A stretch of DNA of 64,000 nucleotides from Bacteroidales bacterium (GTDB taxonomy: Bacteria > Bacteroidota > Bacteroidia > Bacteroidales > JAADGE01), in NCBI GenBank assembly GCA_021648725.1, contig JAKISF010000013.1, forward strand, positions 1 through 64,000, given 5' to 3'. The stretch's first letter is position 1. Every line of letters starts with the position of its first letter. Of the stretch, positions 1 to 64,000 are shown piece by piece. The notes under the pieces are model-generated. The model searched no databases and was not told the origin of the DNA. It saw nothing but the letters and a program-made list of their open reading frames with translations. The position numbers and the translations under genes are program-made.

Positions 1-81
1 TTTATTGTAGCAAAATTATTTATATATTTTTTAGATTTTATTTTCTTGCCCACACTTTTGTCTCAAAACCTGAGCCTTTGC

Positions 82-1055
82 CTATAAACAAAGGGGTAGA
101 CAGGTTTTAGGCTGATGAACTTCCGTTTTATCTTCAAAATTACTGATGATATATCTGACATTCAGCCCTTTACCTGTACTTTCAACTTTTGCATAGCATT
201 TTTTTGGAGCATTCCATGTTCCTGCCTGATAATCAAATGATTCTGTAAACACTTGTTTCTTTATTTTTTTTGAAACACAAGAGTAAGTAACACATTTTTC
301 AAGGAATTTTGTGCGTTTTTTTAAGACATTATTTGCAGCAATTCCAATAGTAAATTTCAAATTAAATTCTTGTGCTAAATCCACTGTCTGCACGTATAAA
401 TATCTTCATGTCAGGGTATTGTTCTCGAATTTTATTTATAATCCTTTTTAAAATTGCAACATACCACCAATTGGAATGTGCATTTCCGGGACGTAAAACC
501 GGCAAGATGATTTCACCTGTATCCCCATCATGAAAAAAAAGTTCATTATACATTGTGTGATCATAAAATCCATTAAACATTGACAACTGTTGTTTTCCAA
601 AAGTTTCTGCATCTGTAGCATCAGCATCAATTGTAATTTGAGTTCTGCCTTTAAGCCCGGAGACATATCTGTCAAGCCATGCTTCTGGCAGGGTGAACAT
701 TTGATGCTTATCAACTCTATTTTAAAACCTGGAAAATTGTTGGTTGAGAGCCTAATTTATTATCGAAAGTCTCATTCAGAATAGGGTCATTTTTCAGTTT
801 ATCAATATCGTTAGTATCTTCATAGTCTTGCATCAACAATAAAACCCTCTGTTTCAGTAATTTATCTATTGAGTGTTGTGTGTATGATTGATGTCTGTCA
901 TCTTTGATAAATTTGCTAAAGTAGTTGATTAGTTTGTGTTTACGCTCAAATTTATCAATAAGCAACAACCCGCCTTCTGAACTTATTTCCCTTGCGTTAA
1001 AATCTATTAAAACCGCTTTGTTTTTCTTGTAAAATACTGTACCTTTATCACTCAT
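82..1055 (-). pseudogene. Broken IS1380-like DDE transposase
   Basis: Three consecutive minus-strand reading frames together spell one IS1380-family transposase. The first piece (1055-717) carries the family's N-terminal ISSEGGLLLIDKFE motif. The second (about 710-362) carries the catalytic-core stretches DADATDAETFGKQQ, LRPGNAHSN and RADSGF. The third (393-82) resembles the following IGIAANNVLKK region. The first break is a one-base insertion in an A run near 717-722: removing one A gives FQVLNRVDKHQMFTLPEAW. The second, near 375-400, is a frameshift or short deletion just after RADSGF. The C-terminal third is not recognisable. The protein cannot be made intact, so this is an IS remnant. Family assignment rests on recalled motifs, not a search. 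Confidence 0.8.
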
Positions 1056-1060
1056 TATTG

Positions 1061-1119
1061 GGGTATAAATTTGCTTAGTTTTGTTTTTATAACAGATTTA
1101 AAATTAGCAAATTATACCC
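1061..1119. repeat. Imperfect inverted repeat upstream of the IS1380-like remnant
   Basis: GGGTATAAATTTGC (1061-1074) is mirrored by GCAAATTATACCC (1107-1119), with one base missing. It lies just 5' of the transposase start and before the truncated second transposase, so it may be part of an IS end or a hairpin over the transposase leader. No target duplication could be recognised. Confidence 0.45.
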
Positions 1120-1140
1120 TTTTTTGCAAATTTATTATGA

Positions 1141-2099
1141 ATAATTCGGGTTAAGCCTTATGCTAAAAAAATGGAAAATTTATGTGAAATAAGAGATGCC
1201 AGTAAAAATGAAAAAGCAAATGGATATTGGCTTTGTCAGGTTGTAGGCTCTAATATAACTGATAATGACGCAATTCCATTGTATAATGTAGCTTATTCGC
1301 AAAAAGCCAAAGATTTTAAAAGTGCTAATGCTGAAATCATTAAAGCCATTGATACAGTGAGTATTCACATCGAAAATAGAGGTATTTGGACAATTGACAG
1401 GGGGGAGATAATGTTCTGTTTTTTAGAAAATTTGTAACAGAAAATAAAAAATTTGTTATCCGAGTGAAACAGAACAGAAATGTCACACATAAAGGTAAGA
1501 TGTTTAATATCAGGGATTTTGCAGATAAATTTGAGTGTAAACATAAGGCAAAAATTACGTATTTTAAAGAAGGCAAAAAAAAAGTAAAGAATATAAGCTA
1601 TGGTTCTGCGGTAATAAAAATAAATGATTTAAAAGATGAAGAACTTAACTTAGTAATAATAAAGGGGTTTGGGAAAGTTCCTATGCTGCTTTTTACTAAT
1701 AAAATGGCGAATAATATAGTTCCGGAATTGGTCTGGAAAATAGTAGAAATTTATTTAACCCGATGGAAATGCGAAGAGGTTTTTAGATACACAAAACAAA
1801 GCTATAACCTTGAAGATGTGAGAGTAATAAGTTATATTGGAATAAGAAATATTGTTGTTATGGTTTTGGCAATCGCATATTTTACATCAATATATGTAGG
1901 AAAAAACCTGAAATTGAAAATGATTTTTGAAAAGATTTTTTTTATGTCAAAACGGTTTTTCGGAATACCTACATTTTATAATTATGCAATGGCTGATGGA
2001 ATTTATAACTATCTTTACAACAATAAATATGGCATAGAATATCTAACGAAAAAAACACCGAAACTACCAAAAAGTCAGTTGGAATTAATTTTTGAATAA
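1141..2099 (+). pseudogene. 5'-truncated, frameshifted IS4-family transposase
   Basis: The frame opens at 1141, after an in-frame stop at 1138, with RVKPYAKKMENL. This is the stretch that normally follows the first catalytic Asp, so the N-terminal part is missing. Near 1398-1404 the frame breaks in a run of six G: one extra G would restore DRGGDNVLFFRKF, which includes the second catalytic Asp. The downstream piece (1464-2099) contains YLTRWKCEEVFRYTK, an exact match to the IS4-family Y-(2)-R-(3)-E-(6)-K signature with the catalytic Glu. The missing 5' end abuts the IS1380-like remnant, suggesting nested insertion. Non-functional as read. A homopolymer sequencing error at the G run cannot be excluded, but the 5' truncation would remain. 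Confidence 0.82.
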
Positions 2100-2165
2100 T
2101 TTTGAGGAAACTCAAGACTTATATTTCCATTTTTTTAATCACTTTAATATTATTAATTTAAAGCC

Positions 2166-4283
2166 GTGTATTTTAGCTTTCTTCAAATAATAAAACAATT
2201 ACCTTTTATACGACTTATAATACCGTTTATTGTAGGTATAAGCTTACAAATCGGGATATCATATACTTTTGATTATTATCTTCTTTTTGCTGTTTTGCTT
2301 ATTATTTTACTATTTATTGAATTTATAAAATATAACAACCGGAGGTATAAATTAAGATTTATTTCAGGAATTTCAATAAACTTATTATTTTTAATTACGG
2401 GAGCTTGGTTAGTTCAGGTTAATACCAATGATGTTTTTGAATATTACGAAAAGGAAATTATTGCAGAAGTATTATTATCGGAACAACCTGTTGAGAAAGA
2501 AAAATCATTCAAAACATTTGCCGAAATTAATAAATTAATTCTTAATGATTCGATTTATGGTTCCGATAAGAAAATTGTTATTTATTTTGAAAAAGACAGT
2601 TTTGCAAAAAAATTAAATTACGGAGACAAAATAATATTCAAATCAAGAATTAATGAAATAAAAACTTCAGGAAATCCTTATGAATTTGATTATAAACAAT
2701 TTCTTTTCAGAAAAGGGATTGTCGGGCAAATATATTTAAGATCGGCAAACTGGAAAAGAACAGCAGAGGAACAAGCAAACAGTGTTTTTGCTTTTGCAAA
2801 TAAGGCACGTAATTATTTAGCAAACATATACAGGAATAATAATATTGAGGGTAATGAATTTGCAGTTTTGCAAGCATTAACACTAGGAGATAAAAGCGAA
2901 ATAGATGAAGACGTAAGGCAATCATATGTTGCATCGGGGGCAATGCACATTTTAGCTGTTTCGGGTTTGCATGTAGGAATAATCTATGTTTTGTTTAATT
3001 TCTTTTTTCGTTTTTTTGATAAACTGAAAACTAAAAATTATGCATACGGAAAAGTGTTAAAAGCCGCAATACTTATTATAATCTTATGGTCTTTTGCAAT
3101 TATCTCAGGACTCTCACCTTCCGTAAGCAGAGCAGCAACAATGTTTACTTTTGTAATTATCGGCAGAGCAATGAAACGGAAAATTAACATTTACAATTCA
3201 TTAGCTGCATCTGCATTTATTTTATTACTTATAAACCCTTACCAAATAACAAATGTAGGTTTTCAATTGTCATACGCTGCTGTTTTTGCAATCGTTTATT
3301 TTCAACCGAGGATTTTAAAAATATTTGTAATTAAGAATAAGGTCATCTATTATATTTGGTCATTAACTGCGGTTTCTATTGCTGCTCAAATAGGTACTAT
3401 TCCTATTACTTTGTTCTATTTTCATGTTTTTCCTTGGTATTTTATGCTTACAAATATTATTGTGATACCTGTTGCCACATTAATAATTTATTTAGCAGTT
3501 GCTCTGTTGTTAACCTCTTTTATTCCTGCTGTTTCATCGTTTTTCGCATATATTCTTAACCTTTGCATTCAATTTCTGAATAACTCGGTTTCTGTTATTG
3601 AAAGTTTACCGTATTCCTTTTCAGAAAACATATCTTTTAATACATCAGACTTAATATTTTCATCTTTGTTAGTTATTCTTTTTGCCGCATTTATTAGTTA
3701 CAAGCAAGTAAAAACTATTTACAACATTCTGCTTATATTGATTATTTGGCTGAGTTGCAACACATTTAGCAAGGCACACAACAATTCGAACAATAAACTT
3801 TTTGTATATAACATTAAAGATATTTCTGCAATAAATATTATAGGTGAAAAAAATTATCTTATCACAAGTAAAAATTCTTTTAATAAAAACACAATAAAAT
3901 ACGGACCTTTAAGCAATTGGCAGCATTTAAATAAAACTAATTATATTCCTGTTAATATCTCAGATTCCGTTTATATTTCAAATTCAATAGTAAAGTATAA
4001 AAACTTTATTCTCAGCAATTCAAAGAAAATTTTAATTATTAATAATGAAACCCAAATTCGTTTTCAAGGAAATGATAAATTTAACATAGATTATATAATT
4101 ATATCCGGAAATCCGGAAATAAAAATTAAAGAAGTTCTGGAATTATTTAATACCGAAACAATTATATTTGATTCTTCAAATAAATATTATTCTGTTAAAG
4201 AATGGGAAATTGAATGTAAAAATTTAAATCAAAATTATCATTCTGTAATTGACAATGGTGCATTCTCAAAGAAGTTGCAATAA
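2166..4283 (+). CDS. comEC: ComEC/Rec2-family DNA uptake channel
   Basis: A 705-residue polytopic inner-membrane protein of the ComEC/Rec2 family, which carries incoming single-stranded DNA across the membrane during natural transformation. An N-terminal membrane/OB-like region (residues 1-200) is followed by the competence domain. Its hallmark HILAVSGLHVG lies near residues 261-271, and many further hydrophobic helices run to about residue 540. The C-terminal 160 residues are soluble, but I see no HxHxD metal motif, so a catalytic metallo-beta-lactamase domain is absent or degenerate. The start is GTG at 2166; the next Met is deep inside the conserved domain. The gene follows the IS remnants directly. 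Other competence genes are not in the window. Confidence 0.88.
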   Translation: MYFSFLQIIKQLPFIRLIIPFIVGISLQIGISYTFDYYLLFAVLLIILLFIEFIKYNNRRYKLRFISGISINLLFLITGAWLVQVNTNDVFEYYEKEIIAEVLLSEQPVEKEKSFKTFAEINKLILNDSIYGSDKKIVIYFEKDSFAKKLNYGDKIIFKSRINEIKTSGNPYEFDYKQFLFRKGIVGQIYLRSANWKRTAEEQANSVFAFANKARNYLANIYRNNNIEGNEFAVLQALTLGDKSEIDEDVRQSYVASGAMHILAVSGLHVGIIYVLFNFFFRFFDKLKTKNYAYGKVLKAAILIIILWSFAIISGLSPSVSRAATMFTFVIIGRAMKRKINIYNSLAASAFILLLINPYQITNVGFQLSYAAVFAIVYFQPRILKIFVIKNKVIYYIWSLTAVSIAAQIGTIPITLFYFHVFPWYFMLTNIIVIPVATLIIYLAVALLLTSFIPAVSSFFAYILNLCIQFLNNSVSVIESLPYSFSENISFNTSDLIFSSLLVILFAAFISYKQVKTIYNILLILIIWLSCNTFSKAHNNSNNKLFVYNIKDISAINIIGEKNYLITSKNSFNKNTIKYGPLSNWQHLNKTNYIPVNISDSVYISNSIVKYKNFILSNSKKILIINNETQIRFQGNDKFNIDYIIISGNPEIKIKEVLELFNTETIIFDSSNKYYSVKEWEIECKNLNQNYHSVIDNGAFSKKLQ

Positions 4284-4421
4284 AAAAACAATTTAACTGT
4301 TAACTTAACACATTGACAAACTGCTCATTGTATCAAAATATTCTTAAACTACATATTAAACAACTTTAATAATCATTTTTTTTGTATCTTTATAAAATTA
4401 ATTCCTCTTATTCCGTAACTT

Positions 4422-6575
4422 ATGAAGCATCCTGTTATTAACTCAACATTATTTTTTTTATTCTTATTTTCAACAATAAATATAAATGCTCAAAAATCAG
4501 ATATAGACAGCTTACTGCAAGTTGTTCAAAATGCAGGAGAAGATACAGTTGCCGTAAATGCTCTTCTTAGCTTAGGTGAAAACAGCAGTATTGAGCCTCA
4601 AGAACAATTGATATATCTTAATAAAGCAGTAAACCTGTCTGACAAATTGAAGTTCAAAACCGGAACTGCAAAAGCTTATTCTATTCTCGGGATATATTAT
4701 ACAAACCAAGGTAATTTTGATAAAGCAATCGAATATCTGGAAGAAGCCTCAGAGTTGTTTAAAGAACTTGGCATCAAAGATATGGAGGTAGCAACTCTCG
4801 GCAATACGGGTAATGTTCATTGTTATTTAGGAGATTTTGAAAAAGGATTAGAATGTTTCTTGAGTGCCTTAGATGTTATGTATGAATTAGGAAATAAAAG
4901 TTGGATTGCTACAGCAAAAAACAACATCGGCAGTGTTTATGTTTTTCTTGATGAAGACAGCCTTGCATTAGATTATTACGAAGATGCCCTATCGCTTTAT
5001 AAAGAAGTTAATGACGAATCAGGAATGTCATTGGCATTAGGAAATATGGGAAATGTTTATAACGATAACAAACAACATGAGCTTGCAATAAAATATTACC
5101 TTAAAGCTGTTGAATTAGATGAAAAAACCGGAAATATTCAACAATTAGCTTTAAATTACACAAACTTAGGAACAGCATACGGTGATATTAAAGATAACAA
5201 AAATGCTATAAAATATCTTGAAAAAGCAATTTACGGTTTTAAGGAAATAGGAAATAAAAACGGTTTGTCAATAACATATTTAACCCTGTCATTTTATTTC
5301 AGAGATATCGGAGATTATTATTCAGCAAGAAAATATCTGGATTTAAGTTTCAATATTACAAAAGAAATCGGTGCCAAACATACACTTATGAGAATATATG
5401 AAGAATTGGCTTATCATGACTCAATAGACGGAAATTTCGTTTCGGCATTAGAAAACTATAAAACTTATTCAGCTTTAAAAGATACAATATATAAATCTGA
5501 AAAATCTGAACAAATTGCAGAAATGCAAACAAAATTTGACACAGAGCAAAAAGAAAAAGAAAATGAACTTCTGAAAGAAAAAAATACTAAAAATGAATTA
5601 CTTAATCAAAAAAAGAACATATTAATATTTGCAGTAATCGGGGCATTAGTTCTGATGTTGATTATAGGAATTATTGTAGTAAGAACCAGCAGAACAAGAA
5701 AAAAAATAAACGAAGAACTAAAAGAAAAGAATTTTGAAATAAACCAGCAAAAAGAAGAAATTACAACTCAAAATGAAATACTGAACAATCAAAACATTAA
5801 AATTGAAAAAAGTCATAAAAAAATAACCGACAGTATAAATTATGCAAGCAGAATTCAAAAAGCAATGCTGCCGTCAGAAGAAACTATTAATCAATATCTT
5901 CCCGAAAACTTCATTTTTTTCAAACCCAGAGATATTGTAAGCGGTGACTTTTATTGGGTAAAAAAAGTGAGAAATCATTTAATAATTGTTGTTGCAGATT
6001 GCACAGGACACGGAGTTCCCGGAGCAATGGTAAGTATGCTGGGTATGTCTTTGTTAAATGATATCGTAAATAAAGAAAACGTTACAAAAGCAAGTCAAGT
6101 TTTGGAAGAATTGCGTTCCGGAATTAAAAAATCATTCAAACAAACCGGAAATATGGATGAACAAAAAGACGGAATGGATTTAGCTTTATGTGTAATTAAT
6201 TCAGAAACTAATGTTATGCAATATTCCGGAGCAAATATTCCTTTATATCATTACAGGGAAAATGAATTATTAATATACAAACCAATACCGAACCCGATAG
6301 GAATAAGCTACAAAGAAACACCTTTCAATACCGTTGAAATAAATTTACAAAAAAATGATGTTTTTTATATGTTCTCCGATGGCATTGTCGATCAGTTTCA
6401 CCATAAAACAAATAAAAAATTCAAATCTTCCGGCTTAAAAGAATTATTAAATAAAATCCACCAAGAAAGTCCTGAATACCAGAAAAATAAATTCGAAAAT
6501 CTTTATAACGAATGGACAGGAAACTTAAATAACCAAACTGACGATATTTTGGTTATGAGTTTTAAAATAATATAA
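4422..6575 (+). CDS. TPR sensor with SpoIIE-type PP2C phosphatase domain
   Basis: A 717-residue protein with a signal peptide (residues 1-23, ending ININAQ). Tetratricopeptide repeats span roughly residues 70-340, with repeated G-x-Y and A-x-x-Y patterns. One transmembrane helix lies near 398-420, then a coiled coil, then a SpoIIE/PP2C Ser/Thr phosphatase domain from about 470 to 717. Metal-binding landmarks are GDFYWV, ADCTGHGVPGAM (about 523-535) and FSDGIVDQ. The layout implies a periplasmic TPR sensor controlling a cytoplasmic phosphatase, probably one acting on a phosphorylated STAS-like regulator. Such proteins are common in Bacteroidota. A SiaB-type kinase lies 6.6 kb downstream and could oppose it, but the two are not in one operon. 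The natural ligand is unknown. Confidence 0.88.
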   Translation: MKHPVINSTLFFLFLFSTININAQKSDIDSLLQVVQNAGEDTVAVNALLSLGENSSIEPQEQLIYLNKAVNLSDKLKFKTGTAKAYSILGIYYTNQGNFDKAIEYLEEASELFKELGIKDMEVATLGNTGNVHCYLGDFEKGLECFLSALDVMYELGNKSWIATAKNNIGSVYVFLDEDSLALDYYEDALSLYKEVNDESGMSLALGNMGNVYNDNKQHELAIKYYLKAVELDEKTGNIQQLALNYTNLGTAYGDIKDNKNAIKYLEKAIYGFKEIGNKNGLSITYLTLSFYFRDIGDYYSARKYLDLSFNITKEIGAKHTLMRIYEELAYHDSIDGNFVSALENYKTYSALKDTIYKSEKSEQIAEMQTKFDTEQKEKENELLKEKNTKNELLNQKKNILIFAVIGALVLMLIIGIIVVRTSRTRKKINEELKEKNFEINQQKEEITTQNEILNNQNIKIEKSHKKITDSINYASRIQKAMLPSEETINQYLPENFIFFKPRDIVSGDFYWVKKVRNHLIIVVADCTGHGVPGAMVSMLGMSLLNDIVNKENVTKASQVLEELRSGIKKSFKQTGNMDEQKDGMDLALCVINSETNVMQYSGANIPLYHYRENELLIYKPIPNPIGISYKETPFNTVEINLQKNDVFYMFSDGIVDQFHHKTNKKFKSSGLKELLNKIHQESPEYQKNKFENLYNEWTGNLNNQTDDILVMSFKII

Positions 6576-6616
6576 AATATTAGGAAATTCATTAAAATTT
6601 TATTCCTTTGCAAAGA

Positions 6617-6638
6617 TATGAAACAAATTTGTTTCATA
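6617..6638. promoter_or_regulatory. Perfect 22-bp palindrome, candidate operator
   Basis: The half-site TATGAAACAAA is followed immediately by its exact complement, giving a perfect 22-bp dyad 25 bp before the methyltransferase start. It has no U-tract and sits where a transcription start would be expected. A dimeric repressor site (TetR-like spacing) is the simplest reading, by inference only. Confidence 0.5.
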
Positions 6639-6663
6639 ATAATTACTAATTACAAAAAGTTTT

Positions 6664-7470
6664 ATGAGTAAAATTGTTGAAAAATACGCAGAACTGCCAA
6701 GACCTATCAGAAGACCTTTGTGGAGATTATGGCATAATTTAATCACTTCGTTTGACAAAAAGAAAACAACAGTTTTTATGAATTACGGGTATGCAAGCGA
6801 TAACGGAGAATTTACAGATTTAAATCTTAAACCCGAAGATATTGCAGACAAATACAGCATCCAATTATATGATCATGTTGCCGGAAGTGAAGACCTTACA
6901 GATAAAGACGTTCTTGAAGTAGGATGCGGAAGAGGCGGAGGAGCTTCATTCTTAGCCAGATATTATAAACCAAAATCATATATCGGTTTAGACATTTCTA
7001 AAAAAACTACTCTTTTCTGCAACAACCATCATAAAGCAGATGGCTTAAAGTTTGTTAAGGGGCATGCAGAACAACTCCCTTTTGAAGATTCAAGCTTTGA
7101 TGCAGTTGTTAATGTTGAATCTGCAAGAGTGTACGGAAATATTCCTAAATTTTTTCAAGAAGTTTACAGAGTTTTAAGACCCGAAGGCAAATTTCTTTTT
7201 GCAGATATGATAAAACCTAAAGATATTGATTTTATTAACAAATCGTTAGAGGAGGCAGGACTAAAACTAATTGAAAAGCAAAATATCAGAGAAAATGTTG
7301 TAAAAGCATTAATTTTAGATACTGAATACAGAAAAGAACGAATAAGAGAAGGAGCTCCTAAATTCTTACATAAATCATTTTTTCAATTTGCAGGTGTTGA
7401 AGGCTCGGAAAGATTTGATGCTTTTGATAAAAACAGAATTGATTATTGGAGTTATACCCTCACAAAATAA
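6664..7470 (+). CDS. Class I SAM-dependent methyltransferase
   Basis: A 268-residue Rossmann-fold methyltransferase (Methyltransf_11 type). Motif I is VLEVGCGRGGG near residues 83-93, the acidic residue after beta-2 is in YIGLDISKK, and the later motif is LPFEDSSFDAVVNVES (about 139-154), followed by VYRVLRPEGKFLFADM. The N-terminal 70 residues (MNYGYASDNGEF) resemble small-molecule or lipid O-/C-methyltransferases, but the substrate cannot be read from sequence. There is no signal peptide, so it is cytoplasmic. It stands alone, behind the 22-bp palindrome, and converges on the feo operon across a shared terminator. Confidence 0.85.
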   Translation: MSKIVEKYAELPRPIRRPLWRLWHNLITSFDKKKTTVFMNYGYASDNGEFTDLNLKPEDIADKYSIQLYDHVAGSEDLTDKDVLEVGCGRGGGASFLARYYKPKSYIGLDISKKTTLFCNNHHKADGLKFVKGHAEQLPFEDSSFDAVVNVESARVYGNIPKFFQEVYRVLRPEGKFLFADMIKPKDIDFINKSLEEAGLKLIEKQNIRENVVKALILDTEYRKERIREGAPKFLHKSFFQFAGVEGSERFDAFDKNRIDYWSYTLTK

Positions 7471-7484
7471 TTTCAAAAACTACA

Positions 7485-7527
7485 ATACAAAAAAAACAGT
7501 TCATATTTTGAGCTGTTTTTTTTGTAT
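7485..7527. terminator. Bidirectional terminator between methyltransferase and feo operon
   Basis: A 19-bp stem (7485-7503 with 7509-7527) with one mismatch and a 5-nt loop has an eight-A run on one arm and eight T on the other, so it works as an intrinsic terminator in both directions. It overlaps the last codons of the small minus-strand gene at 7501. Confidence 0.85.
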
Positions 7528-7692
7528 CAACTCTGTATATTTATTTCCTTTTAAAGCACACCCTGTACAACTTCCCGAACAAGAATGCAAATTATCAGTC
7601 TTTTTACTCGGCAACAGAAAAACAATAAAGTTATATGCAGTATATAAAATTGCGGCAATTATTATTATGTATGTTATTATTTCCTGAATCAT
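7501..7692 (-). CDS. FeoB-associated Cys-rich membrane protein
   Basis: A 63-residue protein with one N-terminal transmembrane helix (residues 5-28) and a short Cys-rich tail, CSGSCTGCALKG (about residues 38-49), matching the FeoB-associated Cys-rich family. It lies 19 bp downstream of feoB on the same strand, so it belongs to the ferrous iron uptake operon. The Cys cluster may bind iron or sense redox state next to the FeoB channel; that role is inferred from the family. Its 3' end forms part of the terminator stem. Confidence 0.85.
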   Translation of the reverse strand: MIQEIITYIIIIAAILYTAYNFIVFLLPSKKTDNLHSCSGSCTGCALKGNKYTELIQKKQLKI

Positions 7693-7711
7693 AATAAAAA
7701 CTAATTTTGAG

Positions 7712-10192
7712 TTATAATAAACTTCCTATTTGGTAAATTGCAAAAGAAAGCAACCAAGCTAAAGCCGTTGTGTAAACAACCAAAAAACCTGCCCATTTCC
7801 AACTTCCCGATTCTTTCCTTACTGCAGCAATAACGGCAATACACGGAAAATATATCAAAATAAAAACTAAAAACGAAATTGAAACCAAAGGAGTAAATAT
7901 TTTTTCTCCTTTATGTTTTCCGGTTTGATATACTTCATTTTTTATAGCTTTTTTAAGGGCTTCCGATGCATCATCTTTATCAAACTCTGCTCCGTATAAA
8001 ACTCCCATAGTGCTTACAACAATTTCTTTTGCAGCAACTCCCGTTAAAATACTCACTCCTATTTTCCAATCAAAACCCAAAGGTCTGATTGCAGGCTCAA
8101 TAAATTGTCCTATTTTCCCTATATACGAGTTCTCTTGTAAAACAGTTTTTTTCTTATTTATAAGTCTTTCAATCTCTGCTTTATATATCTCTTTTTCTGT
8201 ATTAAAAGCATGTTTAACATTCAAAACTTGAATTCTTTTATCAATTTTTTCAGTTACCTCATTACTTGTGGGAAAATAACCTAATGCCCAAATAATAATT
8301 GAAGCAATTAAAATAACACCTCCCATCTTTTTAAGATATTGAGAACCTTTATGCCACATATGTTTCAAAGAAATTCTCATAATAGGTTTTCTGTACGGAG
8401 GTAATTCCATAACAAAAGGAGCATCTTTCGACTTAAAAAATAACTTTTTAAAAATCTTTGCAACAACAATTGAAACTAAGATGCCCGCAGCATAAATCAA
8501 AAACAAAACAGTTCCTGCATTATCAGGAAAAACAGCACCGATAATTACTAAATATATGGGTAAACGTGCACTGCAAGACATAAAAGGGTTAATAAGCATT
8601 GTAAGTAATCTGTCATTTCTGTTCTCCAATGTTCTTGTTGACATAACAGCCGGAACATTACATCCGAAGCCCATTACCAAAGGAATAAACGATTTTCCGT
8701 GCAAACCTATTTTATGCATTAATTTATCGGTAATGAAAGCAGCTCTTGACATATAACCGGTATCTTCCATTAATGAAATAATAAAAAACAAAATTAAGAT
8801 ATTAGGAAGGAAAACAATTACCCCTCCTACTCCTCCGATAACTCCGTCAATAATTAAATCTTTCAGCATTCCTTCCTGCATAAATCTTTGAATAAGATTT
8901 GCAATAATTGAAACAAGTTCTTCAATCCATGCCATAGGAAATGCACCCAAAGTAAATGTTGCCTGAAACATCAACCACATAATAGCAACAAAAATAGGAA
9001 TTCCTAAATGCCTATGTGTTAAAACTTTATCAATTTTGAATGTTCTGTCGTCAATTTTAACATCTCCTTTCTTATAAGTTTCTTTCAGTGCACCTCTTAT
9101 AAATCCGTAACGAGCATCAATAATTAAAGTTTCTGCATCTTCTTTTAAATGGCTTTCAATTTTTTTTCTTAATTTATTTCCTGTTTCCAGAATTTCTTCT
9201 CCGTCAACAGTATTTTTTAATATCCTTTGTGTACGAGTATCATTTTCCAACAAACTCAAAGCAAGAAATCTGGGTGCAACTTTTCTCGTTAATTGCAAAT
9301 TCTCCTCAGTATAAATCTTTTCTTGAAGTTGAGTAACAGCTTTTTCAAAAGGTTTTCCGTAATTAATGTGCACATGTCTTACAATAGTATCTTTATCCTC
9401 ATAAACATCAATTAACTTATCAAAAAGTTTTTTTATTCCTTTTCCGCTTGAAGCAACAGTAGGAATAATCGGGACACCAATCATTGCTGCTAATTCTTTA
9501 TAATTAAATTGGTCACCTCTTTTCTCTAATTCGTCAAACATATTTAATGCAATCACCAACTTAATATCCATATCAATCAGGCGAGTAGTTAAATACAAGT
9601 TACGTTCTAAATTTGAAGCATCAACAACATTTACCACAATATCAGGCATTTCATCAAAAATATGCTCTCTTACATATAACTCTTCCGGCGTATATGCAGT
9701 TAATGAATACGTTCCGGGCAAATCAGTAACATTAAATGTGTAACCTTTATATTTTTTAACCGATTTTTTTGCATCAACGGTAACACCGCTGTAATTCCCT
9801 ACATGCTCTGTTGCTCCCGTTGCCTTATTAAAAAAAGTAGTTTTCCCGCAATTTGGGTTTCCGACCAAAGCAATATTAATTATTTTACTTTTTTCTTTCG
9901 CAGATTTCTTTAAGATATTATTACCTGTAGTTCCGTTATATTTTTCCGTAATAATATTTTTTGCTTCTTCTTTATTAACAACCTCAACTAACTCAGCTTC
10001 ACGTCTTCGAAGAGATATGTGATAACCCATAATACTGTATTCTATGGGGTCTTTAAGGGGGGCATTTTTTATTACGGTAACTTTTTGACCTTTAATAAAG
10101 CCCATTTCGGTAATACGTTTTCGGAATGCACCTCGCCCCTTAACTTTAACTATAACAGCCTCTTCATTATTTTTTAATAAAGATAAATTCAT
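7712..10192 (-). CDS. feoB: Ferrous iron transporter, FeoA-FeoB fusion
   Basis: An 826-residue protein. Residues 1-75 are a FeoA/SH3-like domain (GFIKGQKVTVI, SIMGYHISLRRREAELVEV). A linker is followed by the FeoB G-protein domain: G1 GNPNCGKTT at 111-119, G3 DLPGTYS, and NMFDE at the G4 position. The cytosolic helical domain and two Gate regions with many membrane helices follow (GFGCNVPAVMSTRTLEN, TGVAAKEIVVSTMGVLYG). It imports Fe2+ across the inner membrane under GTP control. FeoA-FeoB fusion is usual in Bacteroidota. It heads an operon with the Cys-rich partner, and a candidate -7/-33 promoter lies just upstream. No Fur box was recognised. Confidence 0.95.
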   Translation of the reverse strand: MNLSLLKNNEEAVIVKVKGRGAFRKRITEMGFIKGQKVTVIKNAPLKDPIEYSIMGYHISLRRREAELVEVVNKEEAKNIITEKYNGTTGNNILKKSAKEKSKIINIALVGNPNCGKTTFFNKATGATEHVGNYSGVTVDAKKSVKKYKGYTFNVTDLPGTYSLTAYTPEELYVREHIFDEMPDIVVNVVDASNLERNLYLTTRLIDMDIKLVIALNMFDELEKRGDQFNYKELAAMIGVPIIPTVASSGKGIKKLFDKLIDVYEDKDTIVRHVHINYGKPFEKAVTQLQEKIYTEENLQLTRKVAPRFLALSLLENDTRTQRILKNTVDGEEILETGNKLRKKIESHLKEDAETLIIDARYGFIRGALKETYKKGDVKIDDRTFKIDKVLTHRHLGIPIFVAIMWLMFQATFTLGAFPMAWIEELVSIIANLIQRFMQEGMLKDLIIDGVIGGVGGVIVFLPNILILFFIISLMEDTGYMSRAAFITDKLMHKIGLHGKSFIPLVMGFGCNVPAVMSTRTLENRNDRLLTMLINPFMSCSARLPIYLVIIGAVFPDNAGTVLFLIYAAGILVSIVVAKIFKKLFFKSKDAPFVMELPPYRKPIMRISLKHMWHKGSQYLKKMGGVILIASIIIWALGYFPTSNEVTEKIDKRIQVLNVKHAFNTEKEIYKAEIERLINKKKTVLQENSYIGKIGQFIEPAIRPLGFDWKIGVSILTGVAAKEIVVSTMGVLYGAEFDKDDASEALKKAIKNEVYQTGKHKGEKIFTPLVSISFLVFILIYFPCIAVIAAVRKESGSWKWAGFLVVYTTALAWLLSFAIYQIGSLL

Positions 10193-10217
10193 TCCGATTA
10201 TACTATTTTTTGTGTTG

Positions 10218-10247
10218 CAAAGTTATTTACTTATACAACTGATACAA
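10218..10247 (-). promoter_or_regulatory. Candidate Bacteroidota promoter for feoAB
   Basis: On the minus strand TAACTTTG (10218-10225) fits the TAnnTTTG -7 box, and TTG (10245-10247) lies 19 bp upstream as a -33 element. The start codon is 26 bp downstream. Pattern match only. Confidence 0.4.
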
Positions 10248-10281
10248 TCCCTATGTTTAGGTATTTTTTAAAAAAAATTGA

Positions 10282-10310
10282 TTGTTACGATTAAAAAAGT
10301 ATTAATTTTG
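10282..10310 (+). promoter_or_regulatory. Candidate promoter for the acidic-tail protein
   Basis: TTG at 10282-10284 and TAATTTTG at 10303-10310 fit the -33/-7 pattern with an 18-bp spacer. The ATG is 14 bp beyond the -7 box, so the leader would be very short. It faces the feo promoter divergently. Confidence 0.4.
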
Positions 10311-10324
10311 TAAAAATTTGAAGA

Positions 10325-11173
10325 ATGAAGGAAAAAGATATAAAAAAGTTGTTGCAAAATAAATTGAAAAAATCTTTTTCAAATGTAAAGATATTTGAAG
10401 AAGGTATTGATTTGGAAACTCAATTGGAGTTTGAAAAGATGACTAAACTATTTATTGAAAACAACAAAGAAAAGACGGAAGTTTTTATTTCAGAAAATGA
10501 TTTATTTAATGAAAGTATTGAAACGGAATTTAAAAAAAACATTTTAATTGAATTAAGTTTCTCCGATGATGTAAAAGCATACAGATTAATAGAAAGATTT
10601 CAAAATGAATGTATTCCCGAACTAAAAAAATGGGCAGCTCTTGCACTTCAAAAAAGCAGAGCACACATAGAACATTCATTAAGTAACGAAGATAAAGTTT
10701 ATATTTCTTCCGGTTTAGGCGGTTTAGGAGATAAACTCAGGTATTTTTTTGTGCTTTCGGCAAAAGACGACCTTCTGTTTAGTGATTTACATAAAAACAT
10801 ACTTAAAAAAGAAATTGAATTTACTATTTCAAAATATCAAGGAATAGTTGAGGATATATTATTTTATGATTATTATGTTACAATTGTATGTTTGGTTTCT
10901 TTGCATCACAGTTTAGATAAAATATTTAAAAATATTCTTGATGATTGCAATGAACTCGGAGACTTTCTTTCTGACAGAGTTATTGCAACTAATACAGAAA
11001 AGATTAATGAAGACACAATTGAAAAGATTTTAAATGAAGACCCGGAAACAATCCAATCATTTGAACAAAATGAAGAATCTGATTTTTTCGGAATAGATAA
11101 TTTTGATGATGATGATGAATATTTTGACGATTTTGACGATGACGATTTTGACGATGACGACACACCCTTTTAA
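10325..11173 (+). CDS. Unrecognised protein with SSB-like acidic C-terminal tip
   Basis: A 282-residue soluble protein with no signal peptide or membrane helix. I do not recognise the body, which is mostly alpha-helical in character (for example ELKKWAALALQKSRAHIEHSL around residues 97-117). The last 35 residues are almost pure Asp/Phe, built from FDDDD-type repeats that are also visible as a DNA repeat, and end in DDDDTPF. That resembles the conserved C-terminal tip of single-stranded DNA-binding protein (DDDIPF), which docks RecO, PriA, RecQ and others. The rest of the protein shows no obvious OB fold. It might therefore compete for or recruit SSB partners; this is inference. It stands alone between the feo operon and a lipoprotein gene. 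Confidence 0.7.
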   Translation: MKEKDIKKLLQNKLKKSFSNVKIFEEGIDLETQLEFEKMTKLFIENNKEKTEVFISENDLFNESIETEFKKNILIELSFSDDVKAYRLIERFQNECIPELKKWAALALQKSRAHIEHSLSNEDKVYISSGLGGLGDKLRYFFVLSAKDDLLFSDLHKNILKKEIEFTISKYQGIVEDILFYDYYVTIVCLVSLHHSLDKIFKNILDDCNELGDFLSDRVIATNTEKINEDTIEKILNEDPETIQSFEQNEESDFFGIDNFDDDDEYFDDFDDDDFDDDDTPF

Positions 11174-11232
11174 TGATAATAATTTTTTTGTAATTTAAAA
11201 GAACAAAAATCAGAAAATATAACACTCTAATA

Positions 11233-11865
11233 TTGCTGTTTTTTATATTGTTTTCTTGCCGAGATAACATTCGTCAAGCTGAACCTAAACTTCCTGAATT
11301 ACGAAAAAACATAGGCGGTATTCCGAAACAAGTTTCATGTAACATTGCAGAAGAAACAGTATTTAAAAAGTTTGTTACAGATTTAACAACCGGAGGTTAC
11401 AATATACAGAAATTAAAAGATTGGAATATCACATATAAAAATCACATTATTTCGGAAAACTATAACCTAAATGATAGTTTTATCGTACTTCCTGAAAATA
11501 CAATATGGAAGGGTATAAAAAGATTAAAGACACACCATAATCGAGAAGTAACTGAAATAAAATTTGATAACACAAAAATAACTGAAATACTTGTGAAGCG
11601 TAATAAAAACAAATCTTTTATTGCAGATATTAAAATTGTACAGTTCTTATTTCAAAACGAAGAAGAGGTTCAAAAATCAACAGAAAAGTTAAAACTTATT
11701 TCATATTACACAATAAATACAGCCGGGCTAAAGAATCCGAACTGCTGGTGGATTCATAATTGTGCAATTTATTTTTGCAGAACTCGATCTGCTTCTACCT
11801 CATTTAAAACTGTTATAAAAACATTTGAGAAAAAGAACGGTAATGTAGAAATAAAGCGATGGTAA
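11233..11865 (+). CDS. Unrecognised lipoprotein
   Basis: A 210-residue frame with a lipoprotein signal ending LLFFILFSC, where the Cys would be lipidated. TTG at 11233 is the only usual start. However, the open frame continues upstream to a stop at 11191 and reads FKRTKIRKYNTLILLLFF, giving a typical basic n-region that the TTG start would cut off. The true start may therefore be a rare codon upstream, or the original ATG has been lost. I do not recognise the mature domain; it contains several Cys (SCNIAEE, NPNCWWIHNCAIYFC) that could form disulphides in the periplasm. It lies 59 bp after the acidic-tail protein, and co-transcription is possible. Confidence 0.6.
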   Translation: MLFFILFSCRDNIRQAEPKLPELRKNIGGIPKQVSCNIAEETVFKKFVTDLTTGGYNIQKLKDWNITYKNHIISENYNLNDSFIVLPENTIWKGIKRLKTHHNREVTEIKFDNTKITEILVKRNKNKSFIADIKIVQFLFQNEEEVQKSTEKLKLISYYTINTAGLKNPNCWWIHNCAIYFCRTRSASTSFKTVIKTFEKKNGNVEIKRW

Positions 11866-11887
11866 ATTAATTCAAATAACAGAAATT

Positions 11888-12178
11888 TTACAAAAAAACA
11901 ATATCATTGATTACCGTTTCTCCGGCTTCATTATTCAAACGTTCAATAATAACAGATTTCATCATCGACAATTCATATTTAACAACGGAAGAACTTATTT
12001 TTATATGAAAAACACTATTCTTTATAAAAATATATTCAGTTTGTCCGGCAACATTAACTCCCATTATCTTATCCCAACTGTTTTTTAATTGGATCTCCTT
12101 AATTTTTTGTTTTGCCCCTATTGCATGTAAATAGCGTTGAATAACGTTTTTTAAAGGTTCTGTATTATTTCTTTTCAT
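11888..12178 (-). CDS. DUF721/DciA-like protein
   Basis: A 96-residue protein of the DUF721 family: an N-terminal helical part (LKNVIQRYLHAIGAKQKIKEIQLKNSWDKIMG) followed by a KH-like beta-alpha segment (FHIKISSSVVKYELSMMKSVIIERLN). DciA members load or stimulate the replicative helicase DnaB in bacteria that lack DnaC; that role is known for other phyla and only inferred here. It is the last gene of an operon, its start lying 4 bp after the murB stop. Confidence 0.75.
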   Translation of the reverse strand: MKRNNTEPLKNVIQRYLHAIGAKQKIKEIQLKNSWDKIMGVNVAGQTEYIFIKNSVFHIKISSSVVKYELSMMKSVIIERLNNEAGETVINDIVFL

Positions 12179-12182
12179 ACAT

Positions 12183-13196
12183 TTAATTAATTAAAGTAAC
12201 TTCACGTTCAATCTTCACTCCGAACTTCTCAAAAACAGAATTTTGTATCTTCTCAGAAAAATTTAAAATATCTTTTCCGCTTGCATTATTATAATTTACA
12301 ATTACTAATGCCTGCTTATCATGAACACCTGTGCCGTTTTCTCGTTTCCCCTTCCAATTACATAAATCAATCAATTGTCCTGCGGCTAACTTTATCTTCT
12401 CGTCGGGAGCAGGGTAAGAAACTAATTCAGGGAATTTTTCTTTTAATTCTTTGAAATAACCGGTTTTAACAACAGGGTTTTTAAAAAAACTGCCGGCATT
12501 AGGAAACTCATCCGGATTAGGTAATTTCCTTGCTCTGATATTGATAACTGCCTGCCTTACATCAGAAATTCCGGGATTATTTATTAATTTTAATTCATCG
12601 TTAAGATTACCGTAATCAAGGTTTAATTTATGTTTTTTAGATAATTTGAAAGTTACATTCAAAATTATATACTTATTTCTTAATTCACTCTTAAAAATAC
12701 TGTCCCTGTAACCGAATTTACAATTTTTATTCAGAAATACCTCTTTTTTTAATGTTTTTCGGTTTAAAACCTCAATTTCATCAATAATATCCTTAACCTC
12801 AACACCGTAAGCTCCTATATTTTGAACAGGGGAAGCTCCGACCGTTCCCGGAATAAAAGAGAGGTTTTCAACACCACCGTAATTATTTATAACGCAATAC
12901 TCTACAAAGTCATCCCATATTTCACCTGCTGCTGCTTTTATAAAAACAAAATTACTGTTTTCTTGCACAACACTAATTCCCTTACTCTTAATTAAAACAA
13001 TTGTTCCTTTATAATCTTCTGAAAACAGAACATTGCTGCCTCCGCCTAAAATATAATACGGCTCTTCTCTTCCTTTATCAGATTTCAAAAAACTGATTAG
13101 TTCATTTTCATTAAAACAAAAAAAGGAATAAACAGACTTAACATCAATGCCAAATGTGTTATATTCCTTTAATGACAGGAATTTCTTATAATTCAT
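12183..13196 (-). CDS. murB: UDP-N-acetylenolpyruvoylglucosamine reductase
   Basis: A 337-residue MurB, which reduces UDP-GlcNAc-enolpyruvate to UDP-MurNAc with NADPH and FAD in early peptidoglycan synthesis. The FAD-binding loop is YYILGGGSNVLFSED (about residues 47-61). Also present are the central IPGTVGASPVQNIGAYGVE, the GYRDSIFK stretch with the conserved Tyr/Arg, the proton-donor Ser in PNAGSFFKNP, and the C-terminal catalytic Glu region EREVTLIN. Length is normal. It sits 8 bp after the SiaB-like gene and 4 bp before the DciA-like gene, all on the minus strand, so one transcript is likely. Confidence 0.96.
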   Translation of the reverse strand: MNYKKFLSLKEYNTFGIDVKSVYSFFCFNENELISFLKSDKGREEPYYILGGGSNVLFSEDYKGTIVLIKSKGISVVQENSNFVFIKAAAGEIWDDFVEYCVINNYGGVENLSFIPGTVGASPVQNIGAYGVEVKDIIDEIEVLNRKTLKKEVFLNKNCKFGYRDSIFKSELRNKYIILNVTFKLSKKHKLNLDYGNLNDELKLINNPGISDVRQAVINIRARKLPNPDEFPNAGSFFKNPVVKTGYFKELKEKFPELVSYPAPDEKIKLAAGQLIDLCNWKGKRENGTGVHDKQALVIVNYNNASGKDILNFSEKIQNSVFEKFGVKIEREVTLIN

Positions 13197-13204
13197 TTTA
13201 ACTA

Positions 13205-13777
13205 TTATTCTGCCGGTTCTGTATCAACTTTTACTTTTAAAACAAAGTATTTTTTGTCAACATCAGCAGGAAAAAACATATAATCCAACGGATTTTGAGT
13301 TTTCCTTGTAATATCAATTAACCCTAAACCTGCACCGCCTTTACCTGAAATTCTCCCTTCCCGTAATTGCTTTTTATACATTGACTTTAACTCTTCAGGT
13401 GTAGCTGCATTTAAATCATCTATTGTAGCTTTTAAACTTTGCTCTTGCTGTCCGTCAACCAAGTTTGCAGTAATTATATGATACGCATCATTTTTCTTAC
13501 CTAACATAAACAAACCTTTGCCCATATTAATATCATGAAACATATTTTCAGAATGCTTTGTCATATTTTGCAAAATCTCAATCATTGTATGATGCAAAGT
13601 ACGTTTTACTTTTCTGGATTCATTTTGTTTTTCTGTCTCATTTTCTGTTAATGCAGTAAACACTTTTGTAATCGTATGGCTGAACTTCCCGACATAAACT
13701 AAGGATATGCCATGCTCTTCAAAACTGTCATATAACAAAATCAAAGAACTTAAAAATGTTGAATCAAAATCTCTCAT
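13205..13777 (-). CDS. SiaB-family (GHKL-type) protein kinase
   Basis: A 190-residue single-domain protein matching the SiaB/DUF6272 family. An N-box-like EILQNMTKHSEN (about residues 87-98) and a G-box-like GKGGAGLGLIDI near 144-155 indicate a GHKL ATP-binding fold, as in anti-sigma kinases. In Pseudomonas, SiaB phosphorylates SiaC while the PP2C phosphatase SiaA dephosphorylates it. Here a TPR-SpoIIE phosphatase lies at 4422-6575, but no SiaC-like (DUF1987) gene was seen in the window. It is the first gene of the operon with murB. Confidence 0.75.
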   Translation of the reverse strand: MRDFDSTFLSSLILLYDSFEEHGISLVYVGKFSHTITKVFTALTENETEKQNESRKVKRTLHHTMIEILQNMTKHSENMFHDINMGKGLFMLGKKNDAYHIITANLVDGQQEQSLKATIDDLNAATPEELKSMYKKQLREGRISGKGGAGLGLIDITRKTQNPLDYMFFPADVDKKYFVLKVKVDTEPAE

Positions 13778-13849
13778 AATAGAATTTAGAAGTTTTTATT
13801 ATTTAATCCCAAAATTAATAATAATTATGGAATTTTTAAGTCTATTTTA

Positions 13850-13857
13850 TATCTTTG
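13850..13857 (+). promoter_or_regulatory. Candidate -7 box for the dipeptidyl peptidase
   Basis: TATCTTTG fits TAnnTTTG and lies 28 bp before the ATG. No convincing -33 element was picked out. Confidence 0.35.
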
Positions 13858-13885
13858 TTCAATAAATATCAAATTTTATACCATT

Positions 13886-16090
13886 ATGAAGAATATTAAG
13901 AAAATTGCAATAATACTGTTAGGTTTTATTTTAATCTCAAATTTCTCTTTTTCACAAAAATATAAAGAAATTTCAGTTGCAGATTTATGGAAAAAATGGA
14001 CTTTTTGGGCAGGCTCAGTATACGGCATCAGGTCTATGAATGACGGAACACATTATACAACAAGCACAAGAAACGGCGATATTATTAAATACAGTTATAA
14101 CACAGGAGATGTTACAGATACAGTATTTAAAGCTTCTGAATTTAAAATTGTACCCGATGAATACGAATTTAATTCGAATGAATCAAAAATATTACTCCAA
14201 ACAAACTATGAACGTATTTACAGAAGGTCATTTACTGCAAATTATTATGTTTATAACATTAAGACGAATAAAATTGCAGAAGTTTCAAAAAATGGAAAAC
14301 AGCAAATAGCAAGTTTCTCTCCCGATGCCGAAAATATTGCCTTTATCAGAGATAACAACATATTTATAAAAAACCTTAAAACCGGTAATGAAAAACAAAT
14401 CACTGCCGGCGGAAAGAAAAATGAAATAATAAACGGAATTCCTGATTGGGTTTACGAAGAAGAATTTGAATTTAACAAAGCGTATGAATGGTCGCCTGAC
14501 GGAAAGAAAATCGCATACATTAAATTTAACGAATCCAATGTAAAAATGTTTGATATGACAGTTTATGCAGGTGATTTCCCTAAAATTGAGCAAAATAAGT
14601 TATATCCCGAAAACAGAACTTTCAAATATCCGAAAGCCGGAGAAGATAATTCAATTGTAAGTGTTCATATCTATAACCTTGAAACAGGAAAAACAATTCC
14701 TGTTGATATAGGCTCAGAAACTGACATTTACATTCCGAGATTAAGGTGGACAAAAGATATTAACAAGTTAGCAGTATTCAGAATGAACCGATTGCAAAAT
14801 AAATTTGAATTATTATATGCCGACCCTAATACCGGAAAAACAAATACGGCATATACCGAAACAAATAAATATTACTTTGATGAAACTGATTTTGATAACT
14901 TACAATTTACCGATGACGGAAAATATTTTGTAATGACAAGTGAAAGAGACGGATACAGACATTTATATTTGCACGATATAAGCGGCAAAGAAATTATACA
15001 ATTAACAAAAGGCAAATGGGATATTACCGATTTTTTGGGCTATGACTCTGCAAACAAAATGTTCTATTATCAATCAGCAGAAGAATCACCGATACACAGA
15101 GCAATATACAAAATAAATATTAAGGGGAAGAAAAAAGAAAAACTGTCAGAAAAAAAAGGAACAAATAATGCTGAATTCAGCAAAAACTTTAAATATTACA
15201 TTAACTTCTTTTCTAATTCCGAAACCCCGAAATATATTACACTTCACAACTCTAAAAAAGATTTAATAAGAGTTTTAAAAGATAACAGCAGAATAAAATC
15301 ATTAATAAAAGAATACGGAGGAGTAAATAAAAAGTTCTTCAAATTTAAAGCTTCCGAAAATGTTGAACTGAACGCATACATGATAACTCCTCCTGATTTC
15401 AAAGAAACCGAAAAATACCCGGTTATTATTACACAATACAGCGGACCGGGTTCACAACAAGTACTTGACCGTTGGAGCTTCGGTTGGGATAACTTACTGG
15501 CACAAAAAGGAATAATAGTACTTTGTGTTGACCCCAGAGGAACAGGAGGCAGAGGTGAAGAATTCAGAAAACAAACCTATCAACAACTCGGTAAACTTGA
15601 AACAGTTGACTTAATTGAAACTGCAAAATATTTAAAAACTTTGCCGTACATTAACAAAGAAAAAATCGGAATATGGGGTTGGAGTTACGGCGGGTTTATG
15701 ACATCGCTTTGCATGACAAAAGGAGCTGATGATTTCAGTACAGGAATTGCAGTTGCACCCGTTACAAATTGGAGGTATTATGATAACATCTATACAGAAC
15801 GATTTATGCGAACACCACAAGAAAACCCGACAGGTTATGATGATAATTCCCCTATTAATTTTGCCGACAAACTAAAAGGCGACTTTTTAATTGTACACGG
15901 CTCTGCCGATGATAACGTTCACCTGCAAAATACTGTCGAATTTACGGAAGCATTAGTTCAAGCCGACAAACAATTTCAACAATTTATTTACACAAACAGA
16001 AATCACAGCATATACGGAGGCAATACCCGATTCCACCTATACACAATGATGCTGAACTTTTGGGAAGAATATTTATTGAATAAAAAATAA
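13886..16090 (+). CDS. S9B dipeptidyl peptidase IV-like serine peptidase
   Basis: A 734-residue secreted peptidase with a signal peptide (residues 1-23, ending FSFSQ). The N-terminal two thirds form the DPP IV beta-propeller, including the EEEFEF segment (WVYEEEFEFNKAYEWSPDG) that binds the substrate amino terminus. The C-terminal alpha/beta-hydrolase has the nucleophile in GWSYGGF (Ser near residue 600), Asp in HGSADDNV (near 674) and His in NRNHSIYGG (near 706). All catalytic elements are present, so removal of X-Pro dipeptides in the periplasm is expected. It is transcribed alone, divergent from the SiaB operon, and ends 37 bp before the 235-bp mobile element. Confidence 0.93.
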   Translation: MKNIKKIAIILLGFILISNFSFSQKYKEISVADLWKKWTFWAGSVYGIRSMNDGTHYTTSTRNGDIIKYSYNTGDVTDTVFKASEFKIVPDEYEFNSNESKILLQTNYERIYRRSFTANYYVYNIKTNKIAEVSKNGKQQIASFSPDAENIAFIRDNNIFIKNLKTGNEKQITAGGKKNEIINGIPDWVYEEEFEFNKAYEWSPDGKKIAYIKFNESNVKMFDMTVYAGDFPKIEQNKLYPENRTFKYPKAGEDNSIVSVHIYNLETGKTIPVDIGSETDIYIPRLRWTKDINKLAVFRMNRLQNKFELLYADPNTGKTNTAYTETNKYYFDETDFDNLQFTDDGKYFVMTSERDGYRHLYLHDISGKEIIQLTKGKWDITDFLGYDSANKMFYYQSAEESPIHRAIYKINIKGKKKEKLSEKKGTNNAEFSKNFKYYINFFSNSETPKYITLHNSKKDLIRVLKDNSRIKSLIKEYGGVNKKFFKFKASENVELNAYMITPPDFKETEKYPVIITQYSGPGSQQVLDRWSFGWDNLLAQKGIIVLCVDPRGTGGRGEEFRKQTYQQLGKLETVDLIETAKYLKTLPYINKEKIGIWGWSYGGFMTSLCMTKGADDFSTGIAVAPVTNWRYYDNIYTERFMRTPQENPTGYDDNSPINFADKLKGDFLIVHGSADDNVHLQNTVEFTEALVQADKQFQQFIYTNRNHSIYGGNTRFHLYTMMLNFWEEYLLNKK

Positions 16091-16127
16091 CCCCTCTTAT
16101 TCTGTAAAACAAGCAATTGGTATAAGT

Positions 16128-16362
16128 AGGGTTTGCTGAAAAGCTCACAGGTGCATTAGATTTCAAGTTTCTCGTTTGAAGTCGTATATAAATACTGCGA
16201 AATAAGAGAAATTTGAAAGATAGTGTGTCTGTGGGCAGCTAAAATATTTTACACAAGTGCAGGGAAATAGGGCGAAATGAATTAAAAACCTTGCACTTGT
16301 ATATGTAAATAATCTTATAAATGACTGAAAAATAAATATATTAGCGTTTTTCAGCAAGCCCT
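16128..16362. mobile_element. 235-bp non-autonomous element (MITE), copy A
   Basis: The ends are imperfect inverted repeats: AGGGTTTGCTGAAAAG at the left and the complement of AGGGCTTGCTGAAAAACGC at the right. Flanking AAGT (16124-16127 and 16363-16366) is a 4-bp target duplication. Copy B at 35369-35603 has exactly the same length, orientation and nearly the same sequence. Neither copy encodes a plausible protein. An internal inverted repeat (ACAAGTGCA at 16253-16261 with TGCACTTGT at 16292-16300) can form a long-looped hairpin. A transposase with matching ends must act in trans; none is seen here, and the family was not assigned. Confidence 0.88.
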
Positions 16363-16386
16363 AAGTAATAAAGCATTGAACCATTA

Positions 16387-16394
16387 TACCTTTG
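16387..16394 (+). promoter_or_regulatory. Candidate -7 box for ruvB beside the element
   Basis: TACCTTTG fits TAnnTTTG and ends 7 bp before the ruvB ATG. The -33 position, about 20 bp upstream, falls at the right end and target duplication of the 235-bp element, so the insertion may have replaced or supplied it. Confidence 0.4.
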
Positions 16395-16401
16395 AATAAG
16401 T

Positions 16402-17412
16402 ATGGATTTCAGAACAAACGAAATATCAAAAGCAGAAGAAATTTTTGAGCAACAACTAAGACCGGCACAATTTACCGACTTCAAAGGACAGCAAAAAATA
16501 ATGGAAAACCTTAAAGTTTTTGTTAAGGCTGCAATTATGCGAGGCGAAGCTCTTGATCATGTTCTTTTGCACGGACCTCCCGGACTCGGAAAAACAACTC
16601 TTTCAAACATTATCGCAAATGAACTTGGTGTTAATATGAAAATAACTTCCGGTCCCGTACTTGATAAACCCGGTGATTTAGCCGGTTTACTTACCGGACT
16701 CGAGGAAAATGATGTACTTTTTATAGATGAAATTCATCGTTTAAGTCCTATTATTGAAGAATATCTATATTCCGCAATGGAAGATTTCAGAATTGATATT
16801 ATGATTGATAAAGGACCGGCAGCTCGTTCATTACAACTGGAATTAAATAATTTTACTTTAGTCGGTGCAACAACCAGAGCAGGACTTTTGACTTCTCCTT
16901 TAAGAGCAAGGTTCGGAATAAAATTTTTACTCGAATATTATAATGCAGATGTTTTAAAAACAATTATTAAGCGTTCGTCCGGTATTTTAAATATTGAAAT
17001 TAAAGAAAACGCAGCAATCGAAATTGCACGAAGAAGCAGAGGAACACCTCGTATCGCAAATGCTTTATTGAGAAGAGTTCGAGACTTTGCACAAGTTAAA
17101 GGAAGCGGAATTATTGATATTGAAATAGCAAAATACTCATTGGATGCTCTAAATATCGATAAAAAAGGATTGGATGAAATGGATAATAAAATACTTAATA
17201 CCATTATCGACAAGTTCAGCGGAGGTCCGGTCGGTGTCGGAACAATAGCAACAGCTGTGGGAGAAGATGCCGGAACAATAGAAGAAGTTTATGAACCTTT
17301 TTTAATTATGGAAGGCTTCATTAAACGAACCATGCGAGGCAGAGAAGTAACCGAAGCAGCATATAAACATCTCGGAAAAATAAATTATAATAATCAAAAC
17401 CAATTGTTTTAA
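16402..17412 (+). CDS. ruvB: Holliday junction branch-migration ATPase RuvB
   Basis: A 336-residue AAA+ motor that drives Holliday junction migration with RuvA. The N-terminus [19 protein letters not shown] is typical. Walker A is GPPGLGKTT (about residues 54-62), Walker B is DEIHRL (about 110-115), sensor/arginine-finger region [18 protein letters not shown] is intact, and the C-terminal winged helix ([16 protein letters not shown]) is complete. ruvA is not nearby. A small outer-membrane protein gene begins 10 bp after the stop, so the two may be co-transcribed. Confidence 0.97.
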
Positions 17413-17422
17413 ATTATTTATT

Positions 17423-17938
17423 ATGAAAAAACTTTTTGTTATATTGTTAATATTAAGCACTATACAAATTTTTTCTCAAACTAAAAGAAAAAAGTTTAAT
17501 TTTCAAATAGGAGGAGGTCCGTCAATTCATAACTTTTATTATAACCAAATAACATTTGAAACTGAATTAAATTATTACATTAATAAATACTTTACAACTT
17601 CTTTTTCTTTTAACTATACAAAAGGAGATGTTTTCGAAATAGTATATTATGAGTATTTTCAACCAAACTTAACTTTGTTTATTTCTCCTTTTAAAAATAA
17701 TCGGAAAAATGATTTTAGATTAGGATACGGAATATCTGAATTATTCTTTATTAATTTAACAAACGACAAAAAGATTCACAAAACAGGACACAATATTGTA
17801 ATAGAAGACAATTATAAAATAAAAAATAAATATATAATAGGCTTAAAATTATTTGGACAAACCTATTTGCACTCTAAAAGAGAAGGCTATGAACATGGTG
17901 ATTTTGGAGGATTATTAAAAATAGGAGTAATTTTTTAA
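17423..17938 (+). CDS. Small secreted outer-membrane beta-barrel protein
   Basis: 171 residues with a signal peptide (1-19, ending IFSQ). Alternating aromatic strands such as FNFQIGGGPSIHNFYYN and LTLFISPFKNNRKNDFRLGYG and a terminal LLKIGVIF suggest an 8-strand outer-membrane barrel. No specific function is recognised. A frameshifted tandem relative lies at 18186-18669 and shares ISPFKNN(R/K)KNDF. Confidence 0.7.
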   Translation: MKKLFVILLILSTIQIFSQTKRKKFNFQIGGGPSIHNFYYNQITFETELNYYINKYFTTSFSFNYTKGDVFEIVYYEYFQPNLTLFISPFKNNRKNDFRLGYGISELFFINLTNDKKIHKTGHNIVIEDNYKIKNKYIIGLKLFGQTYLHSKREGYEHGDFGGLLKIGVIF

Positions 17939-17996
17939 CATGGTATAAAATGAAAGATACTTTTGACAAAATATATAAATTCAGCATGATATTTTT

Positions 17997-18098
17997 ATGC
18001 AAAAACCCTTAAAAGAAAAATTTTTGCTAAATCTTGAATTAACAGAACTTATGTGTGAAATGACAAGAATAAGAGTAATTAAAAAACAAATAAAATAA
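17997..18098 (+). other. Possible short ORF or decayed gene
   Basis: A 33-codon frame (MQKPLKEKFLLNLELTEL...) runs to a stop at 18098, and the same frame reopens as AVFKEIYHDIFSEKEF before a second stop. The amino-acid composition looks coding-like, so this may be a remnant of a small gene between the two barrel paralogues. Not recognised. Confidence 0.25.
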
Positions 18099-18185
18099 GC
18101 AGTTTTCAAAGAAATTTATCACGATATTTTTTCAGAAAAAGAATTTTAAGAAATACATCAAACTTTTAACTTAATATAATCAATT

Positions 18186-18669
18186 ATGAAGAATGTTGTT
18201 TTATTTATTGTTATTATTATTACATTATCAAACAATGTTTTTTCGCAAAATAAAAAAATTAATTTATTTATAGGAGCCGGTATCTCAAATCAACTTTTTT
18301 GTTCTAAAGATTTTGTAATAGAAACAGAACTTAACTATAAAATAAATAATTATTTTTAGTAATACATCAGGAAAATGTAGTGTTTTTGGAACTCATTATA
18401 TTAATTATTTTTCTGCAGATATTAATTTTTATATTTCACCTTTTAAAAATAATAAAAAAAATGATTTCAAATTAGGAGGAGGTTTTTCAGAATATATAGA
18501 ATTAAGTAATAATGAATTTTTACCCGGTTATAATTTTGTTATAGAAAACAACTATTTGGTTAATCAAAAATTTATAATAGGACTAAAAGTTTTTTCTCAT
18601 TATTATGAAAAAGAACGGAGAGAAGAACTAAATATTGGCGTATTATTAAAATTGGGAGTACCTTTATAG
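18186..18669 (+). pseudogene. Frameshifted paralogue of the small outer-membrane protein
   Basis: Starting at ATG 18186, a signal peptide (MKNVVLFIVIIITLSNNVFSQ) and IETELNYKINNYF are followed by a stop at 18357-18359. Removing one T from the run at 18353-18357 joins this to SNTSGKCSVFG... and on to YISPFKNNKKNDFKLGGG, ending LLKLGVPL at 18669. The repaired product of about 160 residues aligns along its whole length with the protein at 17423-17938. It is a tandem duplicate inactivated by a single-base shift, or a sequencing error in a homopolymer. Confidence 0.8.
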
Positions 18670-18691
18670 CTTTTAACTTTATACAAAAAAA

Positions 18692-19687
18692 ATGAAACTA
18701 ATTATACCGATGGCAGGAATGGGCAAAAGAATGAGACCACACACTCTCACAATTCCGAAACCTTTAATTCCTATTGCAGGAGAACCGATTGTAAAACGCT
18801 TAGCCGAAGAAATAACAAAAGTATCAAAATCAAAAGTTGAAGAAATTGCGTTTATTATCGGTCGTTTTGGAGAAGAAGTTGAACAAACACTATTAAAAAT
18901 TGCAACAAATCTCGGAGCAGAAGGCAAAATATATTATCAAGAAGAAGCTCTCGGAACAGCCCACGCAATTTATTGTGCAGAACCGTCACTAAACGGAAAA
19001 GTTACGGTTGCTTTTGCTGACACACTTTTTAAAGCAGATTTTGATTTAAATGAAGAAACAGACTCAGTAATTTGGACAAAAAAAGTTGATAACCCCGAAG
19101 CATTCGGAGTTGTTAAAAAAGATGCACAAGGAAATATCACAGATTTTATAGAAAAACCCAAAGAATTTGTTTCAGACGAAGCAATCATAGGAATTTACTA
19201 TTTTAAAGACGGAGAAAATTTAAGAGAAGAACTAAAATATTTAATTGAAAATAACATAAGAGGAAACAACGAATATCAATTAACCGATGTTCTTGAAAAT
19301 ATGAAAAATAAAGGCATCGGTTTTAAATCTGCTACGGTTACTGAGTGGTTAGATTGCGGTAATAAAGATGCAACAGTTCACACAAACCAAAGAATTCTGC
19401 ACCATCTCGGAAACAAAGTTTCAAGCAAAAGCGAGCAAAACTTTTCCGTAATAATAGAACCATGTTTTATTGATGAAGGTGCAATTATAAACAATTCAGT
19501 AGTAGGACCTTATGTTTCAGTAGGAAAAAACACGATAATAAAAAACTCTGTAATCAGCAATTCAATAATACAAACTAATTGTAACATTAAAGAAGCAATC
19601 TTTGCAAATTCAATGATTGGAAACTATGTAAACATTAATAAAGAAAAAGATGATTTCAGCATCGGAGATTACAATTCAATTACCTAA
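18692..19687 (+). CDS. Sugar-phosphate nucleotidyltransferase
   Basis: A 331-residue enzyme with an N-terminal GT-A-like nucleotidyltransferase domain: IIPMAGMGKRMRPHTLTIPKPLIPIAGEP holds the nucleotide loop and catalytic Arg/Lys, with later QEEALGTAHAI, ADTLF and EKPKE motifs. A C-terminal left-handed beta-helix follows (repeated I-x-N-S-V-V pattern, about residues 255-325). It forms an NDP-sugar from NTP and a sugar-1-phosphate; the sugar cannot be told from sequence. In many Bacteroidota it precedes the TPR/DUF4292/EnvC-like genes, as here. Confidence 0.88.
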   Translation: MKLIIPMAGMGKRMRPHTLTIPKPLIPIAGEPIVKRLAEEITKVSKSKVEEIAFIIGRFGEEVEQTLLKIATNLGAEGKIYYQEEALGTAHAIYCAEPSLNGKVTVAFADTLFKADFDLNEETDSVIWTKKVDNPEAFGVVKKDAQGNITDFIEKPKEFVSDEAIIGIYYFKDGENLREELKYLIENNIRGNNEYQLTDVLENMKNKGIGFKSATVTEWLDCGNKDATVHTNQRILHHLGNKVSSKSEQNFSVIIEPCFIDEGAIINNSVVGPYVSVGKNTIIKNSVISNSIIQTNCNIKEAIFANSMIGNYVNINKEKDDFSIGDYNSIT

Positions 19688-19704
19688 TTTAAAATAATAT
19701 AATA

Positions 19705-19736
19705 ATACAATGCTGAAATATATTGTATCATTGTAT
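19705..19736. repeat. Alternative hairpin repeat before the TPR gene
   Basis: ATACAATG (19705-19712) can pair with CATTGTAT (19729-19736), or its first seven bases can pair with ATTGTAT (19722-19728). The two structures are mutually exclusive. It lies 29 bp before the TTG start at 19766. No function is known. Confidence 0.3.
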
Positions 19737-19765
19737 GTTTATTTCAACAAATAATTATTAAAAAT

Positions 19766-21520
19766 TTGAAAAACAAACTATATATATTAGCAATATTTCT
19801 ATTTATTATATCGTCATGTTCACAGCAAAAAAGCGGAATTAAAAAAGATAATAACCCTGAAAAAGACAAACAAAAATTTACATATCTTTTCAGTGAAGCA
19901 AACAAAAACAGATTACTCGGAAATCCGGAAAAAGCAGTTGAACTATACGTTTCGGCAATTGATATAAATCCTAAAAGTGCTGCATCAAATTATTATCTTG
20001 CAAGCATATTTTTATATGAAAAAAAATATAATACAGCTCTAACTTTTGCTGAAAATGCAGTAACCCTTAATTCAGAAAACATTTGGTATAATATTATTAA
20101 AGCCGATATTTTGTCCTTTCAAAATAAAACGGCAGAAGCTATTAATATTTATAATAACATTCAAAAAAAGCAACCGAAAAATGAATTGATTTATAACAGA
20201 ATAATTGATATTCTTATAAACCGAATAAATTTGAATAAAATAAATTCAACAAATATTTCTGTTGTAAAAAACGATTATTTAAAACTAATTAACATTTATT
20301 CCGAAAAACAAACACATTTCGGATATGATACGGAAATTTCATATAACCTGTATAAACTTTATATGGACATTCGAGATTTAAAAAATGCAAAAGAAACACT
20401 TAATGCAATAATAAAAAATGAACCGAATGAACCAAAATATCAAGCATTACTTGCAGAATTTTACTTTTCGCAAAACGAAACAAAAAAAGCTGAAGAAATT
20501 TATAAAAAAATAAAGAAAAATTTTCCGAACGAATCTTCCGTAAAACTCTCTTATGCAATTTTCTGTAAAGTTACCGGAAAACAAAAAGAATATCTAAAAT
20601 TAACCAAAGAACTATTAAGTTCTGATATAGAGCTAAATACAAAAATTAATCTGTTAATTTCCGGGCAATACCCCAACTTTCCGAAGCAACAATATGAGCA
20701 ACTTATAAATGAACTTTACAAACATCATTCTGATGATTTAACAGCAAACACCTTACTTGCAGAGTATTACATTAATGAAGATAAAGAAAAAACAATACCC
20801 TATTTAAAAAAAGCAGTTGAATTAAGTAATTCCGACATTAATTTAATTTTAACATATTTTGAGATTTTATACGACACAAAAAACTTTGAATATTTATATA
20901 ATGAATCAAAAAAGTATTTGGAACAATATCCTAATCTTCCGAAAATATTTCTGTATAACGGATTGTCAGCATACAAAATAGGTAAATTTAACGAAGCAAT
21001 TTTTATATTAGATTCAGGTAAAGATTTAGTAATTGAAAACAATAAATTATTAGTTCAGTTTCATTACTACCTTGCCGAAAGTTTTCATGAAAAAAATGAA
21101 AATAGCAAATCAGACGAGCAATTTGAAAAAACCCTACAAATCAACCCCAAATTTTACTTAGCACTAAATAATTATTCATATTATTTGTCCGAAAGAAACC
21201 AAAATATTGAAAAAGCGTTGCAAATGGCAGAAACGTGTATCAATTATCAAAACAACAACCCTGTTTTTTGTAATACTTATGCAAAAGCACTGTTAAAAAA
21301 TAAAAAATACGATAAAGCCCTTCCATTTTCCGAAAAAGCAATAAATACTATTCCCGATAATGCTGAATTTTTAGAAACTATCGGAGATATTTATTTTGCA
21401 AAAAATAAAAAAGAAAAAGCAAAGGAATTTTGGGAAAAATCTGAAGAAAAAGGAAATACATCAAAAACACTTGAATACAAACTTAAAAATATAAATAAAC
21501 TCACAATTGATGAGTTATAA
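19766..21520 (+). CDS. TPR lipoprotein of an envelope cluster
   Basis: 584 residues starting at TTG 19766, with a lipoprotein signal ending FIISSC. Tetratricopeptide repeats fill nearly the whole mature chain, about ten or more units (for example NPEKAVELYVSAIDINPKSAASNYYLA cut across residues 52-78, and KKYDKALPFSEKAINTIPDNAEFL near the end). No catalytic motif is visible. It is probably a periplasmic scaffold anchored in the outer membrane. The gene is 8 bp before the DUF4292 gene and heads a tight series ending with the EnvC-like protein, which points to cell-wall or envelope assembly. Confidence 0.85.
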   Translation: MKNKLYILAIFLFIISSCSQQKSGIKKDNNPEKDKQKFTYLFSEANKNRLLGNPEKAVELYVSAIDINPKSAASNYYLASIFLYEKKYNTALTFAENAVTLNSENIWYNIIKADILSFQNKTAEAINIYNNIQKKQPKNELIYNRIIDILINRINLNKINSTNISVVKNDYLKLINIYSEKQTHFGYDTEISYNLYKLYMDIRDLKNAKETLNAIIKNEPNEPKYQALLAEFYFSQNETKKAEEIYKKIKKNFPNESSVKLSYAIFCKVTGKQKEYLKLTKELLSSDIELNTKINLLISGQYPNFPKQQYEQLINELYKHHSDDLTANTLLAEYYINEDKEKTIPYLKKAVELSNSDINLILTYFEILYDTKNFEYLYNESKKYLEQYPNLPKIFLYNGLSAYKIGKFNEAIFILDSGKDLVIENNKLLVQFHYYLAESFHEKNENSKSDEQFEKTLQINPKFYLALNNYSYYLSERNQNIEKALQMAETCINYQNNNPVFCNTYAKALLKNKKYDKALPFSEKAINTIPDNAEFLETIGDIYFAKNKKEKAKEFWEKSEEKGNTSKTLEYKLKNINKLTIDEL

Positions 21521-21528
21521 ATGATAAA

Positions 21529-22338
21529 ATGAAAAAAACAAACATTTTTATAATATTAACCTTACTATTTTCTTCATGCGGTATTTTTAAAAAATCGGTA
21601 CAGCCGGAAGACAAGTATGATAATTCTTTTATCGAAAAAATAAAAGTTCAAACAGCACTCGATTCCATTCAAAAGCATTATCCGAAAATCGAAACCTTTT
21701 ATTGCGGATTTACCGGAAACTATGAAAAAAAAGACCAAAAATTACCGCTGAAAGGATTAATTAAAATAAAAACAGATGAATTTATTTGGATTTCCGTAAG
21801 ACCCGTTATGGGAATTGAAATATCAAGAATTTTAATAACACAAGACAGTATCAAAGTAATTGATAAAATAAAAAATGAATATTTTGCAGAAAACATAAAC
21901 TATTTAAAATCAAAAGTCGGCTTTGAACTAAACTACGAAACTATACAAGCAATCTTTTTAAACCGGTTTTTTATTTTTCCGCCCGAAAACAAAATAGAAT
22001 CATATTTTCTAATTAATGTTGAAAACAACAAAACATTAAGTGCAACCGGAATTTTTTCCGGAATGAACATAAGCCACAATACAATTTTTTCCGAAAACAA
22101 CTTTATAATTTATGAAAATAATTTAAAACTGTTTAATAAAAACCAATCGTTGAATATTGCCTATTCAAACTTTCAACCTTTAAATAAAAAAGAATTTCCG
22201 AATACAATTCAAATTATTATTAAAGATGCTGTAAATTTATCAATGTTTAATATTTCTTATAAAAACATTAAAATTAACGAAACAATAAAAGCGTCCTTTA
22301 AAATACCCGAAAATTTTAAACGCGTGAAATTTGAATAA
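21529..22338 (+). CDS. DUF4292 lipoprotein
   Basis: 269 residues with a lipoprotein signal (LLFSSCGIFKK). The mature part matches the DUF4292 family of Bacteroidota. Its antiparallel beta layout (GFTGNYEKKDQKLPLKGLIKIKTDEFIWISVRP) recalls LolA/LolB-like lipid-binding folds, so a part in lipoprotein or lipid transport is possible but unproven. Its 3' end overlaps the next gene by 8 bp, implying translational coupling. Confidence 0.8.
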   Translation: MKKTNIFIILTLLFSSCGIFKKSVQPEDKYDNSFIEKIKVQTALDSIQKHYPKIETFYCGFTGNYEKKDQKLPLKGLIKIKTDEFIWISVRPVMGIEISRILITQDSIKVIDKIKNEYFAENINYLKSKVGFELNYETIQAIFLNRFFIFPPENKIESYFLINVENNKTLSATGIFSGMNISHNTIFSENNFIIYENNLKLFNKNQSLNIAYSNFQPLNKKEFPNTIQIIIKDAVNLSMFNISYKNIKINETIKASFKIPENFKRVKFE

Positions 22339-23452
22339 AAAAACCATCATATATGCGAGCATAATTTTTCTTTTCTTTTGTTTTTCAAAAAAAACATTTG
22401 CCCAATCTAAATTAGAAAAAGCAGAAAAGGAATTAAACAAAGCAAGAAATTTATTAAAATCTCTTGATAAAAAATCTACAAGAACATTCACAAAATTTAA
22501 AATAAGAAAAAAACAAATTGAGCTTCAAGAAAACTTATTAAAAAACATAAAAATAGAAATTAGTAACTTAGAAAAAGAAATTGAAAAAAACACCGAAAGA
22601 AAAGAAGAATTGCAAAAAGAAATTAAAAGACTTCAATCTGAATACGAAGAATTAATTTTATACGCATACAAAACAAGAAAAACCCGAGACAAAACAATGT
22701 ATATTTTTTCTGCAAAAACATTCAGCCAAGCATACAGAAGATTTGTTTATTTACAATATCTCACAGAATATCTCGAGGAAACAACAAAAGATTTAGAGAT
22801 AAAAAACGACAGCATTTCAATCATAAACGAACACTTAATTTCTCAAAAAGACGATAAACTTTTATTAAAAGAAAAACAAACAGACGAACTTATTCGTTTG
22901 AACGAATCAAAAAAAATACTTTCAAATATTTTAAACAACCTTCAAACAAAAAAGGCAGAATTAATTGCCGAAGTAAAAAGAAAAGAAAAAATAGCAGCAT
23001 CTTTAAGAAAGTCTATTAAAAAAAATGTAGGAACAAACACAAGTGCAAAAAAAACAAAACTATCACTAAATTTCGAAAAAAATAAAGGACGTTTCCCGTT
23101 TCCCGTTAAAGGAATTATTACATCTTCTTTCGGAAAACATACTCATTCTGTTCTAAAAAACGTTCAAGTAAATAATGACGGAATTGAAATTGCCTCTGCA
23201 AAAGGCGAAAAAGTAAAAGCAATACATCCCGGAGTTATTTCACAAGTGTTAAAAATACCCGGAGGGCAAAATGCGATTATCATAAAACATGGTCAATATT
23301 ATTCCGTTTATTCAAATATGCAAGATGTGTATGTAAGCAAAGGAGCAAAAGTTAAAAGAGGAGAAGCAATAGGAACCCCGAATGCAAGAATATTAAATTT
23401 TCAAATTTGGTTTCAAAATAAAAAGCTTAATCCTCAAAAATGGTTAAAATAG
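22331..23452 (+). CDS. EnvC-like amidase activator with degenerate M23 domain
   Basis: 373 residues starting at TTG 22331, inside the end of the DUF4292 gene. A signal peptide (to about TFAQ) is followed by a long coiled coil (residues 25-230) and a C-terminal LytM/M23 domain (about 250-373). The metal site is not conserved: the usual HxxxD (H-x-G-x-D) reads NNDGIE and the usual HxH reads YSVYSN. Like EnvC and NlpD, it is therefore probably not an endopeptidase but an activator of a wall amidase at division. The amidase partner is not in the window. Confidence 0.85.
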   Translation: MNKKTIIYASIIFLFFCFSKKTFAQSKLEKAEKELNKARNLLKSLDKKSTRTFTKFKIRKKQIELQENLLKNIKIEISNLEKEIEKNTERKEELQKEIKRLQSEYEELILYAYKTRKTRDKTMYIFSAKTFSQAYRRFVYLQYLTEYLEETTKDLEIKNDSISIINEHLISQKDDKLLLKEKQTDELIRLNESKKILSNILNNLQTKKAELIAEVKRKEKIAASLRKSIKKNVGTNTSAKKTKLSLNFEKNKGRFPFPVKGIITSSFGKHTHSVLKNVQVNNDGIEIASAKGEKVKAIHPGVISQVLKIPGGQNAIIIKHGQYYSVYSNMQDVYVSKGAKVKRGEAIGTPNARILNFQIWFQNKKLNPQKWLK

Positions 23453-23479
23453 AACACAAAATAATATTAAGAACTTAAA

Positions 23480-26400
23480 ATGCAAGCATATAAAAATCTA
23501 ATACAAAAACTTGATATTTTTATAAAAAAGTATTATAAAATCAGGCTTATAAGAGGACTTATTTTGGCATTTACAATACTATTGTCCTTTTATTTGCTAA
23601 TTTCTCTTTCCGAATTTTTCATTCATTTTTCTGTTTTAGGAAGAACAATTATTTTCTTTTTATTAATTTCTGTTTTGTCGGCAATTTCTGTATGGTTTAT
23701 TATAATTCCTGCTTTAAAACTTCTGAAAATAGGAAAAATAATATCTTACAAAGAAGCTTCAAATATTATAAAAAAGCACTTTCCTGAAATAAAAGATAAA
23801 CTTTTGAATGTTCTCGAACTTCATGAGCAAAATAAAGAAAGTGCTCTTGTAACGGCGGCAATAAACCAAAAAGCAGAAAAAATTAAAGTTTTTCCTTTTA
23901 AAAAGGCTGTTCAACATAAAGAAAACATTAAGTATTTGAAATATGCCGTTCCCGTTTTATTAATTTTTATTGCAATACTAACAATTTCTCCCTCTGTTTT
24001 TAAAGAAAGCACAAAAAGAATCGTAAACTATAAACAAGAGTATATTGAACCCGCTCCGTTTTCTTTTATATTGTTAAATGATACACTAAACACAAAAAGA
24101 GGAAATGACTTTACCGTAAAACTAAAAATTAAAGGAGAATATATTCCCGATGAAGTTTTTATAAACTATGCCGGAAATAATTTTTTAATGAAAACCGAGA
24201 AAAACAAAAAAACAGAACATTTTTACGAATTTAAAAACTTAAACAACTCATTAGATTTTTACTTTTCGGCACAAGACATTAAATCAGAAAACTATAAAAT
24301 CCAAGTTTTGCCGTCTCCCACGGTTTTAAATTTTTTTGTAGATATAAATTATCCGGCATATACAGGAGAAAAAGATACAACTTATAATAATATAGGAGAT
24401 ATTGTTGTTCCGTACGGATCAAAACTAAAATGGAAATTTACAACCAAAAATGTAGATTCTCTATACTTGTTTTCAGAAAAAAACAGGATAAAAACAAAAA
24501 AGAGCAATACATTTTTTGAATACAACAAAACTATTTATAACAACTTTAAATATTCTGTTTCTGTTGCAAATAAATATTTTATAAATCGAAATCTAATAAA
24601 CTTTAACATTTCAGTAATCCCCGACCTTTATCCGTCAGTTGCCGTTCAAGAATTAAAAGATACGGCAAACTTTTTTCTTTCATATTTTAAAGGAATTATT
24701 AATGACGATTACGGAATAAAAAAATTAGAATTCAAATTCAGAATTGTTCCTAAAGAAACGGAGGAAGGCGATAAATCACATAAATACGAAACAAACTATT
24801 TACAAATAAACAACAACGAATTAAAGCAAGAGTTTTATTACACGTTTGATTTTAACTCTTTAAATGCAAACGAAAACCAAATTATTCAATATTATTTTCA
24901 AATTTGGGATAACGACGGAGTTTCCGGAAGCAAATCATCTCGAACACATATTATGACCTTTAAAATACCGTCTTTCAAAGAAATTAACGAACTTGAAAAT
25001 GCCGCAGACGAAAACATAAAAGAAAAATTGGACAAAAGCATGAAGCTTGCCGATGAAATCCAAAAAGATCTTCAAAAACTAAGAGAGCGTAATCTTGACG
25101 GAAATACTACCGATTGGGAAAACAAACAAATGCTTGAAAACATTCTTGAAAAACAAGACCTTCTGAAACAACTGACGGAAGAAATTGCTCGCGAAAATGA
25201 AGAAAAAAATAAAATGCACCATAAATTCAACGAGCAAGATGAAGAAATTTTAAAAAAGCAAGAAGAAATTCAAAAGCTTTTAGACGAAATAATGACTGAC
25301 GAACTAAAAGAGCTAATGAAACAACTTCAAGAACTTCAGGAAAAATTCAATGAAAAAATGATGAACCAAATTCTTGAAGAAAACGAATTTTCCTATGAAG
25401 AAATGAAAGAGAGGCTTGACAGGACCAAAGAACTTTTAAAAAGAGAACAGATAGAACAAAAAATTAATAAAACAATTGACGAGCTTAATAAATTATCGGA
25501 AGAACAAAAAGAACTGTCCGAACAAACAAAAAGTAAAGAATTAAATAAAGAAGAACTAAAAAATAAACAAAAAGATATTGAGAAAAAATTCGATGAAATT
25601 CAAGAAGAATATGATAAGGCACAAGAACTGAACAAAGAACTAAAAAGTCCCATGAAACTTGATGATTTTGAAAAGCAGAAACAAGAAATACAAGAAGAGT
25701 TTGAGAAAACAAACTCAAACCTTGAAAAAGGAAAAAAAAGTAAAGCATCAGATTCTCAAAACAGCAACTCTCAAAAAATGAAAAAAATGGCTGACTCTAT
25801 GCAGTCTATGATGCAGGCAAACTCCTCTCAACAACAAGGTGAAGATATTGAAAGTCTGCGAAAAATTCTTGAAAACCTTTTAACATTTTCTTTCAAACAA
25901 GAAGACCTAAAAAACAAATTTAAAAACACAAGAAATTCCGATCCAAAATATATTGAACTTTCAGGCATACAGCTGTCAATGAAAGACGATTTTACGATTA
26001 TAAACGATTCTCTTAAGTCTTTGGCAGAAAGGGTTGCTCCAATATCAAAACCAATTTTAGATGAACTGTATAATATAAACACAAACCTTAGAGAAGTTCC
26101 CAAATACTTAGAAAAAAGAAAAATCGCAAATGCAAAAATACTACAAAACGAGATAATGACATCTTCAAATAACCTGGCACTGCTTTTATCTGAAATTATT
26201 AATCAAATGAAAAAACAACAAAGCGGTAGCGGCTCCGGCGGAGGAAAGTCAAAACCGAAAAAAGGAAAGCAGCAAGCAAAAGATCAAGGAATGCAAGACT
26301 TAAAAGGAATGCAAGAGGGGCTAAAAAAGCAAATGGAACAAATGCTGAAACAAATGAAAGAAGGAAAAGGAAAACCCGGAGGAAAAAGTCAAAACAAGCA

Positions 26401-26812
26401 ATTGGCAAAAATGCTTGCACAACAAGAAATATTCAGGCAAATGATGAAAGATTTAAATGCTCAGTTCTCTTTAAGCCCCGAAACACAAAAACTCCTGAGA
26501 GAAATTGACAAATTAGCGGAAGAAAACCAAAAAGACATTGTTAATAAAAGAATAACTCCCGAACTTTTTGAACGACAAAAAAAGATAGAAACACGTTTGC
26601 TCGAAGCCGAGAATGCTGAGAACAAAAGAAAAACAGAAGACAAAAGAAAATCAACCGAAGGAAAAGACAAGATTTATAAATCTGCCGAAGATGTATTTAA
26701 AAAATCAAAAAAGAACAACTCTTTTAACGAAGACTTATACAGAAAAAACATACAGCTAAATAACTTTTATAAAAAGTTGTATGACGAATATTCAAAGTCA
26801 ATCTCAAATTAA
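23480..26812 (+). CDS. DUF4175 family membrane coiled-coil protein
   Basis: 1110 residues. Two N-terminal membrane helices (about 20-80) and a third near 150-170 precede a beta-rich periplasmic region (about 175-500) and a very long Lys/Glu/Gln coiled coil (about 510-1110) with Met/Gln/Gly-rich stretches such as QQSGSGSGGGKSKPKKGKQQ. This is the DUF4175 architecture of Bacteroidota, whose function is unknown. It starts 27 bp after the EnvC-like gene and probably closes the operon. A parS-like site lies 48 bp after its stop. Confidence 0.85.
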   Translation: MQAYKNLIQKLDIFIKKYYKIRLIRGLILAFTILLSFYLLISLSEFFIHFSVLGRTIIFFLLISVLSAISVWFIIIPALKLLKIGKIISYKEASNIIKKHFPEIKDKLLNVLELHEQNKESALVTAAINQKAEKIKVFPFKKAVQHKENIKYLKYAVPVLLIFIAILTISPSVFKESTKRIVNYKQEYIEPAPFSFILLNDTLNTKRGNDFTVKLKIKGEYIPDEVFINYAGNNFLMKTEKNKKTEHFYEFKNLNNSLDFYFSAQDIKSENYKIQVLPSPTVLNFFVDINYPAYTGEKDTTYNNIGDIVVPYGSKLKWKFTTKNVDSLYLFSEKNRIKTKKSNTFFEYNKTIYNNFKYSVSVANKYFINRNLINFNISVIPDLYPSVAVQELKDTANFFLSYFKGIINDDYGIKKLEFKFRIVPKETEEGDKSHKYETNYLQINNNELKQEFYYTFDFNSLNANENQIIQYYFQIWDNDGVSGSKSSRTHIMTFKIPSFKEINELENAADENIKEKLDKSMKLADEIQKDLQKLRERNLDGNTTDWENKQMLENILEKQDLLKQLTEEIARENEEKNKMHHKFNEQDEEILKKQEEIQKLLDEIMTDELKELMKQLQELQEKFNEKMMNQILEENEFSYEEMKERLDRTKELLKREQIEQKINKTIDELNKLSEEQKELSEQTKSKELNKEELKNKQKDIEKKFDEIQEEYDKAQELNKELKSPMKLDDFEKQKQEIQEEFEKTNSNLEKGKKSKASDSQNSNSQKMKKMADSMQSMMQANSSQQQGEDIESLRKILENLLTFSFKQEDLKNKFKNTRNSDPKYIELSGIQLSMKDDFTIINDSLKSLAERVAPISKPILDELYNINTNLREVPKYLEKRKIANAKILQNEIMTSSNNLALLLSEIINQMKKQQSGSGSGGGKSKPKKGKQQAKDQGMQDLKGMQEGLKKQMEQMLKQMKEGKGKPGGKSQNKQLAKMLAQQEIFRQMMKDLNAQFSLSPETQKLLREIDKLAEENQKDIVNKRITPELFERQKKIETRLLEAENAENKRKTEDKRKSTEGKDKIYKSAEDVFKKSKKNNSFNEDLYRKNIQLNNFYKKLYDEYSKSISN

Positions 26813-26859
26813 TTCATTAAAATTTACCTAACTTATTATAAACCCCCAATTTAAAAACA

Positions 26860-26875
26860 TGTTCCACGTGGAACA
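26860..26875. promoter_or_regulatory. parS-like site 1
   Basis: TGTTCCACGTGGAACA is a perfect 16-bp palindrome identical to the parS form known from Pseudomonas and one symmetric change per arm from the Bacillus consensus TGTTTCACGTGAAACA. ParB binds parS to organise origin-proximal DNA. It lies 14 bp before ybeY, so bound ParB could also affect that promoter. Confidence 0.85.
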
Positions 26876-26889
26876 AAAAACAAACAGGA

Positions 26890-27333
26890 ATGAGCATTAA
26901 TTGTTTTTTCGAAAATATTGAAAGTTTCATCTTAAATAAAAATATATACTCTTGGATTTCTAAAGCAATTGAAAATGAAAATAAACAACCGGGAGAAATA
27001 AATATAATTTTTTGTTCTGACGAACACTTGCTAAAAATGAATATAGAGCATTTAAATCATAATTTCTATACCGATATTATTACTTTTGATTATTCCGAAA
27101 AAGAAATTGTTTCAGGAGATCTGTTCATAAGCAAAGACAGGGTGGGAGAGAACGCAATAAAATTTAATGTTTCTTTTGCCGATGAAATACACAGGGTAAT
27201 TATTCACGGAATTCTTCATTTATGCGGATACAACGATAAAAAAGAGGAGCAAAAAGTGAAGATGCGGGAACGAGAAAACTATTATTTAGGTAAGATTAGC
27301 CAAAAACCTGTAAATCAAAAAAGAAGTGATTAA
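26890..27333 (+). CDS. ybeY: Endoribonuclease/rRNA maturation factor YbeY
   Basis: 147 residues, the full length for the family. YbeY is a metal-dependent RNase for 16S rRNA 3' maturation and ribosome quality control. The motif is HGILHLCGYNDK, with His106 and His110 as metal ligands; the third His of the E. coli motif (GYDH) is Asp116 here, a variant I recall as usual in Bacteroidota. The substrate-binding FYTDIITFDY stretch (residues 59-68) is conserved. It lies between two parS-like sites and just ahead of mnmG. Confidence 0.92.
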   Translation: MSINCFFENIESFILNKNIYSWISKAIENENKQPGEINIIFCSDEHLLKMNIEHLNHNFYTDIITFDYSEKEIVSGDLFISKDRVGENAIKFNVSFADEIHRVIIHGILHLCGYNDKKEEQKVKMRERENYYLGKISQKPVNQKRSD

Positions 27334-27375
27334 TAAAACATTTTGAAATCCCCGGTATATCCGGCTTTCCGGAAG

Positions 27376-27391
27376 TGTTCCACGTGGAACG
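27376..27391. promoter_or_regulatory. parS-like site 2
   Basis: The 14-bp palindrome GTTCCACGTGGAAC, with T before and G after, lies between ybeY and mnmG. It is the same core as sites 1 and 3. Confidence 0.82.
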
Positions 27392-27425
27392 TTTTAAGAA
27401 CACAAAAATAATAATTTAGTTTTTT

Positions 27426-27446
27426 AAAACCGGCTTTGTCGGTTTT
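27426..27446 (+). terminator. Weak hairpin terminator after ybeY
   Basis: AAAACCG (27426-27432) pairs with CGGTTTT (27440-27446) around a 7-nt loop, followed by TC and TTA. The U-tract is mostly inside the stem, so termination may be partial. Confidence 0.45.
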
Positions 27447-27448
27447 CT

Positions 27449-27456
27449 TATATTTG
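27449..27456 (+). promoter_or_regulatory. Candidate -7 box for mnmG
   Basis: TATATTTG fits TAnnTTTG and lies 16 bp before the mnmG ATG, directly after the hairpin. No clear -33 element was identified. Confidence 0.4.
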
Positions 27457-27472
27457 CAAAAAAGATTTAAAG

Positions 27473-29350
27473 ATGACAGATAAATATGATGTAATTGTTG
27501 TGGGTGCCGGGCACGCCGGAAGTGAAGCTGCTGCGGCATCTGCAAATATGGGCTCCGAAACCTTATTGGTAACAACAGATATGGCTGCAATTGCTAAAAT
27601 GTCTTGCAATCCGGCAATAGGCGGTATTGCAAAAGGGCAAATTGTACGGGAAATTGACGCTCTCGGTGGTTACACCGGAATAGTTACAGACCGAACAAGC
27701 ATTCAATTCCGAATGTTAAATATGTCGAAAGGTCCTGCAATGTGGAGCCCGAGAGCACAGTCAGACCGTGTTAAGTTTTCTGTTGAGTGGAGAGAAATGC
27801 TCGAAAAAACAAAAAAATTAAGTTTTTGGCAAGACACGGTAACGGAACTTATAATTGAAAATAATAAAGCAGTCGGGGTTAAAACGAAATTGGGTGTACG
27901 TTTTTATGCAAAAGCAGTAGTTCTGACAAACGGAACGTTTCTAAACGGTTTAATGCACGTAGGACAAACACAAATTCCCGGAGGAAGAGACTCCGATGCC
28001 GCTTCATACGGAATCTCAGAACAACTTGAAAAATATAAAATCCCCGTAAAAAGAATGAAAACAGGAACTCCGGCAAGACTTGACGGCAGGACAATCAATT
28101 TTGAAGCAATAAAAGAGCAAAAAGGAGACGAAATAATTAAAAAGTTTTCGTTTTTACCGGAAATTAAAGGAGAACTAAATCAAAGAAGTTGTTATATCAC
28201 ATACACAAACAAAGAATCTCATGAAGAACTAAAAGGGGGATTTAAATTTTCTCCGCTTTTTACGGGAATCATTGACGGAGTTGGACCGAGGTATTGTCCG
28301 AGCATTGAAGATAAACTCGTAACCTTTGCAGAAAGAGACTCTCACATGCTTTTTTTAGAACCCGAAGGAGAAGACACTGTTGAATACTATATCAACGGAT
28401 TTTCTTCATCTTTACCTCTTGATGTTCAAATCAAAGCTCTCAGAAAAATTCCGGGATTAGAAAACGTAAAAATGTTCAGACCTGGTTATGCAATTGAATA
28501 TGACTATTTTGACCCCACTTATTTAAACTTAACTTTAGAGTCTAAAAAAGTTGAAAACCTTTATTTTGCCGGACAAATAAACGGAACAACCGGTTATGAG
28601 GAAGCTGCTGCACAAGGTTTAATTGCCGGAATAAATGCACATCAAAAAATCAACAAAAAAGAAAATTTTATTTTAAAAAGAGATGAAGCATATATCGGAG
28701 TTCTTATTGATGACCTTATTAACAAAGGTGTTGACGAGCCGTACAGAATGTTTACATCAAGAGCAGAATACAGAATTTTACTGAGGCAGGATAATGCAGA
28801 TGCCCGGCTCACGGAAAAATCCTATAAAATAGGCTTAGCATCAGAAGAACGCTACAAACTCATAAAAGAGAAAAAAGAACTGACAGAAAAAACAATAAGT
28901 TTTCTGAAAAAAACAAGCATAAAACCCGAGCAAACCGCAGAACTGTTTAAAAAATTAGATACGCCCGCAATGAAACAAAAAGAAAGGCTGCATAAAATCC
29001 TTTTACGCCCGCAAATAAAAATAAATCACTTAACGGAATCGTGTAAACCGTTTAAAGAGTTTGTTGATGCAAACATTATTAACAGAAAGTCAGAAATTTT
29101 AGAATCTGTCGAAATAAATATAAAATACGAAAGCTATATAGAAAGAGAAAAAAACTCTGCCGATAAGTTAAAACGTTTGGAATATGTTAAAATTCCCGAA
29201 AATTTTGATTTTAATAAATTACAATCAATTTCTACGGAAGCAAGACAAAAATTAAAAAAAGTGCAACCGAAAAATATCGGACAAGCATCCAGAATTCCCG
29301 GCGTTTCTCCGGCAGACATCAGCGCATTATTGGTATATTTCGGAAGATAA
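27473..29350 (+). CDS. mnmG: tRNA wobble uridine-modifying enzyme MnmG (GidA)
   Basis: 625 residues. MnmG with MnmE installs the 5-carboxymethylaminomethyl group on U34 of several tRNAs, using FAD. The N-terminal dinucleotide fold is [19 protein letters not shown] (residues 10-28). [22 protein letters not shown], the family signature [12 protein letters not shown] and [17 protein letters not shown] follow, with a normal C-terminal helical domain ending ALLVYFGR. In many bacteria the gene lies beside oriC and parAB; here parS-like sites stand on both sides of it, though parAB and dnaA are not in the window. Confidence 0.97.
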
Positions 29351-29354
29351 ACTC

Positions 29355-29380
29355 GTAGAGACAGACCGGCAGCTGTCTCA
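29355..29380. repeat. GTAGAGAC-type palindromic repeat after mnmG
   Basis: GTAGAGACAG and CTGTCTC surround an 8-nt loop (stem arms 29358-29364 and 29373-29379). There is no U-tract, so it is a poor terminator; it resembles dispersed GTAGAGAC palindromes that I recall from Bacteroidota genomes. Confidence 0.4.
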
Positions 29381-29467
29381 ATGTTAAGAAAATCCGAAAA
29401 TTTTGGACGAAACAAACAACTTTAATAAACACAACATAACACACACAAGATTAAACAAATAAAAACA

Positions 29468-29483
29468 GGTTCCACGTGGAACA
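29468..29483. promoter_or_regulatory. parS-like site 3
   Basis: GTTCCACGTGGAAC (29469-29482), flanked by G and A, lies between mnmG and the restriction-modification gene, 27 bp before its start codon. It shares the exact core of sites 1 and 2. Confidence 0.82.
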
Positions 29484-29509
29484 TACAACTGTAATTTAAA
29501 CCCGGTTAA

Positions 29510-32500
29510 ATGAACATCCAAGAATACATAACAACAATAAACAAACGTTATCAGTCCGGCATAGCAAGAGAACATACTTACAGAACTGATTTAGAAAGTT
29601 TAATTCGAGAACTTGTTCCCGAAGTTGAAATTACCAACGAACCGGCAAACGTAACCGATTGCGGTAATCCGGACTATGTAATTACAAAAAAGAAAATACC
29701 CATTGGATTTATCGAAGCAAAGGACATAGGCAAAGACATTACAAGCAAAACCTATAAAGAACAATTCGACAGATACCGAAAAGCCCTTGACAATTTAATC
29801 ATTACCGATTATATTTATTTCCGGTTCTACGACCACGGAAACCTTGTGCATGAAATCCGCATTGCTGAAATTGAAAACAATACAATAAAAGCCTTTCCGG
29901 ATAATTTCGCACAATTTGAAAACCTAATACAAAACTTTTGCACCTTTATAGGGCAAACCATAAAATCAAGTAAAAAACTTGCTGAAATGATGGCAGCAAA
30001 AGCACGTCTTTTGCAAAACATACTTGAAAATGCCGTTACTTCCGATGAAGAAACACAAGAAAACACATCTTTAAGAGACCAATACAAAACTTTTAAAGAC
30101 ATCTTAATTCACGATTTAACACCAAAAGCATTTGCCGATATTTACGCACAGACTTTGGCTTACGGAATGTTTGCCGCACGATTACACGATAAAACGCTTG
30201 ATGATTTCAGCAGACAAGAAGCCGCAGAACTGATACCGAAATCAAATCCTTTTTTGCGAAAACTATTCGGCTATGTTGCAGGTCCCGATATTGACGAAAG
30301 AATTGTAAGAACAGTTGATAATCTTGCAAATGTTTTTCTGGCAACCAATGTTGAAGAACTTTTAAAGAATTTCGGGAAAAGCACGCAAACCAACGACCCT
30401 ATAATTCATTTTTACGAAACATTTTTGGCAGAATACGACCCCAAGCTCCGTAAAAGCAGAGGCGTTTGGTACACACCCGAACCGGTTGTAAATTTCATTG
30501 TGCGTGCCGTTGATGATATTCTGAAAACAGAATTTAATTTGCCCGACGGATTAGCCGATACCTCTAAAACAAAAATCAAGGTTAAAGAACAGGGTAGCAA
30601 CAAAGCCGTTGAAAAGGAAGTCCATAAAGTTCAAATTCTCGACCCTGCAACAGGCACGGGAACATTTCTTGCCGAAGTAGTAAAACATATTTACAAGAAA
30701 AAGTTTAAAGCCATGCAAGGCGTTTGGAGTTCCTATATTGATGAGCATTTAATACCTCGACTAAACGGTTTTGAGCTTTTAATGGCATCCTACGCAATGG
30801 CACATCTTAAATTAGATATGCTTTTAACGGAAACCGGATACAAAGCTACCAAAAACCAACGTTTTAATATTTATCTTACAAACTCACTCGAAGAACATCA
30901 CCCCGATACCGGAACATTGTTCTCAAATTGGTTAAGCACCGAAGCCAACGAAGCAAACCATATAAAACGTGATACTCCGGTTATGTGTGTAATAGGAAAT
31001 CCGCCTTATTCTGTTAGTAGTTCAAATAAATCTGAATGGATTAATAATTTAATGAAAGATTATAAGAAAGATTTGAATGAAAGGAATATTCAACCTTTAT
31101 CTGATGATTATATCAAATTTATCCGATATGGTCAACATTATATTGAAAAAAATGGAGAAGGTATTTTAGCTTATATTTCTAATAATAGTTTTATTGATGG
31201 AATTATTCATCGTCAAATGAGAAAAGATTTATTAGAAACTTTTGACAACATTTACATTCTGGATTTACATGGAAATTCAAAGAAAAAAGAAAAGCACCCT
31301 GATGGTTCTGCCGACCAAAATGTATTTGATATTATGCAAGGCGTAAGTATTAATATCTTTATAAAAAAATCAAAAAGCAAGAAATTAGGAAGCGTTTCTC
31401 ATATTGACCTCTTCGGAAAAAGGGATTATAAATATAGTTTCCTTAATGATAATTCCATTAATTCAATTAATTGGAACATATTAAACCCTCAAAAAGAAGA
31501 ATACATTTTCATTCCCCAAGATTACGAATTAGAAAAGAAGTATAAACAATTTTGTTTTGGTATTAATGATTTATTTGAAATTGGAAGTAATGGAACTCAA
31601 ACTAAAAGAGATAGTTTATTTGTTGATTTTAATGTTGTTGATTTAAATACAAGAATGTTTAATTTACTATCTGATGAATTTTCCAAAGAATTTTCATTAA
31701 AGTATAATATTCAAGACTCATCATCATACCCATTATTAAGACGGATAAAAGCAAGTGACTATGACAAGGAATACATTTCAGATTATTATTATCGACCATT
31801 AGATTTTAGAAAAATATATTACGATAAACATTTATTAGGAAGACCTTTTTATAAAGTATTAAAACATGTCTATAAAAGGGATAATTTAATGCTAGTTTTA
31901 GGTAGACAAGGACAGGCAGTTGGCTCTTCAACTTGGGATTTAATATCCATTTCTAATATTATAATAGATACAAATCTATTTTACAGAGGTGGAAATATGG
32001 CTTTCCCCCTCTATCTCTACCCTGACAAAGAAACCGAAGGAGTATTTGCCGAAGAAGGCTTATCCGAAAAAGGCAGAAAACCCAACTTAAATCCGGAGAT
32101 AGTTCAAAAAATTGCAGATAAAATAGGATTAAAATTTGTTGCCGAAAAAAAACCCAAATTACAAGATAATTTTGTGCAAAGCCCGGAGGCAAATTCCCCT
32201 CCTTTGGAGGGGTGCCCGCAGGGCGGGGTGGTAAAACCGGAAGTAATCACAACCATAAACAACATCCCAATAAAAAGAAATTTTGTTAAAACCCTTCCAC
32301 ACAACCCCAAATTAAATCAACTTGCCAAAGACAAAAGAAAAGCAGGAATATTATCAGAAGTTTTGTTCTGGAAACAGGTACACAAAAAGAAATTTCATGC
32401 AATAGATTTTGACAGACAAAGAATAATAGGAAATTATATTGTAGATTTTTATGTTAAAACATTAGGTTTGGTTATAGAAATTGATGGAAGTAGCCATAAT

Positions 32501-33238
32501 AATAAAGAAGAATACGATGCAAAAAGACAAAAATATTTAGAGAGCTTAGGTTTGAAAGTTTATAGAATTTCAGATAACCATGTAAAAAAAGATATTAGCC
32601 AAACTATGATAGATTTGGAAAACTATATTGTTAATGAATATGGAGAAACCACCCCGCCCGCCGGGCACCCCTTCATAGGAGGAGAATTTGCTCCGATTGA
32701 TATTCTGGATTACATCTACGCCGTATTACACAGCCCGACATACAGAGAAAAATACAAAGAATTTCTAAAAATAGATTTCCCGAGAGTACCATATCCGAAA
32801 GATGCAAAAACCTTTTGGCAACTCGTAAAACTCGGCGGAGAAATCCGGCAAATACATTTATTGGAAAGCCAAAAAGTAAATGAATACATCACACAATATC
32901 CGATTGATGGCGACAATAAAATCACAACAAAAATTGCAAAAAAAGACTGGGTAATAACCCAACACGGGGACACGTCCCCTTGCAAAGACACGGCTGTTAC
33001 CGGCAGAATATACATCAACGAAACACAATACTTTGATAACATTCCGCTTGTTGCGTGGGAGTTCTACATAGGCGGTTACCAACCCGCCCAAAAATGGTTA
33101 AAAGATCGCTCACCTAAAAAAGGAAAAGAAGGCAGAGTCCTAACATACGAAGACATCACCCACTATCAAAAAATAATAGTTGCCCTTACAGAAACGGATA
33201 GGATTATGAAAGAAATTGATAAAATAAACATTGAATAA
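29510..33238 (+). CDS. Single-chain type IIG/ISP-like restriction-modification enzyme with inserted DUF559 domain
   Basis: A 1242-residue protein combining nuclease, methyltransferase and target recognition. Residues about 50-70 hold a PD-(D/E)xK nuclease site (NPDYVI then GFIEAKD). A helical linker leads to the N6-adenine methyltransferase domain, with motif I DPATGTGTF near 378-386 and motif IV NPPYS near 499-503. The C-terminal part, with IDILDYIYAVLHSPTYREKY and AWEFYIGGYQPAQKW, matches type ISP enzymes. There is no helicase, unlike LlaGI. Residues 894-1060 are an in-frame DUF559 nuclease cassette flanked by inverted repeats (described separately); without it the enzyme would be about 1075 residues. 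The gene is solitary between mnmG and uvrC, a pattern typical of horizontal gain. Its site specificity is unknown, and whether the inserted protein is active is open. Confidence 0.9.
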   Translation: MNIQEYITTINKRYQSGIAREHTYRTDLESLIRELVPEVEITNEPANVTDCGNPDYVITKKKIPIGFIEAKDIGKDITSKTYKEQFDRYRKALDNLIITDYIYFRFYDHGNLVHEIRIAEIENNTIKAFPDNFAQFENLIQNFCTFIGQTIKSSKKLAEMMAAKARLLQNILENAVTSDEETQENTSLRDQYKTFKDILIHDLTPKAFADIYAQTLAYGMFAARLHDKTLDDFSRQEAAELIPKSNPFLRKLFGYVAGPDIDERIVRTVDNLANVFLATNVEELLKNFGKSTQTNDPIIHFYETFLAEYDPKLRKSRGVWYTPEPVVNFIVRAVDDILKTEFNLPDGLADTSKTKIKVKEQGSNKAVEKEVHKVQILDPATGTGTFLAEVVKHIYKKKFKAMQGVWSSYIDEHLIPRLNGFELLMASYAMAHLKLDMLLTETGYKATKNQRFNIYLTNSLEEHHPDTGTLFSNWLSTEANEANHIKRDTPVMCVIGNPPYSVSSSNKSEWINNLMKDYKKDLNERNIQPLSDDYIKFIRYGQHYIEKNGEGILAYISNNSFIDGIIHRQMRKDLLETFDNIYILDLHGNSKKKEKHPDGSADQNVFDIMQGVSINIFIKKSKSKKLGSVSHIDLFGKRDYKYSFLNDNSINSINWNILNPQKEEYIFIPQDYELEKKYKQFCFGINDLFEIGSNGTQTKRDSLFVDFNVVDLNTRMFNLLSDEFSKEFSLKYNIQDSSSYPLLRRIKASDYDKEYISDYYYRPLDFRKIYYDKHLLGRPFYKVLKHVYKRDNLMLVLGRQGQAVGSSTWDLISISNIIIDTNLFYRGGNMAFPLYLYPDKETEGVFAEEGLSEKGRKPNLNPEIVQKIADKIGLKFVAEKKPKLQDNFVQSPEANSPPLEGCPQGGVVKPEVITTINNIPIKRNFVKTLPHNPKLNQLAKDKRKAGILSEVLFWKQVHKKKFHAIDFDRQRIIGNYIVDFYVKTLGLVIEIDGSSHNNKEEYDAKRQKYLESLGLKVYRISDNHVKKDISQTMIDLENYIVNEYGETTPPAGHPFIGGEFAPIDILDYIYAVLHSPTYREKYKEFLKIDFPRVPYPKDAKTFWQLVKLGGEIRQIHLLESQKVNEYITQYPIDGDNKITTKIAKKDWVITQHGDTSPCKDTAVTGRIYINETQYFDNIPLVAWEFYIGGYQPAQKWLKDRSPKKGKEGRVLTYEDITHYQKIIVALTETDRIMKEIDKINIE
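32189..32691 (+). mobile_element. REP-flanked DUF559 endonuclease cassette inserted in frame
   Basis: Two 44-nt inverted arms (32189-32232 and 32648-32691) match at 39 positions when one is reversed. Each is GC-rich and contains smaller hairpins: CCCCTCC-TTT-GGAGGGG at 32196-32212, GCCC-GCA-GGGC at 32214-32224, and GCCC-GCC-GGGC at 32656-32666. Between them lies a DUF559/Vsr-like nuclease domain with FDRQRIIGNYIVDFY and LVIEIDGSSHNN (Asp and Glu-x-Asp catalytic positions near host residues 979 and 990-992). The arms are translated as SPPLEGCPQGG and TTPPAGHPFIGG. The inserted length is about 501 bp, a multiple of three, and the host frame continues without a stop. There is no ATG at the start of the nuclease; the only Met is near its end. 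Confidence 0.82.
32966..32979. repeat. GC-rich palindrome inside the restriction-modification gene
   Basis: GGGGAC-AC-GTCCCC is a perfect dyad within the coding stretch for TQHGDTSPCKDTAV. Its composition contrasts with the surrounding AT-rich gene, and type ISP relatives as I recall them have a shorter linker here. It may be a second small in-frame repeat insertion. Confidence 0.45.
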
Positions 33239-33262
33239 AGTATGATAAGTAATTGATTCTAA

Positions 33263-35095
33263 ATGCCCAAACAACCAAACATAAAAGAACAACTAAAAAA
33301 CGAAGCCCAAAAACTTCCGCGAAACCCCGGCGTATATCTTTATTACAACAGTAAAGACGAAGTTATTTATGTCGGGAAAGCAAAGAATTTAAAAAGTCGT
33401 GTAAGTTCATATTTTACAAAAGATTACGACAACAATAAAACAAAGATACTTGTTCGTCATATCGTTCGTTTTGAGTACATTGTAGTTGAAACCGAAATCG
33501 ATGCTTTACTTCTTGAAAATAATTTAATAAAAAAGTATCAACCTCGCTACAACATAATGTTGAAAGATGATAAAACCTATCCTTGGATTTGCATCAAAAA
33601 TGAAGCCTTTCCTCGTGTTTTTCAAACTCGAAACATTATAAAAGACGGCTCAAAATATTTCGGACCTTATACATCTGTGCGTTTGGTAAGAGTACTGACA
33701 ACATTGTTCCGAAACTTGTTTTTGCTGCGAACATGCAAGCATAATTTGTCTGATGAAAACATAAAAAAAGGAAAATTTAAAGTTTGTCTTGAATTTCATA
33801 TAAATAATTGTAAAGCTCCCTGTGTCGGGCAACAAACACCGGAAGATTATAACGAACAAATAAAACAAGTTCATAACATTTTAAAAGGAAACTTTAAACC
33901 GGTTAAAGATTATTTAAAACAAATAATGAAAGCCTTTGCTGAAAATTTAGAATATGAAAAAGCACAAGAAGTAAAAGAAAAACTGCAAATTTTAAAAGAT
34001 TATCAAAGCAAATCAACGGTAATAACTACAACAAAAGGAAATTTTGATGTTTTCACCATTGAGTCGGACGAAAAGTTTGCCTATGTAAACTTTCTGAAAG
34101 TGGTTGACGGGGCAATAATTAATGTGCACACAGTTGAATATGTAAAAAAATTGAATGAAAAAGACCATGATATTTTACCGACGGCAATTATTGATATTAT
34201 TTCTGCCCAACAATTCGGATTCAACGAAATTGATGAGCTGATTTTACCCTTTCAAATTAATTTACCGATTGATAATTTAAAAATCACAATTCCGAAAATC
34301 GGAGACAAACAAAAACTATTGGAACTTTCGCACAGAAATGCAAAATACTACAGGCTTGATAAAATTAAAAAAAGAACATTAGTTTCTGCCGACAGACGAA
34401 ACACCGACATTTTGCTTCAAATGAAAACTGATTTGCGAATGAAAGAATTGCCTGTGCATATCGAATGTTTCGACAATTCAAATATTCAGGGAACGCATCC
34501 GGTAGCAGCTTGCGTTGTGTTTAAAAACACAAAACCCGCAAAAAAGGAGTATCGAAAATTTAACATAAAAACTGTTGAAGGTCCTGACGATTATGCCTCA
34601 ATGGAAGAAGTAATTTACAGACGATACAAGAGATTAACCGATGAAGGGAAAAGTTTGCCGCAGTTAATTATTATAGACGGAGGAAAAGGACAATTAAATT
34701 CTGCCGTAAAAAGCTTAAAAGAATTAGACCTTTTCGGAAAAATTACTGTTATAGGAATTGCAAAACGCCTTGAAGAAATCTTTTTTGCAGGCGATAATAT
34801 TCCGATGTATTTAGATAAAAATTCGATTACTTTAAAAATTATTCAGCATGCTCGAAATGAAGCTCACAGATTCGGAATAGAATTTCACAGAAACAAACGC
34901 TCGAAAACATTTTTAAATTCTGAGCTGGAAAATATTCCCGGGGTGGGGGAGAAAACAATCCAAGATTTATATAAAGTATTTAAGTCCGTAAAAGAAATTT
35001 CTGAAGCAGAATTTGAAAATCTCAGAATTGTTATCGGAAAAAAACGAGCAAAAGTAATTTTTAATTATTTTAAGGAAAAAAAAGAATCGAAATAA
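33263..35095 (+). CDS. uvrC: Excinuclease ABC subunit C
   Basis: 610 residues. UvrC makes the two incisions around bulky DNA lesions after UvrA and UvrB loading. The order is: GIY-YIG 3' incision domain (GVYLYYNSKDEVIYVGKAKN, residues 23-42), Cys-rich region with CLEFHINNCKAPC, UVR helix (about 205-240), RNase H-like 5' incision domain (HIECFDNSNIQGTHPVAACV, then IIDGGKGQLN) and C-terminal helix-hairpin-helix (ENIPGVGEKTIQDLYKVF). All parts are intact. It starts 24 bp after the restriction-modification gene, so it may be read through from it. Confidence 0.97.
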   Translation: MPKQPNIKEQLKNEAQKLPRNPGVYLYYNSKDEVIYVGKAKNLKSRVSSYFTKDYDNNKTKILVRHIVRFEYIVVETEIDALLLENNLIKKYQPRYNIMLKDDKTYPWICIKNEAFPRVFQTRNIIKDGSKYFGPYTSVRLVRVLTTLFRNLFLLRTCKHNLSDENIKKGKFKVCLEFHINNCKAPCVGQQTPEDYNEQIKQVHNILKGNFKPVKDYLKQIMKAFAENLEYEKAQEVKEKLQILKDYQSKSTVITTTKGNFDVFTIESDEKFAYVNFLKVVDGAIINVHTVEYVKKLNEKDHDILPTAIIDIISAQQFGFNEIDELILPFQINLPIDNLKITIPKIGDKQKLLELSHRNAKYYRLDKIKKRTLVSADRRNTDILLQMKTDLRMKELPVHIECFDNSNIQGTHPVAACVVFKNTKPAKKEYRKFNIKTVEGPDDYASMEEVIYRRYKRLTDEGKSLPQLIIIDGGKGQLNSAVKSLKELDLFGKITVIGIAKRLEEIFFAGDNIPMYLDKNSITLKIIQHARNEAHRFGIEFHRNKRSKTFLNSELENIPGVGEKTIQDLYKVFKSVKEISEAEFENLRIVIGKKRAKVIFNYFKEKKESK

Positions 35096-35368
35096 AAAAA
35101 TGGCTGAAATTTCCTAAAAACAGTCAATTTTTCTTCTGAATGCAAAATTTTCTAAAGGTTTTAATTTGACAATAAGTAGCAGATTGTCAGAGAAATAAAA
35201 CCCATTATCAAGAGCTTTAACTCAATCTCTTTTTAATATTTTAACCTTCTCTGTATAACGGGCAACAAAATCAAAACCTCCGAGACTTATTTTTTACAAA
35301 AAAAGATTTTTAAAAATTTCTGTGCTTCTTGTGTAAAAAACTAAGAGCGGTTTGTAATAAAATTATTT
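35096..35368. other. Intergenic stretch with possible decayed minus-strand coding remnant
   Basis: This stretch between uvrC and the second 235-bp element has no intact gene. On the minus strand two adjoining pieces read SLGGFDFVARYTEKVKILK and, after a stop, VKALDNGFYFSDNLLLIVKL. Their composition looks coding-like, perhaps the remains of a surface or membrane protein. They are too short to identify. Confidence 0.25.
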
Positions 35369-35603
35369 AGGGCTTGTTGAAAAGCTCACAGGTGCATTAG
35401 ATTTCAAGTTTCTCGTTTGAAGTCGTATCTAAATACTGCGAAATAAGAGAAATTTGAAAGATAGTGTGCCTGTGGGCAGCTAAAATATTTTATACAAGTG
35501 CAGGGAAATAGGGTGAAATGAATTAAAACCCGTGCACTTGTATATGTAAATAATCTTATAAATGACTGAAAAATAAATATATTAGCGTTTTTCAGCAAGC
35601 CCT
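35369..35603. mobile_element. 235-bp non-autonomous element (MITE), copy B
   Basis: Same length and orientation as copy A at 16128-16362, with a small number of point differences. Ends are AGGGCTTGTTGAAAAG and the complement of AGGGCTTGCTGAAAAACGC. ATTT flanks both sides (35365-35368 and 35604-35607) as a 4-bp target duplication. The internal inverted repeat is perfect here over 11 bp (ATACAAGTGCA with TGCACTTGTAT). Its right end supplies two bases of the stop codon of the minus-strand gene at 35602-36306. Confidence 0.88.
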
Positions 35604-36306
35604 ATTTAAATTCAAAATCAACATGAAATAAATCATCGTATTTTCGATTTACTTTTTTGTTTAAATATTTTGCAAAATAGAAGTCTCGTTTTTTTAATTC
35701 TGCTCCGGCAGAACTTGCATAAAGTTTTTTCAAAAAATGCCTGTTAAACACAATTCGTTTAATTTTTAAACCGTATAAATTTGCAGCGTCATCTAAATTT
35801 ATAATGTATTGAGCCAAACTTTCAAAATCAATACAAATATTGTTGTTTATTTTTGAAAAACCTTCCGAATTAAAATGAATGAAAAAACGAAAAAGACCTG
35901 TTCGGTAATAAAACTTAACGGGTCTGTTTTTCTTTTTCACAGGAGTCATAAAATCTACATTTAAACCGCTTTTTCTGTCAATATAAGGGAGCAAATAACC
36001 AAAACTCCGTCTTGTTCCTTTTAAAATCTTAAAATTAACCTGCGGACAGTTATTTTCGGAAATTTTAAAAGATTCAACAATGGTATTCTGAACTTTGCAA
36101 TCGGCATAAGCCTTTCCGAAAACATGATAAGCTAATGTGCCGTAAAACTTATAGTTTTTGCCCCTGTAAGGCAGTTTATAGGCTATAAACGAGCGAAAAA
36201 TTTCTTCTTTATTTTCAAAAGGTTCAATTTTAATCGGAAAATAATCGAGCTGGGAATATGCAAAAACCGGAAATACAAAAAATAATGAAAACGCAATTAA
36301 TTTCAT
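35602..36306 (-). CDS. MepA-like (LAS family) murein endopeptidase homologue, probably inactive
   Basis: 234 residues with a signal peptide (1-18, ending FAYSQ). SGLNVDFMTPVKK (residues 113-125), DFESLAQYIINLDDAANLYGLKI and the C-terminal YDDLFHVDF match penicillin-insensitive murein endopeptidases of Bacteroidota. The zinc set is incomplete: the first His of H-x-x-G-L-x-x-D is Arg111, and the DDHxH motif has Leu226 in place of its first His. Only Asp118 and His228 remain. It may bind rather than cut peptidoglycan. The stop codon TAG is formed partly by the neighbouring 235-bp element; removing the element restores TAA at the same codon, so the protein is unchanged. Confidence 0.65.
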   Translation of the reverse strand: MKLIAFSLFFVFPVFAYSQLDYFPIKIEPFENKEEIFRSFIAYKLPYRGKNYKFYGTLAYHVFGKAYADCKVQNTIVESFKISENNCPQVNFKILKGTRRSFGYLLPYIDRKSGLNVDFMTPVKKKNRPVKFYYRTGLFRFFIHFNSEGFSKINNNICIDFESLAQYIINLDDAANLYGLKIKRIVFNRHFLKKLYASSAGAELKKRDFYFAKYLNKKVNRKYDDLFHVDFEFK

Positions 36307-36384
36307 AACACAAACAACTTAAATTAAAGAATTAAAAAAAGTAGCTGTGTTACATATTGTTAATTTAAGAAATTAATTTTTAAC

Positions 36385-37197
36385 TCAGTTTTGAAAAACC
36401 GGGAAAGGTTCTCCTTTTATCCATTTCAAAAGTAAATCATCATTATGTGTAATATCTGCAATCACATAAACATTACTTTGAAAAGCATCAGAATATTCTG
36501 CTTTTTCAATCATAACATACCCGTCAATATAATTGGAATGTATAAAATAAAGCTCATTATCTTTAACGTAAATATAACCGACATGATTGCTTAAGCCTAC
36601 AAAATATAAACCATCTTTTAATGCCTTTTTCATTTTTGCAAAAACAGTTTCAAGCTCCTCCGAATAACTATAACGATAAATCAATAAATTTTGTTCAGGC
36701 TCCAACGTTTTCGCTTCGTTTAATCCGGCCTGTTGTGCCATTTTATATCGATTTACTTTTATTCCCATGTGCCTCAATGTTGTTGAAACAAAATAGCCGC
36801 AAGCAATAACTCCTTTGTTCGGCGTGTTTGTGTAACCGTCAAAATCCCAAACCGTTCCGTACCAAAACGGAATAATTTTATTAACTAACTGATTCGTAAA
36901 ATGTTGACGAGCATCATCTAAAATTGAATCTTTTTTCTTTTTGTTGCTTAAGTCGGAAAGCTCCTGAAAATATTTTAAACGCCGGATGTTTATTTGCTGT
37001 TTAATATCGCTATAGTTTCCCGAAGGAAAAAAAACAATTCCGACTGCCGAAGAGTCTAATACAAATATTGTTTCAGAAAAAACAGGAATACTGTCTGTAT
37101 TAAGAGAATCTTTATTTTTTGGGTTTTGTGCAGAGTTGTTTTGATTGCAAGAAACAAACAAAAGGAAAAATAAAAGAAAAAGGTTTATTAATTTCAT
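36385..37197 (-). CDS. Lipoprotein with papain/NlpC-like Cys-His core
   Basis: 270 residues from the Met at 37197, chosen because MKLINLFLLFFLLFVSC is a complete lipoprotein signal; a frame with 14 extra residues opens at 37239. The mature part has a Cys at the head of a hydrophobic helix (IACGYFVSTTLRHMGI) and two later His in beta strands (LSNHVGYIYV and LYFIHSNY). That is the arrangement of papain-fold peptidases such as NlpC/P60. The family is not recognised by name, so substrate and activity are open. The MepA-like gene lies 78 bp downstream on the same strand, and a shared role at the cell wall is possible. Confidence 0.6.
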   Translation of the reverse strand: MKLINLFLLFFLLFVSCNQNNSAQNPKNKDSLNTDSIPVFSETIFVLDSSAVGIVFFPSGNYSDIKQQINIRRLKYFQELSDLSNKKKKDSILDDARQHFTNQLVNKIIPFWYGTVWDFDGYTNTPNKGVIACGYFVSTTLRHMGIKVNRYKMAQQAGLNEAKTLEPEQNLLIYRYSYSEELETVFAKMKKALKDGLYFVGLSNHVGYIYVKDNELYFIHSNYIDGYVMIEKAEYSDAFQSNVYVIADITHNDDLLLKWIKGEPFPVFQN

Positions 37198-37295
37198 AAT
37201 CAAAACAAACAAGGTTTTATTTAAACAATAAATCGACATGAAATATTGCCCAAAAAAACAAAACTCTGTTTGTTAAACAAATTTTTTCTTCACAA

Positions 37296-38315
37296 TCAAA
37301 TTTCTTTTAATTTTGCCTCTGCCGTAACAGATTGCTTTGCAAACTTATTCTGTAAAAATTTATGGTATGCAGTTATGGCAATCATTGCTGCATTATCTGT
37401 TGTATATTTAAACTCGGGAATATGTAATTTCCAATTATTTATTTTAGCCTCTTCTTTTAACCTTTCCCGTAATCCTGAATTTGCAGAAACACCCCCGGCA
37501 ATAGCAATTTCTTTAATTCCTGTTTTTTTTACCGCATTTTTCAGTTTATCTGTTAAAATATCAATTATTGTAAATTGAATCGAGGCACAAATATCATTTA
37601 AATTTTCTTTAACAAAACTCGGATTCTTTTTTACCTCATCTCGCAGAAAATACAAAATAGCCGTTTTTAACCCACTGAAACTGAACTGTAAATCTCCGAC
37701 CTTCGGTTTTGTAAATTTAAATTTACCGGCATTACCTTTTTTTGCATACTTGTCTATTAAAGGCCCGCCCGGATAAGGCAAGCCCATAATTTTTGCACTT
37801 TTATCAAAAGCTTCTCCTGCAGCATCATCAATCGTTTCGCCAATTATTTCTTTTTCGAAAAAACTTCTTACTACAATAATTTGTGTATGTCCGCCGGAAA
37901 CCAGTAAAGCTATAAAAGGAAAACTCGGGTTTTCGTGTTGCACACCTTTTTCTTTTAAAAACAAAGCAGAAATATGACCGTGTAAATGGTTTACGGCAAT
38001 TAACGGAATATTGTTTGCCAATGCAAAACCTTTTGCAAAAGAAATTCCTACCAATAAAGAACCAAGCAATCCGGGACCTCTGGTAAAAGCAATTGCACTT
38101 ATGTCAGAAATGTTAATCCCGGCTTCTTCTATCGCCAAATTTACAACAGGAACAATATTTGCCTGATGTGCTCTTGATGCAAGCTCCGGAACCACTCCTC
38201 CGTATTTTTTATGAACATCTTGGTTGGCTGTTACATTTGACAGCAACCACCCGTCTTGAATAACGGCAGCAGATGTATCATCACAAGAAGATTCTATTGC
38301 TAAAATTGTTTTCAT
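37296..38315 (-). CDS. tsaD: tRNA N6-adenosine threonylcarbamoyltransferase TsaD
   Basis: 339 residues. TsaD, with TsaB and TsaE, transfers threonylcarbamoyl to A37 of ANN-decoding tRNAs. The N-terminal ESSCDDTSAAV and YGGVVPELASRAHQ are diagnostic. The metal-binding HLHGH (HMEGH in E. coli), VSGGHTQI, DDAAGEAFDKSAK, PYPGGPLIDK and the later IAGGVSANSGLR are all present. Length is typical. It is divergent from the TamB gene, a frequent arrangement in Bacteroidota. Confidence 0.97.
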   Translation of the reverse strand: MKTILAIESSCDDTSAAVIQDGWLLSNVTANQDVHKKYGGVVPELASRAHQANIVPVVNLAIEEAGINISDISAIAFTRGPGLLGSLLVGISFAKGFALANNIPLIAVNHLHGHISALFLKEKGVQHENPSFPFIALLVSGGHTQIIVVRSFFEKEIIGETIDDAAGEAFDKSAKIMGLPYPGGPLIDKYAKKGNAGKFKFTKPKVGDLQFSFSGLKTAILYFLRDEVKKNPSFVKENLNDICASIQFTIIDILTDKLKNAVKKTGIKEIAIAGGVSANSGLRERLKEEAKINNWKLHIPEFKYTTDNAAMIAITAYHKFLQNKFAKQSVTAEAKLKEI

Positions 38316-38446
38316 ATTTCGATTTTAATATATTAGCTTCGTAAATAATTATCCGGCATTTAGTTTGCAATCTTATTATCGCTTGATTGCTAATAAAAAC
38401 TAAAAAACAGTTTAAACTTTTATAAAATTCATTATTTTGCAAAAAT

Positions 38447-41400
38447 ATGCAAAACCACGTATTCCAAATAGAAAAGTTGAAAAAAATTACATTATACGGT
38501 GTTTTGCTTATAATTGTTTTAATCATTTTATTAATATTACTTCTGCAAACAGCTTATATTCAGACTAAAATAACAAAATTTATTACAAAAGAACTGTCTG
38601 AAAAATTAAACTCTGAAATTGATATTGATAATGTAGAAATCAGCTTATTCAAAGGTTTCATTTTTAAAGGAATTTATATTCAAGATCAACAAAAAGATAC
38701 CTTGCTGTTTATTAAAGAATTATCGGTTATCCCGGAAGGGCTTCAAACAGACTTTAGCAACATTTCCTTAAAAGAAATAAATATTGACAGCCTATACCTT
38801 AACCTATATGAAATAGGAAAAGATACTCTTAACCTTCAATATATATTGGATGCGTTAAGTTCAGACGAAAAAGAAAAAACAGACGAAGATTTTAAGTTGG
38901 ACATAAAAAACATTTCAATAACAAACTCTTCTTTTTCGTATTTTATTCCCGATACGGTTAAAAAACACGGATTTAATTATAAAGACCTTGAACTTGACAG
39001 CATAAATATTAAACTTAAAAAACTTGAACTGAATAACAAAAATATTTATTCTGAAATTGAATCAATATTATTAAAAGACAAAAGCGGATTCTGTTTAAAA
39101 AACTTTACCGGAGACAAAATAGAACTGAGCCCGAAGCATATTCATTTTAACAATCTTAGCCTACAAACACCGGACTCAAAACTATCTTTTGACAGTTTAT
39201 ACTTTGATTTTCCGGGCAATTATGACTTCTCGGAATATAAAACAAAATTGAAAGCTAATATCATAATAAATAAATCAAGCTATTTATCATATAATGATGT
39301 AAAGTATTTTATTACAGATACAAACACCTATTCCGAAAAAGTGCAAATTTCAGGAAAAATAAAAGGCACGTTTGATAAATTTGATATAACAGATTTAGAT
39401 TTAAAATATGAAGGGCTCATAGATTTAAAAATGAACTCTAGAGTAAGTGATTTTAAAGACTTTGACAACCCGTTACTATTTGTCCATATTAAAAAACTTG
39501 AAGTTGATTTTCAAAGGTTTCAAGAAATGAAAATTCCCGGGCAAGATATTATTTTAAAAGACCTGCCGGAAGGTTTAAAGAAAATAAAAAACATCAGCTA
39601 CTCGGGAGTTACAAAAGGACACCTTTCAAAATTTCTGACAAAAGGAGAGATTTCAGGAGGTTTCGGAAGTATTTCAATTCTTGCTCTTGCAAAAAAAGAC
39701 TCTTCTTCAATTATTAACGTTAAAGGAAAACTTTCGGGAACAGACTTAGATATTGCACAAGTATTTGAAAACAATGATTTTGGTACAATGAGCTTTTCTC
39801 AGAACTTTGATTTTTCATTACTAAAGAATAAAAAAATAAAACTTAAAACTTCCGGCAAAATAAATGATGTTTTTTATAAAAAACATTCTTACAAAGATAT
39901 TGCACTATTTGCTGAATTATATGACAAAAAAGTGGACAGCCTGAGCGTTAACATTAAACAAGAAAATATCAGAGCATCAATTTCCGGCAAAATTAATTTC
40001 TTGTCAGATATCCCGGAAATAAACCTAACCGCCAATGTTTATTCTGCAGATTTAAAAGCATTAAATTTAAGTAATGCCGAAACAGAATCAACTGTAAGTT
40101 TTTCAACTGTTGCGGATTTTAAAGGATTGAATATTGATGATTTTTTGGGAACAATTAATTTAACAAGTCCCTTTGTCTATTCAAAGGATTCTGTAACTGT
40201 AAGAATAAATGCATTTCGTTTAACCGGACAGCAAACACCAAATATACAGGCAAATGAAAAACAAATTGTTTTAAAGTCAGACATTGCAGACTTTAAAATA
40301 ATTACGACAAACAAAAGTTCCGAAATTTTTAAAGCCCTGCAAACTCTTGTTTCCGGCTTATTTAAGCAAAATCAAACCGATACAGAAGCAAAACCTATAA
40401 TAAAAGGCTCTGTTGTTATAGAAGCCGACATTAAAAACCCCGAATTTATCAGTTCTCTGTTTTTCCCAAAATATCATATTTCAAAAAACACAAAATTATT
40501 CGGATTTTATGATCCCGAAAAAGAATCTTTAAACCTCTCTTTAAATTCGCAGCAACTAAAATACAAAAATTTCATACTAAACGATTTTTTTATAGTAGCA
40601 TATACAAGGAACAAACGATTATTCGGAGGTATAGGCGGCTCATCATTAAAACCGAATGAATCAATTATAATTGAAAACATAAATTTAGAAGGAGATTTAA
40701 TTAATGATACAATTAACTTTAACCTAAATTGGAATAATTTTAAAGATACGGCAAACTACTCAGCAAACATTGCCGGAATCATTGAAATTATAAAAAAAGA
40801 CAAGAAAAAAACAGTTTATAATTGCGATTTTCACAAATCAAATATTAGCATAAATGATGTTCTTTGGAGTTTTGATAAATCAAATGTTTTGATAGACTCT
40901 GTAAGAATCAAAATTACAGACCTAACCCTGAAGAATAAAGACCAAAAAATATATCTTGACGGAAATATTTCTGAATACCCCGGAGATATTCTTTTTGCAG
41001 AATTTACAAACTTTAACCTTTCAAATATTCAACCGGCTTTGTCCGAAGATTTTATTATAAAAGGAAAACTTAACGGAAGCACTACTTTAGCCCAACTGTA
41101 TGAAGCCCCGCTGATATTTACAAAAGATTCAATTATTAACTTTAACGTAAACAACATCGACTTCGGTAATTTTTATTTTAAAAGCAACTGGGATGACGCA
41201 GAGAACAAAATTCATGCAAATGCATATAACCTTAAAGGAAAGAACAACAAATTCATGAACGATACAATTTACGGCGACTATTGGCCGGATAAAGATAAAA
41301 TAAACTTTACGCTGGATATAAGAAGCATGCTTTTGAAAACATTTAAAGACTATTATTCAGATTATGCCGAATTTAACCCTACTGCATTCATAACAGGAAA

Positions 41401-42904
41401 AATAAATATTGCAGGAAATATTAAAAACCCTCTTTTACTCGGAAACTTGAAACTAAAACAAACAACGGCAAAAGTAAAATTTCTGAACACATATTACAGC
41501 ATCAACGAAATGGATATTCTTATTAATAATAAAACAATACGTTTTGATGCAACAAAAATTTATTCCCGAAATAAAAACGGATTCGGGTTTTTAAAAGCAG
41601 ATATTTCACACAATAATTTTTCAAATTTTGATTTAGATATTGACATTGATGCCGAAAACTTAAAACTTATCGCCCTTAAACGAACAGACTCATCCTACTT
41701 TTACGGAACAGCATTCGGAACCGGAAATATTAATTTTTCCGGATCATTAGATAATATTTTTATGAATGCTAATTTAAGCACCGAAGAAAACACCTCTGTT
41801 TTTATCCCTATTGCCACAAGCGAAACCCTCGAAGAAGAAAAAAACTTTATACAATTTGTTTCAGATACTTCCGAAACCAAAAACCAAACAACAAATGAAA
41901 ACTATGAAGTTGATTACAGCGGTTTCAGCATGAATATGAAATTAGATGTTACGGATAATGCTGAAATACAAATTATTCCCGACGAAAGCGGAAATATTAA
42001 AACAACAGGTGACGGAAGCCTCAACCTAACTTTAGACAGAGAAGGTAATTTTAACATGTTCGGAACATATATTATTTCTGACGGAACATACTTGCTTGAC
42101 TTAAAAGTGCTTCCAAAACTTTTTAATATTGTTGAAGGAAGCCGAATTATTTGGTCTGGAGATCCTGATGACGCATTAGTTGACATTAAAGCAACCTACA
42201 AAATTAATAAAGTCCCCGTAAATAACTTAGTCCCGGAGCAATTAGAACAGGCAATAGAAAAAACAGATGTAACATGTCTTATTCATTTAACTGGTGCATT
42301 GTTAAACCCGACACTAAATTTAGACATAGAAATTAATGATAATGTAAGCAATAAATATGTACAAAAGCTAAACTCTTTTAATGAAAAAGAAATTAATGAA
42401 CAATTTTTAGCTCTATTGATTTTTAAACGGTTTATGGGAAGCACCGCAGATAATTTAGGAATTGACGATCCTGCTCCGATTACCGGAGATTTAATTACAA
42501 GCCAATTTAATAAAATGCTCGAGCAATTCAGCAAAAACATTGAAATTAATTTAAAATATGAGCCGGGAAAAGACAACGAAACAGACGAGATAGGTTTTTC
42601 GGTTGAGGGTGATATCCTAAACAACTGGATTACATACAAAGGTTACGGTGGCGTAGGCGGCAATGACGGTTACAGAGAGGATAATTATATCGGAGAATTT
42701 GAAATCGAAGGGAAACTTAATAAGAAGGGAAATATAAAAGCAAAATTCTACAACAAAGCTAATGATACGCGCTTAAATGACGGTGATTATACACAAGGCT
42801 TCGGTCTGGTTTTCAGAAAAAAGTTTGATTCATTTTTTTATTGGAAACGCCGAGAAGAAAAAGATACCGTTTACCCGCTGCCCATAATTGAAGATAAGAA
42901 TTAA
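38447..42904 (+). CDS. tamB: TamB-domain (DUF490) translocation/assembly protein
   Basis: 1485 residues. One N-terminal membrane anchor (residues 16-40) precedes a very long chain of short beta strands, typical of the AsmA/TamB superfamily of lipid-channel or outer-membrane assembly proteins that span the periplasm. The C-terminal 450 residues are the TamB (DUF490) domain: GDGSLNLTLDREGNFNMFGTY, VVNN-like VNNLVPEQLEQ, ALLIFKRFMG and a terminal GFGLVFRKKFDSFFYW strand. It probably works with a BamA/TamA-type barrel or in phospholipid transport to the outer membrane. No TamA gene is adjacent. Confidence 0.88.
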   Translation: MQNHVFQIEKLKKITLYGVLLIIVLIILLILLLQTAYIQTKITKFITKELSEKLNSEIDIDNVEISLFKGFIFKGIYIQDQQKDTLLFIKELSVIPEGLQTDFSNISLKEINIDSLYLNLYEIGKDTLNLQYILDALSSDEKEKTDEDFKLDIKNISITNSSFSYFIPDTVKKHGFNYKDLELDSINIKLKKLELNNKNIYSEIESILLKDKSGFCLKNFTGDKIELSPKHIHFNNLSLQTPDSKLSFDSLYFDFPGNYDFSEYKTKLKANIIINKSSYLSYNDVKYFITDTNTYSEKVQISGKIKGTFDKFDITDLDLKYEGLIDLKMNSRVSDFKDFDNPLLFVHIKKLEVDFQRFQEMKIPGQDIILKDLPEGLKKIKNISYSGVTKGHLSKFLTKGEISGGFGSISILALAKKDSSSIINVKGKLSGTDLDIAQVFENNDFGTMSFSQNFDFSLLKNKKIKLKTSGKINDVFYKKHSYKDIALFAELYDKKVDSLSVNIKQENIRASISGKINFLSDIPEINLTANVYSADLKALNLSNAETESTVSFSTVADFKGLNIDDFLGTINLTSPFVYSKDSVTVRINAFRLTGQQTPNIQANEKQIVLKSDIADFKIITTNKSSEIFKALQTLVSGLFKQNQTDTEAKPIIKGSVVIEADIKNPEFISSLFFPKYHISKNTKLFGFYDPEKESLNLSLNSQQLKYKNFILNDFFIVAYTRNKRLFGGIGGSSLKPNESIIIENINLEGDLINDTINFNLNWNNFKDTANYSANIAGIIEIIKKDKKKTVYNCDFHKSNISINDVLWSFDKSNVLIDSVRIKITDLTLKNKDQKIYLDGNISEYPGDILFAEFTNFNLSNIQPALSEDFIIKGKLNGSTTLAQLYEAPLIFTKDSIINFNVNNIDFGNFYFKSNWDDAENKIHANAYNLKGKNNKFMNDTIYGDYWPDKDKINFTLDIRSMLLKTFKDYYSDYAEFNPTAFITGKINIAGNIKNPLLLGNLKLKQTTAKVKFLNTYYSINEMDILINNKTIRFDATKIYSRNKNGFGFLKADISHNNFSNFDLDIDIDAENLKLIALKRTDSSYFYGTAFGTGNINFSGSLDNIFMNANLSTEENTSVFIPIATSETLEEEKNFIQFVSDTSETKNQTTNENYEVDYSGFSMNMKLDVTDNAEIQIIPDESGNIKTTGDGSLNLTLDREGNFNMFGTYIISDGTYLLDLKVLPKLFNIVEGSRIIWSGDPDDALVDIKATYKINKVPVNNLVPEQLEQAIEKTDVTCLIHLTGALLNPTLNLDIEINDNVSNKYVQKLNSFNEKEINEQFLALLIFKRFMGSTADNLGIDDPAPITGDLITSQFNKMLEQFSKNIEINLKYEPGKDNETDEIGFSVEGDILNNWITYKGYGGVGGNDGYREDNYIGEFEIEGKLNKKGNIKAKFYNKANDTRLNDGDYTQGFGLVFRKKFDSFFYWKRREEKDTVYPLPIIEDKN

Positions 42905-42916
42905 CATCATTTGTTC

Positions 42917-43588
42917 TCACCATAATATTGTATCCAAATCCGGCATATTCCCGTCAAAACCTTTCGGACGAGGAAAACCTGTATATGCCTCAAAAATTTC
43001 TTCTTCATGTGCTTGAATAACGTCAATATCTGCTTCATTAACAATTAGCCCCGTAACTTTTTTTGCTTTTTCAAAAACCCAATCGGCAATAACTTTGTTT
43101 GATTCGTACTCTTCTTTCAGCTCATTTGAACCTTTTTTTAACTCTTCCAGTGTTATTCGAAGCTCTGCTTTTGTTTCCTCTGGTATATCCGGGTCATTCA
43201 GTTGCTCCTCTATAAAGCGATAGCCGTCACTAAACATTTCTTGACTGCTTTCTTGTAGGTTTTGTTGTTGATTCATTCCCCTTGATGCCTGAAGTATTGA
43301 AAAAACAGAGCCTATTTTTGCATTTAATCGCACAAACTCAGCATAACTTTCAATATCGCTTTCCTTTATAATACTTTCAAACGAGTTAAATCCCATTTTC
43401 CCGGCATTTGAACCATTTACATTTTCATTAATGTTTCTTAAAATATCCGGAGCCTTTTCTTTGAGCTTTTTATATGCTTTCAAATAGTTTACTACTTGCT
43501 CATCAGTTATTGTCCCCTTTTCCCCCGTAACCTGTACACAAGAAAATAAAACAACGGAAATAACAGAAATAAATATTGCTTTTTTCAT
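42917..43588 (-). CDS. Unrecognised helical lipoprotein
   Basis: 223 residues with a lipoprotein signal ending VVLFSC. The mature part is mostly helical with acidic and Gln-rich segments (QQQNLQESSQEMFSDGYRF). No known domain was recognised and no catalytic motif is visible. It converges on the TamB gene with only 12 bp between the stops, and lies 48 bp after the PepSY gene on the same strand, so it may share that transcript. Confidence 0.65.
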   Translation of the reverse strand: MKKAIFISVISVVLFSCVQVTGEKGTITDEQVVNYLKAYKKLKEKAPDILRNINENVNGSNAGKMGFNSFESIIKESDIESYAEFVRLNAKIGSVFSILQASRGMNQQQNLQESSQEMFSDGYRFIEEQLNDPDIPEETKAELRITLEELKKGSNELKEEYESNKVIADWVFEKAKKVTGLIVNEADIDVIQAHEEEIFEAYTGFPRPKGFDGNMPDLDTILW

Positions 43589-43636
43589 GATTGATAAATT
43601 TTACCAAAGATACGAAATAATATATTTATCGCCAAT

Positions 43637-45181
43637 TCATTTTTTTACAGCTCTTTTTTGTTTCTGTAAGCTACCCTTCTTGTTTCTGAAAAACCTAAAC
43701 CAAATAATAACCCCCGAAATTATTAAAAACAAAGAAATTAACCCGGTAAGCGGAACTACTAAAATATAAAACGGTCCTAAAAAAGGTTTGTAAATTCTGC
43801 CGGTATGAAGCTCTAAAGAAACATTCCAAAGAGAAATCGGAAGAGATTGGATTTTTTCAGGCATCTCCGGATTAAAAGCCGGGTTATTTATACTTATTAA
43901 TCCGTTATTATAATCGAACCAAATTTCTTCAGAAAAATCCGTAGAATAACCTGCAAGCATTTCTTTCCCGATAGGAATTCCTCGTTTTTTCGGTTTTATA
44001 TATGGTTTTTTTGTTATATAATTTTCAATATAGTTTGTTTTCAAATTTAATGTGAACAAACCTTCAAAAGAACCTACAAGAACCACCGAATCTCTTTGTA
44101 GTTTAAAAGCATTTACACCCATAACGCTGACAGGAGGTTGCACTTCTAATTTCTTTAACGGTTTCGAAAAAAAATCATCAGAATAGAATATCCCGCCAAG
44201 AGTTGCAACATAAAAACGCTCATTTTTTTCGTCATAAATAAAACGTCTTAGTTTATCATTCCACGGATTGGGATTGTCTAAAACCGTTTTCGGAATTTTC
44301 GCAACTTTTTTTTCTGCAATCGGTATTAATAACGGCGGTCTCAAAAACATTCCGGTTAAACTTGTAATAACTAAAAGAATTGCTGTTATCCAGCCTATTT
44401 TATTATGCCATTTCAAATTCCATCTTATGTTTTTTAAAATTGATGTTCTTTTTTCATTTGTTACGCTTTCTTTTAATATCCTCCGTTTTTTAAAAAACAG
44501 GATTAGCCCCGTAACAGTTAAAAAAACAAGGATTAATGCTGCCGAGTCAACAATTAACTTTCCTGTTTCGCCCCAAACCTCTCCGCTGTGAATAACCCAA
44601 ATCGTTTTAAATAGCCCGATTTTGTTGTCATAATTTTTCGGTTGCGGCAACATAAATTTTTTATAGCTGTTTGCTTGTAGGTTGAATATTGTAATATCAG
44701 AACGACTTAGCAATAAAAGCGTATTGTTTTTTTCAATAATATCTACTATTTGGCTTGTATTTTTTGTTTTTCGAATTAAAAACCATCTTGATTTTTCAAA
44801 ATCATACTCATAAAACCCGAACAATGATCCTGCGAACAATCTCCCGGAATATGCTTGATACACAACAGAAACTTTTTTATTATCAACCCCTTTCGGGAAA
44901 CCTTGCGAAAAATTGACAAACTCGGAGAAAGTACTGTCAGTTTGCCAAACACCGATGTTTCCGTACAAAAGAATTTTTCCGTTGTTAAGTTTAACCGTGC
45001 TTTTTACGGCAGCATTATTCCAGTTTTGATATTGAAGCTCGTTCGGTAAAAATTTTCTGCTTACATCAATTGTCGAAAAGAATTGCCGGTGGTTCAAAAT
45101 AATTCCCGAAACCGAAAAAATTACCATCAATAAAACAATTAGTACTCCGAGCCACTTATGATATTTTCTTATAAACCCCAT
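43637..45181 (-). CDS. PepSY-associated transmembrane protein
   Basis: 514 residues with four membrane helices: about 11-33, 205-228, 258-280 and 475-498. The N-terminus MGFIRKYHKWLGVLIVLLMVIFSVSGIILNHR and WHNKIGWITAILLVITSLTGMFLRPP match the PepSY_TM (iron-regulated membrane protein) family. The two periplasmic parts resemble short beta-propeller segments (FSEFVNFSQGFPKGVDNK, NERFYVATLGGIFYSDD). Related proteins often act in siderophore or iron reduction, but no iron gene lies adjacent. It is divergent from the M16 peptidase gene. Confidence 0.82.
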   Translation of the reverse strand: MGFIRKYHKWLGVLIVLLMVIFSVSGIILNHRQFFSTIDVSRKFLPNELQYQNWNNAAVKSTVKLNNGKILLYGNIGVWQTDSTFSEFVNFSQGFPKGVDNKKVSVVYQAYSGRLFAGSLFGFYEYDFEKSRWFLIRKTKNTSQIVDIIEKNNTLLLLSRSDITIFNLQANSYKKFMLPQPKNYDNKIGLFKTIWVIHSGEVWGETGKLIVDSAALILVFLTVTGLILFFKKRRILKESVTNEKRTSILKNIRWNLKWHNKIGWITAILLVITSLTGMFLRPPLLIPIAEKKVAKIPKTVLDNPNPWNDKLRRFIYDEKNERFYVATLGGIFYSDDFFSKPLKKLEVQPPVSVMGVNAFKLQRDSVVLVGSFEGLFTLNLKTNYIENYITKKPYIKPKKRGIPIGKEMLAGYSTDFSEEIWFDYNNGLISINNPAFNPEMPEKIQSLPISLWNVSLELHTGRIYKPFLGPFYILVVPLTGLISLFLIISGVIIWFRFFRNKKGSLQKQKRAVKK

Positions 45182-45371
45182 TTATTAAAGTTTAGCACCT
45201 TCGTTAAAGCGAGCAAAAGTATAAAAAATATCAGAATTAAGCATATTCTTATCTGATTTTATTTTTTACACAAACAACATTTATTAACATATCAATAAAC
45301 TTGTCCTTTGTATGATATATATCTAATTTAGCACTTTAATTATATTACAAACACACAAAAAACAACAAAAA

Positions 45372-48176
45372 ATGAAAAAAATTAAATTAACAATATTCAT
45401 TTTATTTATTGGTTTATTATCATTTTCTCAAAAAACGAATGACTTTGGGGGAAGGCTCCCTCTAGATGAAAAAGTTGTTTACGGAACTCTTCCGAACGGA
45501 ATGAAGTATTATATTCGACACAATGAAGTTCCGAAAAACAGAGCAGAATATTATATTGTTCATAATGTAGGTGCCGTATTAGAAAATAAAGACCAAAACG
45601 GTCTTGCACATTTTACCGAACACATGGCTTTTAACGGAACGAAAAATTTCCCCCAAAAAGGCATTTTAAATTTCATGGAGTTAAACGGAGTTGCATTTGG
45701 GCATAATGTAAATGCCTTTACCTCACACGATGTAACTGCCTATATGCTTTCAAAAGTTCCGACAACACGTTCCGGAATTATTGATACATCTTTACTTGTT
45801 TTGCATGACTGGTCAAGCTTTATTTCTATGGAAGATGAAGAAATAGACGCCGAAAGAGGAGTCATCCGCGAAGAATGGAGAACCGGAAGAAATGCTGACA
45901 GAAGGTTGAGAAAAAAAACAGCAGAAGTGTTATACAGCGGAACAAAATACGTTGAACATGATGTAATAGGACGCATTGAAGTTATTGATAACCACAAATA
46001 TGAAACAATTAAAAGCTTTTACCACGATTGGTACAGACCTGATTTGCAAGCATTAATTATTGTCGGAGATATTGACCCTTCAGATATTGAAAAAAGAATA
46101 AAAAAGATTTTTGCAGATATTCCGAAAAGAGAAAGTCCTAAAAAACGCTATTATATTGAAATCCCGAACAATAAAGAACCGCTGATAAAAGTTGCAACAG
46201 ACCCGGAAGCTAGCAGAACAATGGTACAGCTAATTTACAAGCATGATATTGTTCAGCCAAAGGATAAAAACTCAAATTATTACAGAAGTTTGCAGACAAA
46301 GTCGCTATACCAAATAATGTTTAATAATCGACTTAACGAACTGACGCAATCAGAACATCCTCCGTTTATTTATGCTTATAACTTTTATGGAGATATTGTA
46401 AGAAAAAAAGCTGCATATTATTCTTTAGGAATGGCAAAGCCGAATGAAATACACCTAACATTGGCAACTTTACTTACAGAAAACAAACGATTAAAAAAAT
46501 ATGGTTTTACAAAGCCGGAACTTGAGAGAGCAAAAGCAGAATACTTAATAAAAACAAAAAAACAATTTAATGAACGAGATAAAACAAACTCCGGAGATTA
46601 TGTTTGGCAATATTTCAGTCATTTTCTGAACAATGAACCCGCACCCGGAATAGAGTATGATTTCGAATTTACAAAAAAAACTCTCCCGAACATTAAGCTT
46701 GAAGAGGTTAACTTACTTGCACAAAAATGGATAACAGAAGACAATATGGTTATTACCGTTACAGGTCCCGAAATTGAAGGTAAAGAATTATTCTCAGAGC
46801 AAGAAATAAAAGAAATAATACAAAAAATAAAATCAAGACCTGTTGAAAAATACGAAGAAACAGTATCGGATGAACCTTTAATTAAAAACATCCCGAAACC
46901 GACCAAGGTTATAAGCAACAAAACAAAAAACGGGGTAACAGAAATAAAGTATAAAAACGGAGTAACTGTCGTAATAAAACCGACAGACTTTAAAGATGAC
47001 GAAATTTTAATGACAGCATTCAGTTTTGGCGGCTACTCGTTGGTTGACGACAATGATGTTCCTTCTGCAATTATGGCAAATAATATTATTCCCATGGGAG
47101 GTGTAGGCGAATTTTCGAATATTGAACTGAATAAAAAACTTGCCGGAAAAATTGTCAGGGTAAGCCCGTTTATTGATGAAAACGATGAGGGTTTTACAGG
47201 AAATTCAACACCTGCCGATTTTGAAACAATGCTGCAATTAACATATCTGTATTTTACAAGCCCCCGAAAAGACAAAACAGCATACTCTGCTTTTATGCAA
47301 AGAATGAATGCCTGGCTCGAAAATAAAAATTTAGACCCTAATTCTCGATTTAAAGACACAATTTCTGTTACAATGGCAAACAACCACAAAAGAGTTATTC
47401 CCTTTAACAAAGAAATGTTGAGCAAAGTTGATTATGAAAAACTATTCAGCATTTATCAAGACAGATTTAAAGATGCTAATGACTTTGTTTTTATTTTTGT
47501 CGGAAACATTGACATAGAGAAAACAAAACCGATAATCGACTCATATATTGGAAGCTTGCCATCGAGCGGAAGAATTGAAACATATAAAGATAACAATATC
47601 AGATACCCTAAAGGAATTGTTAAGAAAGAACTTAACCCAAAGTTAGAAGTTGATAAAAGCACCGTATTTGTCGATTATTCCGGGGAATATAAATACACTC
47701 CCGAAAACAACATGAATCTTTCGGCATTGAAATATATTTTAAGTTTAAGATACATTGAAACTATCAGAGAAAAAGAGGGTGGCTCATACGGAGTAAGAGT
47801 AAGTAAAGTCAGCAACCATTTTCCTTACGGAAACTACCAATTAAAAATGAAGTTTGATTGTGCTCCTGAAAAATCAAAGTATTTAACATCAATTATTTAC
47901 AGAGAAATCGAAAAAATAAAAAAAGATGGACCGACAGAAGCCGATGTTAAAAAAACAATTGAATATTTTAAAAAAACTCGTGAAGAGCAATTAAGAGAAA
48001 ACAACTTTTGGAAATCAGCTTTATTACACGAGTATTATCACGGATATAGCCTTGCTGACAAAGCAAATTTCGACAAATTATTGGGAAAACTTAATGTGAA
48101 AAGCATTAAAAAAACTGCAAATAATTTCTTAAATGAAGATAATATTGTTCAAATTGTAATGATGCCGAAGGAATAA
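45372..48176 (+). CDS. M16 family zinc metallopeptidase
   Basis: 934 residues with a signal peptide (1-18, ending LLSFSQ). Two M16 halves are present in one chain, as in pitrilysin-like enzymes. The first carries the inverted zinc motif H80-F-T-E-H84 (HFTEHMAFNGT), with the distal Glu in the AERGVIREEW region. The second (about 500-930) is the non-catalytic partner with the TIREKEGGSYGVRVSKVS substrate-clamp sequence. It probably degrades oligopeptides in the periplasm. It is transcribed alone and ends at a GC-rich terminator. Confidence 0.93.
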   Translation: MKKIKLTIFILFIGLLSFSQKTNDFGGRLPLDEKVVYGTLPNGMKYYIRHNEVPKNRAEYYIVHNVGAVLENKDQNGLAHFTEHMAFNGTKNFPQKGILNFMELNGVAFGHNVNAFTSHDVTAYMLSKVPTTRSGIIDTSLLVLHDWSSFISMEDEEIDAERGVIREEWRTGRNADRRLRKKTAEVLYSGTKYVEHDVIGRIEVIDNHKYETIKSFYHDWYRPDLQALIIVGDIDPSDIEKRIKKIFADIPKRESPKKRYYIEIPNNKEPLIKVATDPEASRTMVQLIYKHDIVQPKDKNSNYYRSLQTKSLYQIMFNNRLNELTQSEHPPFIYAYNFYGDIVRKKAAYYSLGMAKPNEIHLTLATLLTENKRLKKYGFTKPELERAKAEYLIKTKKQFNERDKTNSGDYVWQYFSHFLNNEPAPGIEYDFEFTKKTLPNIKLEEVNLLAQKWITEDNMVITVTGPEIEGKELFSEQEIKEIIQKIKSRPVEKYEETVSDEPLIKNIPKPTKVISNKTKNGVTEIKYKNGVTVVIKPTDFKDDEILMTAFSFGGYSLVDDNDVPSAIMANNIIPMGGVGEFSNIELNKKLAGKIVRVSPFIDENDEGFTGNSTPADFETMLQLTYLYFTSPRKDKTAYSAFMQRMNAWLENKNLDPNSRFKDTISVTMANNHKRVIPFNKEMLSKVDYEKLFSIYQDRFKDANDFVFIFVGNIDIEKTKPIIDSYIGSLPSSGRIETYKDNNIRYPKGIVKKELNPKLEVDKSTVFVDYSGEYKYTPENNMNLSALKYILSLRYIETIREKEGGSYGVRVSKVSNHFPYGNYQLKMKFDCAPEKSKYLTSIIYREIEKIKKDGPTEADVKKTIEYFKKTREEQLRENNFWKSALLHEYYHGYSLADKANFDKLLGKLNVKSIKKTANNFLNEDNIVQIVMMPKE

Positions 48177-48194
48177 GCCTGTTTTGCGAGTACG

Positions 48195-48229
48195 GCCGCC
48201 TCCCGAGTCGACTTGAAACGGGAGGCGGC
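48195..48229. terminator. GC-rich hairpin between convergent genes
   Basis: GCCGCCTCCCG (48195-48205) pairs perfectly with CGGGAGGCGGC (48219-48229) over 11 bp around a 13-nt loop. It sits between the M16 gene and the minus-strand surface-protein gene. The U-tract is short (TTTG), so it may be a terminator or a REP-like palindrome doing that job. Confidence 0.65.
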
Positions 48230-48260
48230 TTTGCCTTGTCATACAAACAGAAACTAATTG

Positions 48261-51200
48261 TTATAACCGCCTTGTCGAAACAACCGGAATCTTATAAGCC
48301 CGAATATTCCCGTCTAAATTAAACACTTTAAAATAAATTAAATATGTTCCGGAAGGAGCAAGTCTTCCGTTGTCATACAATCCGTCCCAAACAATTGTTC
48401 CCTCTGTTGAGAGCAAAAGATTATTTGCCAACTGTCTTACCTGTCTTCCGTTAGCATCAAATATAATGACAGTGGCAACATATCCGGGGCTTTCAAATTT
48501 GTAATTAATATTTGCATAATCTTCAAACCCGTCATTATCCGGAGAAAAAATATACGGCTCTGCCGTTACGGGATTTTCTCCCGGATTTACGTCTTCGCTG
48601 TATTGTGAGTTCTTGTACGCCGGAGTGGCAAAACCCACATATTCCGATGCTGAATGCCAGTTTGAAATATCTTGTGTCGGCTTATCATAATTAACTCTTT
48701 CCAGAGAAACTCCCTTTTCACTGTCTAAAAGACTAAAGTGCATATCTTCATTATAGTCAAACCGGTCAATTATTGTGTCATTTTTGTATAAAACCAAAAC
48801 AGTTCCGAAATCACTCGGTAAAGTCGGAATGTCCGGTATTTCTATGATATTTTCTTGATCTTGGCTCATATAAAAAGACGAAACGCCCTCTTTGCTTTCG
48901 GTAAAAGCAAGGTAAGTTCCCGGTTCAAAATACAGGTTTGTTTCTGAAAGAGGAGAAATCGAAATTATGCTGTCTGTTATGTCTTTGTCATAAGTTGCTA
49001 TCTGAATGTTAATCAAATCAATTCTTTTCTCTGATCTGTTATAAAGTTCTACAAAATCATTTCCGCCGGTATTCGGATAAAAAAGGACTTCATTAATTGC
49101 AATATCATCTTTTTGAGGTGTATAATATGAAAACATCATATTCGCAGTGACCATCGTGTTTCCGTTTATATCTTTTACTCCGGATATGTTTAAGGTTATA
49201 TCTTCTCCCTGCGGAAAAGCATTTGTAAAAAACATATAAACTACGGAGGTATCAACATTATCTCTTGTAATGAATTCCGGACTCCCGACACCTTTATCTG
49301 CAAAATAGTTCAAAACATTTGTTCCGTCGGGCAAACCAACGGTTTCCGAAAATTTAATTTTTAACTTATTTTCATCCTGTGTCCACAGATCCACAGGGTA
49401 AATTAAAAAATATGTGAAATTAAAACCGGTTGCCTGTATCGTATTTCCGCAATTGTCTTTTATACCCTCAACAAGCAAAGTATTTTCTATTTCGGAAGTA
49501 AATTGTGTGTTAAAGAAAAGGTGAACCCGGGTTCTGTCTTCTCCGTCAACAAATGCAATCGTCGGATTTTCAATGCCGTTGTTTATAGAAAAATTCAAGG
49601 TGTCTCCTCCGCTTTCATAACTGATATTATCATCAAATTCAAGTAATAAATAATTCGAAGACAAAACTTGTACATTTACAAGTTCCGGGGCAATGTTATC
49701 GGGGTTATCTCCAAAAACAGAGTTTTGCCTTCCCGGGGTTCCTCCCCAAACATCCTTTGTTGCTGTCCAGTTATCGTCTTCTCCGCAAAAATTGAACGGA
49801 TCAATTCGTTCAATAGAATATCCCCCTCCGTCTTTTTCGTCATCATCATACCATTCTTTGGAATATGTAATATCTTCTATAACTGTGTTATTGTTATCCC
49901 GAATAACAATCCTTTTTCCCGATGTTGTTAAGTCAAAAGATGTAATACCGACAGGCATTCCGTAAGGAGAAAAATCTGATTCAAAGCCCGGTCTGCAAAT
50001 GATTGCATAACTTCCTGCCGGAATTATTGAATCGGGAAAACTTTTTACCGTATATCCCTCTATTTCAATTGTCCAACCGGAGAGGTCTATATCATACGGT
50101 GTATGATTATAAAGCTCAAGGTATTCAAGAGCGGGCAAGGCTGCCGGAGCGGGGTTTACATCACACATAATTTCATTTATGACGATATCATAAGGCAAAG
50201 TTTCGTGGAATGAAAAGCTCAGGTTTGTCGGATTAATAATGTTGCCGTATGTATCTTGAACACTGTTAACGGTAAGAGTATATGCCAAATCAACCTGAAA
50301 AGATGTTGTAAACGAAAGGTGAACCAGCTTACCATTTGTTCCGTCAACGAATGCACTTGCAGGGCTGCCGATTCCGTTATTTACGGAATAATTTAAAAGC
50401 GTTTCTGCACTTGCAACATCAACAACTTTATTAAAAGTAACATCAAGTTCTGTTGCAGAAACCGGGAATATGTTTATTGCTGCAATTTGATAATAAATAA
50501 ATGCTCCTATAGAGTTAGTTGTTGCATTTCCGTTTAAATCTTCAACATTATTTACCGTAAGGGTATATTCGTTGTTATCAACAAATGTTCCTGAAAATGT
50601 TAATTCAACTTGTTTGTTATCAGTCGTGCTTAGAACCGCTCCTGTGGGAGAGTCTATTCCTCCGTCAACAGAATAGTTTGAAATGTTTTCTGCCGTTGTC
50701 TGCAAAAGACCTTCATTAAATTCAACAAGAATTGTGTTGTTTGAAACTGCATTAATACTTGTTACTTGGGGAGCTTCCGTATCCGGCGGTCCGACAATTG
50801 AAAAGTCATCAAACCAAAACCCCCCGGCTCTTGTTAATGTATATTCAAAGAAGGGTCCTGTATAAAAAGCGTTAATGTGGGTGTTGTCTGTTGCCGTTCC
50901 CCCAGACAATAAATTATCAAACCCTCCGGTTTCATCATAAAACAATTCCCAGCCACCGGATGCCGTTCGTGTTACCTTAATTCCAATTGTAGCAGATGTC
51001 GGCCAAACATAAGGTGTTTGAATCAGCACGGAAAAAACACCGTTTGTTACTTTCCATAAAGAAAGGATGTCATCCGTACCGGACATATTAACTCCCACAA
51101 CATAACCGTTCAAACTTGATGTTAAATCAGAATTATCTGCAAAAAGATAAACGCCGAAATAATTGCTGCCGGAGGGATTCCATGCACCGTTTTTAAAATT

Positions 51201-51455
51201 AAATTGCCAAACCGTTTCTCCGTTTCCAATTGTTATACCGGAAAAGGGTGTTGTAACATAGCTTATTCCGGCAACAGAACTTAAATTATGCTTCAAAGAA
51301 TAAACCCCGTTAATCGGTGTGTCGGTTGATGCTGCCCAGTGCCCCGTTACATTTTCTGCCCATCCGTTAAGGTTTCCGTTTTCAAAATCATCGGCAACTT
51401 GAGAAAATAATGTAACAGAAAGAAGTAAAAGAAATAAAAGAAATATATTTTTCAT
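48261..51455 (-). CDS. Large secreted lamin-tail/Ig-like surface protein
   Basis: 1064 residues with a signal peptide (1-19, ending TLFSQ). A lectin-like beta domain (about 22-225) carries FENGNLNGWAENVTGHW. It is followed by repeated Ig-like (SbsA/Big-type) modules of about 95 residues with the recurring pattern L-L-N-Y-S-V-N-N-G-I-x-x-P. Two lamin-tail domains are inserted (DIVINEIMCDVNP... and DDIAINEVLFYPNTGG). The C-terminus (about 970-1064) is a FlgD-like Ig domain, FSPDNDGFEDYANINYKF ending in YKIPVVSTRRL, of the kind found at the end of type IX-secreted proteins. It is probably displayed on or released from the cell; adhesion or matrix binding is a guess. Confidence 0.82.
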   Translation of the reverse strand: MKNIFLLFLLLLSVTLFSQVADDFENGNLNGWAENVTGHWAASTDTPINGVYSLKHNLSSVAGISYVTTPFSGITIGNGETVWQFNFKNGAWNPSGSNYFGVYLFADNSDLTSSLNGYVVGVNMSGTDDILSLWKVTNGVFSVLIQTPYVWPTSATIGIKVTRTASGGWELFYDETGGFDNLLSGGTATDNTHINAFYTGPFFEYTLTRAGGFWFDDFSIVGPPDTEAPQVTSINAVSNNTILVEFNEGLLQTTAENISNYSVDGGIDSPTGAVLSTTDNKQVELTFSGTFVDNNEYTLTVNNVEDLNGNATTNSIGAFIYYQIAAINIFPVSATELDVTFNKVVDVASAETLLNYSVNNGIGSPASAFVDGTNGKLVHLSFTTSFQVDLAYTLTVNSVQDTYGNIINPTNLSFSFHETLPYDIVINEIMCDVNPAPAALPALEYLELYNHTPYDIDLSGWTIEIEGYTVKSFPDSIIPAGSYAIICRPGFESDFSPYGMPVGITSFDLTTSGKRIVIRDNNNTVIEDITYSKEWYDDDEKDGGGYSIERIDPFNFCGEDDNWTATKDVWGGTPGRQNSVFGDNPDNIAPELVNVQVLSSNYLLLEFDDNISYESGGDTLNFSINNGIENPTIAFVDGEDRTRVHLFFNTQFTSEIENTLLVEGIKDNCGNTIQATGFNFTYFLIYPVDLWTQDENKLKIKFSETVGLPDGTNVLNYFADKGVGSPEFITRDNVDTSVVYMFFTNAFPQGEDITLNISGVKDINGNTMVTANMMFSYYTPQKDDIAINEVLFYPNTGGNDFVELYNRSEKRIDLINIQIATYDKDITDSIISISPLSETNLYFEPGTYLAFTESKEGVSSFYMSQDQENIIEIPDIPTLPSDFGTVLVLYKNDTIIDRFDYNEDMHFSLLDSEKGVSLERVNYDKPTQDISNWHSASEYVGFATPAYKNSQYSEDVNPGENPVTAEPYIFSPDNDGFEDYANINYKFESPGYVATVIIFDANGRQVRQLANNLLLSTEGTIVWDGLYDNGRLAPSGTYLIYFKVFNLDGNIRAYKIPVVSTRRL

Positions 51456-51487
51456 CGTTTTTAAAATAAAGTTCGGAATAGTATTGC

Positions 51488-51512
51488 TATTTTTGCCAAG
51501 GTTTCAAAAATA
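51488..51512. promoter_or_regulatory. Divergent candidate -7 boxes
   Basis: TATTTTTG on the plus strand (51488-51495) points to asd, and TATTTTTG on the minus strand (51505-51512) points to the surface-protein gene. Both fit TAnnTTTG. Distances to the start codons are 58 and 49 bp. Confidence 0.3.
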
Positions 51513-51553
51513 ATACTTTTTGACAGAATAATAAGGAATTTAAAGTTTTTAAA

Positions 51554-52543
51554 ATGAAAATAGCAATAATCGGTATTACCGGAATGGTAGGTCAGGCAAT
51601 GTTAGAGGTCCTGAAAGAACGAAATTTTCCTGTTTCAGAACTTATCCTCGTCGCATCTGAAAAGTCTGTAAACAAAGCTATTAAGTTTAAATCCCAAAAC
51701 TATAAAGTTGTAAGTATTGAAAGTGCAATTTCTAAAAAACCCGATATTGCAATTTTTTCTGCGGGAACTTTCATATCACTAAAATATGCTGAATTATTTG
51801 CAGGAAAAGGAGCTTATGTAATTGATAATTCATCGGCATGGAGAATGGACTCAACAAAAAAGTTAATAATTCCTGAAATAAATGCCCGAGTTCTCACAAA
51901 AGAAGATAAAATTATTGCAAACCCCAACTGCTCAACAATTCAAATGTTAATGGTTTTGGCTCCGTTGCACAAAAAATATAATATTAAAAGAGTTATTGTT
52001 TCAACTTACCAATCTGTTACCGGAACAGGAGTAAAAGCTGTAAAACAATTACTGAATGAAGAAAAAAATATAGTCGGAGAAAAGGCATACCCTCACCAAA
52101 TTTATAAAAACTGTTTACCGCATTGCGACGATTTTACGAAAAATGATTACACTAAAGAAGAAATGAAGTTGGTAAATGAAACACACAAAATTTTAGATAA
52201 AAATATTAAACTGACGGCAACAGCGGTAAGAGTTCCTGTTGTCGGAGGCCACTCTGAATCTGTCAACATTGAATTTAAAGAAGACTTCGACACTGCAGAA
52301 ATAAAAACATTACTTAGCAACACAAAAGGGGTTGTGGTTCAAGACGATACACCAAACAATATTTATCCAATGCCTATAAACTCAACGGGCAAAAATGATG
52401 TTTTTGTTGGTAGAATACGAAGAGATTATTCAAATCCCAACAGTTTAAATTTATGGATAGTTGCTGACAATTTACGAAAAGGTGCTGCTACAAATGCGAT
52501 TCAAATTGCAGAATACATTAATATTAATTTTTTGAAAAAATGA
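51554..52543 (+). CDS. asd: Aspartate-semialdehyde dehydrogenase
   Basis: 329 residues. It reduces aspartyl phosphate to aspartate semialdehyde, the branch point to lysine/diaminopimelate, threonine and methionine. The NADP-binding loop is IIGITGMVGQAML (residues 4-16). The catalytic Cys is Cys126 in NPNCSTIQM, and GGHSESVNIEF carries the conserved His. Also present are DNSSAWRMD and VTGTGVKAVKQL. Its last four bases are shared with the start of dtd (ATGA), so the two are translationally coupled. Confidence 0.95.
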   Translation: MKIAIIGITGMVGQAMLEVLKERNFPVSELILVASEKSVNKAIKFKSQNYKVVSIESAISKKPDIAIFSAGTFISLKYAELFAGKGAYVIDNSSAWRMDSTKKLIIPEINARVLTKEDKIIANPNCSTIQMLMVLAPLHKKYNIKRVIVSTYQSVTGTGVKAVKQLLNEEKNIVGEKAYPHQIYKNCLPHCDDFTKNDYTKEEMKLVNETHKILDKNIKLTATAVRVPVVGGHSESVNIEFKEDFDTAEIKTLLSNTKGVVVQDDTPNNIYPMPINSTGKNDVFVGRIRRDYSNPNSLNLWIVADNLRKGAATNAIQIAEYININFLKK

Positions 52544-52992
52544 AAGTTGTAATTCAAAGGGTAAGCGGAAGTTTTGTCAGTATCGGCGGAGAAGTTAAAT
52601 CTCATATAGGAAAAGGCTTGATGATACTTGCCGGCTTTGAAAATAAAGATAACGATGAAGACATTATGTGGACGAGCAAGAAAATTTGTTCCCTTCGTAT
52701 ATTTGATGATAACGAGGGGGTTATGAATCTTTCGCTTGAAGACGTGTCCGGAGAATTGCTTGTAATAAGCCAATTTACGCTTCATGCAAAAACGAGAAAA
52801 GGAAACAGGCCCTCTTACATTAAAGCCGCAAAACCGGACATTTCAATTCCGTTATACAATAAATTTGTAAAACAACTTGAAGAAGACAGCAAAACAGAAG
52901 TAAAAACCGGAGAGTTCGGTGCCGAGATGCAAGTTTCTTTAATTAATGACGGTCCGGTAACGATTATTATTGACAGCAAAAACAAAGAATAG
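52540..52992 (+). CDS. dtd: D-aminoacyl-tRNA deacylase
   Basis: 150 residues, normal for DTD, which hydrolyses D-aminoacyl-tRNA and Gly-tRNA(Ala) as a proofreading step. The active-site motifs SQFTLHAKTRKGNRPSY and NDGPVTI (the cross-subunit Gly-cisPro loop) are intact, as is GEFGAEMQVSL. It overlaps asd by 4 bp. Confidence 0.95.
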   Translation: MKVVIQRVSGSFVSIGGEVKSHIGKGLMILAGFENKDNDEDIMWTSKKICSLRIFDDNEGVMNLSLEDVSGELLVISQFTLHAKTRKGNRPSYIKAAKPDISIPLYNKFVKQLEEDSKTEVKTGEFGAEMQVSLINDGPVTIIIDSKNKE

Positions 52993-53080
52993 AAATATTG
53001 TGTTTTCAAACAAGAAACTTTTAAGCCCGTTTTTCATATAGTTTTATTACATTGCACCACTTATTTTAAACAAAAAGAAC

Positions 53081-53914
53081 ATGAAGAAAATTTTTATTTT
53101 AGGCATTATTGCCACATTTTTTTTAGCATCTTGTTGCGAAGAAAAAAAAGTTGAAGAAGTAATAATTGAAAACACAACAGATACTTTATTAAACTCCGAA
53201 CATCTGACAATGGCAACGCTTTGGTTTCAAAAATCAGCCGAAGTGCAGGCAATTTTTTATCAAAACTTTAACCTCGCAAAATTAATGCTGGATGAAACAA
53301 CAAAAGGCAAGGTTTTTAAAAAATTGAAAAAATCAAAACCTTTGGCAGTAATAACGGACATTGACGAAACAATTTTAGACAACAGTCCCTATAATGCAAA
53401 TTTGATAATTAACGGAACCTCCTACAATAAAGAAAACTGGGCTGCGTGGGTAAATGAAAAAAGAGCAAAAGCTCTTCCCGGAGCGGTTGATTTTTGTAAT
53501 TATGCAAAAGATAAAGGAGTTGAAGTTTTTTATGTTTCAAACAGAAGTGCCGATCAAACTGATGCAACAATAGAAAACATGAAAAATGAAGGTTTTCCGT
53601 TTGCAGATAAAGAGCATATGTACCTAAAAACAAAAACATCAGATAAAACAGCCAGAAGAAACAAAATTCTTGAAAATTATGATGTGGTTTTATTGTTGGG
53701 AGACAACTTGAGGGATTTTGATGAGGTTTTTGGCGGAAGGGGTGAAGATTCCGGATTTACGGCAACAGCCGAAAATAAAGACAAGTTCGGAGCAAAATTT
53801 ATCGTTTTCCCTAATCCGATGTACGGAGAATGGGAAAAGGGATTTTACAACGGAGACTTCAGCAAATCGAATGACGAAAAAAGAAAGTTGAGACGAGGTG
53901 CCCTAAATAGATAA
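53081..53914 (+). CDS. HAD-family acid phosphatase lipoprotein, e(P4) type
   Basis: 277 residues with a lipoprotein signal (FFLASCCEEKK). HAD motif I is DIDETILDNS, with nucleophile Asp93 and acid/base Asp95. VFYVSNR supplies motif II, KTKTSDKTARR the Lys region, and LLGDNLRDFDEVF motif III/IV. This is the class C acid phosphatase / 5'-nucleotidase e(P4) family, which in Haemophilus strips phosphate from nucleotides at the outer membrane. A role in phosphate or nucleoside salvage is likely. Transcribed separately from asd-dtd. Confidence 0.9.
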   Translation: MKKIFILGIIATFFLASCCEEKKVEEVIIENTTDTLLNSEHLTMATLWFQKSAEVQAIFYQNFNLAKLMLDETTKGKVFKKLKKSKPLAVITDIDETILDNSPYNANLIINGTSYNKENWAAWVNEKRAKALPGAVDFCNYAKDKGVEVFYVSNRSADQTDATIENMKNEGFPFADKEHMYLKTKTSDKTARRNKILENYDVVLLLGDNLRDFDEVFGGRGEDSGFTATAENKDKFGAKFIVFPNPMYGEWEKGFYNGDFSKSNDEKRKLRRGALNR

Positions 53915-54014
53915 CGGCGTTTTTCAAAATGTTTCTTTTTTGTGAGAAACTATGAATGAACCGGGTTGTTTTAAGGTCAAGGTTTTATGTGTTTAAGGCT
54001 CTCTCAGCTTTTTA

Positions 54015-54818
54015 TTAAGGCAGCATAAACTCAAATTCTGAGACACCGTAAATCCCAAAATATCCTAATGCCCCGTTATTAAAGTTTCCTTTCGGATTAT
54101 AAGGTGTTGCAGAACTCGGACCTTGTCCCTGAATGATTGCTAAGTCCATAAAATAATCAAAATACTTTTTATCAGTTGACAACAACTCTAATTTTAATAA
54201 ATCCCCGCTGTACAATTCTAATACAATAACAACACCCAAAGTGTCTCCGTCGCCGACCCTGTCATCTGTTAAAATATAATCTTTTGCACTAAAGCTATTG
54301 TTTACATAAGCCTTCAAACGATAGTAATTATCAACACCTAACGAGTCTTTCCAAAGAGTCATAATTTGAAAGTATTGTGTTGTGTCGTTTTGTTGTCCGC
54401 CTCCGGGGGGAATGAAAGGTGCCGGAATTATATTTGCTATTTCCGCAGAATACGGTGTTTTAGTTGTGGCCTCATATACTTTTCCGTCAATTGTTATGCT
54501 CAATTGAAACTCGTCATTTGTAATTGTTTCTATGTTTTCTGAAAAATATATACCGTCTTCTGTTTCGGGAATACTATACGATATTTCATCATTCTTCTTC
54601 AAAACAACCTCTGCCTCGCTGATTTTTTCAAAGTCGCCTGTTTCATAAAAGTCGTTGCTCATTGTAATGTCTACTTTAAAAGTGCTGTCACTTGCGTTTA
54701 AAACAGCCTCAATAACAACTCTGGGTTCTGTATTTTTTAATTTCAAATCTATAATCTCGGTACAAGAACCAAAAAAAAGAACAGCAATAACTGTATATGT
54801 AATAACAGGTTTTACCAT
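54015..54818 (-). CDS. DUF4249 lipoprotein partner of the TonB receptor
   Basis: 267 residues with a lipoprotein signal ending LFFGSC. The mature part (EIIDLKLKNTEPRVVIEAVLN, then a beta-rich body) matches DUF4249, a Bacteroidota family almost always encoded beside a TonB-dependent receptor and likely forming an outer-surface lid or substrate-binding partner. It is 22 bp downstream of the receptor gene. The ligand is unknown. Confidence 0.85.
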   Translation of the reverse strand: MVKPVITYTVIAVLFFGSCTEIIDLKLKNTEPRVVIEAVLNASDSTFKVDITMSNDFYETGDFEKISEAEVVLKKNDEISYSIPETEDGIYFSENIETITNDEFQLSITIDGKVYEATTKTPYSAEIANIIPAPFIPPGGGQQNDTTQYFQIMTLWKDSLGVDNYYRLKAYVNNSFSAKDYILTDDRVGDGDTLGVVIVLELYSGDLLKLELLSTDKKYFDYFMDLAIIQGQGPSSATPYNPKGNFNNGALGYFGIYGVSEFEFMLP

Positions 54819-54840
54819 TTTTGATACTATTAATTAAAGT

Positions 54841-57177
54841 TTAAAATCGGAAATTCCAAGAAACAGACGGAACTATACCAAACAAAGCCATTCGTTCTGC
54901 CTCCGGATTTCCGGTTTCTTTGTTTTCTTGAAATGTTATTGAATATGCATTTTTTCTGTTATATACGTTATATACTGAAACATTTAAATCATTATAAAAA
55001 TTTGTTGTTTTTTTTAAAACAAAAGTTACGCCGAGATCCAAACGATGATAATTCGGCATTCTGTCTCCGTTTCTTTCTGTGTAAATATTTACGATTACAC
55101 CGTCTATTTCCATTTTTCCTGCAGGAAAAGTAACAGCATCCCCCGTATAATATATCCAAGTTCCCGAAGCTGTTATTTTTGCTGTTATTTTATAACTCGC
55201 AACAAAAGAAAGGTCGTGAGTTCTGTCTTGCCTTGCCGAGAACCAGTTTCCGTTATAAATATCATCAAACTGTCTTTCTGATTTTAATAAGGTATAGCTT
55301 GCCCAGCCTGTTAATTTTCCTATGTTTTTCCTCAATAAAAACTCTGACCCGTATGCTTTTCCCCTTCCGAAAACCAGCTCTGCTTCAACATCTGGATTTC
55401 CGAAAGCATCTGCTCCGTCTTCAAAATCAACCTGATTAATTAAATTTTTATAAAACCCCTCTACACTAAATTCAAACATATTATTTTTGAAATTTTTGAA
55501 ATATCCGACGGCAAATTGATCGGCAGTTTCCGGTCTTATTAACGGTGTGCTCGGCATCCACATATCTGTAGGAGACCCGGATGTTGAATTAGACAGTAAA
55601 TGTAAATATTGGCTCGTTCTGTTATAAGAAGCTTTCAGAGAACTTATCTTATTAAGCATTAATGTTGTGTTTATTCGCGGTTCAAGGCAAAAATAAGTAT
55701 TGTAAAATTCATTTTTTTTGTAAGCGGTTGAATCAATAATGTCATTTTCTTCATTGTATTCTTTTATAACATACGGACCGACATTGTTGAACATTGATGC
55801 ACGAATACCGTACTCTATTGAAAAAAGCCATCCTATTTTTTGCTTGTTTGAAACATAAATCGCAGACTCTAATGCTTTTTGTTCTGCAATTTCCGTTTTT
55901 ATCTCCCTGTTTACCGCATCTTCTGTTGTGTCGTTTTTCATTGTTACAGTAAAGTTCATCGGTTTAAACCGAAGAAAAGCACTTTGAACCCCGAAGCTGA
56001 TTGTGTTATTTTTGCTTAAATACCACTTATAATCTTGTTTAACACTATAATCATAAACACCGGCATTTAAATTTACATCAAAAGAAGAAAAGCCGACATT
56101 AAAACCATAGTTAAAATCACTGTATATTAATGATGTATTTGAAAACAATTTATTGCTATACAGATGGTTCCACCGTAATGTTGCTGTTTTATTGCCCCAG
56201 TCAAAACCTGCAAAATCCATCCCGAAGGCATCTCTTCCAAAATAACCGGATAAGTATATCCTGTCTTTTTCTCCGATTTTTAAATTCGCTTTTCCGTTTA
56301 CATCATAAAAGTACAATGTCAGAGATTTATAGTCTTTTTTAAAAGTTCTGACAAACAAATCTGCATATGTTCTCCTTGCTGAAATAATAACAGATGCTTT
56401 GTTTTTTATAACCGGACCCTCGACAGTAATCCTGGTCGAAACCAAACCGATTCCTCCTGAAACTTCAAAGTTTTTCATATTGCCGTTTTTCATTCTGATG
56501 TCTGTAACAGAAGATATTCTTCCTCCGTATTGAGCAGGAATTCCGGCTTTATACATTTTTAAGTTTTTTAAAGCATCTGAATTAAATACAGAGAAAAATC
56601 CGAGTAAATGTGAAGCATTATAAACTGTAGCCTCATCTAATAAAATGAGATTCTGGTCAGAGTCGCCGCCTCTTACAAAAAAGCCGCTGCTGCCCTCAGA
56701 GCTAGGGCTTACTCCGGGCATCAACTGCATAGTTTTCAGCACATCTTGTTCTCCGAAAAGAACGGGGATTAACCTGCTTTCCTTAATATTTAATTTAATC
56801 GTACTTACTTCCGTTCCCGTAACATTTGCATCATTTCTTTCTCCTGAAATAATGACCTCGCCAACATCTGTTGTTTTCAACAAAAGTTCAACGTTTTGTG
56901 TTATATTATTGTTTAGGCTCACACTTTGCTCTTGCGAACCATACCCGATATAACCATAAGAAAGCGTATATTTCCCTTTTGGCAACGAAAGAGAATAAAA
57001 GCCGTATTCATTTGTAGTACACCCTATTGATGTGCCCCGAACATAAACCGAAGCATATAAAAGCTCCTCCCCGCTGTTTTTATCTCTAAGATAACCGCTT
57101 ATCGTATAGTTTTGTGTATATACAACCGACTGTGAAAAAACCAAGAATATAATTAAAAAGAGAGTACTTTTATTCAT
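54841..57177 (-). CDS. TonB-dependent receptor with carboxypeptidase-regulatory-like N-domain
   Basis: 778 residues with a signal peptide (ending VVYTQ). An N-terminal CarboxypepD_reg-like beta-sandwich (about 24-110, YTISGYLRDKNSGEELLYASVYV) is followed by a plug domain (about 125-225, LMPGVSPSSEGSSGFFVRGG) and a beta-barrel to the C-terminal SVSWNFRF. There is no STN domain, so it does not signal through FecR. It imports an unknown ligand with energy from TonB-ExbBD, none of which is in the window. First gene of a two-gene operon with DUF4249. Confidence 0.92.
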   Translation of the reverse strand: MNKSTLFLIIFLVFSQSVVYTQNYTISGYLRDKNSGEELLYASVYVRGTSIGCTTNEYGFYSLSLPKGKYTLSYGYIGYGSQEQSVSLNNNITQNVELLLKTTDVGEVIISGERNDANVTGTEVSTIKLNIKESRLIPVLFGEQDVLKTMQLMPGVSPSSEGSSGFFVRGGDSDQNLILLDEATVYNASHLLGFFSVFNSDALKNLKMYKAGIPAQYGGRISSVTDIRMKNGNMKNFEVSGGIGLVSTRITVEGPVIKNKASVIISARRTYADLFVRTFKKDYKSLTLYFYDVNGKANLKIGEKDRIYLSGYFGRDAFGMDFAGFDWGNKTATLRWNHLYSNKLFSNTSLIYSDFNYGFNVGFSSFDVNLNAGVYDYSVKQDYKWYLSKNNTISFGVQSAFLRFKPMNFTVTMKNDTTEDAVNREIKTEIAEQKALESAIYVSNKQKIGWLFSIEYGIRASMFNNVGPYVIKEYNEENDIIDSTAYKKNEFYNTYFCLEPRINTTLMLNKISSLKASYNRTSQYLHLLSNSTSGSPTDMWMPSTPLIRPETADQFAVGYFKNFKNNMFEFSVEGFYKNLINQVDFEDGADAFGNPDVEAELVFGRGKAYGSEFLLRKNIGKLTGWASYTLLKSERQFDDIYNGNWFSARQDRTHDLSFVASYKITAKITASGTWIYYTGDAVTFPAGKMEIDGVIVNIYTERNGDRMPNYHRLDLGVTFVLKKTTNFYNDLNVSVYNVYNRKNAYSITFQENKETGNPEAERMALFGIVPSVSWNFRF

Positions 57178-57349
57178 GGCTTCAAAGTTAATTTTACGAT
57201 GTTAAAAGCTACATCAAACATAAGACGATTTATTAATCGGTTATATTGCTTATAAAAGCAGAAACATCAAAAAAACAAACCGTTCTTACAAACAGAAAAA
57301 ACAAACTTCTGCAAATTAGTAGCGAAGCAAATTTTGTTTTGTAAAGCAG

Positions 57350-57574
57350 TTAATCCGGATCTCCGTTTTCCTCACTGTCAAACAAAGAGGGATAATCTCT
57401 GTCGAATTGTCCGAGAACTTCTGTCATTACGGTTTCTCGAATAAACCTAGATTTATTTTTTATTTTATATTTTTTACAATACCTTTCAAAAGCCTCGAGT
57501 TCGAGGTCGTTGAACAAAAATTGTACAGTGTGTTTTCTTTTTAGCTTTTCTTTTCTGTTAATAGCTTTGTCCAT
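57350..57574 (-). CDS. Small ribbon-helix-helix-like protein
   Basis: 74 residues from the Met at 57574; a longer frame from 57625 would add MYRYKKNITLLHNFLLG, which does not look like the family start. The core KRKHTVQFLFNDLELEAFERYCKKYKIKNKSRFIRETVM has the beta-strand plus two helices of an RHH/CopG-type DNA-binding fold. The acidic tail is FDSEENGDPD. It may be a small transcription regulator; its target is unknown. Confidence 0.65.
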   Translation of the reverse strand: MDKAINRKEKLKRKHTVQFLFNDLELEAFERYCKKYKIKNKSRFIRETVMTEVLGQFDRDYPSLFDSEENGDPD

Positions 57575-57650
57575 CCCAAGTAAGAAATTATGCAACAAAG
57601 TTATATTTTTTTTATATCTGTACAAAACTGCTTTTCAGAGGATTTAAAAA

Positions 57651-57673
57651 AAGCCGAACAGAAAGCTCGGCTT
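57651..57673 (-). terminator. Intrinsic terminator of the M3 peptidase gene
   Basis: On the minus strand AAGCCGA and TCGGCTT form a 7-bp stem around a 9-nt loop, followed by a run of T (57644-57652). It lies 18 bp after the stop of the peptidase gene and shields the small RHH gene downstream. Confidence 0.85.
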
Positions 57674-57691
57674 AACACAAATATTGTGTGC

Positions 57692-59809
57692 TTATAACAA
57701 CCCTTTGCGTTTTAAATGGGGCTCAATTGACGGTTCTTTACCCCTGAACGCTTTGTATAAATTCATCGGCTCATCGGTTCCGCCTTTTGAAATTAGTTTT
57801 TCTCTGAATGCTTTTGCTGTCTTTTGGTCAAACAAACCTGTTTCTTTAAAAGCCTCAAAAGCATCTGCATCTAAAACCGCAGCCCATTCATAACCGTAAT
57901 ATCCGGATGAATATCCTCCGCTGAAAATATGTGCAAAATTTGTGCTTCTGTATCTTACGATTATTTCCGGAAGCATCCCGATTTCTTTCATCACAGACTC
58001 CTCAAAATCATTTACATCAAGCGTGTTATTTTTTTTTGTCATTGTATGCCACTTCATATCTAAATAAGATGCGGCAAGGTATTCAATTGTTCTGAAACCC
58101 TGATTAAAGAGACTGCTGTTTTGCAACTTTTCGATTAATTCCTCCGGGATAACTTCTCCTGTTTCATAATGCCTTGCATAAAGTCTCAGCATTTCGGGTT
58201 CTGATGCCCAGTTTTCCATTACTTGTGAAGGAAGTTCAACAAAATCTCTTGCAACAGATGTTCCGGATAAGGTTTCGTATGTACAATTTGATAACAGTCC
58301 GTGTAATGCGTGACCAAATTCATGAAACATTGTTTCAACCTCTTCAAAGCTTAAAAGTGACGGTTTGCCGGCTGTCGGTTTTGTAAAGTTCATTACAGTC
58401 ATAATAACCGGGGTAACATTTTTACCTTTAATTCTTGATTGTTTTCTGAAACTTGTCATCCAAGCCCCTCCTCGCTTACTTTCCCTGGGGAAAAAATCGG
58501 TGTAAAATATTCCGATATGTGTTCCGTCGGCTTCTTTTACTTCAAATGCTTCCCCATCTTTATGATACAGAGGAATATCATTAACGGGAGTAAATGTAAT
58601 TCCGTATAGTTTGTTTGCAAGCAAAAACATTCCTTCTCTTACGTTTTCAAGTTTAAAATATGGTCTTAATTCCTCTTCGTCTAAATTATATTTTTCTTTT
58701 CTTATTTTTTCTGAATAATACCACCAATCCCAAGGTTCTAATTTAAAATTATTGCCGTCTTTATAGATCATTGCTTGAAGACTTTCTGCCTCTTTTTTTG
58801 CAACAGGGAGAGCAGCACCCCAAATTTTATTTAGTAAATCATAAACATTTTCCGGGTTTTTTGCCATATTAACATCTAAAACATATTCGGCATGGTTGTT
58901 AAAACCAAGTAAGTGAGCCCTTTCAACACGAAGGTTAACAATTTGTTTAATAATTTCTTTATTGTCGTTTTTGCCTCCGTTATTTCCTCTACTTATATAT
59001 GCTTTAAACAACTTTTCTCTTAATTCTCTTTTTTCTGAATACGTTAAAAACGGGAATAAACTCGGTTTTAGAATCGTAAACACCCACTTTCCCTTGTAAC
59101 CTTTTTCTTCTGCTGTTTCTTTTGCTGCTTGAATAACAGATTCGGGTAAACCGGCTAAATCTGCATCATTATCAATTACAATTCTGAAACCATTATTTTC
59201 ATTTAGCAAATTTTCGCCAAATTGTAATGTCAGCATGGACAACTTTTCATTTATTTCTCGAAACCGGGCTTTTTTATTCTCGGCTAAATTTGCCCCGCCT
59301 CTTACAAAGTTTTCGTATATCTTTTTCAAAAGCATATTTTGCTCTGTGTTTAAATTGAAATTCTCTTTTTTACCATAAACACTTTTTATTCGCTTAAACA
59401 ATTTGTCGTTTAATGCAATGTCGTCTTTATGTTTTGATAATAAAGGAGAAACCTCTTTTGAAATTTGGTTTATGCTGTCATTTGTATCCGCACTTTTCAG
59501 GTTGTAAAAAACAGAACTGACTCGGTTCAGCAACTCTCCGGAGTTATCAAAAGCAACAATAGTATTTTCAAATGTTGCATCTTCTTTATTTTCTGCAATT
59601 ACATCTATTTCCTCTTTTTGCTGTTTCATTGCTTCTTTAAAAGCCGGCAAATAATGTTTGTTTAAAATTTTATTGAAAGGCGGAACACCAAACGGAGTGT
59701 CAAACTTCGCCAATAAAGGATTGTCTTTTTCTGTCATAGCCCCATCATTTTGTTTACAGGCACCGATAAAAACTAAAATAATTATCGATAATAAATATAA
59801 TTTATTCAT
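57692..59809 (-). CDS. M3 family oligopeptidase (Dcp-like) lipoprotein
   Basis: 705 residues with a lipoprotein signal ending LVFIGAC. The catalytic motif is H496-E-F-G-H500 (FHEFGHALHGLLS), with the third zinc ligand Glu in the following ARDFVELPSQVMENW. MTSFRKQS and FSGGYSSGYYGYEWA are typical of peptidyl-dipeptidase Dcp/oligopeptidase A relatives. It probably clears short peptides in the periplasm, complementing the M16 and DPP IV enzymes. Transcribed alone. Confidence 0.94.
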   Translation of the reverse strand: MNKLYLLSIIILVFIGACKQNDGAMTEKDNPLLAKFDTPFGVPPFNKILNKHYLPAFKEAMKQQKEEIDVIAENKEDATFENTIVAFDNSGELLNRVSSVFYNLKSADTNDSINQISKEVSPLLSKHKDDIALNDKLFKRIKSVYGKKENFNLNTEQNMLLKKIYENFVRGGANLAENKKARFREINEKLSMLTLQFGENLLNENNGFRIVIDNDADLAGLPESVIQAAKETAEEKGYKGKWVFTILKPSLFPFLTYSEKRELREKLFKAYISRGNNGGKNDNKEIIKQIVNLRVERAHLLGFNNHAEYVLDVNMAKNPENVYDLLNKIWGAALPVAKKEAESLQAMIYKDGNNFKLEPWDWWYYSEKIRKEKYNLDEEELRPYFKLENVREGMFLLANKLYGITFTPVNDIPLYHKDGEAFEVKEADGTHIGIFYTDFFPRESKRGGAWMTSFRKQSRIKGKNVTPVIMTVMNFTKPTAGKPSLLSFEEVETMFHEFGHALHGLLSNCTYETLSGTSVARDFVELPSQVMENWASEPEMLRLYARHYETGEVIPEELIEKLQNSSLFNQGFRTIEYLAASYLDMKWHTMTKKNNTLDVNDFEESVMKEIGMLPEIIVRYRSTNFAHIFSGGYSSGYYGYEWAAVLDADAFEAFKETGLFDQKTAKAFREKLISKGGTDEPMNLYKAFRGKEPSIEPHLKRKGLL

Positions 59810-59980
59810 AAAATCAGTTTTTTAAATTAAGAAACAAATATGCGAATTCTTTCATAAATAAATTTATTTTTAATACAAATAATAAAAAAAAACGGATAAC
59901 CGTATTCATTTAAGCTGTTTGTACCGAAAATTTATATTTTTTCAAAAAATATTATTTATATTTATTGCTTCAAAACAAAA

Positions 59981-60670
59981 ATGATGCGAAGGCTCGTTAT
60001 TTCGGACATACACGGTTGCAGCAAAACATTAAGGGCACTACTGGATAAAATTTTTCTTACAAAAGAGGACGAGTTATATTTTTTAGGAGATTATATTGAC
60101 CGAGGTCCTGACAGCAGCGGAGTTTTGGAAATTATAATTAACTTGCAAGAATCCGGCTTTCGTATTTTTCCGATTATGGGAAACCATGAATATCAGGTGC
60201 TTAAAGCACAAAAAGATTACGATAAGCGTTCGTTTTATTACTTTATGAAAAAGCTGAATAAAAGTGCAGACTTGCTGAATAAAAACAAGAAAATAAAAAA
60301 GAAATATCGTAATTTTATGAAAAGTTTACCATATTACATTGAGCTTGACGATTTCTTTTTGGTTCATGCAGGTTTTGATTTCAGAAAAGAAAAACCGTTT
60401 GAAGATATTGACTCTATGCTTAATATAAGAGGGTTTAAGTATGATAAAAGACAAGCCAAGGGCAAAACAATTATATACGGACACACACCGGTTAATTATA
60501 ATAAAATTTTAAAAAAGATTAAAAATCGAAAAAATAAAATACCTCTTGATAACGGCTGTATTTACACAAAAAAACATAAATACTATGATTTTACAAAGCT
60601 TCATCGGCTGTGTTGTTTGAATCTTGACTCTTATGAGTTAATTTGTCAAGAAAATGTTGAATTTGTTTGA
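59981..60670 (+). CDS. Metallophosphoesterase (Ser/Thr phosphatase type)
   Basis: 229 residues with the full calcineurin-like metal set: SDIHGC (residues 8-13), GDYIDRGPDS, GNHEYQVL and YGHTPVNY. No signal peptide, so it is cytoplasmic. It resembles the bacterial PrpA/ApaH-like serine/threonine phosphatase group; protein or dinucleoside polyphosphate substrates are both possible. Two Met codons in a row (59981 and 59984) leave the exact start open. Confidence 0.87.
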   Translation: MMRRLVISDIHGCSKTLRALLDKIFLTKEDELYFLGDYIDRGPDSSGVLEIIINLQESGFRIFPIMGNHEYQVLKAQKDYDKRSFYYFMKKLNKSADLLNKNKKIKKKYRNFMKSLPYYIELDDFFLVHAGFDFRKEKPFEDIDSMLNIRGFKYDKRQAKGKTIIYGHTPVNYNKILKKIKNRKNKIPLDNGCIYTKKHKYYDFTKLHRLCCLNLDSYELICQENVEFV

Positions 60671-60712
60671 TTAAAATGTGCTGCAGAACATTAGGTTTAC
60701 AAAAAAATTGGG

Positions 60713-60720
60713 TACCTTTG
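60713..60720 (+). promoter_or_regulatory. Candidate -7 box for the lipocalin-like lipoprotein
   Basis: TACCTTTG fits TAnnTTTG and lies 32 bp before the ATG at 60753. A TTTA about 15 bp upstream could be a weak -33. Confidence 0.4.
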
Positions 60721-60752
60721 CTTAATTATTTTATTAATTAAAACCAAGTAAT

Positions 60753-61394
60753 ATGAAAAAAATATTAAGTGTTGCAATTCTTTCGGTATTGATTTTTTCA
60801 ACTTTTACCGGATGTAAAAAAGGGAGTAATGATTCGTTTTCTTTATTGTCAAGAAAAGCCAGAATAACGGGAGTCTGGAATTTAACAAATGCCGACTACG
60901 AAGAAAAAGATGTTAATAGCGGAGATACTGAGATTACAAGTTTTTCTTTTGACGGTGCAAATATGACAGAAACCGTAAACGGAGACGGCCAGACTTACAA
61001 ATATTCGGAAAAACTTACAATTGACAAAGACGGAACATTTAAAGTCGTAACAGAAGAAGAAATAGATTACTGGGACAATACAAACCTTCAAATGGCAAAA
61101 GGAATAAGAGAAGAAACAATGGAAGGTGTTTGGTATTTTCTTGACGGGAACGATGCGTTAGATGTTAAAAACAAAGAAAGAGTTGAGTTTTTAATTGAAA
61201 AATTCAGACAAATTGATCCGGACGGAGACACTTTCGAGTATGAATTATCCGGCAAGTCTAATAATTGGATTAATATATTTTTACTTGACAGGCTGGCAAA
61301 GGACGAGATTGTTACGTTGTTTGATTTTATTCAAACAATGGGAGGAGATTCTTTTTCAAAAACGGGAACGAAAACCTACACAAAAGAAAAATAA
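60753..61394 (+). CDS. Lipocalin-like lipoprotein
   Basis: 213 residues with a lipoprotein signal ending FSTFTGC. The mature part begins ITGVWNLTNADYEEKD and continues in alternating strands (YKYSEKLTIDKDGTFKVV), which resembles the lipocalin-like (DUF4923/5004-type) lipoproteins of Bacteroidota. No ligand is known. It ends at a perfect palindromic terminator shared with the STN gene. Confidence 0.65.
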   Translation: MKKILSVAILSVLIFSTFTGCKKGSNDSFSLLSRKARITGVWNLTNADYEEKDVNSGDTEITSFSFDGANMTETVNGDGQTYKYSEKLTIDKDGTFKVVTEEEIDYWDNTNLQMAKGIREETMEGVWYFLDGNDALDVKNKERVEFLIEKFRQIDPDGDTFEYELSGKSNNWINIFLLDRLAKDEIVTLFDFIQTMGGDSFSKTGTKTYTKEK

Positions 61395-61409
61395 GTTAAA
61401 TAAACTCAT

Positions 61410-61439
61410 AAAAAACCGTTTCTGCAGAAACGGTTTTTT
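61410..61439. terminator. Bidirectional palindromic terminator
   Basis: A perfect 30-nt palindrome centred on CTGCAG (core CCGTTTCTGCAGAAACGG) has six A on one side and seven or more T on the other, so it terminates both convergent genes. Confidence 0.88.
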
Positions 61440-62956
61440 TATTTTTTAAAATTTAGCTTGACTCTTATTTTTTCTATTGCATCCGAAATTGTTTTTTCCG
61501 GCGTTATAAAATTATTTGCTCCCCAAAAATCAGAATCATAGGTATAGCCGTTATCAATAAAAACCAAGTTTTTCGAAGCAACTTTTTCTCTTTTAAATTT
61601 TTCGATATTAACTGTATCAACATTCAAAACAACCGTTTCGAAAAAGGTTTTGTATTTTCCGTAAAAAAGCTCTCTTTTTTGCTTAATTCTGAAAACTAAA
61701 TCGGCACGAACATGACTTAAAACATACTTTTCTCCTGCCGGTTTATAGCTGACCCTATAAGTTGCAGAAACAGGGATGACTTTAAAACGGCGGCTTTTTT
61801 TTGCAATAAAATTTACTTTTCGGTTTCCGTCCTTTAAGTTCACTTCAAATTCGGCATAAATAATTGACAAACTTTTTGTTTCAATATAAATTTGACCTTT
61901 ATAAAGTGAGGTTTCAACATTTTCTTTTTGAGTAAAATCAATAACATAAGCCAGCTTATTTCCGAAAGTTACAATATCCGTTGTTCGGTACTTATAATTT
62001 GGCATTTCTGCCTCTTGAAGAAAATCTGTCGGGTTTTTGATGATATCAAGCTCTAATCCGGAATACAACCCGTTTTTTAACTTTACGTTAAGTGTATCTG
62101 TTTGTTCGGCATTAATAATTTTACGAGATTTTTCAATGCTGATTTTATCTGAATTAAAAGATGCTTTATAAGGCGTTTTGTATATTTTAATGACCGCCTC
62201 CGAAAAGTTGAGTACACGGTTTTTTCTTATCACCCCCTCACGATAAAAAGCCGTAAGTATGCTCTGTTTTTGAAGATAGTTTTTTTGTTTGTTTTTTAAA
62301 GCTTGCTTTAGAATTTTTACCGGATCGCCTGTTCTGATAATAACCTCTTGAACAGAAATAAAATCTTCAATTAATTGAATATTATATTTGGTTTTTTTTA
62401 TTCCGGAAACAGTAATAAATTGAGTTTTATAGCCTATGTGTGAAATAAACAGGGTTGAATCTTTTAGTGATTTGTCTATTTTGAATGTGAAAACCCCGTT
62501 TTGGTTTGAAACGGTTCCGATTCCGGTATTCAAAATGCCGATTGAGGAATACGGGACCAGGGCTCCGGTTCTTTTATCTGTTATTTTTCCGGATATATAA
62601 ATTTGATTTTTTGAACTGCCTTCCGATTTCTTAAAAAAGTTGCTTTGTTGCTTCTTACATATTATAATGTGGTCTTCTATAATTTTGTATGTTAAGCTGC
62701 TGTCTGCCAATATCATATCAAGGGTGCTTTTTATTGATGCGTTTTTGGCAGAGTATGTAATAATTTTATTTTCGGGAATAACATCCGGGCTATAAGTGAA
62801 AAAATAACCTGTTTGACTTGAAATTTGTTTTAAAACAAATTTAATGCTTTTGTTTTTAGCTTTTATGGTTACAAATTTATTTGACAGGGAAGTTTGAGAA
62901 TAAATAAAACTTATTCCCGAAAAGCACATTAATATTATTAATGCAAGCTTCTTCAT
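61439..62956 (-). CDS. STN plus carboxypeptidase-regulatory-like surface protein without a receptor barrel
   Basis: 505 residues with a signal peptide (ending FIYSQ). An STN signalling domain (about 22-100; VTIKAKNKSIKFVLKQISSQTGYFF) is followed by a CarboxypepD_reg-like domain (about 115-200; YISGKITDKRTGALVPYSSIGI). A beta-rich C-terminal region of 300 residues follows, of unknown function. The plug and barrel expected of a FecA-type receptor are missing, yet the gene directly follows an ECF sigma/FecR pair. It may signal to FecR by itself or respond to wall or surface stress. Confidence 0.8.
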   Translation of the reverse strand: MKKLALIILMCFSGISFIYSQTSLSNKFVTIKAKNKSIKFVLKQISSQTGYFFTYSPDVIPENKIITYSAKNASIKSTLDMILADSSLTYKIIEDHIIICKKQQSNFFKKSEGSSKNQIYISGKITDKRTGALVPYSSIGILNTGIGTVSNQNGVFTFKIDKSLKDSTLFISHIGYKTQFITVSGIKKTKYNIQLIEDFISVQEVIIRTGDPVKILKQALKNKQKNYLQKQSILTAFYREGVIRKNRVLNFSEAVIKIYKTPYKASFNSDKISIEKSRKIINAEQTDTLNVKLKNGLYSGLELDIIKNPTDFLQEAEMPNYKYRTTDIVTFGNKLAYVIDFTQKENVETSLYKGQIYIETKSLSIIYAEFEVNLKDGNRKVNFIAKKSRRFKVIPVSATYRVSYKPAGEKYVLSHVRADLVFRIKQKRELFYGKYKTFFETVVLNVDTVNIEKFKREKVASKNLVFIDNGYTYDSDFWGANNFITPEKTISDAIEKIRVKLNFKK

Positions 62957-62978
62957 ATAATAACAGGTTCGTTTTCCT

Positions 62979-63923
62979 TCAATCTTTATAAATAATAATT
63001 TTATTCTTTTCTTGTTTGTATTTTAAATTATGTGCAGAACAAATAATCTCTAATGCAACAGTTAATGCTTTGTTTCGGGGATTTGAAACAATTGGTAACT
63101 TGCCGATTTTTGGATCTTCAATAACAATTTCGGCATTATATGCTTTATTAAAGTCTTCAATTACTTTATTTAGTTTTTCTCCGTTGTAATTAAAACATTT
63201 TGTTTTCCAAGATAAATAATTTTTGTTTTTATTTACAGATTTGGAAAGAATGTTATTTTCAATTTTTCCGACTTCTTCGGGCTTTAAAATGATGTTTTCT
63301 TTGTTATTATTTGAGAGTTTTATTTTTCCGGTTTTGACTGTAACCGTAATATCTGTTTTTTTACTTGTTAAAACATTAAAAGATGTTCCCAAAACGGTAA
63401 TTTCGGTATTGTTTGATCTAATAACAAAGGGAATTTTTGGATTTCTTTTAATTTCAAAAAAAGCTTCTCCGGAGAATTCGACCGATCTGTTAATTTTCGA
63501 AAATTCTTCAGGAAACCTAATTTCGGAGTTTTTATTAAGGGTTAAAACAGAACCGTCAGGTAAAACGATTTCTTTAATTTCATTTCCCGAACTTATTTCT
63601 GTAAATTGGTTGTCGGTAAAATTGTTTATTAAAAAATATCCGAAAATTGTTGTTACCGCTAATATTATGACAGATGCCGCAATATTTCTTGTTTTATACA
63701 GAGATTTTCTTTTCTGAATAGGTGTTTTCGGGGTTTCAACATCTTTTTTAAATTCAAACCAAGCTTTGTCTGCATTGAATATGTGACGTTCTTTTGTTTT
63801 TATTTTGCCGGAATAGTTTTTTAGCGAGTGGCTTTTTATTTGGTTTGAAACGGCTTTTCTTTCATTTTCGGAAAGAGTTCCGGTAATAAAATTTGATATG
63901 GTTTGATATTCTTTTTGTGACAT
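62979..63923 (-). CDS. FecR-family anti-sigma regulator
   Basis: 314 residues. A cytoplasmic N-terminal segment (1-85) that would hold the sigma factor is followed by one membrane helix (about 77-100, AASVIILAVTTIFGYFLI). The periplasmic FecR domain (IVLPDGSVLTLNKNSEIRFPEEF, VRSNNTEITVLGTSFNVL) and a C-terminal DUF4974 domain (LNKVIEDFNKAYNAEIVIED) complete it. It passes a periplasmic signal to the ECF sigma factor encoded 2 bp upstream, and precedes the STN protein by 22 bp. Confidence 0.92.
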   Translation of the reverse strand: MSQKEYQTISNFITGTLSENERKAVSNQIKSHSLKNYSGKIKTKERHIFNADKAWFEFKKDVETPKTPIQKRKSLYKTRNIAASVIILAVTTIFGYFLINNFTDNQFTEISSGNEIKEIVLPDGSVLTLNKNSEIRFPEEFSKINRSVEFSGEAFFEIKRNPKIPFVIRSNNTEITVLGTSFNVLTSKKTDITVTVKTGKIKLSNNNKENIILKPEEVGKIENNILSKSVNKNKNYLSWKTKCFNYNGEKLNKVIEDFNKAYNAEIVIEDPKIGKLPIVSNPRNKALTVALEIICSAHNLKYKQEKNKIIIYKD

Positions 63924-63925
63924 TT

Positions 63926-64000
63926 TTATTTGTTTAGTGCGTATTCGGGAAAATAAATTCTGAATGTTTTTAGTGCTTTGCTTATATTTGCTTCAACCGT
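63926..64000 (-). CDS. 3' end of an ECF sigma factor (cut by window end)
   Basis: The last 24 codons read TVEANISKALKTFRIYFPEYALNK and then TAA. TVEANISKALKTFR is the recognition helix end of region 4 in ECF sigma-70 factors. The stop is 2 bp before the FecR start, giving the usual sigma-FecR operon order. The rest of the gene lies beyond the window. Confidence 0.82.
   Translation of the reverse strand, partial: TVEANISKALKTFRIYFPEYALNK

Follow-up and report, generated by a model that had tools for sequence, protein, structure and literature searches.

A putative REP-like mobile unit of hairpin arms and a DUF559 nuclease, inserted in frame in a type ISP restriction-modification protein

Introduction

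Short palindromic elements that spread through bacterial genomes have been described in several forms. In the accessible text of PMC3733652, some REPs are located inside genes, REPIN/RAYT palindromes are defined with a GTAG or CGTC tag, and Rickettsia palindromic elements (RPE) are palindromes lying in frame within proteins that are probably functional. The locus reported here, found in a stretch of 64,000 nucleotides of a Bacteroidales genome (the window), resembles the REP/REPIN and RAYT systems ('REPtrons') in that short GC-rich hairpins occur as solos, in inverted pairs and flanking a nuclease-type gene as arms. It differs from them in that a DUF559 nuclease takes the place of the Y1/HUH protein, the window arms carry neither tag, the arm pattern is missing at 20 RAYT loci from arm-rich genomes and proteins can contain the complete enzyme unit in frame. 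RPEs are short elements that are not known to include a nuclease. The palindromes of the window are likewise inserted in frame in a protein, but they enclose a 138-aa enzyme.

Nucleases are also known to reside in genes as parts of introns and inteins. An intein consists of a Hint splicing domain with a C-terminal [HN]N motif followed by C, S or T. As with introns and inteins, we observed a nuclease within conserved genes, clades that follow the host site and a patchy presence; unlike them, the present units showed no splicing domain or intron RNA and the reading frame was kept. The yeast WHO elements, as far as the accessible part of PMC7282813 describes them, home without protein splicing, lie downstream of FBA1 and replace the FBA1 3' end. 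They offer a precedent for homing that does not depend on protein splicing, whereas the unit described here is bounded by hairpin arms and lies inside a reading frame. DUF559 itself still ranks as a 'domain of unknown function'. One DUF559 (Vsr-like) protein, Caulobacter VsrA, is reported to be needed for the DNA-damage response in cells without the ScmA methylase (PMC12907096, accessible part). The window nuclease belongs to the same domain family (PF04480; PDB 3hrl), but VsrA is encoded by a gene of its own, and that part of the report (PMC12907096) makes no mention of arms.

Results

An arm-nuclease unit within a type ISP reading frame

The host ORF (29510..33238, + strand) encodes a 1242-aa type ISP restriction-modification protein that is split in frame by the arm-nuclease unit. 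An earlier sequence-only reading had placed two 44-nt inverted arms here, and both their positions and their length were correct: the left arm (32189..32232, + strand), delimited by inverted-repeat comparison with the right one, and the right arm (32648..32691, - strand), an inverted copy of it, are 89% complementary and lie 415 nt apart. The left arm contains a clean outer hairpin (32196-32212, CCCCTCC-TTT-GGAGGGG), an inner hairpin (32214-32224, GCCC-GCA-GGGC) and a tail, GGGGTGGT, pointing inward, and is translated as ANSPPLEGCPQGGVV. The same reading had assigned internal hairpins to each arm; this holds for the left arm, but in the right arm the outer hairpin is imperfect and the hairpin finder returned none. 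The inverted-repeat score of the left and right flanks is 65. Among 379 shifted controls from the same loci the highest score was 30 and none came up to 40, and mismatched flank pairs (n=101) peaked at 42, so that the pairing of the window arms is not due to chance. Neither GTAG nor CGTC occurs in the window arms.

The part coding for the nuclease (32234..32647, + strand, 138 aa) is a full-length relative of free-standing DUF559 proteins and is 69% identical to one of them, a Flavobacterium protein (L006). Its DUF559 domain (PF04480; 32312..32614, + strand) was matched by Pfam at aa 935-1035 of the host protein (E 4.9e-25, profile 3-103 of 109) with 87.9 bits, above the curated cut-off of 20.6 bits. 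The conserved E, D, E-x-D and H are all present, with the D, E-x-D-G and H residues lying in IVDF, IEIDG and SSH. A PDB sequence search with the window nuclease (E<=10) gave 3hrl as its sole match (E 5.9e-12). Apart from DUF559, the profile search of the unit yielded one weak model of a related nuclease, with no Y1/HUH tyrosine transposase and no known transposase; terminal inverted repeats, a trait of insertion sequences, are present. AlphaFold prediction reached a pLDDT of 57.9 for the nuclease, from 5 sequences, and of 32.2 for the host C-terminal part.

As the sequence-only reading had anticipated, the host frame runs through both arms without a stop codon and the nuclease splits the type ISP C-terminal region: Type_ISP_C matches the protein in two stretches, the best of which resumes at aa 1057 (profile 184), the host continuing as APIDILDYIYAVLHSPTYREK... 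in the second Type_ISP_C part (32692..33235, + strand). The nuclease was also rightly described as starting without an ATG of its own, the sole in-frame ATG of the insert being residue 141 of 170, close to the 3' end. An in-frame TTG (32204) and GTG (32228) lie within the left arm and could act as starts; from a reading of the sequence, translation of a separate nuclease might begin internally at the GTG (32228..32230, + strand). The 3.24-Mb genome contains one full DUF559 only, besides one partial match of 26.4 bits, and its arm core (<=3 mismatches) was matched by the two arms alone; the unit is therein single copy and this search returned no solo arms.

The window nuclease as an insertion

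Alignment with type ISP homologues, suggested by the earlier reading, revealed an empty site. Two type ISP relatives (L015 and L016) are 82-84% identical to the window protein around the site and lack DUF559, L016, on the opposite strand, having been compared there as protein. DUF559 was found in three type ISP proteins, with inserts from three different DUF559 branches. In the other two (L162 and L067) it sits at nearly the same profile position. The earlier reading had regarded armless DUF559 domains at the same place as the sign of an old domain; these two have hairpin arms and belong to other branches, the branch support for L162 being low (0.62). Since two close relatives lack the domain and different branches occur in type ISP proteins, the window DUF559 is, on these comparisons, inserted rather than inherited as an old domain, and ancestry within the window protein was rejected. 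We propose that DUF559 arrived in the type ISP region on separate occasions.

Recurrence of arms around DUF559 in Bacteroidota

Of the 392 Bacteroidota genomes sampled, 222 had a DUF559 match, which was strong in 166 by our own cut. C-rich hairpins flanked both sides of 73 of 101 Bacteroidota DUF559 loci, against 2/379 shifted controls, which bears out the expectation that such arms bracket DUF559 in this phylum. The pair was not detected at the remaining 28/101, among them the window, where the right-side hairpin was missed by the finder. Inverted-repeat scores of at least 40 were found at 34/101 loci and at 0/379 shifted controls, the other 67/101 scoring below 40; of 7 relatives tested, 6 had DUF559 enclosed by long inverted arms. 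Two-sided hairpins were present at 12/26 loci in the phylum of L011, counted without a control set. Units measure about 400-670 bp at readable sites and occur free between genes as well as inside them, arms flanking the free-standing copies too. The palindromes of relatives are dispersed as solos and inverted doublets, and arm doublets without DUF559 exist.

Two copies in one genome (L107 and L136) have in common a unit of about 490 bp with 85.5% DNA identity, the similarity stopping near the hairpins; these stretches have further common repeats of 39-348 bp, so this genome is repeat-rich in general. Empty sites, shared architecture, unrelated hosts and dispersed same-genome copies together uphold the earlier proposal that endonuclease and palindromes form a mobile unit, one whose insertion into proteins is tolerated.

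Arms, DUF559 and RAYT

The arms might instead be ordinary REPs moved by a RAYT (Y1/HUH) or another enzyme, DUF559 being a passenger between two REPs. Arm doublets without DUF559 favor this explanation, among them those of a genome (G375) that has arm doublets yet falls outside the 222 DUF559-positive ones. The genome-wide search covered the CCTCACCC/CCCTCTCC subtype only, a pattern that the window's own arms do not match. It was found in 75/166 genomes with strong DUF559 versus 22/226 others, the latter thus having the pattern without strong DUF559; p-values overstate this association because the sampled genomes are related. RAYT presence also correlates with arms (86/293 genomes with RAYT versus 11/99 without), and arms are most numerous in genomes with both (69/146 genomes, mean 4.9). 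Genomes with strong DUF559 and no RAYT match had arms in 6/20 cases (mean 0.7), and in view of these few arms RAYT may have a share in arm spread.

Against the passenger explanation, among the RAYT genomes themselves arms were found in 69/146 with strong DUF559 versus 17/147 without. We compared RAYT loci, by arm pattern and hairpin test, with DUF559 loci, by hairpin test: at 20 RAYT loci from 11 arm-rich genomes the arm pattern was never found, and two-sided hairpins occurred at 1/20, versus 9/11 DUF559 loci from six of the same 11 genomes. The lack of a GTAG or CGTC tag in the window arms and the retention of the active site (see below) also argue against it, and we regard it as unlikely. 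Neither DUF559 nor host relatives were confirmed in viral contigs.

Host proteins and occupancy of insertion sites

At 38 of the 101 loci, DUF559 is part of an ORF of 300 aa or more. Pfam was run on 26 of these 38 ORFs, and the remaining ones were assigned via their cluster. The hosts include LeuRS, MetH, HsdR, IcmF and UvrC; six of the 38 (L070, L090, L118, L119, L149 and L150) are end-on or unassigned fusions with no clear internal insertion, the host region downstream in L118 reading N. Many hosts are restriction-modification proteins (type ISP, HsdR, HsdM, IIG-like and MmeI-like), and some of their inserts cluster in the DUF559 tree (support 0.82), as would be expected if DUF559 had been recruited by ordinary domain accretion as an extra nuclease function of the host, here a restriction enzyme. 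LeuRS, MetH, IcmF and UvrC are hosts as well, however, presence and absence vary within one genus and arm doublets occupy the same IcmF site, which makes accretion very improbable.

One IcmF site was seen in three states: unoccupied, holding an arm doublet or holding the full unit. Among 150 genomes of one genus, 16 MetH rows extend through the insert, and the empty MetH linkers measure 25 aa in 14/14 read; in the comparison for target-site duplications, the linkers around the junction differed greatly between empty and filled alleles. In the DUF559 tree, inserts at one host site form clades (IcmF 24/24, HsdR 4/4, MetH 25 within a clade of 29), and in the IcmF host tree occupied and empty alleles interleave, as judged by tip order only, supports aside. 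Distances between host segments correlated mutually at 0.11-0.32 for IcmF and 0.29-0.64 for MetH, and those between host and DUF559 at -0.01 to 0.19 and -0.02 to 0.23, respectively. In IcmF, host segments thus agreed with one another about as weakly as with DUF559; in MetH, the difference is only suggestive of horizontal spread.

The clades and the interleaved IcmF alleles are also what a site-specific homing endonuclease would produce by cutting the empty host gene (MetH, IcmF, HsdR, LeuRS), with the arms as mere linkers, terminators or by-products of repair. Such an enzyme does not account for arms around free-standing copies, for arm doublets standing alone, for the several DUF559 branches that reached the type ISP region or for the conservation of MetH arms as DNA (see below), and we consider it quite unlikely.

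Read-through of the inserts

The arms are able to pair, and removal of the insert at the RNA or protein level, by novel splicing or ribosome bypass, would account for its tolerance in essential enzymes. IcmF inserts of varied length (459-669 nt) were multiples of three in 23/24 cases, a frame that would be needless if they were excised. Pfam reported no Hint domain among the 26 long ORFs scanned, the [HN]N[CST] motif was absent from the window insert and 15/15 MetH inserts, and Rfam (E<=1) returned no intron family at the insert, the only match, to the sRNA family RF02837, scoring under the gathering threshold. An intron or intein identity was rejected on these grounds, and excision appears extremely improbable. 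In 6/6 genomes the insert-bearing LeuRS is the sole strong LeuRS match. The best reading is that translation yields a single, longer insert-bearing chain from which nothing is spliced.

Conservation of nuclease and arms

The active-site E, D and H are retained in 73-74 of 74 inserts. Estimates of pN/pS were about 0.24 (IcmF) and 0.36 (MetH), with pS near saturation. Between the window and the free-standing L006 unit the arm is 97.6% identical over 42 nt and the body 68%. DNA conservation in MetH was 0.89/0.93 for the arms, 0.85/0.80 for the neighboring host and 0.67 for the nuclease body; at third positions the arms reached 0.80-0.89 versus 0.50-0.60. These arm medians are conservative, since they retain the loci at which the automatic cut misplaced the left arm (L205, L207 and L210) or the right arm (L207). 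By this comparison of sequences, the MetH arms are conserved as DNA beyond coding need.

Discussion

We conclude that the window probably carries a mobile unit of REP-like character that is spread, much as in homing but without splicing, by the nuclease it encodes, its mobility being a matter of inference. Such a unit consists of a hairpin arm, a DUF559 (Vsr-like, PD-(D/E)XK) nuclease and an inverted hairpin arm. That the nuclease may recognize or cut its own repeat arms, as the earlier reading suggested, is indirectly supported by the arm identity with L006, by the RAYT loci and by the conservation of the MetH arms. The nuclease could come from free copies or from the fused chain; it would bind the arms and then cut or nick DNA, and repair would copy the unit, or the arms alone, into the break. 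At established sites (MetH, IcmF) this spread would resemble homing, and new sites, as in the putative separate type ISP arrivals, would be reached ectopically. Among the copies inside genes, the survivors would be those in frame in permissive linkers, with the nuclease looped out of the host chain as an extra domain. The earlier reading also suggested that the host enzyme may carry two nuclease domains.

More tentatively, at slightly less than an even chance in our estimate, DUF559 units belong, together with GIY-YIG units and their separate palindromes, to a broad and so far overlooked group of bacterial mobile elements that carry a small nuclease and do without splicing, in which the nuclease would recognize its cognate REP-like hairpins, seed the genome with palindromes and live in frame in essential enzymes as a tolerated domain.

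If the unit is self-spreading, DUF559 gains a role and a set of REP-like palindromes gains an enzyme. Besides introns and inteins, there would be a third route for a nuclease gene inside an essential gene, that of staying in the protein, and the unusual additional domains seen in LeuRS, MetH, IcmF and restriction enzymes would be accounted for. The insertion sites are a natural map of places where proteins accept a folded domain. Should the broad class prove real, many 'orphan' REP families without RAYTs would be footprints of such units. The question of what spreads REPs without a RAYT becomes directly testable.

An interrupted type ISP gene

The type ISP restriction-modification gene of the window (29510-33238, 1242 aa) contains a 503-nt interruption with a 44-nt arm at each end (32189-32232 and 32648-32691). 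The two arms are 89% complementary, and the 138-aa coding part between them matches the Vsr-like DUF559 nuclease (PF04480; Pfam E 4.9e-25). The Type_ISP_C profile accordingly falls into two stretches, resuming at profile position 184. As the sequence-only reading had proposed, the unit reads through in the host frame, the ORF 29510-33238 being open across both arms and the nuclease, and the nuclease lacks an ATG at its beginning: the sole in-frame methionine of the insert lies near its end, so that a separate nuclease would need one of the weak in-frame candidate starts read in the left arm (TTG 32204, GTG 32228) or another weak start. Below threshold, the left arm region (32145-32229, minus strand) also matches the Burkholderia sRNA family RF02837 anti-hemB (26.2 bits against a gathering threshold of 49.5, E 0.0011), a family that may itself be a related palindrome.

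Type ISP proteins of G006 and G020, from the same genome family as the window, show 84% and 82% identity in the region around the site and carry no DUF559. By this comparison the window unit is an insertion, as had been claimed. Alignment with homologues thus yielded DUF559-free relatives and not the exact empty base position, the linkers being too divergent to fix it: that of locus L015 reads FVAEKPFDSAQGGALSEVEMAPIDIL, that of L016 FVPEKIEDSCELTIGATFAPIDIL and that of the window FVAEKKPKLQDNFVQSPEAN-[unit]-EFAPIDIL. The DUF559-free L015 linker holds a different in-frame palindrome (peptide PFDSAQGGALSEVE, DNA TTCGACtccGCTCA..TGAGCgaaGTCGAA), and on these sequences the type ISP linker is a palindrome hot spot. 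A second variable linker of this protein (32950-33010) contains a short palindrome (GGGGACacGTCCCC) in the window and another repeat-like stretch in L015, and is short in L016.

DUF559 is also present in two other type ISP proteins, L067 and L162, where Type_ISP_C resumes at profile positions 180 and 182. A tree of 145 DUF559 domains places the window with the free-standing loci L006-L009 (support 0.999), L162 with L118, L123 and L155 (0.62), and L067 among inserts of other restriction-modification enzymes (0.82). Because the three lie apart, we read them as probable independent arrivals in type ISP, the L162 branch being weakly placed.

Inverted arms around DUF559 genes

A scan of genome contigs recovered eight loci related to the window unit, seven in Bacteroidota and one in Calditrichaeota. 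The sequence-only reading had pointed to similar arms beside stand-alone DUF559 genes, and we found them: among the seven loci tested (L013 was left out), six (L006-L010, L012) have DUF559 enclosed by inverted arms of 31-68 nt, and L011 has an 18-nt inverted pair. Over 42 nt, the arms of L006 and the window are 97.6% identical, against 68% for the body.

DUF559 matches were present in 222 of 392 Bacteroidota genomes. We examined the flanks of the 100 strongest matches plus the window for C-rich hairpins (stem of at least 6, within 260 bp). Bracketing by hairpins is widespread in Bacteroidota: they stood on both sides of 73/101 loci compared with 2/379 shifted positions in the same loci, 44/379 of which had one on at least one side; 28/101 loci had no such pair. 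For the left-right inverted-repeat score, a value of 40 or more was reached by 34/101 loci, 0/379 shifted controls and 2/101 mismatched flank pairs; by these measures the arms of many loci are short or decayed. In the phylum of L011, DUF559 occurs in 30 of 40 genomes, with hairpins on both sides at 12 of 26 loci read, a figure without matched control.

Host proteins and insertion sites

ORFs of at least 300 aa contain 38 of the 101 loci. Their hosts, named by Pfam for 26 and by clustering for the remainder, are cobalamin-dependent methionine synthase MetH (8 loci), leucyl-tRNA synthetase (6, the insert preceding or following the editing domain), HsdR (4), type ISP (3), type IIG-like enzymes, HsdM, UvrD-like helicases and IcmF-like methylmalonyl-CoA mutase fusions (2 each), and UvrC, an N4/N6 methylase and an MmeI-like enzyme (1 each); six are end-on or unassigned. 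Further carriers are two Bacteroidota LeuRS (L246, L248) and an HsdR (L251) in the Calditrichaeota genome of L011. In the HsdR ORF L105, GIY-YIG (aa 251-316) and DUF559 (aa 443-547) both lie after the N-terminal domain and before the helicase domain; the GIY-YIG part is not bracketed by clear inverted arms.

Six genomes of the 101-locus set, one of them a single contig rated 100% complete, have an insert-bearing LeuRS, and in each that copy is the only strong LeuRS-type match; a second, weak match in each is a protein of 878-909 aa, which we infer to be ValRS. Because no other strong match accompanies the interrupted copy, essential LeuRS functions with its gene so interrupted.

An IcmF query matched 116 of 120 genomes of one genus. 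At the best 30 loci, the site held a full unit in 24 (459-669 nt), two arms alone facing each other in L192 and L195 (72 and 84 nt), 9 nt in one and nothing in three. Full inserts, though of differing length, are multiples of three in 23 of 24, a regularity that, judged from the sequences, is demanded by read-through and not by splicing or bypass; the exception, L184 (G503), has a 506-nt insert and a broken reading frame. A MetH query matched 144 of 150 genomes of one genus, and at least 16 of the matches listed run through the insert. Linker length was 25 aa in all 14 empty MetH loci read. All 15 MetH inserts are multiples of three, having been found by a same-frame search and so not being independent evidence. 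Two MetH ORFs (L199, L203) contain two DUF559 domains in one reading frame.

Conservation of nuclease and arms

All 74 inserts have the E, E-x-D-G and H residues, and 73 of the 74 the first D; free-standing copies are alike (three loci of unassigned host were omitted from both groups). The pN/pS ratio is about 0.24 in IcmF inserts against 0.05 in their hosts, and 0.36 against 0.18 in MetH, values that indicate purifying selection on the inserts, less strong than that acting on the host; as synonymous sites are near saturation, the ratio does not give its exact strength. The DUF559 nuclease is predicted to be kept working in kind.

Median pairwise DNA identity across 15 MetH loci is 0.89 for the left arm and 0.93 for the right, compared with 0.67 in the nuclease and 0.80-0.85 in neighbouring host sequence; at third codon positions, identity is 0.80-0.89 for the arms and 0.50-0.60 for the host. 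By this measure the arms matter as DNA; low complexity or arm-to-arm gene conversion could add to their identity.

Probable mobility and association of the arms

Two loci of G098 have in common a unit of about 490 bp (85.5% DNA identity) with similarity stopping near the hairpins, the two stretches also having other repeats in common. G186 has three copies, one fused and two free, at 61-65% protein identity. Arms also occur as solos and inverted doublets, mostly outside ORFs of 150 aa (20 stretches). G375, not among the DUF559-positive genomes, has REPIN-like doublets whose arms lie about 119 bp from each other (L227, L228, L230, L231).

The arm subtype CCTCACCC-N2-5-CCCTCTCC was found in 97/392 genomes, while the backwards control pattern gave single matches in five. 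Kinship ignored, it occurs in 75/166 genomes whose DUF559 match is strong (about E<1e-15, our own cut) versus 22/226 others, and the link to RAYT, the Y1/HUH tyrosine transposase of REP elements, is weaker (86/293 versus 11/99); by combination, the counts are 69/146 with both, 6/20 with DUF559 only, 17/147 with RAYT only and 5/79 with neither. Among 20 RAYT loci from 11 arm-rich genomes, none had the arm pattern nearby and one had hairpins on both sides; DUF559 loci from six of these genomes had them in 9 of 11. On these counts the arms are associated with DUF559 and not with RAYT, though RAYT may still help spread solo arms.

A proposed nuclease-based mobile unit

Host-site clades in the DUF559 tree (IcmF 24/24, HsdR 4/4, MetH 25 in a clade of 29), together with the tip order of the host tree for IcmF, where empty alleles are interleaved with occupied ones, suggest homing at established sites; a distance-correlation test was only suggestive in MetH and gave no clear signal either way in IcmF. 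Most economically, the unit would be REP-like, with the DUF559 nuclease standing in for the transposase and the arms serving as its putative recognition sites; we infer cleavage, its target and the insertion route. In Caulobacter lacking the ScmA methylase, a DNA-damage response depends on VsrA, a DUF559 protein (PMC12907096), consistent with a nuclease that acts on DNA.

That REPs can lie within genes is known in general (PMC3733652), and homing without splicing is known from yeast (PMC7282813). Literature naming DUF559 or PF04480 showed nothing on this arrangement in its titles and abstract openings, and searches on DUF559 palindromes, in-frame palindromes, LeuRS endonuclease domains, Vsr-type homing, REPIN with endonuclease and intron- or intein-free homing did not find the unit; with many subscription papers and bioRxiv outside coverage, its novelty is not proven. 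The main text of a 2025 REP survey (PMC12306157) contains neither the words endonuclease and RAYT nor CCTCACCC and CCCTCTCC. Because it departs in some defining feature from every known mobile family against which it was compared, we rate the unit as its own kind; it would work like a cross of a REPtron (REP/REPIN plus RAYT) and a homing element.

Small GIY-YIG genes of Bacteroidota (L308-L337; L139:5973-6293), for which we found no literature on flanking palindromes, have their own inverted palindromes, for example GTCATCCTGAACTTGTTTCAGGATCTT and TGTCATTCCCGCGAAGGCGGGAATCC; 15/30 loci versus 1/112 shifted controls have left-right inverted-repeat scores of 36 or more. Because this family shows the same pattern with palindromes that differ from the DUF559 arms, the comparison suggests a wider class of palindrome-flanked nuclease units.
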